Positions 1 through 49,024 of a DNA stretch of 49,024 bases are shown in pieces. The notes beneath the pieces are model-generated. The model worked only from the letters and a program-made list of their open reading frames with translations. It ran no database searches and was not told the DNA's origin. A program made the translations under genes and the position numbers. Origin of the DNA: an uncultured SAR86 cluster bacterium (GTDB lineage Bacteria; Pseudomonadota; Gammaproteobacteria; Magnimaribacterales; D2472). Positions within the stretch are counted from its first letter, which is position 1. Each line of letters starts with the position of its first letter. The stretch lies in contig CABYNW010000007.1 of assembly GCA_902520495.1 (NCBI GenBank), forward strand, positions 1-49,024, in the 5' to 3' direction.

Positions 1-1320
1 GTATCAACTGCTCAAGAAAAAGCTATTGGAGAAATGTTTCTTAAACAGATATATTCTCAAGCGCCTCTGATTTCAGACCCTCTCCTTTTTGAATATACAG
101 AACATCTGATTTATCGATTATCTGAATATAGTCAAGTAAATGAAAGATACTTTAATGTTTTATTAATTGATGACAGTTCTTTAAATGCTTTTGCAGCTCC
201 TGGAGGCATTATTGGTGTTAATGGTGGATTATTTCTCAATGCTGATAATGAAGGACAATTTTCATCAGTTCTAGCTCATGAATTAGCTCATTTGAGTCAA
301 AGGCATTTTGCAAGAAATGTCTTAAAATCTCAAGATAGTAATCTTGCATCTGCTTTAGTAATGGTGTCTTCTATAGCAATTGCTCTGATAAGCAATAACC
401 CTAATGCTATATCTGTTGGGCCTGCTTTTCTTCAACAGCAAAATTTAAGATATAGCCGATTATTTGAAAAAGAAGCTGATAGAGTCGGCTTTGTAAATCT
501 TATTAAAGCTGGCTATAACCCCAAATCTATGGGTGAAATGTTTGAGAATATGAATGAAATTAGAAGATTATCTGGAGACTTGCCACCTGAGTTCTTATTA
601 ACACACCCACTATCCTCCTCAAGAATAAGTGATGCTTTTAATGCAGCAGAAGGTATCTCTGAAGATGGCACTAAGAGCGATTCATTGGAGTTTGGCTTAA
701 TGAAGGCAAGATTAGAAGTTTATTATGAAAATATTCCTTCAAATTCACTAAGAACCTTTAAATCAAAAGTTAGTGAGAATCCCTCAGATGCAAATGTATA
801 TGGTTTAGCTCTTGCCTTCGAAAAAAATAACAATTTTGAAGCTAGTTTATCCATGTTAGATAAGCTAATACAAAAATACCCTAAGAACCTTGTAATTAAT
901 ACAACTAAAGTAGATGTTCTATTGTCTTATGAAAAAATTGATAAAGCCCTTATGCTTGTTAATAAATTCTTAGAAATTTCTCCAAAAAATTATCCTCTTT
1001 CAATTTCTAAATCAAAGGTGCTCCTTGCAATGGAAAGATATTTCGAATCTGAAGAAATCATAAGAGATCAATTATTAAGAAAGAATGATGATCCTGAGTT
1101 ATGGCTTCTTTTGTCTGAGATACAAAGAAACAGTCAAAATATTATTGGTTACCACCAAAGTAGAGCTGAATATTTTCTTCTTCTTGGACAAGACGAGCAA
1201 GCATTGAACCAGCTTGAGTTCGCTCTTCAACTTACACAAAACAACTTTCAGGTATCTGAAAGTATTATGAATAAAATCATAGAAATTAAAAAATATCTTA
1301 ATAGTTCTAGAGGTCTTTGA
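1..1320 (+). CDS. bepA: BepA/YfgC-type periplasmic M48 metalloprotease with TPR domain (5' end outside window)
   Basis: The reading frame is open from base 1 (V-S-T-A-Q-E-K-A-I-G-E before the first in-window ATG at 34), so the gene is cut by the window edge. The zinc motif HELAH lies about 82 codons after that ATG, in a V-L-A-H-E-L-A-H-L-S-Q-R-H context, and the third ligand is the Glu of EKEAD about 65 residues later. The T-H-P-L-S-S-S-R-I segment matches the BepA loop carrying the regulatory His. The C-terminal half, from roughly residue 235, is helical and TPR-like. In the family, BepA acts in the periplasm on stalled outer-membrane assembly substrates at the BAM and LPS export machinery. 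The 3' end overlaps the convergent transporter gene by 14 bases, so no separate terminator fits between them. Confidence 0.85.
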   Translation, partial: VSTAQEKAIGEMFLKQIYSQAPLISDPLLFEYTEHLIYRLSEYSQVNERYFNVLLIDDSSLNAFAAPGGIIGVNGGLFLNADNEGQFSSVLAHELAHLSQRHFARNVLKSQDSNLASALVMVSSIAIALISNNPNAISVGPAFLQQQNLRYSRLFEKEADRVGFVNLIKAGYNPKSMGEMFENMNEIRRLSGDLPPEFLLTHPLSSSRISDAFNAAEGISEDGTKSDSLEFGLMKARLEVYYENIPSNSLRTFKSKVSENPSDANVYGLALAFEKNNNFEASLSMLDKLIQKYPKNLVINTTKVDVLLSYEKIDKALMLVNKFLEISPKNYPLSISKSKVLLAMERYFESEEIIRDQLLRKNDDPELWLLLSEIQRNSQNIIGYHQSRAEYFLLLGQDEQALNQLEFALQLTQNNFQVSESIMNKIIEIKKYLNSSRGL

Positions 1321-2533
1321 ATTTTTCTTTATTAAAGATCTTAACTCCCACTATAGATAAGATACCCGCAATGGGTATGCTAAAAAACGGCATACTAGTA
1401 ATGCCTATGCCAATCAATTTTCCAATTCCAATATAAATACTGCCAGTTAAATCACCAAATCGTGTTAAAAAAGTGTCAATAAAAACCGAAGATTTGTACC
1501 TATCATTTTTTTCGAACCCACTATAAACAATTTCTCTACTGGGCTTATTGAATGCATATTCAAAAACCCTCAATAGAGCTTGAGATACTACTACAACCCC
1601 GACGCTAGGATAAAAACCATATAAAATAAAGACGATTGCAAATAATGCTCCATAAAAAATTAGAATCAATCTAATTCCAATTAAAGAGATAACAAAATAC
1701 GTAAGAAAGATTTGAGATATTAAAGTCAATGGCGATACTAACTGTTCAATTCTTCCAAACAGTTCAATTCTTTCTGGAGAAATCTCTGAATATGATTCTA
1801 TTATTGGAATTGCGCATATCCATTGTATAGTCATTAAAAAAGTAAATAACCAAGAATATGTAGCTACAAGTCTTATCTCACTCTTAGTAATAATATTTTT
1901 TATAGGATCTAGTCCTGCGCCACCTACTGATCTTGATAGGCTTATTGAATTATTTGTATTAAAAATATAGATTGCTAAAAACATTGCTGATAAAAGTAAA
2001 ATTGATGAAGATAAAACAAAAAGCTCTAAACCATTATTTACAAAAGATTCAGATAATCTTATGGCAATCTCAGAACCAAAAATAGCACCAAATGAACCTC
2101 CGGCCATTATAAATCCATAGAATTTTCTTGATTTATAATTTCTATATAAATTTATTATCAAAACCCAAAAGATTGCTACAACAAAAAAAGAATATATATT
2201 TGCCCAAACATAAAATACTCTTCCAAGCCAAATTGTTTCAATAATGTCTTCTGATGAAAGAGAACGAGAATAGCCCAAAAATATAAGCAGGTTGAGTATT
2301 AAAAAGGAATAACAGTACACTATTATTTTTTTAAAATTCGATCTAGATGCAATCCATGAGTATATTGGATTAATGACAAGCATTATTAATGCCGTGAATG
2401 ATAAAAGAATTATAAGAAAGTCTTGACTATAGTTTTCAACAGCTAATTCATTTCTTACAGCTCTTAAGACATACCAACTAGAAAGAACTAAAAAAAATAA
2501 AAGGCTTGCTAGAAATAAATCTTTGAATTTCAT
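1307..2533 (-). CDS. MFS-superfamily transporter, NTP/NDP-exchange (ATP:ADP antiporter-like) type
   Basis: A 408-residue polytopic membrane protein with about 11 hydrophobic segments. Its first helix is followed by S-S-W-Y-V-L-R-A-V-R-N-E-L, close to the Y-x-x-R-P-V-R-D-E signature I associate with MFS proteins annotated as NTP/NDP exchange or ATP:ADP antiporter-like in free-living proteobacteria. The substrate is not readable from the sequence; classical members in intracellular bacteria exchange nucleotides, but free-living relatives have unknown cargo. It is the last gene of the aspS-tol-pal run, placed after tRNA-Lys, and overlaps the bepA 3' end tail to tail. A generic MFS transporter is the alternative reading. 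Membrane transporter is secure; the subfamily is moderate. Confidence 0.6.
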   Translation of the reverse strand: MKFKDLFLASLLFFLVLSSWYVLRAVRNELAVENYSQDFLIILLSFTALIMLVINPIYSWIASRSNFKKIIVYCYSFLILNLLIFLGYSRSLSSEDIIETIWLGRVFYVWANIYSFFVVAIFWVLIINLYRNYKSRKFYGFIMAGGSFGAIFGSEIAIRLSESFVNNGLELFVLSSSILLLSAMFLAIYIFNTNNSISLSRSVGGAGLDPIKNIITKSEIRLVATYSWLFTFLMTIQWICAIPIIESYSEISPERIELFGRIEQLVSPLTLISQIFLTYFVISLIGIRLILIFYGALFAIVFILYGFYPSVGVVVVSQALLRVFEYAFNKPSREIVYSGFEKNDRYKSSVFIDTFLTRFGDLTGSIYIGIGKLIGIGITSMPFFSIPIAGILSIVGVKIFNKEKFKDL

Positions 2534-2554
2534 AAAAACATTATGCCTTATGAA

Positions 2555-2630
2555 TGGTGGGTCGCACAGGATTCGAACCTGTGACCAATTGGTTAAAAGC
2601 CAACTGCTCTACCAGCTGAGCTAGCGACCC
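2555..2630 (-). tRNA. tRNA-Lys (anticodon UUU), CCA encoded
   Basis: Read on the minus strand, the 76-base cloverleaf starts GGGTCGC at 2630 and closes with GCGACCC, discriminator A at 2558 and a genome-encoded CCA at 2557-2555. The D-arm contains AGCTCAGCTGGTAGAGC, the anticodon stem-loop is TTGGCTTTTAACCAA with central TTT, and the T-arm contains GGTTCGAATCC. The sequence is very close to the enterobacterial tRNA-Lys. It begins 27 bases after the cpoB stop codon, so it is probably co-transcribed with tol-pal-cpoB and processed out. In the Pseudomonas order, queE and queC lie between cpoB and this tRNA; here they are absent. Confidence 0.97.
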
Positions 2631-2657
2631 GCAGTAATACATACTAAAAGATGGTGA

Positions 2658-3311
2658 TTATTCCATATTTTTCAATAACTGCAAGGCCAATGACGATGCG
2701 GTATTGTTTGGGTATTCTCTTACAACAAAATTATACTTATCTTTAGCTTTACCAATCTCATTGGATTTTAAATAAATGTCCCCAATTTTTTTATGAGCCA
2801 ATGGAATTCTATAATGATTAGGATAAGAGCTTATTAGTTCCATAAAAAAATCTTTTGATTTTGCTAAATCATTATTTATAAAAGAAATTTCTCCTAACCA
2901 GAAATATGATAGGGGTTTTTTTTCTTCATCAAGAAAACTTGCAACAAAAAAATTGAATAGCATAAAGGCTTTATCATAATCTTGTGATTCTAAGGCTTTA
3001 ATTGCAGCACTGTATACCTGATCTTTACTATTTGGATCTTCAATTCCTTTAAATCTAATATCAGTATCTAAAGCAAGATTTGTTATATCTGCAGAATCTT
3101 CTTCAGAAGAATCCAAAGATTCTTCAATTAATTTATCAATTAAATAATTTTGAGATTCTATCTTATTTCTTAATTCGGCTATTTCAGATTCTAATTCTTG
3201 AATTTTAAGAAAGAGAATATCTGTTTTGGCAGTCTCATTCTCATCGGCCTTAAGGAGACTTGGAAAAAAAGCTATTAAGACAAAAAATATAAAAAAAAAT
3301 CTGATATCCAT
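2658..3311 (-). CDS. cpoB: Cell division coordinator CpoB (YbgF), Tol-Pal associated
   Basis: A 217-residue exported protein. A signal peptide covers roughly residues 1-22 (hydrophobic F-F-I-F-F-V-L-I-A-F-F), followed by a predicted trimeric coiled coil at about 30-65 and a C-terminal TPR domain from about 100, with the Y-x-x-A-x-x-x-x-x-x-x-D-Y-D-K-A pattern and repeats through the end. In E. coli CpoB is periplasmic, binds TolA and links PBP1B/LpoB activity to outer-membrane constriction. The gene is three bases downstream of pal and precedes tRNA-Lys, the normal terminal position of the tol-pal operon. It is slightly shorter than the E. coli protein (about 263). Confidence 0.9.
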   Translation of the reverse strand: MDIRFFFIFFVLIAFFPSLLKADENETAKTDILFLKIQELESEIAELRNKIESQNYLIDKLIEESLDSSEEDSADITNLALDTDIRFKGIEDPNSKDQVYSAAIKALESQDYDKAFMLFNFFVASFLDEEKKPLSYFWLGEISFINNDLAKSKDFFMELISSYPNHYRIPLAHKKIGDIYLKSNEIGKAKDKYNFVVREYPNNTASSLALQLLKNME

Positions 3312-3314
3312 TAA

Positions 3315-3809
3315 TTAGTTAATTTCTACTCTTCTGTTCTTTGCAAAACTCATCTCATCTTGACCATATGCCACTGGTTTTTCTTCTCCATAACTTTTTA
3401 CTGTAATTCTATTTTTATTTATTCCATTTAAAACAAAATAATCACTAACCGCTTCCGCCCTTCTTTGACCTAATGCTAAATTATATTCTCTAGTACCTCG
3501 CTCATCTGCATGACCAGCAAGAGTAATTTTTATTGATTGGTTATCCTTTAATGCATTTACTGCGCTTTTTAGTGTTTGTATAGACTTACTCGTTAAAGAA
3601 GATTTATCAAATTCAAAATAAATAGTTGCATTTGCAAATACTGCCATACTATCAAAACTTATGTTCTCAGTGGTTTGAGATTGAGATGATGCTTTAACAG
3701 TTTTAATATCTTCAGAATATACGTTTTCTTCAGTTACATTCATGCTTGAACATGATGTCAAAAAAATTATAACTATAAAAAAATTTAATTTACTTCTAAA
3801 AATTGTCAT
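3315..3809 (-). CDS. pal: Peptidoglycan-associated lipoprotein Pal
   Basis: A 164-residue lipoprotein. The signal peptide ends in a lipobox L-T-S-C at about residues 17-20. After a short Ser/Thr-rich linker comes an OmpA-like domain from about residue 58: Y-F-E-F-D-K-S-S-L near its start, then the peptidoglycan-binding segment G-H-A-D-E-R-G-T-R-E-Y-N and L-G-Q-R-R-A. These carry the Asp and Arg residues that bind meso-diaminopimelate in the family. It anchors the outer membrane to peptidoglycan and is pulled to division sites by TolB and TolQRA. It lies 15 bases downstream of tolB. Confidence 0.97.
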   Translation of the reverse strand: MTIFRSKLNFFIVIIFLTSCSSMNVTEENVYSEDIKTVKASSQSQTTENISFDSMAVFANATIYFEFDKSSLTSKSIQTLKSAVNALKDNQSIKITLAGHADERGTREYNLALGQRRAEAVSDYFVLNGINKNRITVKSYGEEKPVAYGQDEMSFAKNRRVEIN

Positions 3810-3824
3810 ATTTTCTCCATTTAA

Positions 3825-5081
3825 TTATCTTAAAAAACCTGACCATGCTGGTTCTCTTACAGATCCTTCTTTAGCAGGTAGTTTAAATTTTGCCCCGCTC
3901 AAAGTAACTCCTGAAAGCAATCCCATGCCTCCTTCTTTTATTGAATAAACTATAACATTTCCATTGGGCGAAATGCTAGGAGATTCATCCATTTGAGACT
4001 CAGTAAGTGGCCTTATAAAATTCTCATCAAAATACTTAAGTGCAATTTGAAAATTTGTATCTGCTCTATGAACAAAAACTATACCTTCATTATTTGGAAG
4101 ATATGAACCCTTCGCATTGTAGTTTCCATCAAAAGTAATTCTTTTTGGTTTTGCATTAGATTTTCTTAAATTAATTTCGTAAAGTTGTGGCGATCCTGAT
4201 CTACCAGATGTAAACATAATCTTTGAACCTTTTGTTGACCATGACGATTCAGTATCAATAGCATAATGATTGGTAAGCCTTGTTAAATTCTTATTTATTA
4301 AATTTAAAATATAAATTTCTGCATTTCCGTCTTGGTACATTGTTAAAGATAAAAATTTTCCATCTGGGGACCATGCAGGCGAGCTTATCTGAGAAGAATT
4401 TTCTATAACAAGCTCTCTATTGCCAGAAGCTATATCTTGAATAAACACTTTTGCCATACCTGTTTCAAAAGAAACGTAGGCTACTTTTTTAGAATCAGGA
4501 GACCAAGATGGTGAAATAATTGGTTCTGAACTTTCTAATAATACTTGCTCATTCTTACCATCAGCATCTGCGACCACAAGTCTATATTCTTTATTTTGTG
4601 TTACGTATAAGATTTTTGTAGATGCAATTCCCTTGATACCAGTTATTTCCTCATAAATACCATCACTTATGTAATGGGCTAATTGTCTATTCTTGTTTGG
4701 GATACCAAAAACAGTTGAAGATCTTACCTTTGAGCCCTTTTTTATATCAAAAACCTGATATTCAGCTTTAATATTAGAATAGTCATTGGCAATATTCCCA
4801 ATAATTAAATAATCTATATTTAATATCTTAAAATCATTGAAAATAATTTCACTCTCATTATTTGGAATTGATAACAAATCATCATTATCTAAGATAGTAA
4901 ACTCTCCAGTTCTTGTTAAATTATTTTTTATAATCTGATCAACATTTGTGGTAATTTCATATTCTCCATCAAATTTTATTACTGCGGCCCTGAATGGGTC
5001 CTCAGTTCCCTGAGTTATCTCTAAAACAAGTTCTGATAAAATAAAATTTGAAAAAAATATCATTAAAAGTATTTTTTTCAT
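3825..5081 (-). CDS. tolB: Tol-Pal system beta-propeller protein TolB
   Basis: A 418-residue periplasmic protein. An N-terminal signal segment (residues 1 to about 16) is followed by the alpha/beta N-domain to about 155. A six-bladed propeller follows, with repeated S-P-x-W-S-P-D-(S/G)-K motifs, for example near residues 190 and 235, and a final E-P-A-W-S. In the family the propeller binds Pal, and the N-terminal TolA box competes with this binding. The ATG overlaps the tolA stop by four bases, indicating translational coupling. Length is close to the usual 430. Confidence 0.96.
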   Translation of the reverse strand: MKKILLMIFFSNFILSELVLEITQGTEDPFRAAVIKFDGEYEITTNVDQIIKNNLTRTGEFTILDNDDLLSIPNNESEIIFNDFKILNIDYLIIGNIANDYSNIKAEYQVFDIKKGSKVRSSTVFGIPNKNRQLAHYISDGIYEEITGIKGIASTKILYVTQNKEYRLVVADADGKNEQVLLESSEPIISPSWSPDSKKVAYVSFETGMAKVFIQDIASGNRELVIENSSQISSPAWSPDGKFLSLTMYQDGNAEIYILNLINKNLTRLTNHYAIDTESSWSTKGSKIMFTSGRSGSPQLYEINLRKSNAKPKRITFDGNYNAKGSYLPNNEGIVFVHRADTNFQIALKYFDENFIRPLTESQMDESPSISPNGNVIVYSIKEGGMGLLSGVTLSGAKFKLPAKEGSVREPAWSGFLR

Positions 5082-5704
5082 GATGGATTAAAGGTTATTA
5101 CAATATTTTTAAAATTTGATGAATAAATATTAAAAGGGATTCTATTAAAGAAACTAAATGTTTCTGCCCTCTGAACAGCTTTCAGAGCAGAATTATCAAA
5201 TCTAATATTCCCACTACTTTTAATTAGATTAGCATCTATAACTCTTCCATTTTTATTTATTGTAAGTCTTAAATCACATATGAGCCCATCCTGAATATTA
5301 ATTGGTTTTCGCCAAGCTGACTGAATGGTTTGAATAATTAACGAACTATAGATCTCTACCTGACTTTGTTCAGATTCTAAAGACATTAAATCGTCTTCTT
5401 TTAAAAGGTCTTCAAAACTAACAGAACTTATAAGGGAATCAAATGAAATTGATTTATCAATTATATTGTTTTGTATCATTGGCTCAGAAGGTTGTGTTTC
5501 TTGAATCTGATTTTTCTGATCTTTAGTATTTGAAGTATTTTGTTTAATTTCTTGTCCAAAAACTAAATTAACATTTATTGGCTTACTTAATACTGACCTT
5601 TGTTGAGATTCATAATAAAAAAAACCAAGTAGATATAAAATAATCATTCCATGAATTACAAACGATACAAAAGAGGCTTCTAGGTATACTTTACTTATTC
5701 TCAT
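5078..5704 (-). CDS. tolA: TolA, shortened
   Basis: A 208-residue inner-membrane protein, about half the E. coli length (421). The N-terminal anchor at residues 9-29 contains a Ser/His pattern (F-V-S-F-V-I-H-G) like the SHLS motif that contacts TolQR. The periplasmic linker, about residues 45-110, is polar and Gln/Asn-rich and lacks the long Ala/Lys-rich helix of E. coli TolA. The C-terminal domain, about 115-208, is a TonB/TolA-type fold (A-W-R-K-P, L-T-I-N-K-N-G-R-V, S-S-G-N-x-x-F-D, A-L-K-A-V). It spans the periplasm to engage TolB, Pal and CpoB. It overlaps tolR by 14 bases. Confidence 0.9.
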   Translation of the reverse strand: MRISKVYLEASFVSFVIHGMIILYLLGFFYYESQQRSVLSKPINVNLVFGQEIKQNTSNTKDQKNQIQETQPSEPMIQNNIIDKSISFDSLISSVSFEDLLKEDDLMSLESEQSQVEIYSSLIIQTIQSAWRKPINIQDGLICDLRLTINKNGRVIDANLIKSSGNIRFDNSALKAVQRAETFSFFNRIPFNIYSSNFKNIVITFNPS

Positions 5705-6116
5705 AACCTGACGTTACTATCCCAATTTTAGTAATACCTATGCTTTGAACTGATGCCATAGCCTTTGCAACAGAGTCAAATGAGACATCTTTATCACTTT
5801 GAAAAACAACCTCAATTTCAGGATTAGCATCAAATATAACTTTAGATTTTCTTTTTAATTCATTAAGGTCAATAGATAAGGATTCTTCACCAATATTAAT
5901 AAAATATTCGCCGTTTTGATTTATTGATATTACTAGTGGTTCATTTTGAACGCTCATTTTGGTCGTATCTGTTTTTGGCAGGTTTACCTCAATCCCCTGA
6001 ATCAAAAGTGGGGACAAGACCATAAAAATAATTAGTAAAACTAACATTACATCTATATAAGGAACTACATTTATCTCAGCCTTAAGATTTTTTTTCTTAG
6101 CTAATCTATATATCAT
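5691..6116 (-). CDS. tolR: TolR, ExbD/TolR family proton channel subunit
   Basis: A 141-residue protein with a cytoplasmic N-terminus (K-K-K-N-L-K-A-E-I-N-V-V-P-Y-I-D) and a single transmembrane helix starting at D-V-M-L-V-L-L-I-I-F-M-V. The Asp at the head of this helix is the conserved protonatable residue of ExbD/TolR. A periplasmic domain follows, with G-I-E-V-N-L-P and V-x-x-A-M-A-S-V-Q. With TolQ it forms the proton-motive-force-driven motor that energises TolA. The ORF overlaps tolQ by one base and tolA by 14. Confidence 0.96.
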   Translation of the reverse strand: MIYRLAKKKNLKAEINVVPYIDVMLVLLIIFMVLSPLLIQGIEVNLPKTDTTKMSVQNEPLVISINQNGEYFINIGEESLSIDLNELKRKSKVIFDANPEIEVVFQSDKDVSFDSVAKAMASVQSIGITKIGIVTSGYENK

Positions 6117-6784
6117 TATTTTTTAATAGATTGTTTATAAAAAATGCTGGCTAATTCCTCAGCAAATATTAATGTACTTTGGCTTATAGTTTCAGATTCG
6201 GAAGTAAATTTATTAAACGCAACAACAGCTGGTATGGCTGCGAATAAACCCATACCAGTAGCTATTAACGCCTCAGATATGCCTGGAGCAACTGCATTAA
6301 TTGTTGCCTGTGTCGCATCCGATAAACCTTGAAATGATGTCATAATCCCCCAAACTGTTCCTAGCAAACCCACATAAGGACTCACAGAACCAACATTTGC
6401 TAAAAATGGTAGGTGCTTGTTCATTTCTTCTTCATCTGAAGCAATTGATACTCTCATTGATCTATTAATACTCTCAAGATCTAATTCATTAATATTTTGA
6501 TCAGAATTTATGCTGTTATATTCATCAAATGAATTCTTAAATAAACTCATAGAGCCATATATTGAATCATCTGTAGAAACTTCCTTATATAAAGCATCTA
6601 AATCCTTCCCGCTCCAAAACTTTTTAAGAAAGCTATCATTAAGATTTTTTATTTTTCTAAAAAAATTATATCTTTCTACAATTACTATCCAAGATAAGAT
6701 GGAAGCAATAAATAGAAGTAGCATAACTATCTTCACAACAATGCCTGCTTCTAAAAAAAGATTTAAAACTGAAATATCATCCAT
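6116..6784 (-). CDS. tolQ: TolQ, MotA/TolQ/ExbB family proton channel subunit
   Basis: A 222-residue protein with three membrane helices, at about 15-38, 125-148 and 160-185. The MotA/TolQ/ExbB signature is clear: L-P-F-L-A-N-V-G-S-V-S-P-Y-V-G-L-L-G-T-V-W-G-I-M, then G-I-S-E-A-L-I-A-T-G-M-G-L-F-A-A-I-P-A-V. It is the stator partner of TolR. The ATG is preceded by an AGGA Shine-Dalgarno element in the 9-base gap after ybgC. Length matches the family (about 230). Confidence 0.97.
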   Translation of the reverse strand: MDDISVLNLFLEAGIVVKIVMLLLFIASILSWIVIVERYNFFRKIKNLNDSFLKKFWSGKDLDALYKEVSTDDSIYGSMSLFKNSFDEYNSINSDQNINELDLESINRSMRVSIASDEEEMNKHLPFLANVGSVSPYVGLLGTVWGIMTSFQGLSDATQATINAVAPGISEALIATGMGLFAAIPAVVAFNKFTSESETISQSTLIFAEELASIFYKQSIKK

Positions 6785-6793
6785 AATTTATTC

Positions 6794-7201
6794 CTATTCA
6801 AAAATTAATAATAAATCATCTGGGAACTTTTGTGGTTTTTTTGTCTCAAGATTTATAAGACAAATATCAATAATGCCCTTTATGTACTTTTTATTATTTT
6901 CATCAACAATTTCTTGATTAAATACCATCCTCGCGTTAGATGACCTTTCAACTGATGATTTGACAATTAAATTTTGTCCAAGTTCAGCAGCAGAAATATA
7001 CTCCAAATTAATCTTTTTTATAACAAATGCTAAATTGGTATCCCTTAATCTTTTATGAGATATATTGTTTTGAGAAAGGAATTCTGATCTTGCTCTTTCA
7101 AAAAATTTTAAATAGTTTGAATGATATACAACACCTTGAAAATCAGTATCTTCAATAAAAATTTTGAGTTTTAAATCACTACACTTGATAATTTTGTTCA
7201 T
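6794..7201 (-). CDS. ybgC: YbgC-family acyl-CoA thioesterase, Tol-Pal associated
   Basis: A 135-residue single hotdog domain. The signature (I-E-D-T-D-F-Q-G-V-V-Y-H-S-N-Y-L-K-F-F-E-R-A-R) contains the catalytic Asp of the 4-hydroxybenzoyl-CoA thioesterase class. Family members hydrolyse short or medium acyl-CoA or acyl-ACP in the cytoplasm and are often the first gene of the tol-pal operon, as here. The start at 7201 lies 23 bases inside the upstream nuclease gene; a few residues before the I-E-D-T-D motif fit the family, so this start is preferred. Confidence 0.93.
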   Translation of the reverse strand: MNKIIKCSDLKLKIFIEDTDFQGVVYHSNYLKFFERARSEFLSQNNISHKRLRDTNLAFVIKKINLEYISAAELGQNLIVKSSVERSSNARMVFNQEIVDENNKKYIKGIIDICLINLETKKPQKFPDDLLLIFE

Positions 7202-7604
7202 GCAATTCTATATCTTCTTGGAAAAGTTCTAAAATTATTTGTATAAAATCAGGCCATAGTAAATCTACAGTAACAAGATTATTTTTAATTTCTTTATTAA
7301 TAGAATTTGCAAGCACGCGAACCTTAATCGGCCTATTATTGAATTTATATACTAGAGCAGGCATTAAATTTTCAGCTTTTGACGATAAAAGTACTTGCTC
7401 CCACCAATCAGGTCTTGGCTCTGCTCCTGATCCATATGCCTTGCATTCAATACACCATCTTCCAAGCATAAGATCCGGTAACTCTTTTGTTCTTGTTTGT
7501 TCTAAAATTCTTTTTACTGGATTTTTTAAATTTAAATCTTCTATAAGTGCATTTGCAATCTGTCTTTCAAATGCAGCTCCTTTATTTCTTGAATTGATAG
7601 ACAT
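7179..7604 (-). CDS. PD-(D/E)xK nuclease, Holliday-junction-resolvase-like, at the ruvCAB position
   Basis: A 141-residue protein with a clear PD-(D/E)xK core: Glu13 in K-G-A-A-F-E-R, Asp44 in E-L-P-D-L-M-L, and Glu53/Lys55 in C-I-E-C-K-A-Y. An aromatic D-W-W-E-Q segment (about 68-72) and P-A-L-V-Y-K-F-N-N-R-P-I-K-V-R follow. This pattern matches small phage and prophage proteins annotated as putative Holliday junction resolvases, and is unrelated in fold to RuvC (RNase H fold). In the Pseudomonas-type order yebC is followed by ruvC, ruvA, ruvB and then ybgC; here this single gene fills the gap, three bases after yebC and overlapping ybgC by 23. Resolvase activity is an inference; another structure-specific nuclease is possible. 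Confidence 0.75.
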   Translation of the reverse strand: MSINSRNKGAAFERQIANALIEDLNLKNPVKRILEQTRTKELPDLMLGRWCIECKAYGSGAEPRPDWWEQVLLSSKAENLMPALVYKFNNRPIKVRVLANSINKEIKNNLVTVDLLWPDFIQIILELFQEDIELHEQNYQV

Positions 7605-7606
7605 TA

Positions 7607-8344
7607 TTAATCTTCTGAATCCGAAACATTATCAAAGTCAGCATTTGTATGAACTTCTTGAACATCATCTAGATCATTCATAAATTCCATAATATTAAGA
7701 ATCTTCTCTTGACTGTCAGTATCAATATACACAGTAGCTTCAGCTCGAAGTGTTAACTGGGCGTTGATGTATTCAATATCATTTTCCTTAAATTTTTCTA
7801 TGACATTGCTTAAGTCATTTGGTTCTGTTGTAACTTCAAAAAAATCATTCTCCACAAAATAGTCGTTAGCTCCAGATTCCATTACTAAATCAATAAGCCT
7901 ATCTTCTGAAATATCTTTAGAAACATGAATTGATCCAAGCTTTTCAAATAAATATGCCACAGAACCATCAGTTCCTAAATTACCTCCATACTTAGAGAAA
8001 CCATGCCTTATGTCTGAGACTGTTCTATTTCGATTATCTGTCATAGTCTCAACAAGAATAGCAACTCCACCTGGACCATATCCTTCAAATATTATTTCTT
8101 CTAATGCTCCTGTTTCTCCAGTACCAGAACCCTTTTCAATTGCTCGTTTAATAGTATCTTTTGGCATATTTGCTGAATTAGCTTTTTCCAAAGCTAATCT
8201 CAGTCTCGGATTATCATTTGGATCTGGTCCATCTTTTGCAGCAACAGTAATTTCTCTAATTACTTTGGTCCAAACCTTACCCCTAGAGGCATCTTGTCTA
8301 GCTTTTCTATGTTTTATGTTAGCCCACTTTGAATGACCTGCCAT
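7607..8344 (-). CDS. yebC: YebC/PmpR family protein
   Basis: A 245-residue protein beginning M-A-G-H-S-K-W-A-N-I-K-H-R-K, the family hallmark, with G-P-D-P-x-x-N-P-R-L-R-L-A-L-E-K-A and E-G-Y-G-P-G-G-V-A-I in the first half and the two-domain alpha/beta body after it. YebC-type proteins were annotated as transcriptional regulators; work on some members shows a role in easing ribosome stalling at proline stretches. Length matches the family. It sits three bases after aspS, as is common in gammaproteobacteria. Confidence 0.96.
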   Translation of the reverse strand: MAGHSKWANIKHRKARQDASRGKVWTKVIREITVAAKDGPDPNDNPRLRLALEKANSANMPKDTIKRAIEKGSGTGETGALEEIIFEGYGPGGVAILVETMTDNRNRTVSDIRHGFSKYGGNLGTDGSVAYLFEKLGSIHVSKDISEDRLIDLVMESGANDYFVENDFFEVTTEPNDLSNVIEKFKENDIEYINAQLTLRAEATVYIDTDSQEKILNIMEFMNDLDDVQEVHTNADFDNVSDSED

Positions 8345-8347
8345 AAA

Positions 8348-10114
8348 TTATTCTTCCTTGTGAGTGCTAATAATTTTTAATTCATCAAGTTGATCTTTTT
8401 CAACTTTACTTGGTGCATCTGTAAGCAAACAGGCAGCACTCTGTGTTTTAGGGAAAGCAATTACGTCTCTTATATTAGTCGTATCAGTTACTAGCATAAC
8501 TATCCTATCAAGACCAAATGCTATTCCTCCATGAGGAGGACAACCAGATGAAAGAGCTTTTAATAAGAATCCAAATTTACTTTCGGCATCTTCTTTTGAA
8601 ATATTAAGAACATTAAAAATAATTTTTTGCATTGCATTGTCATATATTCTTAAGGAGCCTCCTCCTATTTCATATCCATTTAAAACAACATCATATGCAT
8701 GAGCAATTGAATCCTTGGGATTATCTTCTAAATCTTTAGTTGAACATTTTGGAAGTGTAAATGGATGATGGAGCGGTGTTAAATTGCCTTCTTTATTGGT
8801 TTCAAACATTGGAAAATCTACAATCCAACATGGCGCCCATTTGGTCAAATATAAATCTAGGTCCTCTCCAAGTTTTTTAATTAAACTACTCATTGATAAA
8901 TTTACAACTGATTCATTGCCAGCTCCAAAGAAAATTAAATCGTCAGTTTTGATTTCTAAAGATTTAATTATGTTTGCTACCGTTTCTGGTTTTAAAAATT
9001 TTAGTATTGGTGATTGAATGCCATTCTCTAAATCGCTCGCATCATTTATCTTTATATAAGCCAAACCTTTTGCGCCAAGCTTTGAGACAAATTTTGTATA
9101 GTCATCAATTTGTCCTCTAGATAATGAATTACCGTTAGGTACTTTTAAAGCAACTACTCTTGATCCTTTTTTTTGTGCTGGTTCAGAAAAAACCTTAAAT
9201 TCTTCATCTTTAACTATTTCAGATATATCAACCAATTTAAGAGGTATTCTTAAATCAGGTTTATCACATCCATAATCTCGCATAGCATCATGCCAGTTAA
9301 TTACTTCAAATTTTTCTAATTTGTCCCCACAGAATTCTTTAATGATATCTTTAATCATCATTTCACTAATGCTCATAATTTCATCTTGATCAAGAAAAGA
9401 TGCTTCTATATCTATCTGAGTGAACTCTGGCTGTCTGTCAGCTCTTAAATCTTCATCCCTAAAACATCTTGCTATCTGATAGTACTTATCTAGGCCTCCA
9501 ATCATTAAAAGCTGTTTAAAAAGTTGTGGAGATTGGGGCAAGGCATAGAAGCTTCCAGGCTGAACTCTGCTTGGTAAAATATAATCCCTAGCTCCCTCTG
9601 GAGTCGCCTTTGTTAATATAGGTGTTTCGATTTCATGAAAATCATTTTTATCTAAATAATTTCTTATTAAGGAAGTAATTTTTGATCTAGTTATAATTCT
9701 TTCATTCATCTCAGGCCTTCTAAGATCTAAAACTCTATTTTTTAACCTAACGTCTTCATTTACTTCTTGATATTCATCAATTGGAAATACTGGCGTGCTC
9801 GCTTTACTAAGAATAATCAGATCTTTGACCTCAATTTCTATTTCTCCTGTATGCATATTTTTATTAATTGTCCCCTCTAGCCTTTTACGAACATCACCAT
9901 TAATCTGAACAACATATTCATTTCGTATTGATTCAGCTAATTTAAAAGACTTTTCATTATCAGGATTAACTACGGCTTGGCATATACCCTTTATGTCTCT
10001 TACATCCAGAAAAATTACACCACCATGATCTCTTCTTCTATGAATCCAACCACAGATAGTTACTTCTTCTTTAAGATTTGAGGATGTTATTTCACCGCAG
10101 TAATGAGATTTCAT
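8348..10114 (-). CDS. aspS: Aspartate--tRNA ligase AspRS
   Basis: A 588-residue class II synthetase of bacterial type (E. coli 590). An OB-fold anticodon-binding domain (G-W-I-H-R-R-R-D-H-G-G-V-I-F-L-D) is followed by the catalytic domain with motif 2 F-R-D-E-D-L-R-A-D-R-Q-P-E-F-T-Q, a bacterial insertion (GAD) domain around residues 290-400, and motif 3 G-I-A-F-G-L-D-R-I-V-M-L. It attaches aspartate to tRNA-Asp in the cytoplasm. It lies 13 bases after the fmdB-like gene and leads into yebC and the tol run. Confidence 0.98.
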   Translation of the reverse strand: MKSHYCGEITSSNLKEEVTICGWIHRRRDHGGVIFLDVRDIKGICQAVVNPDNEKSFKLAESIRNEYVVQINGDVRKRLEGTINKNMHTGEIEIEVKDLIILSKASTPVFPIDEYQEVNEDVRLKNRVLDLRRPEMNERIITRSKITSLIRNYLDKNDFHEIETPILTKATPEGARDYILPSRVQPGSFYALPQSPQLFKQLLMIGGLDKYYQIARCFRDEDLRADRQPEFTQIDIEASFLDQDEIMSISEMMIKDIIKEFCGDKLEKFEVINWHDAMRDYGCDKPDLRIPLKLVDISEIVKDEEFKVFSEPAQKKGSRVVALKVPNGNSLSRGQIDDYTKFVSKLGAKGLAYIKINDASDLENGIQSPILKFLKPETVANIIKSLEIKTDDLIFFGAGNESVVNLSMSSLIKKLGEDLDLYLTKWAPCWIVDFPMFETNKEGNLTPLHHPFTLPKCSTKDLEDNPKDSIAHAYDVVLNGYEIGGGSLRIYDNAMQKIIFNVLNISKEDAESKFGFLLKALSSGCPPHGGIAFGLDRIVMLVTDTTNIRDVIAFPKTQSAACLLTDAPSKVEKDQLDELKIISTHKEE

Positions 10115-10127
10115 GATAGTTCCCTAT

Positions 10128-10418
10128 TTAATCCTTAATTTTATCTTGTTTAGAGCCTTTCTTGGAGTTTGTTTTAGAAGTTTCTTTAGATTTATTGTCA
10201 TTTGAGGATTCATTTGTTGAAATATTCTTCTTTTTGCCTGTTTTAAAGTCAGTTTCATACCAACCACCACCCTTTAATCTAAAAGATGGTGCAGAAATTA
10301 GCTTTTTAAGACTTTTTGAATTGCATTTTGGGCAAATTGTCTTAGCTTTATCGCTTATTCTTTGTATTACTTCGATCTCATGTCCACAATTTGAACATTT
10401 GTAGTCATAAATAGGCAT
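10128..10418 (-). CDS. FmdB-family zinc ribbon protein
   Basis: A 96-residue protein with an N-terminal zinc ribbon: M-P-I-Y-D-Y-K-C-S-N-C-G at 1-12 and C-P-K-C at about 34-37. The family segment L-I-S-A-P-S-F-R-L-K-G-G-G-W-Y follows, then a Ser/Lys/Asn-rich tail. The function of FmdB-like proteins is uncertain; a regulatory role has been suggested. It is the first gene of the minus-strand aspS-tol run. The ATG has a GAGG element four bases upstream. Confidence 0.88.
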   Translation of the reverse strand: MPIYDYKCSNCGHEIEVIQRISDKAKTICPKCNSKSLKKLISAPSFRLKGGGWYETDFKTGKKKNISTNESSNDNKSKETSKTNSKKGSKQDKIKD

Positions 10419-10449
10419 AAGTCCTCAAAAAAAGATAAAATTATAAACT
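10419..10449. promoter_or_regulatory. 31-bp divergent start region between fmdB-like and proS
   Basis: Only 31 bases separate the two start codons. On the minus strand a perfect TATAAT (10445-10440) lies about 22 bases before the fmdB ATG, with GAGG at 10426-10423 as ribosome-binding site. On the plus strand the same AT-rich tract offers TAAAAT or TATAAA close to the proS ATG, and no Shine-Dalgarno element is visible, so proS may have a very short leader. The -35 elements would have to lie inside the opposing genes. Confidence 0.45.
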
Positions 10450-11730
10450 ATGTTATTTTCAAAGCTACTAATACCAACCTTAAAAGATGCTCCACAAGAA
10501 GCTGAAATTATTAGTCACAAATTAATGCTTCGTGCAGGAATGATTCGTAAAGTAGCTTCTGGTATATATACATGGCTACCTTTGGGTTTAAAGGTTCTTA
10601 AAAAAATAGAAAATATCGTTCGGGAAGAAATGAATGCGTCTGGAGCACAAGAAGTTTTCATGCCCATGGTACAACCAAAAGAATTATGGGATGAGACTAA
10701 AAGATGGGAAAAAATGGGTCCAGAATTATTAAGAATTCAAGATAGACATGAGCGAGATTTTTGTCTTGGCCCTACTCATGAAGAAGTTATAACAGACATA
10801 ATTAGAGATAATGTAAAAAGTTATAAAGAGCTTCCACTGAATATTTATCAAATTCAAACTAAATTTAGAGATGAGGTAAGGCCTAGATATGGAATTATGA
10901 GAGGAAGAGAATTTCTTATGAAAGATTCCTATAGCTTCAATATTGACGAAGAATCTCTTCAAGAGACTTACCTGCTAATGAGAGATGCTTATAAAAATAT
11001 ATTAGAACGAATTGGACTGGAGTATAAAATTTCTGCTGCTGATTCAGGAGCAATTGGTGGAGATAGTTCTGAAGAATTTCATGTACTAGCAGATAATGGA
11101 GAAGATACTATTGCAGTTAGCGACTCATCTGAGTTTGCAATAAATACTGAACTCCTTTTAAAGGACGGGGAAGACATAAACTCACTTGAAGGAAAACCAT
11201 CTCCAGATGGAAATGGAACAATACAAATTAAAAAGGGTATTGAAGTTGGGCACATTTTTAAACTTGGGAAACTTTATGCTGAATCAATGAAAGCCAATGT
11301 CTTGAATGCTAAAGGTGAAGCTACAACATTACATATGGGTTGTTATGGTATTGGAGTATCAAGGCTAGTTGCAGCAGCTATAGAACAAAATTTTGATGAA
11401 AAAGGGATTATTTGGCCTCATACCATAGCCCCATTTGATATTAATATTATTGCAATAGGTTTTGATAAAGATAAAGAAATTACATCTGCATCAACAAAAT
11501 TACACGAAGAACTAACTAATATGGGTTATGACGTTCTTCTTGATGATAGAAAAGACGGTTATGGTGCAAAAATGAAGGATTCGGAACTTATAGGTATTCC
11601 ACTAAACATTATTATTGGTAAAAAATTTCTTGAAAACCAAGAGATTGAACTTAAAGGAAGAGATGGTCAGACCTCATCTAATTCAATTTCAGATATAAAA
11701 ACAATACTAGATTTTTTCAAAGACAGCTAA
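10450..11730 (+). CDS. proS: Proline--tRNA ligase, form lacking the INS editing domain
   Basis: A 426-residue class II synthetase, well short of E. coli ProRS (572). Motif 2 (F-R-D-E-V-R-P-R-Y-G-I-M-R-G-R-E-F) and motif 3 region (M-G-C-Y-G-I-G-V-S-R-L-V-A-A-A-I-E-Q) are intact, followed by the anticodon-binding domain. Between F-H-V-L-A-D-N-G-E-D (about 213) and P-D-G-N-G-T (about 257) only some 40 residues remain, where the E. coli enzyme carries the roughly 180-residue INS domain that deacylates Ala-tRNA-Pro. The flanking sequence is otherwise of the E. coli type. Charging should be intact; cis-editing should be absent. Confidence 0.95.
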   Translation: MLFSKLLIPTLKDAPQEAEIISHKLMLRAGMIRKVASGIYTWLPLGLKVLKKIENIVREEMNASGAQEVFMPMVQPKELWDETKRWEKMGPELLRIQDRHERDFCLGPTHEEVITDIIRDNVKSYKELPLNIYQIQTKFRDEVRPRYGIMRGREFLMKDSYSFNIDEESLQETYLLMRDAYKNILERIGLEYKISAADSGAIGGDSSEEFHVLADNGEDTIAVSDSSEFAINTELLLKDGEDINSLEGKPSPDGNGTIQIKKGIEVGHIFKLGKLYAESMKANVLNAKGEATTLHMGCYGIGVSRLVAAAIEQNFDEKGIIWPHTIAPFDINIIAIGFDKDKEITSASTKLHEELTNMGYDVLLDDRKDGYGAKMKDSELIGIPLNIIIGKKFLENQEIELKGRDGQTSSNSISDIKTILDFFKDS

Positions 11731-11736
11731 TTTAAC

Positions 11737-12915
11737 TTAAAGTCTTTTTATTATTGTTGCATTGGCAGTACCGCCACCTTCACATATTGCCTGCAGACCA
11801 TAAGTGGATTCTCGTCTTTCCATTTCATATAAAAGTGTCGTCATAAGCTTTGCACCAGTAGCTCCTAAGGGATGCCCAAGAGCCATCGCCCCCCCATTTA
11901 CATTAAGCTTTGATCTATCAGCCTTCAATTCTGAAGCCCAAGCAAGAGGAACAGGAGCAAAAGCTTCATTCACTTCATATAAATCCATGTCATCAATAGT
12001 TAGATTTGCAGTTTTTAGAGCTTGTATTGAAGCAGGTATTGGTCCTGTGAGCATGAAAACAGGATCATCTCCTACAACTGATATAGATACTATTTCAGCT
12101 CTTGGATTTGATTGAATTTTCTTTAAACCCGCATCATTACATATCATAACTGCTGCTGCACCATCTGTTATTTGGCTTGCGTTTCCAGCGGTAATAACAC
12201 CGCCCTCAGTAACTGGATTTAATCCAGCCAACTTATCTAAGCTTGCATCAAATCTTATTCCTTCATCGGCCATTACTAAGTCATTCATTCCTTCAGCATT
12301 CCTTCCTTCAACTGGTAAAATTTCTCTATCAAAATATTTTGATTCTGTTGCATGAGCAGCTTTCTGATGACTTTCTAAAGCAAACTTATCTAGATCTTCA
12401 CGAGATAAGTTCCATTTATCAGCTACAAGCTCTGCACCAGTAAATTGTGAAAAGAATACTCCAGGATATCTTTCTTTCATACCCTCAGAATCAAAAGGAA
12501 GACCATGACCTGCGTTATATCCATCCGTAACAGCTGCGCCTATCGGAACCATTGACATAACCTCAACACCTCCACCAATAACTATATCTTGAGTGCCAGA
12601 CATTACAGCTTGGATTGCAAAATGAATAGCTTGTTGAGAAGATCCACACTGTCTATCTACAGATGTACCTGGAACTGATTCGGGGAAAGATGAAGAAAGA
12701 ATTGCGTTTCTTGCTACATTTCCTGATTGTGCACCAACTTGGTCAACACAACCAAAGATAACATCATCTACGAGAACAGGATCTATATCCAATCTTGTTA
12801 CTAGCTCATCTAGAACTTTAGCTCCTAAATCTGCTGGATGCCATGAGCTAAGCCTACCGTCTCTTTTTCCACCAGCAGTTCTTACTGCTTCAACAATATA
12901 TGCTTTTTCTGCCAT
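11737..12915 (-). CDS. Acetyl-CoA C-acyltransferase (thiolase)
   Basis: A 392-residue thiolase. The nucleophile Cys is in V-D-R-Q-C-G-S-S-Q-Q, the catalytic His in G-G-A-M-A-L-G-H-P-L-G-A-T-G, and the second Cys in C-E-G-G-G-T. It resembles thiolases annotated as acetyl-CoA acetyltransferases in fatty-acid or sterol degradation; chain-length specificity cannot be read. An in-frame ATG nine codons upstream exists, but the start at 12915 (M-A-E-K-A-Y-I-V-E-A-V-R) fits the family and has AGGGA seven bases before it. That ribosome-binding site lies in the 3' arm of a hairpin. The gene follows recA, where recX is usual, and converges on proS with six bases between stops. Confidence 0.9.
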   Translation of the reverse strand: MAEKAYIVEAVRTAGGKRDGRLSSWHPADLGAKVLDELVTRLDIDPVLVDDVIFGCVDQVGAQSGNVARNAILSSSFPESVPGTSVDRQCGSSQQAIHFAIQAVMSGTQDIVIGGGVEVMSMVPIGAAVTDGYNAGHGLPFDSEGMKERYPGVFFSQFTGAELVADKWNLSREDLDKFALESHQKAAHATESKYFDREILPVEGRNAEGMNDLVMADEGIRFDASLDKLAGLNPVTEGGVITAGNASQITDGAAAVMICNDAGLKKIQSNPRAEIVSISVVGDDPVFMLTGPIPASIQALKTANLTIDDMDLYEVNEAFAPVPLAWASELKADRSKLNVNGGAMALGHPLGATGAKLMTTLLYEMERRESTYGLQAICEGGGTANATIIKRL

Positions 12916-12920
12916 AAAAA

Positions 12921-12950
12921 AATCCCTACTAATATAAATCAATAGGGATT
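12921..12950 (-). terminator. Hairpin plus U-run after recA, covering the thiolase ribosome-binding site
   Basis: Minus strand: AATCCCTA (12950-12943) pairs perfectly with TAGGGATT (12928-12921). Inner T-G, T-A, G-T, A-T and T-A pairs can extend the stem to 13 bp around a TTAT loop. Five more T (12920-12916) follow, directly before the thiolase ATG at 12915. This looks like an intrinsic terminator for recA, yet its 3' arm contains the thiolase AGGGA (12927-12923). A possible -10 TACAAT sits just upstream of the stem, but no convincing -35 was found. Confidence 0.6.
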
Positions 12951-12964
12951 ATTGTACCAAAAAA

Positions 12965-13993
12965 TTATTTTGATTTACTTGAAAAATATGAAGATCTTAT
13001 TTCCTTGAGCAGCTTATCTCTAATTTTTACATTTTCTTTTAAAAATAAACTTGCCTTTGGTAGTCCTTGTCCAATAGATTCTCCATCTATTTTATAAAAT
13101 GCCCCTGACTTATCAACTAGTCCAAGTTTATTGGCATATTCAAGTATTTCACCTTCTTGATTAATTCCTAAGCCATACATTATTTGAAATTCAGCTTGTT
13201 TAAAGGGAGGAGATACTTTGTTCTTAACAACTTTAATTCTAGTCTCATTGCCTACAACTTCATCCCCGACTTTCACCTGGCCTGTTCTTCTAATATCTAA
13301 TCTTACTGAGGAGTAAAACTTGAGGGCATTACCTCCAGAAGTTGTCTCAGGGCTTCCAAACATAACTCCAATCTTCATTCTAATCTGATTAATGAAAACT
13401 ACTGTTGCTCCTGATCTTTGAATATTACCTGTGATCTTTCTTAAAGCTTGAGACATTAGTCTAGCTTGAAGCCCAACATGATGATCTCCCATTTCTCCAT
13501 TTATTTCTGCTCTTGGAACTAAGGCAGCTACTGAGTCTATAATTACCAAATCAACATTTTTTGATTTTACAAGCATGTCAGCAACTTCAAGAGCTTGTTC
13601 ACCAGAACTTGGTTGAGAAAGTATTAAATCATCAACATTAACTCCAAGTTTTTCGGCATATTGCGGATCGAGGGCATGCTCAGCATCTATAAAAGCACAT
13701 GTACCACCTTCTTTTTGACATTGCGCTATAATTTGAAGTGTTAGGGTTGTCTTACCAGATGATTCAGGTCCATATATTTCTGTAACTCTTCCCTTAGGAA
13801 TTCCGCCTATTCCTAAAGCAATATCTATTCCTATAGAACCGGTTGAGATTGATGGGATATCAACTTTCTCTTTGTCACCCATTCTCATAACAGTTGTACC
13901 GCCCCCGGACTCTTTAACAAAATGAGTATTTATATCCTCTAGAGTATCCTTTAAAGACTTACCATCATTATTAACAGATTTTGATTTTGGCAT
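12965..13993 (-). CDS. recA: Recombinase RecA
   Basis: A 342-residue RecA (E. coli 353). Walker A is [10 protein letters not shown] at about residue 70, Walker B is [12 protein letters not shown], and the L2 region [19 protein letters not shown] is intact. The acidic C-terminal tail of E. coli RecA is reduced to a basic end (S-S-K-S-K). RecA forms filaments on single-stranded DNA, drives strand exchange and stimulates LexA cleavage. A ribosome-binding site AAGGAG lies nine bases before the ATG and a LexA box directly before that. recX is not downstream. Confidence 0.99.
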
Positions 13994-14009
13994 AATTGAC
14001 TCCTTAATT

Positions 14010-14029
14010 TACTGTATATTTATACAGTA
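14010..14029 (-). promoter_or_regulatory. LexA (SOS) box of recA
   Basis: TACTGTATATTTATACAGTA is a 20-base, near-perfect palindrome matching the gammaproteobacterial LexA consensus CTGT-N8-ACAG, with only one central base breaking symmetry. It ends 16 bases upstream of the recA ATG, leaving room for the AAGGAG ribosome-binding site. The box itself contains TATA-like hexamers (for example TATAAA on the minus strand) that could be the -10, so LexA binding would block the promoter directly. The divergent ferredoxin gene starts 81 bases away. Confidence 0.92.
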
Positions 14030-14110
14030 TATAGTAATTTTTCATTTTTTTAAATAGTTTTGTGTAAATTTAAACATCAGTAGGTTAAAATCTTGCATTC
14101 TTTAGTAATT

Positions 14111-14716
14111 ATGACATACGTAGTAACAGAATCATGTATAAAATGTAAATACACAGACTGTGTAGAGGTTTGTCCTGTGGATTGTTTCTATGAAGGTCCT
14201 GAGTTTTTGGTAATACATCCAGATGAATGCATTGACTGTGGTCTTTGTGAACCAGAGTGTCCTATTGAAGCAATATTTGCGGATGATGAATTACCAGCAA
14301 ACCAAATCGAATTTGTTGAAATAAATGCAAGACTTGCTGATGTTTATGAAAATATAACCGAGGCTAAAGAACCACTTCCAGGTGCTGATCACTTTAAAGA
14401 TTTAGAGAACAAGAGAGAATTTTTAAATATTGGTATTAACAATCAAAGTGAAACAACATCACCTAGTGAAAATTCAAATACAATATTGCTTTATGATAAC
14501 GGAGAAATGATTATTAATAATTCAAAATTCAAAATTGATGAACTTTCTAATATGGATAACATAATTTTTGAAAATACACTTTTAGATAATCTTAATAAAG
14601 ATAATATTGTCAATCTTAACGTAGAGGGAAAGGCATATCACGAATGGGCGATGAAAATTATGGAATTTCTTCAAAAGAATAAATTCTTGGATGTTCAAAT
14701 CAAAACCTTAAAATAA
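14111..14716 (+). CDS. fdxA: 7Fe ferredoxin FdxA with a C-terminal extension of about 95 residues
   Basis: The start at 14111 ([13 protein letters not shown]) fits FdxA; a TTG 18 bases upstream only lengthens the frame. Residues 1-106 are a standard 7Fe ferredoxin: Cys9, Cys17 and Cys50 match the 3Fe-4S ligands, and Cys21, Cys40, Cys43 and Cys46 the 4Fe-4S ligands, in line with Azotobacter FdI shifted by one. FdxA usually ends near residue 107. Here the frame runs on to residue 201: an Asn/Ser-rich linker, then [13 protein letters not shown] and a final [14 protein letters not shown] helix. I do not recognise the extension. No Shine-Dalgarno is visible. The gene diverges from recA. Confidence 0.92.
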
Positions 14717-14730
14717 TTAAAAAACAATTC

Positions 14731-15438
14731 TTATAGAAAATTATTTATACCAGCGGCAAAAATTAATCCACCAAAAAAAACTAATATAAGTTTTCCAAAC
14801 TTTTTATAAGCCTTATTAATTAATCTTGGCATCGAGATCAATGCGCCTAACATGCCAATGCTAAAAGGTAATAAAACTTCAAAATTGAAATTTGAAATAC
14901 TTCCAATAATCAATGGATATGCTCCTACTGATAATAAGAATGCGCTCCCTGAGATTCCTGGAAAAAGCAAAAAAGAACAAGCACAAAATCCAAATAAAAT
15001 TAATATAGTAATATTAGGTTCTTGGTATCCATCTGTCTGAAAGCTGCTTAAATACAATCCAATATAAAATCCAATGCCAAGAACAACTGGTAACATTTCA
15101 GGTCGAATATCCAATTTACCCTTTAAGAATTCTTTTAAATATGTATTTACTGCTAGATACATTCCATATCCAATCATTAATAAGGCAATAAAAATATTAA
15201 ATATATGAGTATAGTTTTTATATAAAAAATCAATTAATGAAGAAAATGAAAATACACTTAATATCATTCCAATTAGCAAAGGTAAAATTAAATTTACATT
15301 ATTAAATTTCCTTAAAAAATCTATTAATTTTTCATACACACCGAACATTAATGCAACTGTTGCACCTGATATTCCTGGTAATAATTCAGACAGTCCAATA
15401 AATATACCTGCTATAAAATATCTAATTTTTTCTTTCAT
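14731..15438 (-). CDS. popT: DUF368 polyprenyl-phosphate transporter, PopT-like
   Basis: A 235-residue polytopic membrane protein with the DUF368 hallmarks: E-L-L-P-G-I-S-G-A-T-V-A-L at about 18-30 and its inverted-repeat partner L-L-F-P-G-I-S-G-S-A-F-L-L-S-V-G-A-Y. DUF368 proteins have been shown in other bacteria to recycle undecaprenyl phosphate across the inner membrane, supplying the carrier used by MraY and MurG, both encoded in this window. It overlaps pcm by four bases at a position where nlpD and rpoS are expected in relatives. It converges on fdxA with 14 bases between stops. Confidence 0.85.
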   Translation of the reverse strand: MKEKIRYFIAGIFIGLSELLPGISGATVALMFGVYEKLIDFLRKFNNVNLILPLLIGMILSVFSFSSLIDFLYKNYTHIFNIFIALLMIGYGMYLAVNTYLKEFLKGKLDIRPEMLPVVLGIGFYIGLYLSSFQTDGYQEPNITILILFGFCACSFLLFPGISGSAFLLSVGAYPLIIGSISNFNFEVLLPFSIGMLGALISMPRLINKAYKKFGKLILVFFGGLIFAAGINNFL

Positions 15439-16118
15439 ACATCGCTTCCATCATCTGTTGTCCCAGCCAACATTGGAACGAAGGAGACTTCATCATAAAA
15501 AATTTCTTCAACCTCATCATTTTCACATTTTCTTATGACATTTAATTTTTGAGATGTTCCTCCAACCGGTAATACTAATTTAGCGTCCTTTTTTAAAATT
15601 GAAATTAAGTCTTTAGGATATTCTCTTGGAGAAGCAGCGCATAAAATTCCATCATATTTTTTAGAGCTATCCCAATCTTGATATCCATCACCAAACTTAA
15701 ACATCACATTATTAATTTTTAGTTTAGACATATTTTCTCTTGATTTTTGAACCAGTGGTTTAATTCTTTCAATAGCATCAACTTGCTCACAAAAGAAAGA
15801 TAAGACCGCTGATTGATATCCGCATCCAGAGCCTATCTCAAGAACTCTTTCAAAAACCTTACCTCTAGAGTTGGTATGCGCAATCAAAAGCTCAGTCATT
15901 TTTGCGACTATATAGGGCTGAGAAATAGTCTGTCCGTAGCTTATTGTTAAAGATCTATTTTCATATGCTCTTGGCCAAAATGCCTCATCTAAGAAAATGT
16001 GCCTTGGCACTTGAGACATTGCATCAAGAACTCTAAAATCTTTGATTCCTAAATTCAAGAGAGTTTCAATCATACTCTCTCTAACTCTTCTGAATGTAAA
16101 ACCTGAATTAGGCATCAA
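15435..16118 (-). CDS. pcm: Protein-L-isoaspartate O-methyltransferase
   Basis: A 227-residue SAM-dependent methyltransferase. The N-terminal R-R-V-R-E-S-M-I-E-T-L and V-P-R-H-I-F-L-D-E-A-F-W, the I-S-Y-G-Q-T-I-S-Q-P-Y-I-V-A substrate loop and SAM motif I V-L-E-I-G-S-G-C-G-Y-Q-S-A are all present. It methylates isoaspartyl residues for protein repair. The start overlaps surE by 11 bases; a second ATG three bases on (16115) is equally possible. The surE-pcm pair is the usual gammaproteobacterial arrangement. Confidence 0.96.
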   Translation of the reverse strand: MMPNSGFTFRRVRESMIETLLNLGIKDFRVLDAMSQVPRHIFLDEAFWPRAYENRSLTISYGQTISQPYIVAKMTELLIAHTNSRGKVFERVLEIGSGCGYQSAVLSFFCEQVDAIERIKPLVQKSRENMSKLKINNVMFKFGDGYQDWDSSKKYDGILCAASPREYPKDLISILKKDAKLVLPVGGTSQKLNVIRKCENDEVEEIFYDEVSFVPMLAGTTDDGSDV

Positions 16119-16866
16119 TCAACTCTGTTACATCATGAATAAAATGTTCTGAATTAAGGCTATAGTCAAGCACTGAAAAAGACACATAACCATTCTTGAC
16201 TGCTTCTGCATCTGTGATAAATGAATCTTCTTTTAATGGCTCACCTGAAAGATTATATCTATATTTATATGTATCAGCTTTCGAAGAATGAGATTCTAAT
16301 TTTATAGGCCTAGCTGGTATATCTCTTTTTGAGATACCTGTAGCTTGAATACCTTTATATTCTTCTGAGGTTATATCAGGAAAATTTATGTTAATAACCT
16401 TACCTTTTAAAAATTCATTGTAAGCAAAGATCTTATTAATTATTTCACATGATTTGTTAGCTATAAAATCTATATCTTTTGCATCATAAGAAGCTACTGA
16501 GATTGCTATTGGTGGATATTTAAGATTTCTGCCACCAACCGCTGCTCCTACAGTCCCAGAATATAAAACGTCATTACCAATATTTGCACCATGATTTATA
16601 CCAGATACAACAATATCAAATTTAAAGTCTACGATGCTTAGCAATCCAAGATAAGAACAATCAGCAGGCGTACCATCAACTGCATAAATTTTTTCATCTA
16701 TTTTTGTAACTTCAATTTCATTGAGATATGAGATAGCTGCGCTCATACCACTGCAATTATTTTTCGGAGCAACTATCCAGACCTCATGGCTCTTAGATAG
16801 TTTTTCGTATAAAGTTTTTATATTTTTTGCATCGTATCCATCATCATTTGTTAGTAATATTTTCAT
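16108..16866 (-). CDS. surE: 5'/3'-nucleotidase SurE
   Basis: A 252-residue phosphatase. The metal-binding N-terminus M-K-I-L-L-T-N-D-D-G-Y and V-S-G-I-N-H-G-A-N-I-G-N-D-V-L-Y-S-G-T-V-G-A-A supply the two Asp, the Ser and the Asn ligands of the family. It dephosphorylates nucleoside monophosphates in the cytoplasm. It overlaps ispDF by four bases; truD, usually between ispF and surE in gammaproteobacteria, is absent here. Confidence 0.96.
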   Translation of the reverse strand: MKILLTNDDGYDAKNIKTLYEKLSKSHEVWIVAPKNNCSGMSAAISYLNEIEVTKIDEKIYAVDGTPADCSYLGLLSIVDFKFDIVVSGINHGANIGNDVLYSGTVGAAVGGRNLKYPPIAISVASYDAKDIDFIANKSCEIINKIFAYNEFLKGKVININFPDITSEEYKGIQATGISKRDIPARPIKLESHSSKADTYKYRYNLSGEPLKEDSFITDAEAVKNGYVSFSVLDYSLNSEHFIHDVTELIDA

Positions 16867-17993
16867 TGTTTGTCTCTCAAATTTACAAGGCTTTGCACAG
16901 CTATTGCTTGATTTTTACCAATAATACCTATTTTTTCTGAAGTGGTAGCTTTTAAGCCTATTTTATTTACTGGGATTAGTAGTATTGATGATAGGTTTTT
17001 CAAAATATTGTCTCTATGAGGGTTTATTTTAGGTTCTTCACAAATAATAGTGGTATCTATATTATAAATCTCAAGATTTAACTCATTTAATTTTCTCAGA
17101 CAAAATCTAATAATCTTTGAGCTATCTAAACCTTTATTTTTATCATCTTTATCTGAAAAATATTTACCAATATCACCGAGCCCTGATGCACCCAATATAG
17201 AATCAGCTATAGAATGAAGTAATACGTCACCATCTGAATGCGCTATTATTTTATAATTACAATTAATCTTATATCCACCCAATATAATTCCAGAACCAGC
17301 TTCATATTTATGAAGATCAAAACCTATGCCAGATCTTGTTAAAAATTTATTTAAAATTTCTAGATCCTCAGGTTCCGTTATCTTGATATTAGACCTTCTT
17401 CCCCTAATCTTAGATGTTTTCAAGTTCGAGTATTCAATAGCAAAAGACTCATCAGGACAGTTTATGTTTTCATCAATACATTTTTTTATAGCTATTTTTA
17501 AATCCTGAAATTTTGATATTTGAGGTGTTTGCACTAGATGAAATTTATCTTTATCTCTGGTTCGGGATTCTTTTATTGAATCATATACTGGAGTATAAAG
17601 ATAAGAGCAATTTGAATCAGCCCTCTTGATATCATCCAATAAATTTAAAATATCATTCTCTATTACATTTGGACGTGCAGCATCATGAGTCATTACATAT
17701 TCGTATTTACTATCATCTGCATGCATAAGTGCTTTAAATACAGAGCTCTGTCTGGTTTTTCCACCAATAATAAATTCAACTTTTTCTGAATTGTAAAAAT
17801 CTTGATTTTTAATTTCTAAATCATCCTCAGAAATAGCAATAATTACTTTAGATACATGTGTTGATTCAATAAAAGGTTTTACAGATCTTTCAATGACTGA
17901 CTGACCATTGACTCTGAAATATTGTTTTGGAATCTCGCCATCAAATCTTTTACCTTTTCCTGCGGCTGCAATGATAACCAATAAATCATTCAT
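16863..17993 (-). CDS. ispDF: Bifunctional IspD-IspF fusion (MEP pathway)
   Basis: A 376-residue fusion. Residues 1 to about 220 are IspD (A-A-A-G-K-G-K-R-F near the start, H-D-A-A-R-P-N-V), making CDP-methylerythritol. From about 223, S-G-I-G-F-D-L-H-K-Y, I-L-G-G-Y, A-H-S-D-G-D-V-L-L-H and A-T-T-S-E-K-I-G define IspF, the cyclodiphosphate synthase with its Asp-x-His metal site. The frame extends 18 codons upstream, but M-N-D-L-L-V-I-I-A-A-A-G at 17993 matches IspD starts and overlaps ftsB by only eight bases. Gammaproteobacteria normally have separate adjacent ispD and ispF; fusions are usual in alpha- and epsilonproteobacteria. Confidence 0.95.
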   Translation of the reverse strand: MNDLLVIIAAAGKGKRFDGEIPKQYFRVNGQSVIERSVKPFIESTHVSKVIIAISEDDLEIKNQDFYNSEKVEFIIGGKTRQSSVFKALMHADDSKYEYVMTHDAARPNVIENDILNLLDDIKRADSNCSYLYTPVYDSIKESRTRDKDKFHLVQTPQISKFQDLKIAIKKCIDENINCPDESFAIEYSNLKTSKIRGRRSNIKITEPEDLEILNKFLTRSGIGFDLHKYEAGSGIILGGYKINCNYKIIAHSDGDVLLHSIADSILGASGLGDIGKYFSDKDDKNKGLDSSKIIRFCLRKLNELNLEIYNIDTTIICEEPKINPHRDNILKNLSSILLIPVNKIGLKATTSEKIGIIGKNQAIAVQSLVNLRDKQ

Positions 17994-18294
17994 CTTTATC
18001 ATCATTTTTATTTTGTTCTTTAAAAGAAATGAATTCTTCTTCTTCATAGGTAAGATTTAAATTTTCTCTTGCAAAATTTTCAACATTAGCACTTGAGTTT
18101 TGAGCATTTTCAATTTCAAATTCAAGTATCTCATTTTGTTTTTTTAATTCTTCATTTTTATTGAATTGAGTTTTATTATCTTGGATCATTTCATTTCTCT
18201 TAGAATAATTATTTTCACCAAAAAAAATACTTATAGAAAGTGAGACAACAATTAAAATTAAAAAAGCTATAAGTAGATAGTTAAGTTTATTCAT
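17986..18294 (-). CDS. ftsB: Cell division protein FtsB
   Basis: A 102-residue bitopic protein: an N-terminal membrane helix at about 6-24, then a coiled coil (N-E-E-L-K-K-Q-N-E-I-L-E-F-E-I-E-N-A) and the conserved F-A-R-E-N-L-N-L-T-Y-E-E-E-E-F-I end, equivalent to the A-R-x-x-L-x-x-x-x-x-G-E region. FtsB joins FtsL and FtsQ in the divisome. It overlaps eno by four bases and ispDF by eight. The eno-ftsB-ispD neighbourhood is standard in gammaproteobacteria. Confidence 0.9.
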   Translation of the reverse strand: MNKLNYLLIAFLILIVVSLSISIFFGENNYSKRNEMIQDNKTQFNKNEELKKQNEILEFEIENAQNSSANVENFARENLNLTYEEEEFISFKEQNKNDDKDE

Positions 18295-19565
18295 TTAAGC
18301 AAAATATTATTGCTTTCCTCTTCAATCCAAAGCAACCTATTATATTTTGCTACTCTATCAGACCTACAAGGAGCTCCAGTTTTGATTTGCCCTATTCCCA
18401 AGCCTACTGCAAGGTCAGCAATAGTAGTATCTTCGGTCTCACCAGATCGATGTGAAATAATTGACTCGAAATTATTCTGATTCGCAAAATGAATAGTTTC
18501 AATTGTTTCAGTTATTGAGCCAACTTGATTAAATTTAATTAGTATCGAATTAGCCATCTCCTCATTAATACCATCTTTAAGAATTTTTTTATTAGTAACA
18601 AATAAATCATCTCCAACAAGTTGGCAGTTTGATCCCAATTTCTCTGTAAGCAGTTTCCATCCATCTGTATCATTTTCATCCATACCATCTTCTATGGAGA
18701 CTATGGGATAATTTTTAGTTAGATCATCTAAATAGTCTACAAACTCTATAGATGAAAGTTTCTTGCTTTCTCCTTTTAAAACATAATTCTTACCATCAAA
18801 AAATTCACTTGCCGCGCAATCAAGAGCAATGTTTACATCTGTGCCTGGAACTAATCCAGTTTCTTTTATTGAATCAACAATTAATTTTAATGCTTCCTTG
18901 TTTGATTCAAGACTTGGAGCAAAACCACCTTCATCACCAACAGCTGTAGTGTGTTTATTTTTTAAAAGTATTTTCTTCAAATTATGATAAATTTCTGTGG
19001 CCCATTGCATAACTTCAACGAAGCTTTTCGCGCCGCTAGGAATAATCATAAATTCCTGTATATCTATATTATTATCAGCATGCTCGCCACCATTAAGAAT
19101 ATTAAACATAGGCAAAGGCATGCAATGTGTTACATTTTCTCCAGTAATATCCTTATAAACTCTAGAGAAATGCTCATATAATGATATTTTGTTGGCCTTT
19201 GCAGCTACATGAGCCACTGCAAGAGATATCGCTAAAATTGCATTTGCTCCAACTTTAGATTTATCTATAGTATCGTCAAATGAAATTAATGATTCATCGA
19301 TTTCTTTTTGGTTATTTGGGTCTTTGCCAATAACAAAAGATGACAATATATTATTAATGTTAGTAACAGCCTTTATTACGCTTTTGCCATGATAGGAAAT
19401 ATCATTATCACGTAACTCAAGCGCCTCCTTTGAACCAGTTGATGCTCCACTTGGAACCATAGCTGAAGCTGATGTTCCATCTTCCAGTGTTACCTTACAT
19501 GATATCGTTGGCACGCCTCTTGAATCAAATACTTGAATGGCATTTATTGAAGATATTTTTTGCAT
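18291..19565 (-). CDS. eno: Enolase
   Basis: A 424-residue enolase. The N-terminal V-F-D-S-R-G-x-P-T and V-P-S-G-A-S-T-G lid loop, the metal ligands in N-I-A-L-D-C-A-A-S-E, S-I-E-D-G-M-D-E and L-V-G-D-D-L-F-V-T-N, and the catalytic segment I-L-I-K-F-N-Q-V-G-S-I-T-E-T with S-H-R-S-G-E-T-E-D are all intact. It converts 2-phosphoglycerate to phosphoenolpyruvate; PEP is also the substrate of KdsA, encoded three bases upstream. Confidence 0.98.
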   Translation of the reverse strand: MQKISSINAIQVFDSRGVPTISCKVTLEDGTSASAMVPSGASTGSKEALELRDNDISYHGKSVIKAVTNINNILSSFVIGKDPNNQKEIDESLISFDDTIDKSKVGANAILAISLAVAHVAAKANKISLYEHFSRVYKDITGENVTHCMPLPMFNILNGGEHADNNIDIQEFMIIPSGAKSFVEVMQWATEIYHNLKKILLKNKHTTAVGDEGGFAPSLESNKEALKLIVDSIKETGLVPGTDVNIALDCAASEFFDGKNYVLKGESKKLSSIEFVDYLDDLTKNYPIVSIEDGMDENDTDGWKLLTEKLGSNCQLVGDDLFVTNKKILKDGINEEMANSILIKFNQVGSITETIETIHFANQNNFESIISHRSGETEDTTIADLAVGLGIGQIKTGAPCRSDRVAKYNRLLWIEEESNNILLK

Positions 19566-19568
19566 TTT

Positions 19569-20399
19569 CTAAGTTATTTCAAGATCTTTCTGATTTTTTA
19601 CAAATTCATCTAATTCTTTTACTTGTTTTAAAAATTCTTCTAAGACTGATAGAGGTAAAGCACATGGCCCATCGCACTTTGCATCATCTGGATTGGGATG
19701 GGCTTCAAGAAACAATCCCGCAATTGATTGAGATATTCCTGCCTTGGCTAAACTTAAAACATATTCTCTTCTTCCACCGGTAGCACTTCCAAGACCTCCA
19801 GGTAACTGAAGTGAATGTGTTACATCAAATATTACTGGTTTAGCTAACTGTTTAAGGATTTGAAAATTTAAAGTATCTACAACTAAATTATTGTATCCGA
19901 ATGAATTTCCTCGTTCGCATAATATTATTTTGTCATTACCTGCTGCAGAGCATTTCTCAATAGTATTTGACATTTCTGGAGCAGATAAGAATTGAGGTTT
20001 TTTAAATTGTATTATTGAATCTGTTTTTGCTGCAGCACTTACAAGATCGGTTTGTCTTGCTAAAAATGCAGGTATTTGTATAACCTCACAAACCTCACTT
20101 ACAGTTGCAGCTTGACTTGGTTCATGGATATCTGTGATAACTGGAACTTCGAAAGCTTTTGAAACCTCTTGAAGAATTTTAAGCCCTTCTTCCATTCCTG
20201 GACCCCTGAAAGAATTTATAGAGCTTCTATTTGCTTTATCAAATGATCCTTTAAAAATATAATTGATATTTAACTTATGAGTTGTTTCTTTAAATTTTTC
20301 TGCAACTTGCATTGCTAAATCTTTTGATTCAAGTACATTCATGCCACCCATAAGGGTCATGGGGCCAGCATTATCAATTTTAAAGTTTCTTAATTTCAT
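19569..20399 (-). CDS. kdsA: 3-deoxy-D-manno-octulosonate 8-phosphate synthase
   Basis: A 276-residue KDO8P synthase. [40 protein letters not shown] and [11 protein letters not shown] are the family motifs around the PEP and arabinose-5-phosphate site. It makes the KDO precursor of lipopolysaccharide, so the organism should have an LPS-type outer membrane. It lies between pyrG (one base) and eno (three bases), the Pseudomonas arrangement. Confidence 0.97.
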
Positions 20400-20400
20400 A

Positions 20401-22038
<1,638 letters not shown>

Positions 22039-22109
22039 TCATGATGGGACATTAGAATAACAGAATAAATTTAATAGTTAAATGATATTCATAAAATGAT
22101 TTGATTATT

Positions 22110-23168
22110 CTAAATATTTTTATAATATCTTTTGACTCTTGATTTTATTCTTATCATTAAGTCGTATGATATTAGGCCATTTGATGAAGCTAGGTTGTTA
22201 ATTGAATGATTCGGTGAAAAAAATTCACACCAGTCTTCAATTTTGCAGTCGTTAATATTGCTTACATCAATGGTGGTTACATCCATACTTACCTTGCCAA
22301 AAACTCTTGCGTCTTGATTATTTATTTTGACTACAGTTCCATCTTTTATATGATTGGGCAATCCATCTGCATAACCCATATAAACAGTTGCTATTTTCAT
22401 ATCTTTCATTGCAACTGCTCTCCCGTCATAACCAACTTTCTCACCTTTTTTAATATTTCTAATATTAATAATTGGGGACCTAAGAGTCATTGCTGTTTTA
22501 AGTTTTTCGTTGCCTATATAGCCCCCAAAAATTCCTATACCAACCCTAACCCAATCATAAGATTTTTCAGGAAAATTCAATATACATCCAGTATTTGCAA
22601 TGCTTTTAGAAACATCAGAGTGTAGTTGCTTATGTAAGTTCTCATACTTATCGAATTGAATCTTATTTGAGGGATCTTCAGGGACATTGGAAGCTGATAA
22701 ATGAGACATTAAAATAAACTTTTTGTCAGTCAAATAAGAATTATAAATATCCATAAATTCCTCTTCATCAAAACCAAGCCTATTCATACCAGTATTTATC
22801 TTGAACCATAAGTTTTGGAAGTAATTATTTTCTTTTATGATTTCAAATTGGTAAGAATTATGAATAACTAAATCTAAAGAATTTTCAGTTGCCTCTTTGA
22901 AATCTTCATTAGAGTATACTCCCTGCATTAGTAAGATTTTTTTATTTGAAATTTTTCTTAATTCTATTGCTTCTTCAAGACGAACTACGCCATAACCATC
23001 AACTAAATCATCAATATCATTTACTATATTAGGTAGAATATGGCCATAAGCATCAGATTTTATGATTGCCATAAAATTAGATGAATTATTTATTTTATTC
23101 TTTAATTGAGCTATATTTTCTCTAACAATATTAGGCTCTATCAAGAGCTCAGTCGTAAGTCTGCTCAT
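22110..23168 (-). CDS. alr: Alanine racemase
   Basis: A 352-residue fold-type III PLP enzyme. The PLP lysine is Lys37 in A-I-I-K-S-D-A-Y-G-H (usually K-A-N-A-Y-G-H), and the other catalytic Tyr lies in V-Y-M-G-Y-A-D-G. F-G-K-V-S-M-D near the C-terminus contributes to the active-site entrance. It supplies D-alanine for Ddl, also in this window. The start overlaps the dnaB stop by four bases; dnaB-alr is a conserved gammaproteobacterial pair. Confidence 0.95.
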   Translation of the reverse strand: MSRLTTELLIEPNIVRENIAQLKNKINNSSNFMAIIKSDAYGHILPNIVNDIDDLVDGYGVVRLEEAIELRKISNKKILLMQGVYSNEDFKEATENSLDLVIHNSYQFEIIKENNYFQNLWFKINTGMNRLGFDEEEFMDIYNSYLTDKKFILMSHLSASNVPEDPSNKIQFDKYENLHKQLHSDVSKSIANTGCILNFPEKSYDWVRVGIGIFGGYIGNEKLKTAMTLRSPIINIRNIKKGEKVGYDGRAVAMKDMKIATVYMGYADGLPNHIKDGTVVKINNQDARVFGKVSMDVTTIDVSNINDCKIEDWCEFFSPNHSINNLASSNGLISYDLMIRIKSRVKRYYKNI

Positions 23169-24541
23169 TCAAGAGTATCGTAATAACTATCAGTAGAAAA
23201 ATTTTCAAATCTTGTAAATTCTTTTAAGAATGTCAAATTAACTGTTCCAATGGGGCCATTTCTTTGTTTACCAATAATAATTTGAGCTACACCTTCAACG
23301 CCTTCCTTTTCAGGCTCATAAACTTCTTCTCTATAAATAAATAAAATAACATCAGCATCTTGTTCTATTGCTCCAGAATCTCTTAAGTCCGCCATAATTG
23401 GCCTCTTATTTGGTCTTTGCTCTACAGCTCTATTAAGTTGTGATAATGCAATAACAGGCACATTAAGTTCTTTCGCTAAGGATTTTAAAGATCTAGAAAT
23501 TTCAGATATCTGATTAACTCTATTTTCAGTTGATAAAGGAAGTTGCATTAATTGAAGATAATCCACAACTATTAAAGACAATCCATTTTCTTCAGATCTT
23601 GCAAGGCGCCTAGCTTTTGCTCTTAATTCCATAGGTGATAAAAGTGAACTGTCATCAATCCATAATGGCATATTCTTCAATTCTTCACTTTTCTGCATTA
23701 AAAGTTTTAACTCATCATCTTTTAACATCCCAGATCTTACATTCTGTTGATTGATTTTCGTCATTCCAGATAACAATCTAGTCGTTAGAGATTCTCCAGG
23801 CATTTCTAGACTGAAGATAAGAACAGCTCCATTAGATTCTTTATCTAATAAAACATTCTCAGCAATATTCATTGCGAGGGAAGTTTTTCCCATACTAGGC
23901 CTTCCAGCAACTACGATTAAATCTCCTTTCTGAATACCTTGTAACTTACTATCTAAATCTTTGAATCCTGTCGAGTCCCCTATCAGACCACCAGATTTAT
24001 TTGAAAGTTCATAAAGTCTATCCATGGTATCAGGAACAAGCTTTTGCATTGACTTTAAATTCTGATCATTTTGATTTGTTTCTTCATTTAAGGCAAAAAT
24101 GATACTTTCAGCTTTATCCAATAAAGATGCTCCCTCATGACCCTGAGGGTTTGATATCATTTCTGATATTTTAGAGTTAGCATTCATAAGTTTTCTAGCA
24201 ATGGATCTTTGCCTTATTATTCCTGCATAAGCTTCTAAGTTAGCTGCAGATGGAGTCGATGTGGCAAGTTCAATTATATAATCCTTGCTTAATCCAAACT
24301 TATTTAGAGAATTTTTATTATCTAGCTTCTCAGATACCGTTATTGGATCTAGGGGTTTATTTTCTTCAACAAGCTCAGCCATTGATTGAAAAATTATTTG
24401 ATGACCTTTGCCATCAAAATCATTTTCTTTTATTACTTGTACTACACCATCAAATCGATTTGTTTCAAGCATTAGTCCGCCTAATACAGCTCTTTCAGCT
24501 TCTAAAGTGTGTTCGTTTTGATTGATATTTATATCTGACAT
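23165..24541 (-). CDS. dnaB: Replicative DNA helicase DnaB
   Basis: A 458-residue hexameric helicase. The N-terminal domain begins E-A-E-R-A-V-L-G-G-L-M-L. The RecA-like motor has Walker A A-G-R-P-S-M-G-K-T-S-L, Walker B S-L-I-V-V-D-Y-L-Q-L-M, and the C-terminal A-D-L-R-D-S-G-A-I-E-Q-D-A-D region. No Shine-Dalgarno element is visible: the ATG follows a perfect hairpin by two bases. It lies downstream of rplI as in most gammaproteobacteria. Confidence 0.98.
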   Translation of the reverse strand: MSDININQNEHTLEAERAVLGGLMLETNRFDGVVQVIKENDFDGKGHQIIFQSMAELVEENKPLDPITVSEKLDNKNSLNKFGLSKDYIIELATSTPSAANLEAYAGIIRQRSIARKLMNANSKISEMISNPQGHEGASLLDKAESIIFALNEETNQNDQNLKSMQKLVPDTMDRLYELSNKSGGLIGDSTGFKDLDSKLQGIQKGDLIVVAGRPSMGKTSLAMNIAENVLLDKESNGAVLIFSLEMPGESLTTRLLSGMTKINQQNVRSGMLKDDELKLLMQKSEELKNMPLWIDDSSLLSPMELRAKARRLARSEENGLSLIVVDYLQLMQLPLSTENRVNQISEISRSLKSLAKELNVPVIALSQLNRAVEQRPNKRPIMADLRDSGAIEQDADVILFIYREEVYEPEKEGVEGVAQIIIGKQRNGPIGTVNLTFLKEFTRFENFSTDSYYDTLE

Positions 24542-24542
24542 C

Positions 24543-24568
24543 GGAATATGATTTTTACATCATATTCC
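24543..24568 (-). repeat. Perfect 10-bp hairpin at the dnaB start
   Basis: GGAATATGAT (24543-24552) and ATCATATTCC (24559-24568) are perfect inverse complements around a six-base loop. In the minus-strand transcript the stem ends two bases before the dnaB ATG (24541). No U-run follows, so it is not a standard intrinsic terminator. It may be a processing, attenuation or initiation-control element separating the ribosomal-protein genes from dnaB-alr. Confidence 0.7.
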
Positions 24569-24579
24569 AAAATATACAA

Positions 24580-25026
24580 CTACTCTGGTGATACTTTTAC
24601 TAAAACTTCAATACTTACCTCAGGATGAACACTTATAACAATATTATGATCCCCTGTTTCTTTTAAAGGTCCATCAGGAAGCTGAACTTCGCTTTTATCA
24701 ATTTGTATTTGATTGCTCATAAATGCTTCTGAGATATCTCTAGTACCAACTGAGCCATAAAGAGCTCCTTCTTCAGTAACTGGGACTAAAATTTCACAAT
24801 TTGAACCCTCTAAATCTTTTGCTCTAGCTTTAGCCTGAATAAGAACATCTTCTGAAATAGCAGCTAATTCATCTTTTTTAGCTTCAACTTCAGCTATATT
24901 TTTGTCGCTAGCAAAAGCAGCCTTTTTTTGTGGAATAAGAAAATTTCTTGCATACCCAGAATTAACTTCAACAACATCTCCAATTTCACCAAGTCTTTGA
25001 ATTTTATCTAGTAATATAATCTTCAT
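24580..25026 (-). CDS. rplI: 50S ribosomal protein L9
   Basis: A 148-residue L9 of normal length. The N-domain M-K-I-I-L-L-D-K-I-Q-R-L-G-E-I-G-D-V-V-E and G-Y-A-R-N-F-L-I-P are diagnostic, followed by the long linker helix (about 40-75) and the C-domain with G-A-L-Y-G-S-V-G. It binds 23S rRNA at the base of the L1 stalk. It is three bases after rpsR. Confidence 0.97.
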   Translation of the reverse strand: MKIILLDKIQRLGEIGDVVEVNSGYARNFLIPQKKAAFASDKNIAEVEAKKDELAAISEDVLIQAKARAKDLEGSNCEILVPVTEEGALYGSVGTRDISEAFMSNQIQIDKSEVQLPDGPLKETGDHNIVISVHPEVSIEVLVKVSPE

Positions 25027-25029
25027 AAT

Positions 25030-25224
25030 TTATTTATGCATATCTGTATAAGGTATTAATGCTAAAAATCTAGCAATCTTAATATACTTAGTTAATTTTC
25101 TTTGATTTGTTGCGGAAACTCCAGTAACCCTGGCTGGAATAATTTTTCCTGTTTCTGTTATAAATTGTTTTAGGACATTTACATCCTTATAATCAAACCT
25201 TTTTGGTAATTTAAATTTACTCAT
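25030..25224 (-). CDS. rpsR: 30S ribosomal protein S18, short N-terminus
   Basis: Starting at 25224 ([14 protein letters not shown]) the protein has 64 residues versus 75 in E. coli. The core is conserved: [18 protein letters not shown] and [11 protein letters not shown]. Most of the basic N-terminal R-R-R-K-F-C-R-F-T-A-E-G segment of E. coli is missing. A longer frame exists up to 25290, but that part lies within rpsF and looks unlike S18. The chosen start overlaps the rpsF stop by eight bases. Confidence 0.93.
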
Positions 25225-25732
25225 CTTTATCTTCCTTATCTTCAATATCTTTATTATTTTTATCATCAGATGAGCTATTTTCAGATTCATTATCTTTCAC
25301 TTCTTCAATTTGAGATTTATGAGTTTTAACTTCATCTTTTTGGGATATTGGTTTAAGTTCTTCTTTGTTATTTTTTTTATTAGAGCTCTCTTCATATTCA
25401 TTTTTCTTATTTTTTGAATCTAGAAGAAGTTGTGAATCATCGCCTGAGTAATTTTTTACTGAAACAAATAAATGTCTAATAATTGCATCGTTGTACTTAA
25501 TCTTATTTTCTATTTCAATAAGCTTAGTAGCATCACCTTCAATATTAAATAATAAGTAATGTCCTTTATTATGATTATTAATGGAGTAAGCAAGCTGTCT
25601 CCTGCCAACATCTTCTTTTTTATTAATAGTAAAAGAGTTACCTTTAAGCAACTTTTCGAAATCTTTAACGAAATCATCAACCTTAGAGGAAAGGTTTGGA
25701 TTAAGAATTATTACTGCTTCGTATTTTTTCAT
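25217..25732 (-). CDS. rpsF: 30S ribosomal protein S6 with long charged tail
   Basis: The first ~100 residues are S6: [28 protein letters not shown], and R-H-L-F-V-S-V-K. The remaining ~70 residues are low-complexity Glu/Lys/Asp/Asn/Ser, ending E-D-K-E-D-K-D-E; E. coli S6 (131 residues) has a shorter acidic tail that RimK extends with glutamate. An AAGGA ribosome-binding site precedes the ATG. The operon order rpsF-rpsR-rplI is typical, without priB. Confidence 0.95.
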
Positions 25733-25753
25733 ATTTATCCTTATGGTTATAGA

Positions 25754-25772
25754 TTTTTACTATTGGTAAAAA
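25754..25772 (-). promoter_or_regulatory. Inverted repeat in the rpsF leader
   Basis: TTTTTAC (25754-25760) and GTAAAAA (25766-25772) form a perfect 7-bp stem with a five-base loop. An alternative 5-bp stem TTGGT/ACCAA (25763-25767 and 25772-25776) shares the sequence, so the two are mutually exclusive. It sits 22 bases upstream of the rpsF ATG. S6-S18 autoregulate their leader in several bacteria, but I cannot match the described S6-S18 RNA motif here. Confidence 0.4.
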
Positions 25773-25785
25773 CCAAGGAAGATGC

Positions 25786-25814
25786 ATTCTAATTGAATTA
25801 ATTTCTTTAATCAA
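25786..25814 (-). promoter_or_regulatory. Candidate sigma70 promoter for rpsF-rpsR-rplI
   Basis: Minus strand: TTGATT (25814-25809), 17-base spacer, TAGAAT (25791-25786), matching TTGACA and TATAAT at four and five of six positions. The -35 overlaps the ftsA stop codon. Predicted initiation near 25779 would give a leader of about 47 bases containing the inverted repeat. The 78-base gap after ftsA, in an otherwise overlapping run, supports a promoter here. Confidence 0.5.
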
Positions 25815-27037
25815 TACTCGCTTTTTACAATGCGTAAGAGCTTAGAAAAGAAGCCCTGATTCTGTTCTGACAGCATTTGGTGATTAAGCTGTTGATAACC
25901 ATGTTCTATCAGTCCAATTGAAGTAGAGTATATTGGGTTCTGTAATATGGTTTCCATACCCTTGAAATTTGATGGTATACCTAATCTAACTGAGGTTTGG
26001 AATATTGATTCCGCTAACTGAACAACACCTTCCATTTTTGAAGTGCCTCCAGTAAGAACAATTCCAGCTGATATATGTTCTTCAAATCCATTTCTTGAAA
26101 TTTCAACTTTAATCAAATCAAAAAGTTCAGAATAACGTTGTTGAATTATATCTGCCAAGGCGCTTCTAGAACATTCTCTTGGAGATCTCCCACCAACCGC
26201 AAGAACTTCAAATTTTTCATTATCTTTTGTAAATTCTGTTACTGCGCAACCAAATTTTTGTTTTATATCCTCAGCCTGAGGTGTTGGAGTTCTTAACGCC
26301 TCGGCTATATCTTTCGTAACATTATCACCCGCATATGGAATAACTCCTGTATGTACTATGGAACCAGAATTAAATATTGCTATATCAGTGGTTCCGCCAC
26401 CAATATCAACCAAACAAACACCTAGCTCTTTTTCATCATCAGATAATATTGAGTGCGAACTTGCGAATTGCTCTAATACAAAATCATCAACTTTTAGTCC
26501 ACAATTTTTTATACACTTTTCAATATTTTTTAGAGCACTATTTGCGCATGTAACAAGATGAACTTTTGTTTCCAATCTAGTACCAGACATCCCTAGAGGA
26601 TCTAAGCTAACCTCTTGTCCATCTATAATAAATGATTGAGGTATCACATGGAGCAAATTTTGATCAGAAGGAATTGCTACCGCCTGAGCAGATTCAATTA
26701 CTCTATCTATATCATATGCTGAGACTTCATTATTTTTAATTGCCTCAGTACCGTGAGAATTTAAACTTCTAATATGTTTACCAGCAATACCAACATATAC
26801 AGATTTAATTTTTTCTTCAATCATTGATTGAGCTTGATCAACTGCTTTGCTAATTGCATCTGTAGTAGCATCTATATTAACAACAACTCCCTTTTTAAGA
26901 CCACTCGAAGGATATGCTCCTAATGCGATAATTTCTAATTTTTTTTCATCATCATATTTTCCAACAATACATACTACCTTAGAAGTACCTATATCTAAGC
27001 CAACAATCATATTAGAATTTTTACTTTTATTTGCCAT
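25811..27037 (-). CDS. ftsA: Cell division protein FtsA
   Basis: A 408-residue actin-family protein. I-V-G-L-D-I-G-T-S-K-V (phosphate 1), L-G-V-C-L-V-D-I-G-G-G-T-T-D-I-A (phosphate 2) and I-V-L-T-G-G-T-S-K-M-E-G (adenosine motif) are intact. It ends in a membrane-targeting amphipathic helix, F-F-S-K-L-L-R-I-V-K-S-E-Y. It tethers FtsZ to the membrane. It overlaps ftsQ by 11 bases. ftsZ, which normally follows ftsA, is not here: the next gene is rpsF. Confidence 0.97.
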   Translation of the reverse strand: MANKSKNSNMIVGLDIGTSKVVCIVGKYDDEKKLEIIALGAYPSSGLKKGVVVNIDATTDAISKAVDQAQSMIEEKIKSVYVGIAGKHIRSLNSHGTEAIKNNEVSAYDIDRVIESAQAVAIPSDQNLLHVIPQSFIIDGQEVSLDPLGMSGTRLETKVHLVTCANSALKNIEKCIKNCGLKVDDFVLEQFASSHSILSDDEKELGVCLVDIGGGTTDIAIFNSGSIVHTGVIPYAGDNVTKDIAEALRTPTPQAEDIKQKFGCAVTEFTKDNEKFEVLAVGGRSPRECSRSALADIIQQRYSELFDLIKVEISRNGFEEHISAGIVLTGGTSKMEGVVQLAESIFQTSVRLGIPSNFKGMETILQNPIYSTSIGLIEHGYQQLNHQMLSEQNQGFFSKLLRIVKSEY

Positions 27038-27656
27038 AATCTATTGCAACCCCATCCTTATATCTCATATCTATGATACTAGGTATTTTCTTTTTCTCGT
27101 ATAAATAATTTACAGTATCTATAAAATTTTTAACTCTTTCTTGAGGAATATCTTTACCAAATCTTATTAATGTAGATTCAGTTATAACATCCCAGCCAGA
27201 AACAAAGTTATATTCTATTTTATTAATTTTAAAATTGATTAAATTATTTAACTCAACTAGTTCGATTAAAAAAAGGACATCTTTAATCTTGTTTATGTCA
27301 CCATCAACTTTTATTAATTCATTATTTGATTGATCGTATTTAAATTTTATTAAGTTTTTATCATAAAAATATTCTTTATTTAAAATAAATATAGGTTCTC
27401 GATTTTTGATGCTGATATAAACCTTCTTTTTGAAGGGTTTATAAATAATTGAATAATTCTCTATCCAGTCTTGTTTCTGAATAAGTGCCTGAATTCCTAA
27501 CCTCGAGGACTCCTTTTCAAGATCTTTCAAAAGCATTTTTTGAGATTTGTACTCAAATCCAGACTCATAATTAATATTAATTTCATATTGAGAAATTAAA
27601 TTCATAGAAAATGAAAAAAGTATTAAAAAATATGTTTTCTTATATAGACGCATCAA
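27027..27656 (-). CDS. ftsQ: Cell division protein FtsQ, short
   Basis: A 209-residue protein (E. coli 276) with an N-terminal membrane helix at about 5-22 and little cytoplasmic tail. It has a partial POTRA-like stretch (L-G-I-Q-A-L-I-Q-K-Q-D-W-I-E-N) and the FtsQ-type end: N-F-I-D-T-V-N-Y-L-Y near 180, then I-D-M-R-Y-K-D-G-V-A-I, comparable to V-D-L-R-Y-x-x-G-A-A-V. Identity rests mainly on that C-terminal motif and the position between ddl and ftsA. The POTRA domain appears trimmed. It overlaps ddl by 17 bases. Confidence 0.85.
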   Translation of the reverse strand: MMRLYKKTYFLILFSFSMNLISQYEININYESGFEYKSQKMLLKDLEKESSRLGIQALIQKQDWIENYSIIYKPFKKKVYISIKNREPIFILNKEYFYDKNLIKFKYDQSNNELIKVDGDINKIKDVLFLIELVELNNLINFKINKIEYNFVSGWDVITESTLIRFGKDIPQERVKNFIDTVNYLYEKKKIPSIIDMRYKDGVAIDYGK

Positions 27657-28566
27657 TTATCTTTTGCACTACCTCTTTATAACTTAAACCTATAAAACCA
27701 CCAGACTTTGGAACATTACTATGGGCTGTCATTCCAGGTGCGGTATTTACTTCTATTACATAAAATTTACCATCATTATCTTGAAATAAATCAATTCTTG
27801 CCCAACCCTTACAACCTAGAGTATTAAAAGCATCCAATGAAATAGATTTGATATCTTTTAATTCATCTGATGACAATTCTGCTTGAATATGAAGAGTGTC
27901 ATCTGAAATATATTTTGCGTCATAATCATAAAATTCATTTTTTGTAACTATTTCTATGGGTGGAAAGCATTCTTGATTAATTATAGTTACTGTAAGTTCT
28001 CTTCCTTCAATATATTCTTCAAATAAAAAACCTCTTTTGCGATTGGTGCAGTTTTTATATGCATTTTTAAGGCTTTCATCATCACTAATTTTAAAAATAT
28101 CAATACTTGAGCCGTCTGCATCAGGCTTTAAAAATAAATAATTGAAAGGTCTAAAACAATCATAAAGAGGTATATTTAAACCATTTTCTGCAACTTGATA
28201 GCTAAATTTTTCGATACTAATTGAAATAGGAGTATTTATATTGTTTTCTTTTAAAATTTTTTTCGTTATTTTTTTGTTCCATGTTTTCGAGCAAGCCTCT
28301 GGTCCAGATCCAGAATATAAAATATTTAAATCCTCTAGGTCTTTTTGGAGTTTACCGCCCTCACCCTCAAAACCATGAAGAACAATAAAAATAAAATCAT
28401 AAATCTTTAACTCTTTTAAATTACTTAGATCCTTAAAATCTATTAAATCTGATTCATAACCTAGATTGTATATTGCTTCATACACACCTTGGCCACTTTG
28501 CAATGATATTTCTCTTTCAGAGGAAGAACCCCCGCAAAGAACTGCTACTTTTTTTATCTCTTCCAT
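27640..28566 (-). CDS. ddl: D-alanine--D-alanine ligase
   Basis: A 308-residue ATP-grasp ligase. The N-terminal V-A-V-L-C-G-G-S-S-S-E-R-E-I-S-L-Q-S-G, F-I-V-L-H-G-F-E-G-E-G-G, Y-S-G-S-G-P-E-A-C and the C-terminal V-I-E-V-N-T-A-P-G-M-T motifs match DdlB. It joins two D-alanines made by Alr for the MurF step. It overlaps murC by 13 bases, in the position usual for gammaproteobacteria (no murB between). Confidence 0.97.
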   Translation of the reverse strand: MEEIKKVAVLCGGSSSEREISLQSGQGVYEAIYNLGYESDLIDFKDLSNLKELKIYDFIFIVLHGFEGEGGKLQKDLEDLNILYSGSGPEACSKTWNKKITKKILKENNINTPISISIEKFSYQVAENGLNIPLYDCFRPFNYLFLKPDADGSSIDIFKISDDESLKNAYKNCTNRKRGFLFEEYIEGRELTVTIINQECFPPIEIVTKNEFYDYDAKYISDDTLHIQAELSSDELKDIKSISLDAFNTLGCKGWARIDLFQDNDGKFYVIEVNTAPGMTAHSNVPKSGGFIGLSYKEVVQKIIDASI

Positions 28567-29948
28567 TTATCTTTTATTGATTCACAAACTTTTGAAACAC
28601 TTCCAGCTCCTTGAGTTACTAAGATATCAAAAGAATCTTTTTTATAATCAATCAAATCAATTACTTCATCATGACTTTTTAAATAAGTAACATCCTTATG
28701 GCCCATTTGTTTAACCGATTCTGCTATTGTTCTTGAATGTATTCCTCTAATTGGCTTTTCGCTTGCAGGGTATATATCAAGCAATATTAATGAGTCTGTT
28801 TTATTAAGGACTCTAACGAAATCATCAAAAAGTTGAGCAGTCCTTGAGAATCTATGAGGTTGAAATATCATGCAAGCTTTCTTTTTTGGGTATTCTTCTT
28901 TGTAAGCTTTTATATTTGATTCTATTTCAAGAGGATGATGTCCGTAGTCATCAATTAATGTAACTGTCTTAGAATCAATTTTTATCTCATGCTTTTCATA
29001 CCTTCTTCCCACACCTGAAAATGATGATATACCCTTCTTTATAAATCCAATTGGAACTCCCTCTTCCATGGCAACACCAATTGATGCGGTTGCATTAAAA
29101 ACATTATGTTTGCCTGGAAGATTAATTTTAAATTTATGCATTTTTTGATTCTTTTTATCAAAAATTTCAAAATTTTGTTTTCCTCTATATGAAGCTATAT
29201 TTTTAATTTGATAATCACAATTTTTGGATTCGCCAAAAGTGATTTGAGTTCTATGTATTTTTTTTGATATTTTTTTGATATTTTTATCATCTCCATTAAT
29301 CATAAGGTATCCATAAAAGGGAACATTTTCTAAAAATGTTACAAATGAATCTAATAAATTTTCAAAAATATTATTGTAATGAACTAAATGATCGTCATCA
29401 ATATTTGTTAAGACCGCAACATCTGGCTGAATGTGAACAAAGGTTCCATCACTTTCATCTGCTTCTGCAACCAAGTATTTCCCCTCTCCAAGATCTGAGT
29501 TTTCATCAGTGCTTAATATCTTTCCTCCAACTACATATGTAGGACTTAATTTTGCAACGCTTAGAATTTTTGCAATCATGCTAGTAGTTGTCGTTTTACC
29601 ATGACTTCCTGCGACGGCAATACCCTCATAGCCAATCATAATACTCCCAAGCATTTCTGCTCTTGGAATAATTGTTATTAATTTTTCTTTGGCCTCTATA
29701 AGCTCAGGATTCTTTTTATCTATAGCTGAGGAAAAAACTATCAAGTTTGCTCCTTTAATATTTTTTTTTGTATGTCCTATAAATACTTTTGCTCCATCCA
29801 TTCTAAGTTTTTTTAAATCATTAGATTCAACTATGTCAGACCCTGAAACTTTATAGCCTTGCTTCAGCAATAATCTAGCAATACCTATCATGCCTGCTCC
29901 ACCAATGCCGACAAAATGAATTTTCTTAACTTTTTTAAATAGATTCAT
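28554..29948 (-). CDS. murC: UDP-N-acetylmuramate--L-alanine ligase
   Basis: A 464-residue Mur ligase. The N-domain begins H-F-V-G-I-G-G-A-G-M, the P-loop is V-A-G-S-H-G-K-T-T-T at about 110, and the G-K-H-N-V-F-N-A motif and D-D-Y-G-H-H-P are present. It adds L-Ala to UDP-MurNAc in the cytoplasm. All hallmarks lost or changed in the neighbouring murD are intact here. It overlaps murG by 14 bases. Confidence 0.97.
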   Translation of the reverse strand: MNLFKKVKKIHFVGIGGAGMIGIARLLLKQGYKVSGSDIVESNDLKKLRMDGAKVFIGHTKKNIKGANLIVFSSAIDKKNPELIEAKEKLITIIPRAEMLGSIMIGYEGIAVAGSHGKTTTTSMIAKILSVAKLSPTYVVGGKILSTDENSDLGEGKYLVAEADESDGTFVHIQPDVAVLTNIDDDHLVHYNNIFENLLDSFVTFLENVPFYGYLMINGDDKNIKKISKKIHRTQITFGESKNCDYQIKNIASYRGKQNFEIFDKKNQKMHKFKINLPGKHNVFNATASIGVAMEEGVPIGFIKKGISSFSGVGRRYEKHEIKIDSKTVTLIDDYGHHPLEIESNIKAYKEEYPKKKACMIFQPHRFSRTAQLFDDFVRVLNKTDSLILLDIYPASEKPIRGIHSRTIAESVKQMGHKDVTYLKSHDEVIDLIDYKKDSFDILVTQGAGSVSKVCESIKDKWKR

Positions 29949-30984
29949 TATTAAAAAATTTATGTATGTTACTAATAATAATTTCTTTAGATTTAATATG
30001 GCTTAAATTGCTATTTTTTTTCCAATCTAGGAAGGTTTTGTTTCTAATAATTTCATAAACATTTTCTCGTAATTCTTTTAATGATTTATGTTGCTGATGC
30101 ATTACGCCCATTTTTATATCTTCGATAATTTTTGCATTTTCAACTTGATGATTATCTATCGAAGTTGGGAGTGGAATTACAAAAACGCCCCTTCTTAGAG
30201 ATGTGATCTCTGATAAACTTAAAGCACCACCTCTTGAAATAACAAAATCAGACCAAAATATTTGCTCTGCTGGATTTTCATAAAATTCAGAAACTTCAGC
30301 TTCTACACCATTTAGTAAATATATATCTTTAACTTTTTTAAAATTATTTATTCCACATTGGTGTTTGATTTTAATTTCTTCAGAAAAATTTCTAAATATT
30401 TTAGGAATTTCATTATTGATATATTCTGCTCCTTGGCTTCCGCCAGTAATATAGATATTTATGAAATCATTATTTTTATTTCTGCTCTCATGAATTGCAA
30501 AAGAATCTCTTATAGGATTGCCAGACAAAATAGACTTATTAACACCCTTAATGGGAAATCCAAGAAAATTTATTTTTGAAAAATTGGATATAAACTTATT
30601 AGCTGATCCTAATATAGCGTTTTGTTCATGTATAAATATTGGTTTTCTTTTTAACCAAGATGAAATAGCTGCTGGAACAGTTATAAAGCCTCCAAAACCA
30701 ATCATTGCGTCGATTTTTTCTATATTTATAATTCTATTAACTTTGAATATATTTATGCATACAAGAAACAAGGTTTTAAATTTTGTTATTAAATTTCCTC
30801 CTCTAAATCCATCAATTGAAAGATTGTATGATCTAGAATTAATATCCTTATATGCCGTTTTTTCAATTTCAGAGCCTATTCCAAGAAAAACTACCTCATG
30901 ATTATTCTTAATTAATTCTTTTGCAACAGATGAAGCTGGAAAAACATGGCCTCCTGTTTTTGCAGCTACAATTAAAAATTTCAT
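29935..30984 (-). CDS. murG: MurG, lipid II synthase glycosyltransferase
   Basis: A 349-residue GT28 enzyme. The N-terminal loop A-A-K-T-G-G-H-V-F-P-A corresponds to G-G-T-G-G-H-V-F-P-A, followed by G-F-G-G-F-I-T-V-P-A, H-E-Q-N-A-I-L-G-S-A-N-K and the C-domain I-S-R-G-G-A-L-S-L-S-E. It transfers GlcNAc to lipid I at the inner face of the membrane, making lipid II. The gene starts three bases after ftsW. Confidence 0.96.
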   Translation of the reverse strand: MKFLIVAAKTGGHVFPASSVAKELIKNNHEVVFLGIGSEIEKTAYKDINSRSYNLSIDGFRGGNLITKFKTLFLVCINIFKVNRIINIEKIDAMIGFGGFITVPAAISSWLKRKPIFIHEQNAILGSANKFISNFSKINFLGFPIKGVNKSILSGNPIRDSFAIHESRNKNNDFINIYITGGSQGAEYINNEIPKIFRNFSEEIKIKHQCGINNFKKVKDIYLLNGVEAEVSEFYENPAEQIFWSDFVISRGGALSLSEITSLRRGVFVIPLPTSIDNHQVENAKIIEDIKMGVMHQQHKSLKELRENVYEIIRNKTFLDWKKNSNLSHIKSKEIIISNIHKFFNNESI

Positions 30985-30987
30985 AAT

Positions 30988-32097
30988 CTAGAGTAATTTA
31001 TTTTCATTATTTATCCTAAGGACAATTCCCATCAATGAAAGCATGATAATAATACTTGTCCCGCCATAACTTATAAAGGGAAGCGTTAGCCCTTTTGTGG
31101 GCAACAATCCAATATTTACTGCAATATTAAAAAACATTTGAATTGATATAAGCATAAATACGCCAAAAACTACATATCCCTGAAAATGCCTTCCCTTTGC
31201 AAATGATTCTAAAGAAATTGATATTAAACCTATAAATAAGATTACAAATAATAATATTAAGATCAAGCCTCCAATTATCCCAAGCTCCTCAACCAATATT
31301 GCAAAAATAAAATCCGTATGTGCTTCTGGCAAGAAAAAGCTTTTTTGGAAACTATTACCAAGCCCAACACCAAACCAACCTCCTTGACCTATACTAATGA
31401 GTGAATTTGATAGCTGCCATCCTGCATTTAGAACAACTTCAGTTGCAAAGGGGTCAGTAAATGCTAAAACTCTTGCTAGTCTCATTGGTGAAGTAGTAAT
31501 AGCAAGATAGCCCAGTAAAATAATTAAAAGTATTAATAAACCTAATTGAAAAAAAGATATGCCGGCATAAAAAAGAATGCCTACTACAAGAATACAGACT
31601 ATCGCAGTTGATCCTAAGTCTGGTTGACCCATTATTAAGACTGAAATTATAAAAAGTAATGCGAGGGGCTTCAAAAAACTTCTCACAGAATCAATTTCTG
31701 ACATTCTTCTTACTGAATATCCTGAAATATAGAGAATTAAACTAAATTTACATATTTCTGAAGGCTGAATATTTATTGGGCCGAGCCTAATCCATCTTAT
31801 ACTTCCATTAACACTAGTTCCGACATCAGGAATAAATAGCACTATTAATAATAAAATACTTAATAGCATAAAAATCCAATCAGTCTTGTATAAGACGTTG
31901 GAAGGTAACAACAAAAAACCTATCATTGATATAAGTCCAATTGCTATAAAAATGATTTGTCTTTGAGCAAAATAAAAAGGATTAGATGTCATCTCATCTG
32001 CAACATATATGCTAGATGATGTAACCATTATCATGCCCAAAATTATTAAAACTGATAAAGGTAAAATTATTAAAATATCGTTTCTAGTTATTTTCAC
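30988..32097 (-). CDS. ftsW: FtsW, SEDS-family peptidoglycan glycosyltransferase
   Basis: A 369-residue protein with about ten membrane helices. SEDS motifs include F-Y-F-A-Q-R-Q near the start, N-I-Q-P-S-E-I-C-K-F, the H-T-D-F-I-F-A-I-L-V-E-E-L-G loop and G-L-T-L-P-F-I-S-Y-G-G-T-S. FtsW polymerises lipid II at the division site with FtsI. It overlaps murD by four bases. Confidence 0.96.
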   Translation of the reverse strand: MKITRNDILIILPLSVLIILGMIMVTSSSIYVADEMTSNPFYFAQRQIIFIAIGLISMIGFLLLPSNVLYKTDWIFMLLSILLLIVLFIPDVGTSVNGSIRWIRLGPINIQPSEICKFSLILYISGYSVRRMSEIDSVRSFLKPLALLFIISVLIMGQPDLGSTAIVCILVVGILFYAGISFFQLGLLILLIILLGYLAITTSPMRLARVLAFTDPFATEVVLNAGWQLSNSLISIGQGGWFGVGLGNSFQKSFFLPEAHTDFIFAILVEELGIIGGLILILLFVILFIGLISISLESFAKGRHFQGYVVFGVFMLISIQMFFNIAVNIGLLPTKGLTLPFISYGGTSIIIMLSLMGIVLRINNENKLL

Positions 32098-33134
32098 TTA
32101 ATTAAATGTTTTTTTACTTGGAGATTAAAAAATTCTCCTCTTTCAATATAGTTTTTAAAGTCATCTCCGCTTGGGTAACCAGGAGAAAATAGAATATTTT
32201 TATGATCAATATCTTGATTAATTATTTCAAATACTTCACATAAAGAATCGACTTTTATTTTTTCTGGATGATGTAAACATTTATTGATATCTTTGGCATG
32301 AGATCCAAAAATAAAAACTTTTTCTGGTCCCTCTATATTAATTAATCTGTTACTTTCTTTTTTTGTATCTCCGCATACTATAAGCACGTATTCTGAACCT
32401 TTAAAAGAATCTCTTGCCCTTTCTAGGGCATATGATAATGAGTGATAATTGGTTGATTTTGAGTCATTGATAATGTTCTTATATATAGTTTCATATCTTA
32501 ATGGAAGATTTTTTAATTTAATCTCTTTTGATTTGGTCTTTGTTATCCATTCAAAAAGCTTATATGGATCTAATTCATTTGAAATTGTATTTTTAGCTAA
32601 AAGAATCTTTTTCTTTGCATCTTCATAAGATTTTATACTTCCATGATAGTCTAAATGGTCAACATCAATATTAAGCAATATTCCATAATCTAATTTATTC
32701 TTTTTCATCTTGTCCAGCTGAAAACTAGATAATTCAATAATTGAGAATTTTTTATTATTATTTATAAAATCAAGCATGGGATTGCCAATATTTCCTATTA
32801 AATTAGCTGAATTATAGTCTTCAAATATTTGTTGCAAATGAAATGCTGTTGTGCTTTTTCTATTTGTGCCTGTTATACCAATTTTTATTGAATTGTCATA
32901 ATTAAAAAATATATCGATATCAGTATAAGTATTATTATTCTTTTTTTTTATTTCTTTAAAAATTGATTTTGGTATGCCGGGACTGCATAAAATTTGATCA
33001 AATTCATTCAATTCATATTTTTTATTAAATCTCTTAATATTTTTATCATATATTTCAAATTCTAAATTCCTGGTTGTTAGAAATCTTTCAAAAGATTTTC
33101 CAGTTTCACCATATCCAAATATTAAAGATTTCAA
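32094..33134 (-). CDS. murD: MurD-like UDP-MurNAc-Ala--D-Glu ligase, reduced and with altered P-loop
   Basis: 346 residues instead of about 440. MurD features: N-domain F-G-Y-G-E-T-G-K-S and S-P-G-I-P, I-E-L-S-S-F-Q-L (about 133-140), D-H-L-D-Y-H-G, L-P-L-R-Y-E (210-215), I-N-D-S-K-S-T-N (222-229), and L-F-S-P-G-Y-P-S-G-D near the end. The P-loop reads G-I-T-G-T-N-R-K-S-T, with Arg92 where Gly is expected (AGA, one transition from GGA). Between about residues 180 and 205 most of the end of the central domain is missing, including the H-N-x-x-N motif and surrounding helices; D-G-K-G is also not recognisable. The frame opens with TTG, no Shine-Dalgarno, and is in phase with the upstream orphan gene. 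It could be a tolerated minimal MurD or a decaying one. Confidence 0.8.
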   Translation of the reverse strand: MKSLIFGYGETGKSFERFLTTRNLEFEIYDKNIKRFNKKYELNEFDQILCSPGIPKSIFKEIKKKNNNTYTDIDIFFNYDNSIKIGITGTNRKSTTAFHLQQIFEDYNSANLIGNIGNPMLDFINNNKKFSIIELSSFQLDKMKKNKLDYGILLNIDVDHLDYHGSIKSYEDAKKKILLAKNTISNELDPYKLFEWITKTKSKEIKLKNLPLRYETIYKNIINDSKSTNYHSLSYALERARDSFKGSEYVLIVCGDTKKESNRLINIEGPEKVFIFGSHAKDINKCLHHPEKIKVDSLCEVFEIINQDIDHKNILFSPGYPSGDDFKNYIERGEFFNLQVKKHLIK

Positions 33135-33185
33135 AAGAATAAAATAGATTAGTTCACAATATAAATTCCATGGAAAAGCTTCGCC

Positions 33186-34259
33186 TTATTCTTGGTCGCA
33201 TTTGTCAAATTGGCTCTTGCAAAAAGATACATTCTTTTGTTCCTTTGCAAAATTTAATACTATATAAGAATCATATTCTTTAATTGATCCTAAAATAGGT
33301 TTTCTTAAAACACCATCGAACATTGATTCTCTATTCTGAACTTCGAGCCTATAACTCTGACAAATTAAATCAAAATTTTCTGCTTTTATATCTGAATATA
33401 TTGAACAATATCTTTTATTGTCCAGTTCAGGACTGGTTGTATATCCATAAATCATTCCGACTGCGCATCCAGTTGCTGCACCAATGACTGTCATCGAACC
33501 CAAATCCGCTCCTACCACTGCAGCTGTACCTACTGCGCCTGCAGCAGCACCTGCTGAACCACCAGCCACGCATCCAGCTAAGCCAACTGCGGTCTTTGAC
33601 GAAGTAAGAGCTTCGGGCAATTTCTCAATTACATCTCCAGCTATAGGTAATTTGCTGCCACCATCTGCAATTATCTCGGCTGCAGGAACTATATTTGTAG
33701 GGTTTAATTTAAATGAATCTCCTTCAATTACTAAATTTCCGGTATATACAAAATCTACAGCTCCTATTGTTTTTTTACTTAAAAGGCCTCCCTCTTTAGT
33801 TTTTGGAGAATGATATGTGCCACTAAAGTCTTTTTTTCTTTTGAAATTACCTATTTGTAAATCTTTAGTATCTTTTAATGATATTCCCCAGCCTATTTGA
33901 ATAAACGATAAGAAAACTTTTTTTGAAATAGATTTTTGAGCATCTGGAGCTAAATACAAAATATCATGCAAATAAGAATTATCATCTTTACAAATAAAAA
34001 CCTCATCGTAAAACTTATCTTGATTAATTTTAGACCTAAATGCATATTTACAAGATATCTTATTAAGGTCTTTATTGATATAAGTAAATGAATCATGTGA
34101 TGAACTATCTATAATAAAAGCTTCTCGTAAATCACTCACGTCCTGTTTATTTGAATCATTAAGATTAGCGATATCAATATAGAATTCGGGTTTTAAGTCA
34201 GCAAATGAAAAATTTGTGATTATGGAAATACAAAATATTAAAAGTACTTTAGGTTTCAT
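33186..34259 (-). CDS. Orphan exported protein with glycine-zipper segment inserted in the dcw cluster
   Basis: A 357-residue protein I do not recognise. A signal peptide is clear (hydrophobic residues 5-18, cleavage near F-A-D at about 21). Residues ~25-170 are polar with Cys pairs (for example S-C-K-Y-A-F and F-I-C-K). At about 235-280 comes a Gly/Ala-rich hydrophobic stretch with repeated G-x-x-x-G spacing (A-G-C-V-A-G-G-S-A-G-A-A-A-G-A, then G-A-A-T-G-C-A-V-G-M-I-Y-G), as in glycine-zipper membrane proteins. A Cys-containing C-terminal domain follows (Y-C-S-I-Y-S, L-I-C-Q-S-Y, F-C-K-S, K-C-D). It has 62- and 51-base gaps on either side, unlike its overlapping neighbours, and an upstream TTGATA with TATAAC/TATAAG at non-ideal spacing. 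Confidence 0.8.
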   Translation of the reverse strand: MKPKVLLIFCISIITNFSFADLKPEFYIDIANLNDSNKQDVSDLREAFIIDSSSHDSFTYINKDLNKISCKYAFRSKINQDKFYDEVFICKDDNSYLHDILYLAPDAQKSISKKVFLSFIQIGWGISLKDTKDLQIGNFKRKKDFSGTYHSPKTKEGGLLSKKTIGAVDFVYTGNLVIEGDSFKLNPTNIVPAAEIIADGGSKLPIAGDVIEKLPEALTSSKTAVGLAGCVAGGSAGAAAGAVGTAAVVGADLGSMTVIGAATGCAVGMIYGYTTSPELDNKRYCSIYSDIKAENFDLICQSYRLEVQNRESMFDGVLRKPILGSIKEYDSYIVLNFAKEQKNVSFCKSQFDKCDQE

Positions 34260-34321
34260 ATTATTCTCTTATAGTTATAGTTAAAAATAAGTTTATCAAT
34301 ATTTAAAACTTTAATCATCGT

Positions 34322-35407
34322 TTATCTAAGTTTAAGAGTTGCCAAAGCAATCAAAATCAAAACTAAAGTTACTATCCAGAATCTAACTATTATTTTGGGC
34401 TCTGCCCAGCCTTTTAATTCATAATGATGATGAATTGGTGCCATAAGGAATACTCTTTTACCTCTTGTTTTATATGAAATTACCTGAATAGCAACACTAA
34501 GAGTTTCTACAACAAACACACCTGCCATTATTGCGAAGACTAATTCATGTCTTAATATTATTGCAATTATGCCAAGAATAGCTCCTAAGGCTAAAGAACC
34601 TATATCTCCCATAAACACTTCAGCAGGATAGGTGTTGTACCATAAAAAACCTATTCCAGAGCCAATAAGTGCTCCACAAAATACAATTAATTCTCCAGAT
34701 AGTGGTAAGTGAGGCAAATATAAATAATCTGATATTAATTGATTACCCATTGAGTATGCTATTAGTCCAAGAGCCCCTCCAATCAAGACTGAAGGTAGGA
34801 TAGCTAAACCATCTAAGCCATCTGTTAGATTAACTGCATTTGAGGACCCAACAAGAACAAACATGCCTGTAAAAATGAATATAAATGGAGACATAGGTAT
34901 TATTAAATCTTTAAAAAAAGGAACTATAAAAGATGTTTCAGGAATTATTTCAGCTGAATAATAGAGATAAGTCATTGCTATTAATGCTACCAATGATTGA
35001 AATAATATTTTCTGCTTAGACGTTAATCCATCTGAGCTTTTATGTTTAATTTTTAAATAATCATCAAAAAATCCTATAATTGAGAATCCAACTGTTACAG
35101 AAAGAACCACCCATATATACCTATTTCCGAGATCAGCCCAAAGAAGCGTTGAAATTATTAATGAAGATAAAATCAATAGTCCACCCATGGTGGGTGTACC
35201 TGTCTTCTCTAGGTGAGACTTAGGTCCATCGTCTCTAACATATTGTTCAAACTGCATTGATTTTAAGAAATTAATAATTACAGGACCCAAAATAATAGAA
35301 ATAACTAAGGCGGTTAGTGTTCCACCAATAGTTCTAACTGTTAAGTACCTGAGGACATCAAATCCTGGATCAACAGAAACAAGAACTGTTCCTAAATATT
35401 CAAACAT
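34322..35407 (-). CDS. mraY: MraY, phospho-MurNAc-pentapeptide transferase
   Basis: A 361-residue enzyme with ten membrane helices, full length. It has [37 protein letters not shown] and the histidine motif [11 protein letters not shown]. It couples UDP-MurNAc-pentapeptide to undecaprenyl phosphate to give lipid I. It overlaps murF by eight bases; downstream, the usual overlap with murD is interrupted by the orphan gene. Confidence 0.98.
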
Positions 35408-36740
35408 TTATAAATCTCTCCATTTTCATTCCTCTAGACCCTTTAATTAAGATAACATCTTTTGATGTTACATTTTTCTTTAAGTAAGCCTTTAAATCTT
35501 TCTCATTATCAAAAAAAATGCCTCTTTTACCATATCCATTAACTGTTTCTTTTACCAATCTTCCGAAACCAATTAAAGTCTTGATACCTTTAGCTTTAGC
35601 ATATTCTCCAACATCTTTATGGAACTTCTTTTTATATTTTCCTAATTCGAGCATATCCCCTAATACTAAGACAGTATTTTTTTTGTAATTACTTAATAAA
35701 TCAATAGATTTTTTTGTAGAATCTGGATTTGCATTATAAGTGTCGTCAATTAAAGTTGAGCCTCTTAACCACTTAGATTTAATTTGTCTAATGTTTTTAA
35801 TAGCTTTTGAGTTTAATTTTGCAGCAAAATCTTCTGGATTTTTATTTAAACAATGATAAATAACATAGGATGCTAATATATTTTTAATATTGTGCTCTCC
35901 TTCTAAGAAAGTATTGATTTCAATATCTTTATCAATGAATTTTGATGAGATTTTAAAATTCATTCCATTTTTTGTATTTCTAATTTTGGAAGCAAAGAAA
36001 TCAGCGCTTTTATTCATACCAAAGGTATAAATATTGATATCATCTCTTATCTGTTTCCAAAAGCTTAAATGTTTAATATTTTCGCTAGGTACTATAAGGT
36101 TTCCACCTCTCTTTATATTATTTATCAATTCAGATTTTACATTTAATACTCCTTCCATATTCTTCAATTGTTCTAAATGTGAATTTCCAATATTGGTAAT
36201 GACTCCAATAAAAGGTTTAAGAATTTTACTTAAATAATCTATATCTCCTGGTTTAGAGGCTCCTATTTCAATAACAATATTTCTTGATTTTGGCGAAGCA
36301 TTCATAATGCTTAAAGGCATTCCAATTTCATTATTAAAATTACCAATTGTCTTCGCGGTATTATTTAATATGCCTGCGATAATATTTGTAGTGCTTGATT
36401 TTCCGTTGCTTCCTGTGATTGCAACTACTTTGCCGTCATATTTCTTAATAATATTCTCAGATATTTTCTTGAGTGCTTTGAGAGTGTTTTTAACATAAAT
36501 AATTTTTTTATCTTTTGCTCCTATAAACTTTTTATCATCTACAAGCGCCATTGATGCTCCTTTTTTAAAAGCTTCTTCAACAAAATCATTCCCATTAAAT
36601 TTATCTCCCTTGATCGCAATAAATAATGATTCTTTTTCGATAGATCTAGTATCTATTGATATGTTCCTTATGGGAATATCATTAATGAGATCTAAATTTA
36701 AAAAGATAGATAGATCGTTGGAATTATTTATATATTTCAT
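35400..36740 (-). CDS. murF: MurF, D-Ala-D-Ala adding ligase
   Basis: A 446-residue Mur ligase. [10 protein letters not shown] and [14 protein letters not shown] form the N-domain, the P-loop is [29 protein letters not shown] and [10 protein letters not shown] follow. It adds D-Ala-D-Ala to complete the pentapeptide. It overlaps murE by 17 bases and mraY by eight. Confidence 0.96.
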
Positions 36741-38199
36741 TTACAACCTCATGGTCACTAAAAAACTTTATCTCATCATTTTCTTCTTGAGTTTCCTCAT
36801 GCCCTTTGCCTAGAATTACCAAACAATCATTATTAGAAATTTCTTTTGTAGCAAAAATAATTGCTTCTTTTCTGTCTTTTATCTTAACAACATTTTGAGT
36901 ATTATTATTCTTTGATGCATCCTTAAAAATATCTTCAAAATCTTCTGATCTTGAATTATCAGACGTAAAGATTACTTTTGAGGAGTTTTCTAAAGCAGCA
37001 GCAAGCATCATCGAACGTTTAGATGTATCTCGGTCACCTCCACAGCCCATAATTACAACAAGATTTTCATAATATTTTTTTATTGATGATAGAAAGTGAT
37101 TTATGGCTTCATGATTATGAGCATAGTCGATGATAATATTTGTAGGTATATTCTTAATAATTTCAGATCTTCCTTTTGGTAATTTTAAAAATGCAAGATC
37201 ATTAATTTGATTTTCAAAAAATTTATCAAATCCAATAGAGCAAATTGCAAATACAAGGTTGTGAATATTAAACTCAGGAAAAATATTACAAGAGAATGAA
37301 TATTTCTTTTTATCTTTATTGCCATATCCAAATAGTGATTTTTTTATAAAAATTTCAAAAATTGTTTGCTTAGTAGATATTTTTTTAATCTGATAAAAAA
37401 TATCAGAAAATTGATTTTTTTTACTAATTACTGATAATTTATAATTACTATTCTTAACAAATTCATAACTATCTTTATATTTATAAGACTTATCATCAAT
37501 AAGTTTTATTGAAGATTTAAATCTAAAAATCTCAAACTTTGCATCCATATATGCTGTAAAAGTTTTATGATAATCCATGTGGTCATTTGTAATATTTAAT
37601 ATTGAAGTAGAATTTAACCAACCAATATTTTGTAATCTTCTTTGATCTAATGCATGAGAAGAAATCTCAATACAAATATTTACACCATCTTCTGAACTAT
37701 AGTTATTAAGCATATTAAATAATTCAAAAATATCAGGAGTTGTTTTTGATGAAAAAGTTGTGTTCATCTTTTCTTGATTAAATTGAACACCTAAAGTTCC
37801 GATATATAGTGAATCATATCCTTGATTAATTAAAAGTTGATGGCATAAATAAGCTGATGAGGTCTTTCCATTAGTTCCAGTAAATGCAAAAAAATTATTA
37901 CTATTTACATCAACTTTATATAGAGCATTAAGAAAAAATAAAATCTTTTCTTCAAGATCTTCAATATAAAAAATATTTTTATCTTCAGTTTTGAATTTAG
38001 CATCATTATGCACAGCAACAGATGCTCCAAGTTCAATAGCTTTCTTACAGAATTTACTACCATGATTGTTAATTCCAGGTAACCCAAAAAATATTGAATT
38101 CTTCTTAACCTTATGTGAGGAATTTGTCGCAAATGAAACCTTTGTAATATCTTTTGGAAAGTCAATATTTAAGATTTTCTCAAGTTCATTCATCTTCAA
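36724..38199 (-). CDS. murE: MurE, UDP-MurNAc-tripeptide ligase
   Basis: A 491-residue Mur ligase. F-A-F-T-G-T-N-G-K-T-S-S is the P-loop, followed by T-T-P-D-I-F-E-L, E-I-S-S-H-A-L-D-Q-R-R and I-I-D-Y-A-H-N-H. The C-domain has T-S-D-N-S-R-S-E-D-F, which matches the D-N-P-R-x-E motif that selects meso-diaminopimelate but with S-R-S in place of P-R-x. The following C-terminal motif is G-K-G-H-E. The third substrate is probably diaminopimelate, in line with a Gram-negative envelope. It overlaps ftsI by 14 bases if the first ATG is used, by eight with the second. Confidence 0.95.
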   Translation of the reverse strand: MKMNELEKILNIDFPKDITKVSFATNSSHKVKKNSIFFGLPGINNHGSKFCKKAIELGASVAVHNDAKFKTEDKNIFYIEDLEEKILFFLNALYKVDVNSNNFFAFTGTNGKTSSAYLCHQLLINQGYDSLYIGTLGVQFNQEKMNTTFSSKTTPDIFELFNMLNNYSSEDGVNICIEISSHALDQRRLQNIGWLNSTSILNITNDHMDYHKTFTAYMDAKFEIFRFKSSIKLIDDKSYKYKDSYEFVKNSNYKLSVISKKNQFSDIFYQIKKISTKQTIFEIFIKKSLFGYGNKDKKKYSFSCNIFPEFNIHNLVFAICSIGFDKFFENQINDLAFLKLPKGRSEIIKNIPTNIIIDYAHNHEAINHFLSSIKKYYENLVVIMGCGGDRDTSKRSMMLAAALENSSKVIFTSDNSRSEDFEDIFKDASKNNNTQNVVKIKDRKEAIIFATKEISNNDCLVILGKGHEETQEENDEIKFFSDHEVVNEIYK

Positions 38200-39799
38200 A
38201 ATAACCTAAATAGTTTAAGGAGCTTTCAGCAATTTTTGCAAAAACTGGAGCTGCAACTGCACCTCCTGAGTAAGAATTTAATCCTGGTTCATCTATTGAA
38301 ACAAATATAGTTAAAGACTTATCACTTAAAGGCGCAATTCCAATGAAAGATGCTCTGTATAAGTCCTCTGCATAACCAGAACCTTTTCTTATTTTATGAA
38401 CCGTTCCGGTCTTTCCACCCTCAGAAAAACCTTGAATTTCAGCTGCCTTCCCCGTTCCTTCTTTAACCACTTTTTGTAAAGCATCAAGAATATTATTAGC
38501 TGATTCATCTGAAATTATTTTTCTTGAAGTGATCATCTGATCTTTTAAAAGTTTAAAATCTTTATATTCTCCCTTATTAGCAAAAACTGAATACGCTGAA
38601 GCTATTTGGAAAGGGCTTATGGTTATTCCATATCCATATCCCAAGCTTGCAAGCTCTCTATCTGAAACTTTTTCTTTTATATCCATATACCCAAAAGCAC
38701 TAGAAGGAAAGTTTATTGATATTGGTTTTGTAAATCCAAAATTATAATAATTTCTTTTTAACTCTTCATAACCCAGCTCTAATGCTATTTTCGATGCTCC
38801 AACTTGACTGGATACAGCAATTATTTCTTTTGGAGTTAATTTTTCGTGGCTCTTTGAGTCTACAATGATTTTATTATCTAAGATGAGTCTTCTTGGAATA
38901 TTAATTGATACATCAGGTGAAAATAAAGCATTATCTAATGCCTTTGATAAGACTATAGGCTTTAGAACAGATCCTGGCTCATAAGCTTCTACTAATGCTC
39001 TATTTTTTTGAATTTTTCTTTGAGGATGATTGGGGTTATAAGATGGATAGCTTGCCATAGCAAGTACCTCACCCTTTTTATTATCTAAAATTATTACAGT
39101 TCCTGCTTCAGCTTTATTTTTTTTGATAGCTTCAGCTAAATATTTATAGGCAAAAAATTGTATAGTTGCATCAATGGTAAGATGCAAATCTTCACCTTGA
39201 ACAGATTTAATAATATCAATTGGTTTTGATATGATCTCTTGTTTTGCATTTTTATAAAATTTTTGTTTACCATTGGTTCCCGAAAGTACTTTGTCATAAC
39301 TTTTTTCCAACCCCTCTTGTGCCCCATCCGTTCCATAGAAACCAATCAAAGTTGAAATCTGATCGCCTAAAGGATAATGCCTGCTATGCCTTGTCTCAAT
39401 TTCAAAATTCTTTAAATTGATCTCATTTATATTTAAGAGCTCTTCTTTACTTAATCCTTTTTTTATAAGTGTTTTTTTTGAGAAAGATTCATCATCAATA
39501 TTAATATCTAAAACTTCCGCAAGATTTAATAGTTGATGCTTTTTGAAGCCCTTAAGGGCATATAAATCATAATTGACAATCGATATAGCTAAAGGAAAAT
39601 TATTTCTATCAAAAATGCCACCCCTAACAGGGTTTATTTCTTTGTATTTAATATATCTCTTATATCCTTCATTTTTCAAAAAATTACTATCAACAAATTG
39701 AATTGAGAGAATCTTAAAAATAATTGCAATTAAGGCTGAAATGAATGCAATTAAGATTAATAATAATCTCCAGTTCAGTAATAAGTTTTTATTTTTCAT
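38186..39799 (-). CDS. ftsI: FtsI (PBP3), division transpeptidase, with SxQ second motif
   Basis: A 537-residue class B penicillin-binding protein. A membrane anchor lies at about 12-32, the pedestal domain starts I-N-P-V-R-G-G-I-F-D-R-N, and the transpeptidase has the nucleophile Ser277 in E-P-G-S-V-L-K-P and K463-T-G-T. The second motif, normally S-x-N, reads S330-S331-Q332 (codon CAA); the spacing of 53 residues from Ser277 matches E. coli PBP3, so the alignment is firm. It cross-links septal peptidoglycan with FtsW and overlaps ftsL by 11 bases. Confidence 0.95.
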   Translation of the reverse strand: MKNKNLLLNWRLLLILIAFISALIAIIFKILSIQFVDSNFLKNEGYKRYIKYKEINPVRGGIFDRNNFPLAISIVNYDLYALKGFKKHQLLNLAEVLDINIDDESFSKKTLIKKGLSKEELLNINEINLKNFEIETRHSRHYPLGDQISTLIGFYGTDGAQEGLEKSYDKVLSGTNGKQKFYKNAKQEIISKPIDIIKSVQGEDLHLTIDATIQFFAYKYLAEAIKKNKAEAGTVIILDNKKGEVLAMASYPSYNPNHPQRKIQKNRALVEAYEPGSVLKPIVLSKALDNALFSPDVSINIPRRLILDNKIIVDSKSHEKLTPKEIIAVSSQVGASKIALELGYEELKRNYYNFGFTKPISINFPSSAFGYMDIKEKVSDRELASLGYGYGITISPFQIASAYSVFANKGEYKDFKLLKDQMITSRKIISDESANNILDALQKVVKEGTGKAAEIQGFSEGGKTGTVHKIRKGSGYAEDLYRASFIGIAPLSDKSLTIFVSIDEPGLNSYSGGAVAAPVFAKIAESSLNYLGYFEDE

Positions 39800-40064
39800 T
39801 TAGAATTATTTTTTTTGGTTTCTTTTTTTTCATTCCTAAAGAATCTTTAGCAATCATCTCAATTTTTGCAGGTGAATTTTCTATATGGAACTGTGTAGTT
39901 AATTTTAAATTTAAATCTCTTAGATTCTCATTTTCTATCCTTAGATTTTCGTAATTATTATGAAGTGTTCTTATTTCCCATGAAAGTTTTATTTTTTCTA
40001 TACTTAGAAGAAATATAAATATTGCTAGTCCTGAAAGGTTTAATAAAATTTGTTTTTTTATCAT
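39789..40064 (-). CDS. ftsL: Cell division protein FtsL
   Basis: A 91-residue bitopic protein with a membrane helix at about 7-25 and a leucine-zipper-like coiled coil (L-H-N-N-Y-E-N-L-R-I-E-N-E-N-L-R-D-L-N). The end carries I-A-K-D-S-L-G-M-K, the usual A-x-x-x-L-G-M motif. It pairs with FtsB and FtsQ. It overlaps rsmH by four bases and ftsI by 11, the standard dcw place. Confidence 0.9.
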   Translation of the reverse strand: MIKKQILLNLSGLAIFIFLLSIEKIKLSWEIRTLHNNYENLRIENENLRDLNLKLTTQFHIENSPAKIEMIAKDSLGMKKKKPKKIILNEK

Positions 40065-40954
40065 ATCTTTTGAAATACTCTCATTAATGCACTTCGTGAT
40101 CTTGTGTTCTTTTTAATTTCATCTGCAGAGGGTCTAATTTTTTTTGCTATGCATGTAAATTTTTTTTCTTCAATATTGTTTAATGGTATATCTTTAGGAA
40201 ATGACTTAAATGATGGTTTAAAGGAATTTTTTATAATATTGTCTTCAAGTGAATGGAATGCGATTGTCACTATCACTCCTTTTGGTTTAAGAATTTTTTT
40301 TGCAGCATCTAAGGATAATGAAAGCTCCTCAAGTTCTTTATTTAAAAATATTCTAAATGCTTGAAACGATTTAGTTGCTGGATGTATTTTCTTTCTTTTT
40401 TCTGGATATTTTTCATTAATAATATCCGCTAACTGCACAGTTCTTAAAATTAGGTTTTCTTTTCTTTCACTACAAATTCGATTCGCAATAAGCCTTGCAT
40501 GTCTTTCATCGCCATATTTAAATAGAACATCAACAATCTCTTCTTCGGGTGCGTCATTAATCCATTCTGATAAAGTTATACCTCTTGTATTATCAAAACG
40601 CATGTCTAGAGGACCGTCCTTATTAAAACTAAATCCTCTTTCTGCATTGTCAAAATGTGTAGAACAAGTTCCTAAATCATAAAGCAGCCCGTCTACAGTT
40701 TCATTTTTAAAATATTTTTCAAGATTTTTGTATGAATTATGAAATATCTTAAAATTTAGGTCTTTTATATTTGATGCGAAACTTATAGATTCTGGATCTT
40801 TATCAATCGCTGATAAGAAACCATTTTTTGAAATCATTTTTAGAATTTGTTTAGAGTGTCCTCCTCTTCCAAAAGTACAGTCAATATAATAACCATTAAT
40901 ATCATGAATTAAAAAATCAATGGATTCTTCCAGTAGAACTGGAAAATGAAGCAT
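40061..40954 (-). CDS. rsmH: 16S rRNA m4C1402 methyltransferase RsmH (MraW)
   Basis: A 297-residue methyltransferase. H-F-P-V-L-L-E-E-S-I, D-C-T-F-G-R-G-G-H-S, L-Y-D-L-G-T-C-S-T-H-F-D, R-G-F-S-F-N-K-D-G-P-L-D-M-R-F-D and T-I-A-F-H-S-L-E-D define the family. The L-Y-D-L-G-T-C-S segment differs slightly from the usual D-L-G-V-S-S. It acts with RsmI, also in the window, on the same 16S residue. It starts one base after ftsZ, where mraZ would normally precede it. Confidence 0.96.
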   Translation of the reverse strand: MLHFPVLLEESIDFLIHDINGYYIDCTFGRGGHSKQILKMISKNGFLSAIDKDPESISFASNIKDLNFKIFHNSYKNLEKYFKNETVDGLLYDLGTCSTHFDNAERGFSFNKDGPLDMRFDNTRGITLSEWINDAPEEEIVDVLFKYGDERHARLIANRICSERKENLILRTVQLADIINEKYPEKRKKIHPATKSFQAFRIFLNKELEELSLSLDAAKKILKPKGVIVTIAFHSLEDNIIKNSFKPSFKSFPKDIPLNNIEEKKFTCIAKKIRPSADEIKKNTRSRSALMRVFQKI

Positions 40955-40955
40955 T

Positions 40956-42065
40956 TTAATCTACTTGTTTTCTCATAAAAGTCGGCACATCAAGGAAATC
41001 AGTTTCCTCTGCAGACGACGTGCCAACTTCTTGATTTATTTTGTCTTTATTTAAACCAACTGGATTCAATTTCATTGTAGGTTCATTATCAATAACCAAT
41101 GACGGAGCTCTTTGATCTACCCCTGTCGCAACAATAGTAACTTTTATATCATCTTTATAACTATCATCAAATACAAGACCATAAACTACGAGTGCATCCT
41201 CACTACATATTTCTTCAACAATATTAGTTACTTCAGTTTGATCACCAAGAGTCGGACTTTTGCCAGTTATATTTACTAATACGCCTCTAGCATTTTTAAG
41301 ATTGATATCATCAAGCAACTCACTTTTAACAGCCTTCGTTGCAGCTACTTCAGCTCTATTTTTACCAGTTGCTACTCCAGTTCCCATCATTGCAGTACCT
41401 TTCTCTGACATGACAGCTTTAACATCGGCAAAATCAACATTAACGTGTCCTCTTTGCATAATAATATCTGATATACCTTGAACTGCTCCTTTCAAAACAT
41501 CGTCTGATTTAGCAAAGGCATCTTGAATTGGGGTATCTGGACCTAATATCTCAAGAAGTTTTTCATTTGGTATAGTTACAAGACTATCCACCTCTTCAAC
41601 CAATGCAGCAAGACCTTTTTCAGCAGCTCCTATTCTTTTCTTGCCTTCAAATTTAAAAGGTTTGGTTACAACTGCTACAGTGAGAGCTCCTAATTCTTTT
41701 GCAATTGATGCAATCACTGGTGCGGCTCCAGTACCAGTACCGCCTCCCATACCAGCAGTAATAAAAACCATATTTGCGCCTGTTAATAATTCTTCAATTG
41801 CTATCCTATCGCTTTCAGCAGCTCTTCTTCCAATATCAGGATCTGCCCCAGCACCAAGACCTTTTGTGAGACCATTGCCCAATTTTAAAGTTATTGCATT
41901 TTTTGAGGCGCTAAGAGCTTGAGTATCTGTATTTGCACAAATAAAGTCTACTCCTTTAATGTTATGATTAATCATATGAAGGACTGCGTTGCCGCCGCCG
42001 CCGCCAACGCCAACCACTTTAATCTTAGCATTTTCTATTTCTTGTTCTATTACTTCAAAATTCAT
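40956..42065 (-). CDS. ftsZ: Cell division GTPase FtsZ, relocated behind mraZ
   Basis: A 369-residue tubulin homologue. I-K-V-V-G-V-G-G-G-G-G-N-A-V near residue 15, the tubulin signature G-M-G-G-G-T-G-T-G-A-A, and the T7 loop region N-V-D-F-A-D-V-K-A-V-M are intact. A short linker leads to the C-terminal peptide L-D-V-P-T-F-M-R-K-Q, which binds FtsA and ZipA. In nearly all dcw clusters ftsZ follows ftsA; here it lies between mraZ (13-base gap) and rsmH (one base), so it would be the second gene read from the mraZ promoter. Confidence 0.98.
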   Translation of the reverse strand: MNFEVIEQEIENAKIKVVGVGGGGGNAVLHMINHNIKGVDFICANTDTQALSASKNAITLKLGNGLTKGLGAGADPDIGRRAAESDRIAIEELLTGANMVFITAGMGGGTGTGAAPVIASIAKELGALTVAVVTKPFKFEGKKRIGAAEKGLAALVEEVDSLVTIPNEKLLEILGPDTPIQDAFAKSDDVLKGAVQGISDIIMQRGHVNVDFADVKAVMSEKGTAMMGTGVATGKNRAEVAATKAVKSELLDDINLKNARGVLVNITGKSPTLGDQTEVTNIVEEICSEDALVVYGLVFDDSYKDDIKVTIVATGVDQRAPSLVIDNEPTMKLNPVGLNKDKINQEVGTSSAEETDFLDVPTFMRKQVD

Positions 42066-42078
42066 CTATTTCCCCTAA

Positions 42079-42546
42079 TTAAAATGACATGGATTTTATA
42101 CTTTCAGGAAGAACTACATCTAAAATTTCAGTGGATAAAGATCCACCTGTTTGTCTCATTTCCCAACTATTTATATTCCATATTTCAAACTTTTCTCCCA
42201 TACCAATCAAAGCAATTTGTTTCTGATCATTTATTTCAGCATATTTTTGCAATTCACCTGGAACTCTTAACAACATTCTTCCATTAACATCTATTTCTGT
42301 CTCATGAGCATTTCCTAAAATAGTCCATTGAATATTTCTTACAATTGGATCTAAGCCTTGTAAGGATTTTAATTTTGTTGAAATCTTTTCCCATTCAATT
42401 CCTGGATAGATTTTTAACGATGGGTATTGAGGATCTTTTGTAATTACAATCTTTGATTGATTTTGAGATTTAAAGCCAGATCTATATTTTGCAGGCACTG
42501 AAAGCCTGCCTTTTGCATCTAAAGAAACTATATTAAAACCAAACAT
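42079..42546 (-). CDS. mraZ: Transcriptional regulator MraZ
   Basis: A 155-residue AbrB-like protein with the two MraZ half-domains: L-D-A-K-G-R-L-S-V-P-A-K-Y-R at about 9-22 and I-D-V-N-G-R-M-L-L-R-V-P-G-E-L at about 85. The start at 42546 (M-F-G-F-N-I-V-S-L-D) fits the family; an extension to 42594 would run across the operator repeats. No Shine-Dalgarno element precedes the ATG. MraZ binds its own promoter repeats and tunes the dcw operon. Confidence 0.95.
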   Translation of the reverse strand: MFGFNIVSLDAKGRLSVPAKYRSGFKSQNQSKIVITKDPQYPSLKIYPGIEWEKISTKLKSLQGLDPIVRNIQWTILGNAHETEIDVNGRMLLRVPGELQKYAEINDQKQIALIGMGEKFEIWNINSWEMRQTGGSLSTEILDVVLPESIKSMSF

Positions 42547-42552
42547 TAACAA

Positions 42553-42611
42553 AATATAAAGTCTTTTTACACACAATGCAACACTTTTACACACTTTTTC
42601 ACACTATTTTA
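42553..42611 (-). promoter_or_regulatory. Candidate promoters of mraZ-dcw
   Basis: Two readings are possible on the minus strand. (a) -10 TAAAAT at 42611-42606, just upstream of the first MraZ repeat, with a poor -35; repeats would then lie in the leader. (b) -35 TTGCAT (42581-42576), 17-base spacer, -10 TATATT (42558-42553), initiating about at the ATG and giving a leaderless mRNA; repeats would then overlap the -35. Absence of a Shine-Dalgarno element is compatible with (b). Confidence 0.4.
42570..42604 (-). promoter_or_regulatory. MraZ operator: four GTGT(G/T) repeats at 10-bp spacing
   Basis: Minus strand, in order: GTGTG (42604-42600), GTGTG (42594-42590), GTGTT (42584-42580), GTGTG (42574-42570). 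Each begins exactly ten bases after the last, separated by AT-rich five-base spacers (AAAAA, TAAAA, GCATT). MraZ operators known in E. coli and mollicutes are also short G/T-rich repeats phased about one helical turn apart upstream of mraZ; E. coli uses TGGGN with five-base spacers. Confidence 0.85.
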
Positions 42612-42640
42612 TCTAAAAAATTTATTTTAGAAAAAAAAAT

Positions 42641-42986
42641 GAGTTGGTTTATAAGCCGGATTCTGTAAAAGATGATCATCTATCTCGATATTATGTTGCC
42701 ATAATACTCTAGCAACCTACCCAAATCCAAAGCGAGCAACTTTATAGGATTTCTATTTGGTTTTGCTTCAGGCTGGGGTTTGCAATGCCTTAAATGTTGC
42801 CATTTAAGCGGTAGGCTCTTACCCTACCTTTTCACCCTTACCATAAAATGGCGGTATATTTTCTGTTGCACTATCCGTAAGCTCGCGCCTCCCAGGTGTT
42901 ACCTGGCGCCCTGCTCTTTGAAGTCCGGACTTTCCTCTGCGCAGGGTCTTTATAAAGTATCTCCGCAGCGATCATCCAACCAACTC
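42641..42986 (-). ncRNA. rnpB: RNase P RNA, bacterial class A
   Basis: On the minus strand the 5' end GAGTTGGTT (42986-42978) pairs with AACCAACTC (42649-42641) as helix P1. The universal core GAGGAAAGTCCGGACT follows about 50 bases in, AGGGTGAAAAGGTAGGGTAAGAG-type P10-P12 sequences lie in the middle, and ACAGAATCCGGCTTATA closes the 3' side. The length is about 346 bases. It matures tRNA 5' ends. It lies between rsmI and mraZ as in Pseudomonas. A run of nine T (42640-42632, after an A) follows P1 directly, so P1 may double as the terminator stem. Confidence 0.95.
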
Positions 42987-42993
42987 GTTCGAT

Positions 42994-42999
42994 ATTATA
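42994..42999 (-). promoter_or_regulatory. -10 element of rnpB
   Basis: A perfect TATAAT is followed by seven bases and then G42986, the first base of P1, which places transcription initiation exactly at the mature 5' end. The -35 would lie at the end of rsmI, where only weak matches are seen (TTATAG at 17 bases). Confidence 0.75.
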
Positions 43000-43008
43000 A
43001 TGATTTTT

Positions 43009-43824
43009 TTAGGTTTCTATAAGATATTTATATATCTCTCTTTTATTTTTGCCTGTAACTATTGATATTAACTTAGCTGCTTCAGACGGGGATAACTTCT
43101 TTAAAAAATCTTTTCTAATTTTTGGATTTAATACGTAGTCGCTATGTTTTTTTTCTGAGCCTTCTATCACTAAAACTATTTCACCCTTCAAAAGAATTTT
43201 GTCTTTTTTTATATTATCTAATACCTCTCCTATATTTCCTCTAATTACTTGTTCATGAAGTTTTGTCATCTCTCTGCAAATTGATATTTTTCTTTTTGGG
43301 CCTAAAACTGTATTTAGATTTGAGATTGTCTTTTTGAGTCTTTTTGCAGACTCAAAAAATATTGCTGTTTTAGAGTCGCTATTTATATTTTCAAAACATA
43401 TCTCTTGTTCACCTTTTTTTCTCGGCATAAATCCAAAAAAAGAAAACTTATCTGTTGGGAGTCCTGACAATACAATAGCATTAATTACGGATGATGGTCC
43501 TGGAATACTGGTATAGTTAATTGATTGTTTTGTGCATTCTTGAATTAATTTATATCCTGGATCTGAAATACATGGGGTTCCAGCATCTGAAACTATAGAA
43601 ACAGTTTTTTTATCTTTTATTTTATTTATTATTTCTATAGAAACTTCATTTTCATTATGTTCATGAAATGCTTTGCACTTTATATCACAGTCAATAAAAT
43701 TCAAAAGTTTCTTTGTAACTCTTGTATCCTCAGCATACAAATAATCAGAAGATCTTATAACATCTATTGCTCTAAGTGATATATCATTTAAATTACCTAT
43801 TGGTGTAGAAATAAAATATAACAT
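43009..43824 (-). CDS. rsmI: 16S rRNA 2'-O-methyltransferase RsmI
   Basis: A 271-residue tetrapyrrole-methylase-fold enzyme: L-Y-F-I-S-T-P-I-G-N-L-N-D-I-S-L-R-A, A-E-D-T-R-V-T-K-K-L-L, F-H-E-H-N-E, V-S-D-A-G-T-P-C-I-S-D-P-G and I-P-G-P-S-S-V-I-N-A are family signatures. It methylates the 2'-OH of C1402 in 16S rRNA. Its ATG is only 15 bases from the divergent lpoA ATG. Confidence 0.97.
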   Translation of the reverse strand: MLYFISTPIGNLNDISLRAIDVIRSSDYLYAEDTRVTKKLLNFIDCDIKCKAFHEHNENEVSIEIINKIKDKKTVSIVSDAGTPCISDPGYKLIQECTKQSINYTSIPGPSSVINAIVLSGLPTDKFSFFGFMPRKKGEQEICFENINSDSKTAIFFESAKRLKKTISNLNTVLGPKRKISICREMTKLHEQVIRGNIGEVLDNIKKDKILLKGEIVLVIEGSEKKHSDYVLNPKIRKDFLKKLSPSEAAKLISIVTGKNKREIYKYLIET

Positions 43825-43839
43825 TTGATTTTAATAAAT

Positions 43840-44754
43840 ATGAAGTCCAGCTTAACATTAATTTTATTCTGTTTGATGCTTTTCTTAGGATCGTGTTCAA
43901 CCTCTGAAATAAAACAATCAAATCAAATCTTTTTAAATTTGGAACTTCAAACTTCCGATAAAAATAAAGAAATAATTCTTGAGCATATATTAGATCAAAA
44001 TATTGTTTTCTCAATAAATTTTAATATTAAAGAATCATACGAACTCAATGATAATATTTTGATTTCTGATCTAAAGTATTTTTGCAATAGCTTAATTCAT
44101 GATCAAAATATATATTTAGAATCAATAATATTCGATTCATCTAAAGTTAAAGATAATGTATTAGTAATTTATTCTGAAGAGTTCACGAAAGAAGCTGAGT
44201 ATTTAAAAAATAAATATCCCGATGAGCTTTATTTTTTGACAAATAAAAAAAATTATGAAAACGACATCAGAAAAATCTTAGGAGTTAAAAAAAGTATTGA
44301 CAGATATTCAGAAGTGTCTAATCTTGATAAAAAATTAAAAATTAATCACTCACCCAGAGTTAGAAATGACATCTCAAAAATATATTTTCTACTTGAATAT
44401 GATTCTGGGAAGACTGTTGTTCCATTAATAAGAAATTATGCATTAAATATAGATGCTTTCTCATCAAGTCAAATATTTCATGGTGCTAATAGTTTCAAAA
44501 AACTTACAGATTTTGAGGATATATATATTCCTTTGTCTTATCAAATGCTTAATGAAATTAAAGTAAAAACAAGCATTAAAAGTATTGAATATGAATTTGA
44601 AAAATTGCTAATTAAGGATTTTTTATTAGTTGAAACTATTTACCAAAATAATCTTTTCAAAAGAAACATTGCTCTTAAAACAAGTTCAGAAAAAGTTGAA
44701 AAGAATAGATGTATCGATAGAAATTTTTCAATTTCCAAAATTTCTTTTGAATAG
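43840..44754 (+). CDS. lpoA: LpoA-like penicillin-binding protein activator, reduced to the C-terminal domain
   Basis: The start at 43840 (M-K-S-S-L-T-L-I-L) gives a lipoprotein signal with lipobox L-G-S-C at about 16-19; a TTG 15 bases upstream is less likely. The mature part is about 285 residues, versus 650 in E. coli LpoA. I-Y-F-L-L-E-Y-D-S-G-K-T-V-V-P-L-I-R with S-S-Q-I-F-H-G-A-N, and the ending C-I-D-R-N-F-S, align by eye with I-F-L-V-A-x-P-x-x-A-x-x-I-x-P-x-L, S-x-I-Y-S-G and C-V-I-N-R-K-L-S of LpoA. The N-terminal TPR domain is missing. Position opposite rsmI supports the call. LpoA activates PBP1A from the outer membrane. Confidence 0.7.
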   Translation: MKSSLTLILFCLMLFLGSCSTSEIKQSNQIFLNLELQTSDKNKEIILEHILDQNIVFSINFNIKESYELNDNILISDLKYFCNSLIHDQNIYLESIIFDSSKVKDNVLVIYSEEFTKEAEYLKNKYPDELYFLTNKKNYENDIRKILGVKKSIDRYSEVSNLDKKLKINHSPRVRNDISKIYFLLEYDSGKTVVPLIRNYALNIDAFSSSQIFHGANSFKKLTDFEDIYIPLSYQMLNEIKVKTSIKSIEYEFEKLLIKDFLLVETIYQNNLFKRNIALKTSSEKVEKNRCIDRNFSISKISFE

Positions 44755-44758
44755 TTTT

Positions 44759-45370
44759 TTAATCTTCCTTAAGATCTCTTTCTAAAGAAGAAAGGCTATC
44801 AAGAAAACCTGGTCTTTCAAATACTAATTTTTGATAATCAAGCAGTGGTTTAAGATGTCTATTGACAGGAAGCTTTATTCCAACTGAAGGCAGTCTCCAT
44901 AAAATTGGGGCAAAAAAACAATCTACTAAAGTAAAATCATCGCTCATGAAGAATTTAAATTCTTTAAATGTTGGTGCAATTGAAGAAATTTCATGCAATA
45001 ACTCTTCTCTAACTTTCATAAGTTCTTTTTCAGGTTTGCTTCGATCTATTAATGAATCAATTAGTGGGCACCATTCTCTATCAATCCTTAGCATAAGTGT
45101 TCTGCTATTAGCTCTTGCAACAGGATATACTGGTAACAGTGGGGGATGAGGAAATCTTTCATCCAAATATTCCATCATTACAGTTGGGTCATGAATGGCT
45201 AAATCTCTGTCAACTAATATAGGCAATTTATGATATGGGCTGATTGAAAGAATTTCATCAGGCGTCTCCTCTTGTTTAGATTCTTTGATTTCTGCAGAAA
45301 TATCTTTCTCTGCTAAAACAATTCTAACCCTTTGACTATAGTGATCATCTCTATCTGAATATAAAATCAT
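44759..45370 (-). CDS. sspA: Stringent starvation protein A (SspA), GST fold
   Basis: A 203-residue glutathione-transferase-like protein. Y-S-Q-R-V-R-I-V-L-A-E-K at about 11-22 and the diagnostic M-E-Y-L-D-E-R-F-P-H-P-P-L-L-P-V-Y-P-V-A-R are near-identical to SspA. SspA binds RNA polymerase and modulates promoter use; it lacks GST activity. It is 11 bases after petC, the gammaproteobacterial order, but sspB does not follow: the lpoA stop is four bases away. Confidence 0.93.
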   Translation of the reverse strand: MILYSDRDDHYSQRVRIVLAEKDISAEIKESKQEETPDEILSISPYHKLPILVDRDLAIHDPTVMMEYLDERFPHPPLLPVYPVARANSRTLMLRIDREWCPLIDSLIDRSKPEKELMKVREELLHEISSIAPTFKEFKFFMSDDFTLVDCFFAPILWRLPSVGIKLPVNRHLKPLLDYQKLVFERPGFLDSLSSLERDLKED

Positions 45371-45381
45371 ATTTCCTCCAA

Positions 45382-46206
45382 TTATTTGTAATCCTTATGG
45401 TACTCTCGATATAGAAGAGAAGCCAATGCAGTAAATATTAAAAAATAAAATACCACATACCAGCCGATTCTTTCTCTGGTCGCCTTAATTGGCTCACCAA
45501 CATAAACCAAAAAATTGGTAAGGTCATATATTAAGGTATCAAATTCTTCTTTACTTAATACTCCCGTTCCCTCTTCAACTTCTAAAAATCCACACTTCTC
45601 TTTGGTAATAGTGTTACCAAACTCATCTCTCTTTTCACCACCATTTTTAGCTATAACAGGAATGTTTTTACATACTAGTCTTTGATTGCCTTGAAGCGAT
45701 AAAAGAACATTGGGCATTGCGGTCCCTGGATAAACTAAATTATTTACTCCATATTGTTTGGAAGCGTCTTCATAATAAGCTCTTAAATATGAATATATCC
45801 AATCGTCTCCTTTATACCTTGATACCAGAGTTAAATCAGGCGGGGCGACCCCAAACCAATTAACTGAATCTTCAGACATTGCACCTGTCATTAAATCTCC
45901 AGGTTTTATAGATTTATCGAAAACTAAATTTTCAAAAAATATTTCTTCAGGGATTTGGAGATCATTTGCAACCCTTCCCCATCTGGAGTACTGAAGAGAA
46001 TGACAACCATAACAATAATTAATATAAGTGGCTGCTCCTCTTTGAAGTGACTCCATGTCATTTAAGGAGTATTCAAATTTATCACATTCACCATAATCCT
46101 TACATGGCCCACCCTCAGCAGCATACAAACTATTCAAACAAAATATAAATATTAAAAAAGTTAATATCCTTATAAGGTAAGATGAGTTGGATGATTGAAG
46201 TATCAT
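45382..46206 (-). CDS. petC: Cytochrome c1 of the bc1 complex
   Basis: A 274-residue exported c-type cytochrome. The N-terminal membrane/signal segment is at about 10-29, the heme site is Y-C-Y-G-C-H-S-L-Q-Y at about 64-73, the axial Met is probably in G-T-A-M-P-N-V-L, and a C-terminal anchor helix (W-Y-V-V-F-Y-F-L-I-F-T-A-L) precedes Y-R-E-Y. It accepts electrons from the Rieske protein on the periplasmic side. It overlaps petB by four bases. Confidence 0.96.
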   Translation of the reverse strand: MILQSSNSSYLIRILTFLIFIFCLNSLYAAEGGPCKDYGECDKFEYSLNDMESLQRGAATYINYCYGCHSLQYSRWGRVANDLQIPEEIFFENLVFDKSIKPGDLMTGAMSEDSVNWFGVAPPDLTLVSRYKGDDWIYSYLRAYYEDASKQYGVNNLVYPGTAMPNVLLSLQGNQRLVCKNIPVIAKNGGEKRDEFGNTITKEKCGFLEVEEGTGVLSKEEFDTLIYDLTNFLVYVGEPIKATRERIGWYVVFYFLIFTALASLLYREYHKDYK

Positions 46207-47420
46207 AATCTTTCCGGAACTTCCTTTGTTTTTTCATATTTTGTATAAATAGGCATTAACAAAAAGTATGCGAAATATATTATGGTGCATATAACACTCA
46301 TAGTTTTTCTTACTTCAGTTACTCCAACTGTACCCAAATAACCTAAAGTGAGAAAACTTACACCGAATAAAGTAAGAGCAATTTTACTATACATACCTTT
46401 ATACCTTATTGATGCAACTTTACTCCTATCAAGCCAGGGAACAATAAAGAAGATTGCTACTGCTGAAGCCATAACAATTAAGCCTCCCAATGGGTCTGGA
46501 ACAGCTCTAAGCATTGTATAAAATGGAGCGTAATACCAAACAGGAGCTATATGATCTGGTGTTACTAATGGATTAGCTTCTTGAAAGTTTGCCATCTCAA
46601 TAAAATATCCACCGCCTTCTGGGAAGAAAAACATTATTATTGAAAAAACAATTCCAAATACGCCTATCGCAACTAAAGCATTTAAAACTTTATAAGGAAA
46701 AAAAGGAACGCTATCAAGCGGCACCCCATCATCGTCAAGGTATTTCTCAATATCAACCCCTTCAGGGTTACCAGCACCAACTTCATGAAGCGCTACTAAA
46801 TGTAAAAAAACAAGCGCTATAAGTACTAATGGCAATGCTACAACGTGTAATGCAAAGAATCTTGAAACAGTTATTCCTGAAATATAGTAGTCTCCCCTAA
46901 CCCATAATTCTAAAGACTCACCAATATATGGTATTGCTCCAAATAAAGAGATAATAACTTGAGCACCCCAATAAGACATTTGACCGTATGGCAGGACATA
47001 TCCTAAAAAGCCTTCAGCCATCATTGCTAGGTATATTGTGCAACCAAAAATCCAAACTAACTCTTTAGGCTTTTGATATGAGCCATAAAGTAAGCCCCTA
47101 AACATATGCAGATACACAACAGCAAAAAATAGAGAAGCTCCGGTAGTATGCATATATCTTATTACCCATCCGTAGTCTACATCTCGCATAATATACTCTA
47201 CAGATGAAAATGCCTGCTCCTCAGTATTCGAATATGGCATGATTAACCAAATGCCCGTTACTATTTGAATAATTAACGTAACAGCTGCCAATGCTCCAAA
47301 CAAATACCAAAAATTTACTTTTGATGGGACTGGATGTTTAGACAAATGTCTTTCAAAAGTATTTACGATAGGCAATCTATCATTAATCCAAGAAAATAAT
47401 TTTCCAGCCATTTCACTCAT
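46203..47420 (-). CDS. petB: Cytochrome b of the bc1 complex
   Basis: A 405-residue membrane protein with at least eight helices. The heme-ligating His pairs are in W-V-I-R-Y-M-H-T-T-G-A-S-L with V-Y-L-H-M-F-R and F-A-L-H-V-V-A-L-P with V-F-L-H-L-V-A. The Qo-site motif reads P-V-W-Y (P-E-W-Y in mitochondria), the variant I recall as usual in beta- and gammaproteobacteria. It oxidises ubiquinol and reduces quinone across the inner membrane. It abuts petA directly. Confidence 0.97.
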   Translation of the reverse strand: MSEMAGKLFSWINDRLPIVNTFERHLSKHPVPSKVNFWYLFGALAAVTLIIQIVTGIWLIMPYSNTEEQAFSSVEYIMRDVDYGWVIRYMHTTGASLFFAVVYLHMFRGLLYGSYQKPKELVWIFGCTIYLAMMAEGFLGYVLPYGQMSYWGAQVIISLFGAIPYIGESLELWVRGDYYISGITVSRFFALHVVALPLVLIALVFLHLVALHEVGAGNPEGVDIEKYLDDDGVPLDSVPFFPYKVLNALVAIGVFGIVFSIIMFFFPEGGGYFIEMANFQEANPLVTPDHIAPVWYYAPFYTMLRAVPDPLGGLIVMASAVAIFFIVPWLDRSKVASIRYKGMYSKIALTLFGVSFLTLGYLGTVGVTEVRKTMSVICTIIYFAYFLLMPIYTKYEKTKEVPERL

Positions 47421-48002
47421 TTATAACTCCTTATCCTCTCCTATAGTTAATATACTTCCTTCAAACATATGAGGTGGTACAACTAAATTTGTTGGCGCTG
47501 GAACGCCTTTAAAAACTCTTCCTACAATATCAAACATTGAGCCGTGGCATGGACAAAAAAACCCTCCGTTCCATGTTGCATCCCATGGCTTAGGCTCGAT
47601 CTCTGGAAAGTATTTTGGAGCACAACCCAAATGAGTACAAACTCCGGAAAAGATAGAATATTCCGGACTTCTTGACCTAGATGGGTTGAGACCTTTATAT
47701 AGTTCTTCAATTTTATCAGAATTAGGATCATCTAATTTAGGTACAGCTAATTCTAAGTTAGCAATACTTTCTTTGGTATGTCTAACAATAAAAACAGGTT
47801 GTTTTCTCCATGCAACTTGAATTTGTTGACCATATTGCATTTTTGAAACATCCAGCTTTACGGGTGCACCTGCAGCTTTAGCTTTAGCGCTTGGGTTCCA
47901 AGCTGCAATAAATGGTGTTGCAGCAAATGGTATGCCTGATAAACCAACTGCACTTGTCAAACCAATTAATACCTTTCTTCTTGTTTTATCTTTGTCTTGC
48001 AT
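47421..48002 (-). CDS. petA: Rieske iron-sulfur protein of the bc1 complex
   Basis: A 193-residue protein. A twin-arginine-type N-terminus (K-T-R-R-K-V-L-I-G-L) and hydrophobic segment at about 11-34 anchor it to the membrane. The 2Fe-2S ligands lie in C-T-H-L-G-C and C-P-C-H-G-S. Only one start codon is possible: a stop codon lies immediately upstream in frame. Its ribosome-binding site is separated from the ATG by a small hairpin. Confidence 0.96.
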   Translation of the reverse strand: MQDKDKTRRKVLIGLTSAVGLSGIPFAATPFIAAWNPSAKAKAAGAPVKLDVSKMQYGQQIQVAWRKQPVFIVRHTKESIANLELAVPKLDDPNSDKIEELYKGLNPSRSRSPEYSIFSGVCTHLGCAPKYFPEIEPKPWDATWNGGFFCPCHGSMFDIVGRVFKGVPAPTNLVVPPHMFEGSILTIGEDKEL

Positions 48003-48043
48003 TTAGATAGTGTGCCACTATAAAATTCCTTCAAATTATACCA
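48003..48043 (-). promoter_or_regulatory. petA leader: extended -10, Shine-Dalgarno and hairpin
   Basis: Minus strand: TGGTATAAT (48043-48035) is an extended -10. AAGGA lies at 48031-48027, then ATTTT, then the perfect hairpin ATAGTG-GCA-CACTAT (48021-48007), CTAA, and the ATG at 48002. The linear distance from AAGGA to ATG is 24 bases, too long; with the hairpin folded out it is nine, near optimum. If transcription starts seven bases after the -10 (about 48028) the AAGGA would be only partly in the mRNA, and the stem would instead cap its 5' end. Confidence 0.5.
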
Positions 48044-48102
48044 TATTTAAGCAATATAAAATTGGCTTATAATTGAAAATAAGTATGAAAAATCTTATAA
48101 AA

Positions 48103-48495
48103 TTATCTTTTAGAAAACTGCTTACTTTTTCTTGCTTTAACAAGTCCAGGTTTCTTTCTTTCTACTCTTCTTGGATCCCTAGTTAAAAGACCTGCCTTTT
48201 TTAATTGTGGCCTGAGCTCCTCATCGAATAAGGTTAAAGCTCTTGAAATACCATGCCTTATAGCACCAGCTTGTCCAAAACTTCCACCTCCCTTGACTTT
48301 GATACTGACATCAATTTTTTTAGTTAGATCTAATAGCTCTAAGGGCTGCATTACGAGCATTTGTGCAACTTTTCTTCCGAAGTATTCATCTAGTTTTTTA
48401 TCGTTTACTAAAATATCACCTTTGCCTTTTTTTAAATAGACTCTTGCAGAAGATGTTTTTCTTCTTCCAGTTGCATAATGAATATCGGTGCTCAT
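48103..48495 (-). CDS. rpsI: 30S ribosomal protein S9
   Basis: A 130-residue S9, identical in length to E. coli. [13 protein letters not shown] near the start, [19 protein letters not shown] and the basic tail ending K-S-K-Q-F-S-K-R, which reaches the P-site tRNA, are present. The frame continues five codons upstream, but the ATG at 48495 overlaps the rplM stop by one base (TAATG) and fits the family. Confidence 0.97.
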
Positions 48496-48926
48496 TAAGT
48501 CAATTTCCACTCAGTTGGTTTTTGTGATTCATGTTCATGTTTTGGTCCTGCAAATACCTTAAGTTTCTTTATCATAGATTTTCCTAATTTATTTTTAGGG
48601 AGCATCCCCTTTACAGCTTCTTCTATAATTCTTTCAGGATTCTTATTATTAAGTTCCTGGAACGTTTGCGTCTTAAGACCACCTGGGTATAAAGAATGCT
48701 TATAGTATTTTTTATTGGTAAATTTTGAACCTGTAACCTTAATTTTTTCTGCATTAACAACAATAACATAATCACCACCATCAGTATGTGGTGTATAGGT
48801 AGGCTTATCTTTACCTCTAATCCTATCAGCAATTTTAGTTGCAACTCTTCCAAGTATTCGGTCAGTAACATCTAAAACAAACCAACTTCTTTCTACTTCT
48901 TCTTTTTTTAGTGAGTAAGTTTTCAT
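48495..48926 (-). CDS. rplM: 50S ribosomal protein L13
   Basis: A 143-residue L13 (E. coli 142). [48 protein letters not shown] and G-M-L-P-K-N-K-L-G are diagnostic. A second ATG two codons upstream (48932) is possible; neither has an obvious Shine-Dalgarno element. rplM-rpsI form the usual pair. Confidence 0.96.
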
Positions 48927-48948
48927 AATCATTTAAATTGAGAAGCGA

Positions 48949-48977
48949 ATATTAATGTTTACTCGAAAATATATCAA
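48949..48977 (-). promoter_or_regulatory. Candidate sigma70 promoter for rplM-rpsI
   Basis: Minus strand: TTGATA (48977-48972), 17-base spacer, TAATAT (48954-48949). Initiation near 48942 would leave a leader of about 15 bases before the rplM ATG. The region from here to the window end is AT-rich with no further gene seen. Confidence 0.5.
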
Positions 48978-49024
48978 TATTTATGTTCATTTTTATTTAT
49001 TTATATCTTTTATGAAATAAGTGC

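Follow-up and report, generated by a model that had tools for sequence, protein, structure and literature searches.

A phage-type PD-(D/E)xK nuclease in the position of ruvC-ruvA-ruvB in SAR86 bacteria: a probable cellular Holliday junction resolvase

RuvAB is nearly universal in bacteria containing RecA, and RadA/Sms is also very widespread in bacteria. In E. coli and most Proteobacteria, RuvAB is accompanied by the resolvase RuvC, which has an RNase-H-like fold. The replacement of RuvC by another resolvase is already known from the Firmicutes, where the PD-(D/E)xK enzyme RecU stands in for RuvC throughout the group (PMC1193525). It occurs together with RuvAB, and its gene is usually located elsewhere. 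In a survey of 117 species, only two RecA-positive bacteria were found to be devoid of RuvAB, and both contained RecG (PMC1193525). For RusA, encoded by a silent gene of a lambdoid prophage in E. coli, it was shown that it restores the UV resistance of a delta-ruvABC strain (PMC2265524), but that it replaces RuvABC efficiently only in the presence of RecG (PMC5055574). In archaea, Hjc enzymes like those of A. fulgidus (2wcw) and P. furiosus (1gef) consist of a small, single PD-(D/E)xK domain, and Hjc_15-6 has been identified as an active resolvase from a phage (PMC8805305). In the literature searched, no paper was found which links SAR86 with ruvC or with Holliday junctions.

The window analysed here is a stretch of 49,024 nucleotides, contig 7 of a 1.09-Mb SAR86 assembly which is 85 percent complete. 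On its minus strand, the genes are organized in the order aspS, yebC, nuclease, ybgC, tolQ, tolR, tolA, tolB, pal and cpoB. The upstream part of this conserved block contains aspS (8348..10114), assigned by its ORF and by synteny, and yebC (7607..8344; NCBIfam PRK00110, E=5.8e-98), which in other Gammaproteobacteria lies to the left of ruvC. The right neighbour of ruvB in these bacteria is ybgC, located at 6794..7201 in the window (TIGR00051 over cut-off; TIGR02799, E=7.1e-36). Downstream, the genes which we take to be tolQ-tolR-tolA-tolB-pal-cpoB from their sequences and gene order (2658..6784; ORFs and SAR86 synteny) complete the block, with tolQ (6116..6784) between ybgC and tolR. The nuclease ORF begins with an ATG and extends from 7604 to 7179, coding for 141 amino acids. 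It is separated from yebC by a gap of 2 bp and overlaps with ybgC by 23 bp, so that no space is left at the locus for ruvC, ruvA or ruvB. A sequence-only reading of this DNA had placed the nuclease exactly in the ruv gap and coupled to both neighbours, which is confirmed by these distances.

The same reading had assumed that ruvCAB normally lie between yebC and ybgC. This order is explicit in a control locus (L285), yebC-ruvC-ruvA-ruvB-ybgC-tolQ, in which equivalog models identified each of the ruv genes, and yebC and ybgC/tolQ flank ruvC in most of 20 RuvC loci from other gammaproteobacterial families. All SAR86 loci examined, from four families, have the organization fmdB-aspS-yebC-nuclease-(ybgC)-tolQRAB; a genome of family f4 (G191) contains yebC-nuclease-tolQ. 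The nuclease thus occupies the slot of RuvC and would fulfil the same cellular task, with a PD-(D/E)xK fold, without homology to RuvC and without a RuvAB partner.

The protein encoded at 7179..7604 (minus strand) belongs to the family PDDEXK_15 (PF24608; E=1.5e-9, 38.4 bits compared to a gathering cut-off of 27), as do homologues like the f4 copy (33.6 bits) and a copy from a viral contig, L083 (34 bits). Residues 1-97 match phrog_244, named 'RusA-like Holliday junction resolvase' (E=1.9e-13). Four residues are predicted to be catalytic, namely Glu13 (codon 7566..7568, motif KGAxFER in helix 1), Asp44 (7473..7475, motif PDL, where strand 45-47 begins), Glu53 (7446..7448, motif ECK in strand 50-57) and Lys55 (7440..7442, the same motif), all encoded on the minus strand. 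They are unvaried in 30 SAR86 homologues and also in a 48-row alignment of SAR86 and viral sequences; the intact site described before is real. In the literature, no biochemical activity was found for any member of PDDEXK_15/PF24608.

Membership in a characterized resolvase family was not identified for the protein. A search of NCBIfam gave no match; the RuvC profiles PF02075 and TIGR00228 did not match, with 214.7 bits obtained for the RuvC of the control locus. Despite the PHROG name, no RusA profile in Pfam matched up to E=10, nor did archaeal Hjc profiles in Pfam or NCBIfam up to the same value, nor RecU in either collection. PDB chain sequences were searched with the protein and with the 48-row profile, again without a match. 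An AlphaFold2 model based on 48 sequences (pLDDT 86.8, pTM 0.84), in which a helix of residues 6-24 carries Glu13, was compared to the PDB by Foldseek. Here, ranks 1 to 12 were all archaeal Hjc, the best with E=5e-4, TM-scores of 0.53/0.59 and a moderate rmsd; TM-scores of the Hjc matches amount to only 0.4-0.6. Annotated Holliday junction resolvases were also present among matches in a viral structure library. The resemblance to phage-type resolvases, noticed before from the motifs, is borne out by the mainly viral family and by the Hjc-like fold. The model supports the view that the protein may work like Hjc; that it is an Hjc is not supported, since it belongs to none of the Hjc, RusA, RecU or RuvC families at the sequence level.

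The proposed catalytic residues of phage Hjc_15-6, Glu10/Asp40/Glu53/Lys55, correspond to Glu13/Asp44/Glu53/Lys55 of the SAR86 protein in their order and spacing (PMC8805305). Differences to Hjc are found in motif I, which is G-x4-E in Hjc and G-x3-E in the SAR86 protein, and in the gene itself, which is carried by a bacterial chromosome at the place of ruv. With phage PDDEXK_15/phrog_244 proteins, the nuclease shares profile matches over most of its length and the motifs KGAxFER, D, ECK and WW-Q. While these phage copies are mobile and 35-57 percent identical, the SAR86 copy is a core gene passed on vertically in place of ruvCAB.

We consider it probable that the nuclease serves SAR86 as its housekeeping Holliday junction resolvase, having replaced ruvCAB and been inherited vertically. 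A phage-type PD-(D/E)xK nuclease would have displaced the ruvC-ruvA-ruvB segment between yebC and ybgC in the order's ancestor and would then have been passed on vertically across SAR86, in which it presumably became essential. By analogy to Hjc, the nuclease might bind as a dimer to the four-way junction that results from strand exchange by RecA; Mg2+ would be held by Glu13, Asp44 and Glu53, Lys55 would contact the phosphate, and the two subunits would nick opposing strands. It would work without the RuvAB motor, like the prophage resolvase RusA in E. coli, which is likewise a phage enzyme able to stand in for RuvABC, although it belongs to a different fold family.

It is rather unlikely that the nuclease is a structure-selective enzyme with another main job, for example at stalled forks or flaps or in the nicking of foreign DNA. 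Junctions would then be removed otherwise, by dissolution through RecQ and topoisomerase III or by an undescribed resolvase, and the gene would have come to lie in the slot by coincidence when the operon was remodelled. The PD-(D/E)xK fold is shared by many types of nucleases, which do many things; moreover, the likeness to Hjc exists at the level of the fold, and the name of phrog_244 is an annotation, not an experiment. However, in each of the four families the nuclease exactly fills the place of ruvCAB, RuvC is completely absent from the same genomes, the top fold match is a resolvase, and viral copies are located in recombination modules.

For the order, 203 SAR86 genomes from 22 genera were surveyed, 40 of them at least 90 percent complete. 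The RuvC profile matched none of the 203, including none of the 40, and the same search matched 8 of 14 control genomes. RuvB was not found over the cut-off in any of 61 family genomes tested, with a best score of 29 bits compared to a cut-off of 299. RuvB_N matches in Pfam of about 30 bits, present in nearly all SAR86 genomes, were rejected as RuvB; since the equivalog model gave at most 29 bits against 299, they are assigned to other AAA+ ATPases. RuvA was identified in one genome of the 203 (G149), on a contig of 3.25 kb which carries neither RuvB nor RuvC. This candidate was also rejected as a SAR86 protein: it stands alone next to a gene for an RND pump, the contamination of the bin amounts to 3 percent, and the contig is probably a contaminant, although its GC content of 0.376 compared to 0.34-0.36 does not decide its origin. 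The three genes noted as missing at the locus are thus missing in the whole order, and intact ruvCAB was looked for elsewhere in the genome and not found.

The nuclease, in contrast, was identified in 181 of the 203 genomes, in 38 of the 40 good ones and in all 22 genera, and wherever it was checked in SAR86 genomes, it is located at the yebC-ybgC/tolQ site. Its absence from the remaining genomes is in line with incomplete assemblies. One copy (G044:C1:637199-637588) contains a single TAG stop inside the frame, either a sequencing error or a sign of a decaying gene. In an even draw of 274 gammaproteobacterial genomes, three of them SAR86, RuvC was found in 260; the 14 genomes without it include the three from SAR86, so that outside SAR86 RuvC is present in 260 of 271. 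The nuclease profile matched the three SAR86 genomes and, weakly, three others which also have RuvC. Since the nuclease was not found in the other 11 genomes without RuvC, the exchange is specific for SAR86 in this sample. Among the non-SAR86 genomes without RuvC and without the nuclease, eight (G205, G206, G225, G240, G256, G274, G295 and G331) are 90-99 percent complete.

Most SAR86 genomes are incomplete, including that of the window with its 85 percent, and RuvC and RuvAB might accordingly persist in unassembled parts or in too diverged a form, with the nuclease as an additional enzyme. This is very improbable, since RuvC is absent from all 203 genomes and thereby also from the 40 with a completeness of 90 percent or more, the same models detect RuvC in 260 of the 274 genomes of the class, the best RuvB score lies far below its cut-off, and the native locus offers no room. 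Judged from these sequence data, the exchange is an ancient, order-wide non-orthologous replacement.

The family PDDEXK_15/phrog_244 is mostly viral, with at least 560 loci of nuclease relatives in viral contigs. More distant viral copies adjoin genes for DNA polymerase, exonuclease, RecE-like exonuclease and primase-helicase. The closest copies, in L083 (57 percent identical) and in L084-L093 (53 percent), are located beside holin, endolysin and tail genes. These tailed-phage contigs carry their resolvases outside a replication module and are candidates for SAR86 phages which acquired one of host type. A second copy of the nuclease, 38 percent identical, was identified in the SAR86 single-cell genome G095 in an apparent prophage. 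On this 72.7-kb contig (G095:C4; L054, L322 and L323), bacterial genes lie on the left, followed by the apparent integrated prophage up to the contig end, with the order RecE-like exonuclease, resolvase copy, primase-helicase, terminase, portal and major head protein. In a 96-row tree of the nuclease, the L083 and L084-L093 groups cluster with SAR86, and the remaining viral diversity lies outside. Because internal support in this tree is low and its root is arbitrary, an origin of the nuclease by transfer from phage to SAR86 is likely, but no more than that; for L083, a transfer from SAR86 to phage is possible.

Within the block, the nuclease gene is the most conserved. Compared to the window sequence, it has a median identity of 88.7 percent and a median dN/dS of 0.037; the values are 82.5 percent and 0.074 for aspS, 79 percent and 0.09 for yebC, and 58.5 percent and 0.27 for ybgC. 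The ratios are approximate, since many dS values are near saturation. Purifying selection on the nuclease equals that on tolR. The matches to PF24608 and phrog_244, the occurrence in 181 genomes and this strong selection show that the frame is not a chance ORF; it is a core gene. That a selfish element or prophage recently left it as a passenger between yebC and ybgC, as might be suspected from its mostly viral homologues and the 38 percent identical prophage copy, is highly improbable for a single orthologue at a single site in 22 genera, under purifying selection as strong as for tolR and with no further phage gene at the site.

The window contains an intact recA (12965..13993, minus strand; TIGR02012, E=1.2e-148, 494.7 bits over a cut-off of 325.3), which implies that the lineage still performs strand exchange. 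For branch migration, the sequence-only reading had named RecG as a possible replacement. RecG was identified in most genomes of families f2, f3 and f4 and of genera g2, g5, g6, g7 and g10 (about 126 of 135), but in none of 64 genomes of the window's genus (g1) and of g3, g4, g8 and g9. Where RecG is missing, the best matches are about 1e-105, the level of Mfd, compared to 1e-176 to 1e-209 where it is present. The TIGR00643 matches of about 1e-105 were rejected as RecG, as they cover the helicase part only, in frames of about 1000 amino acids, as expected for Mfd. RadA was absent from 121 of 121 SAR86 genomes by the equivalog model, which matched control genomes. Here, TIGR00416 matches were rejected, being confined to a Lon-like domain in 800-amino-acid frames or to the RecA core; RecA of the window itself gives such a match. 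Thus, the part of the earlier proposal which stands is the order-wide loss of ruvCAB with a viral-family, Hjc-like nuclease in their slot, while the takeover by RecG does not hold in the window's genus and four others.

With RuvAB, RecG and RadA not found, the RecA-positive lineage of the window lacks all three branch-migration enzymes tested, and would have to rely on RecA-driven or spontaneous migration or on another enzyme. Junctions could still be moved by RecG in the majority of SAR86 genera. In the five genera without RecG, the nuclease might cut them at the point reached by RecA, after they have migrated spontaneously, or with the help of another helicase; ComM, RecQ, RarA or another enzyme could serve as alternative motors. 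It is conceivable, though we propose it only tentatively from the gene content, that these five genera, as free-living bacteria with RecA, perform homologous recombination by means of one structure-selective nuclease of phage type, without any motor dedicated to branch migration. The RusA precedent fits the RecG-positive SAR86, but not the RecG-less genera, since RusA is efficient only with RecG. Compared to RecU, RuvAB was lost as well and the enzyme sits in the ruv slot; unusual is the joint absence of RuvAB and RadA and, in the window's lineage, of RecG. This order of marine bacteria, which are very abundant, is devoid as a whole of RuvABC and RadA, a large part of it also of RecG, and a phage-type enzyme appears to have been installed in situ as a core gene. 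SAR86 may hence be regarded as a natural experiment on the need for branch-migration motors in recombination.

In the nuclease tree, g2 and g6 are interspersed among the RecG-less genera, for which reason one to three losses of recG may have occurred. At the site itself, a clean excision was observed: in G049, recG is located at 1216133-1218190, and its two neighbours are 54 bp apart in G053; in the same-genus genome G061, the genes flanking recG likewise lie together without it.

Two further genes of the window were noted. On the plus strand, 10450-11730 codes for a prolyl-tRNA synthetase of the bacterial family II type with only 426 amino acids, in which the models match two stretches with the middle absent and Pfam finds no editing domain. 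Adjoining the tol-pal block, the minus-strand frame 2533-1307, with no NCBIfam match and an MFS match below threshold, codes for a membrane protein of 408 amino acids.
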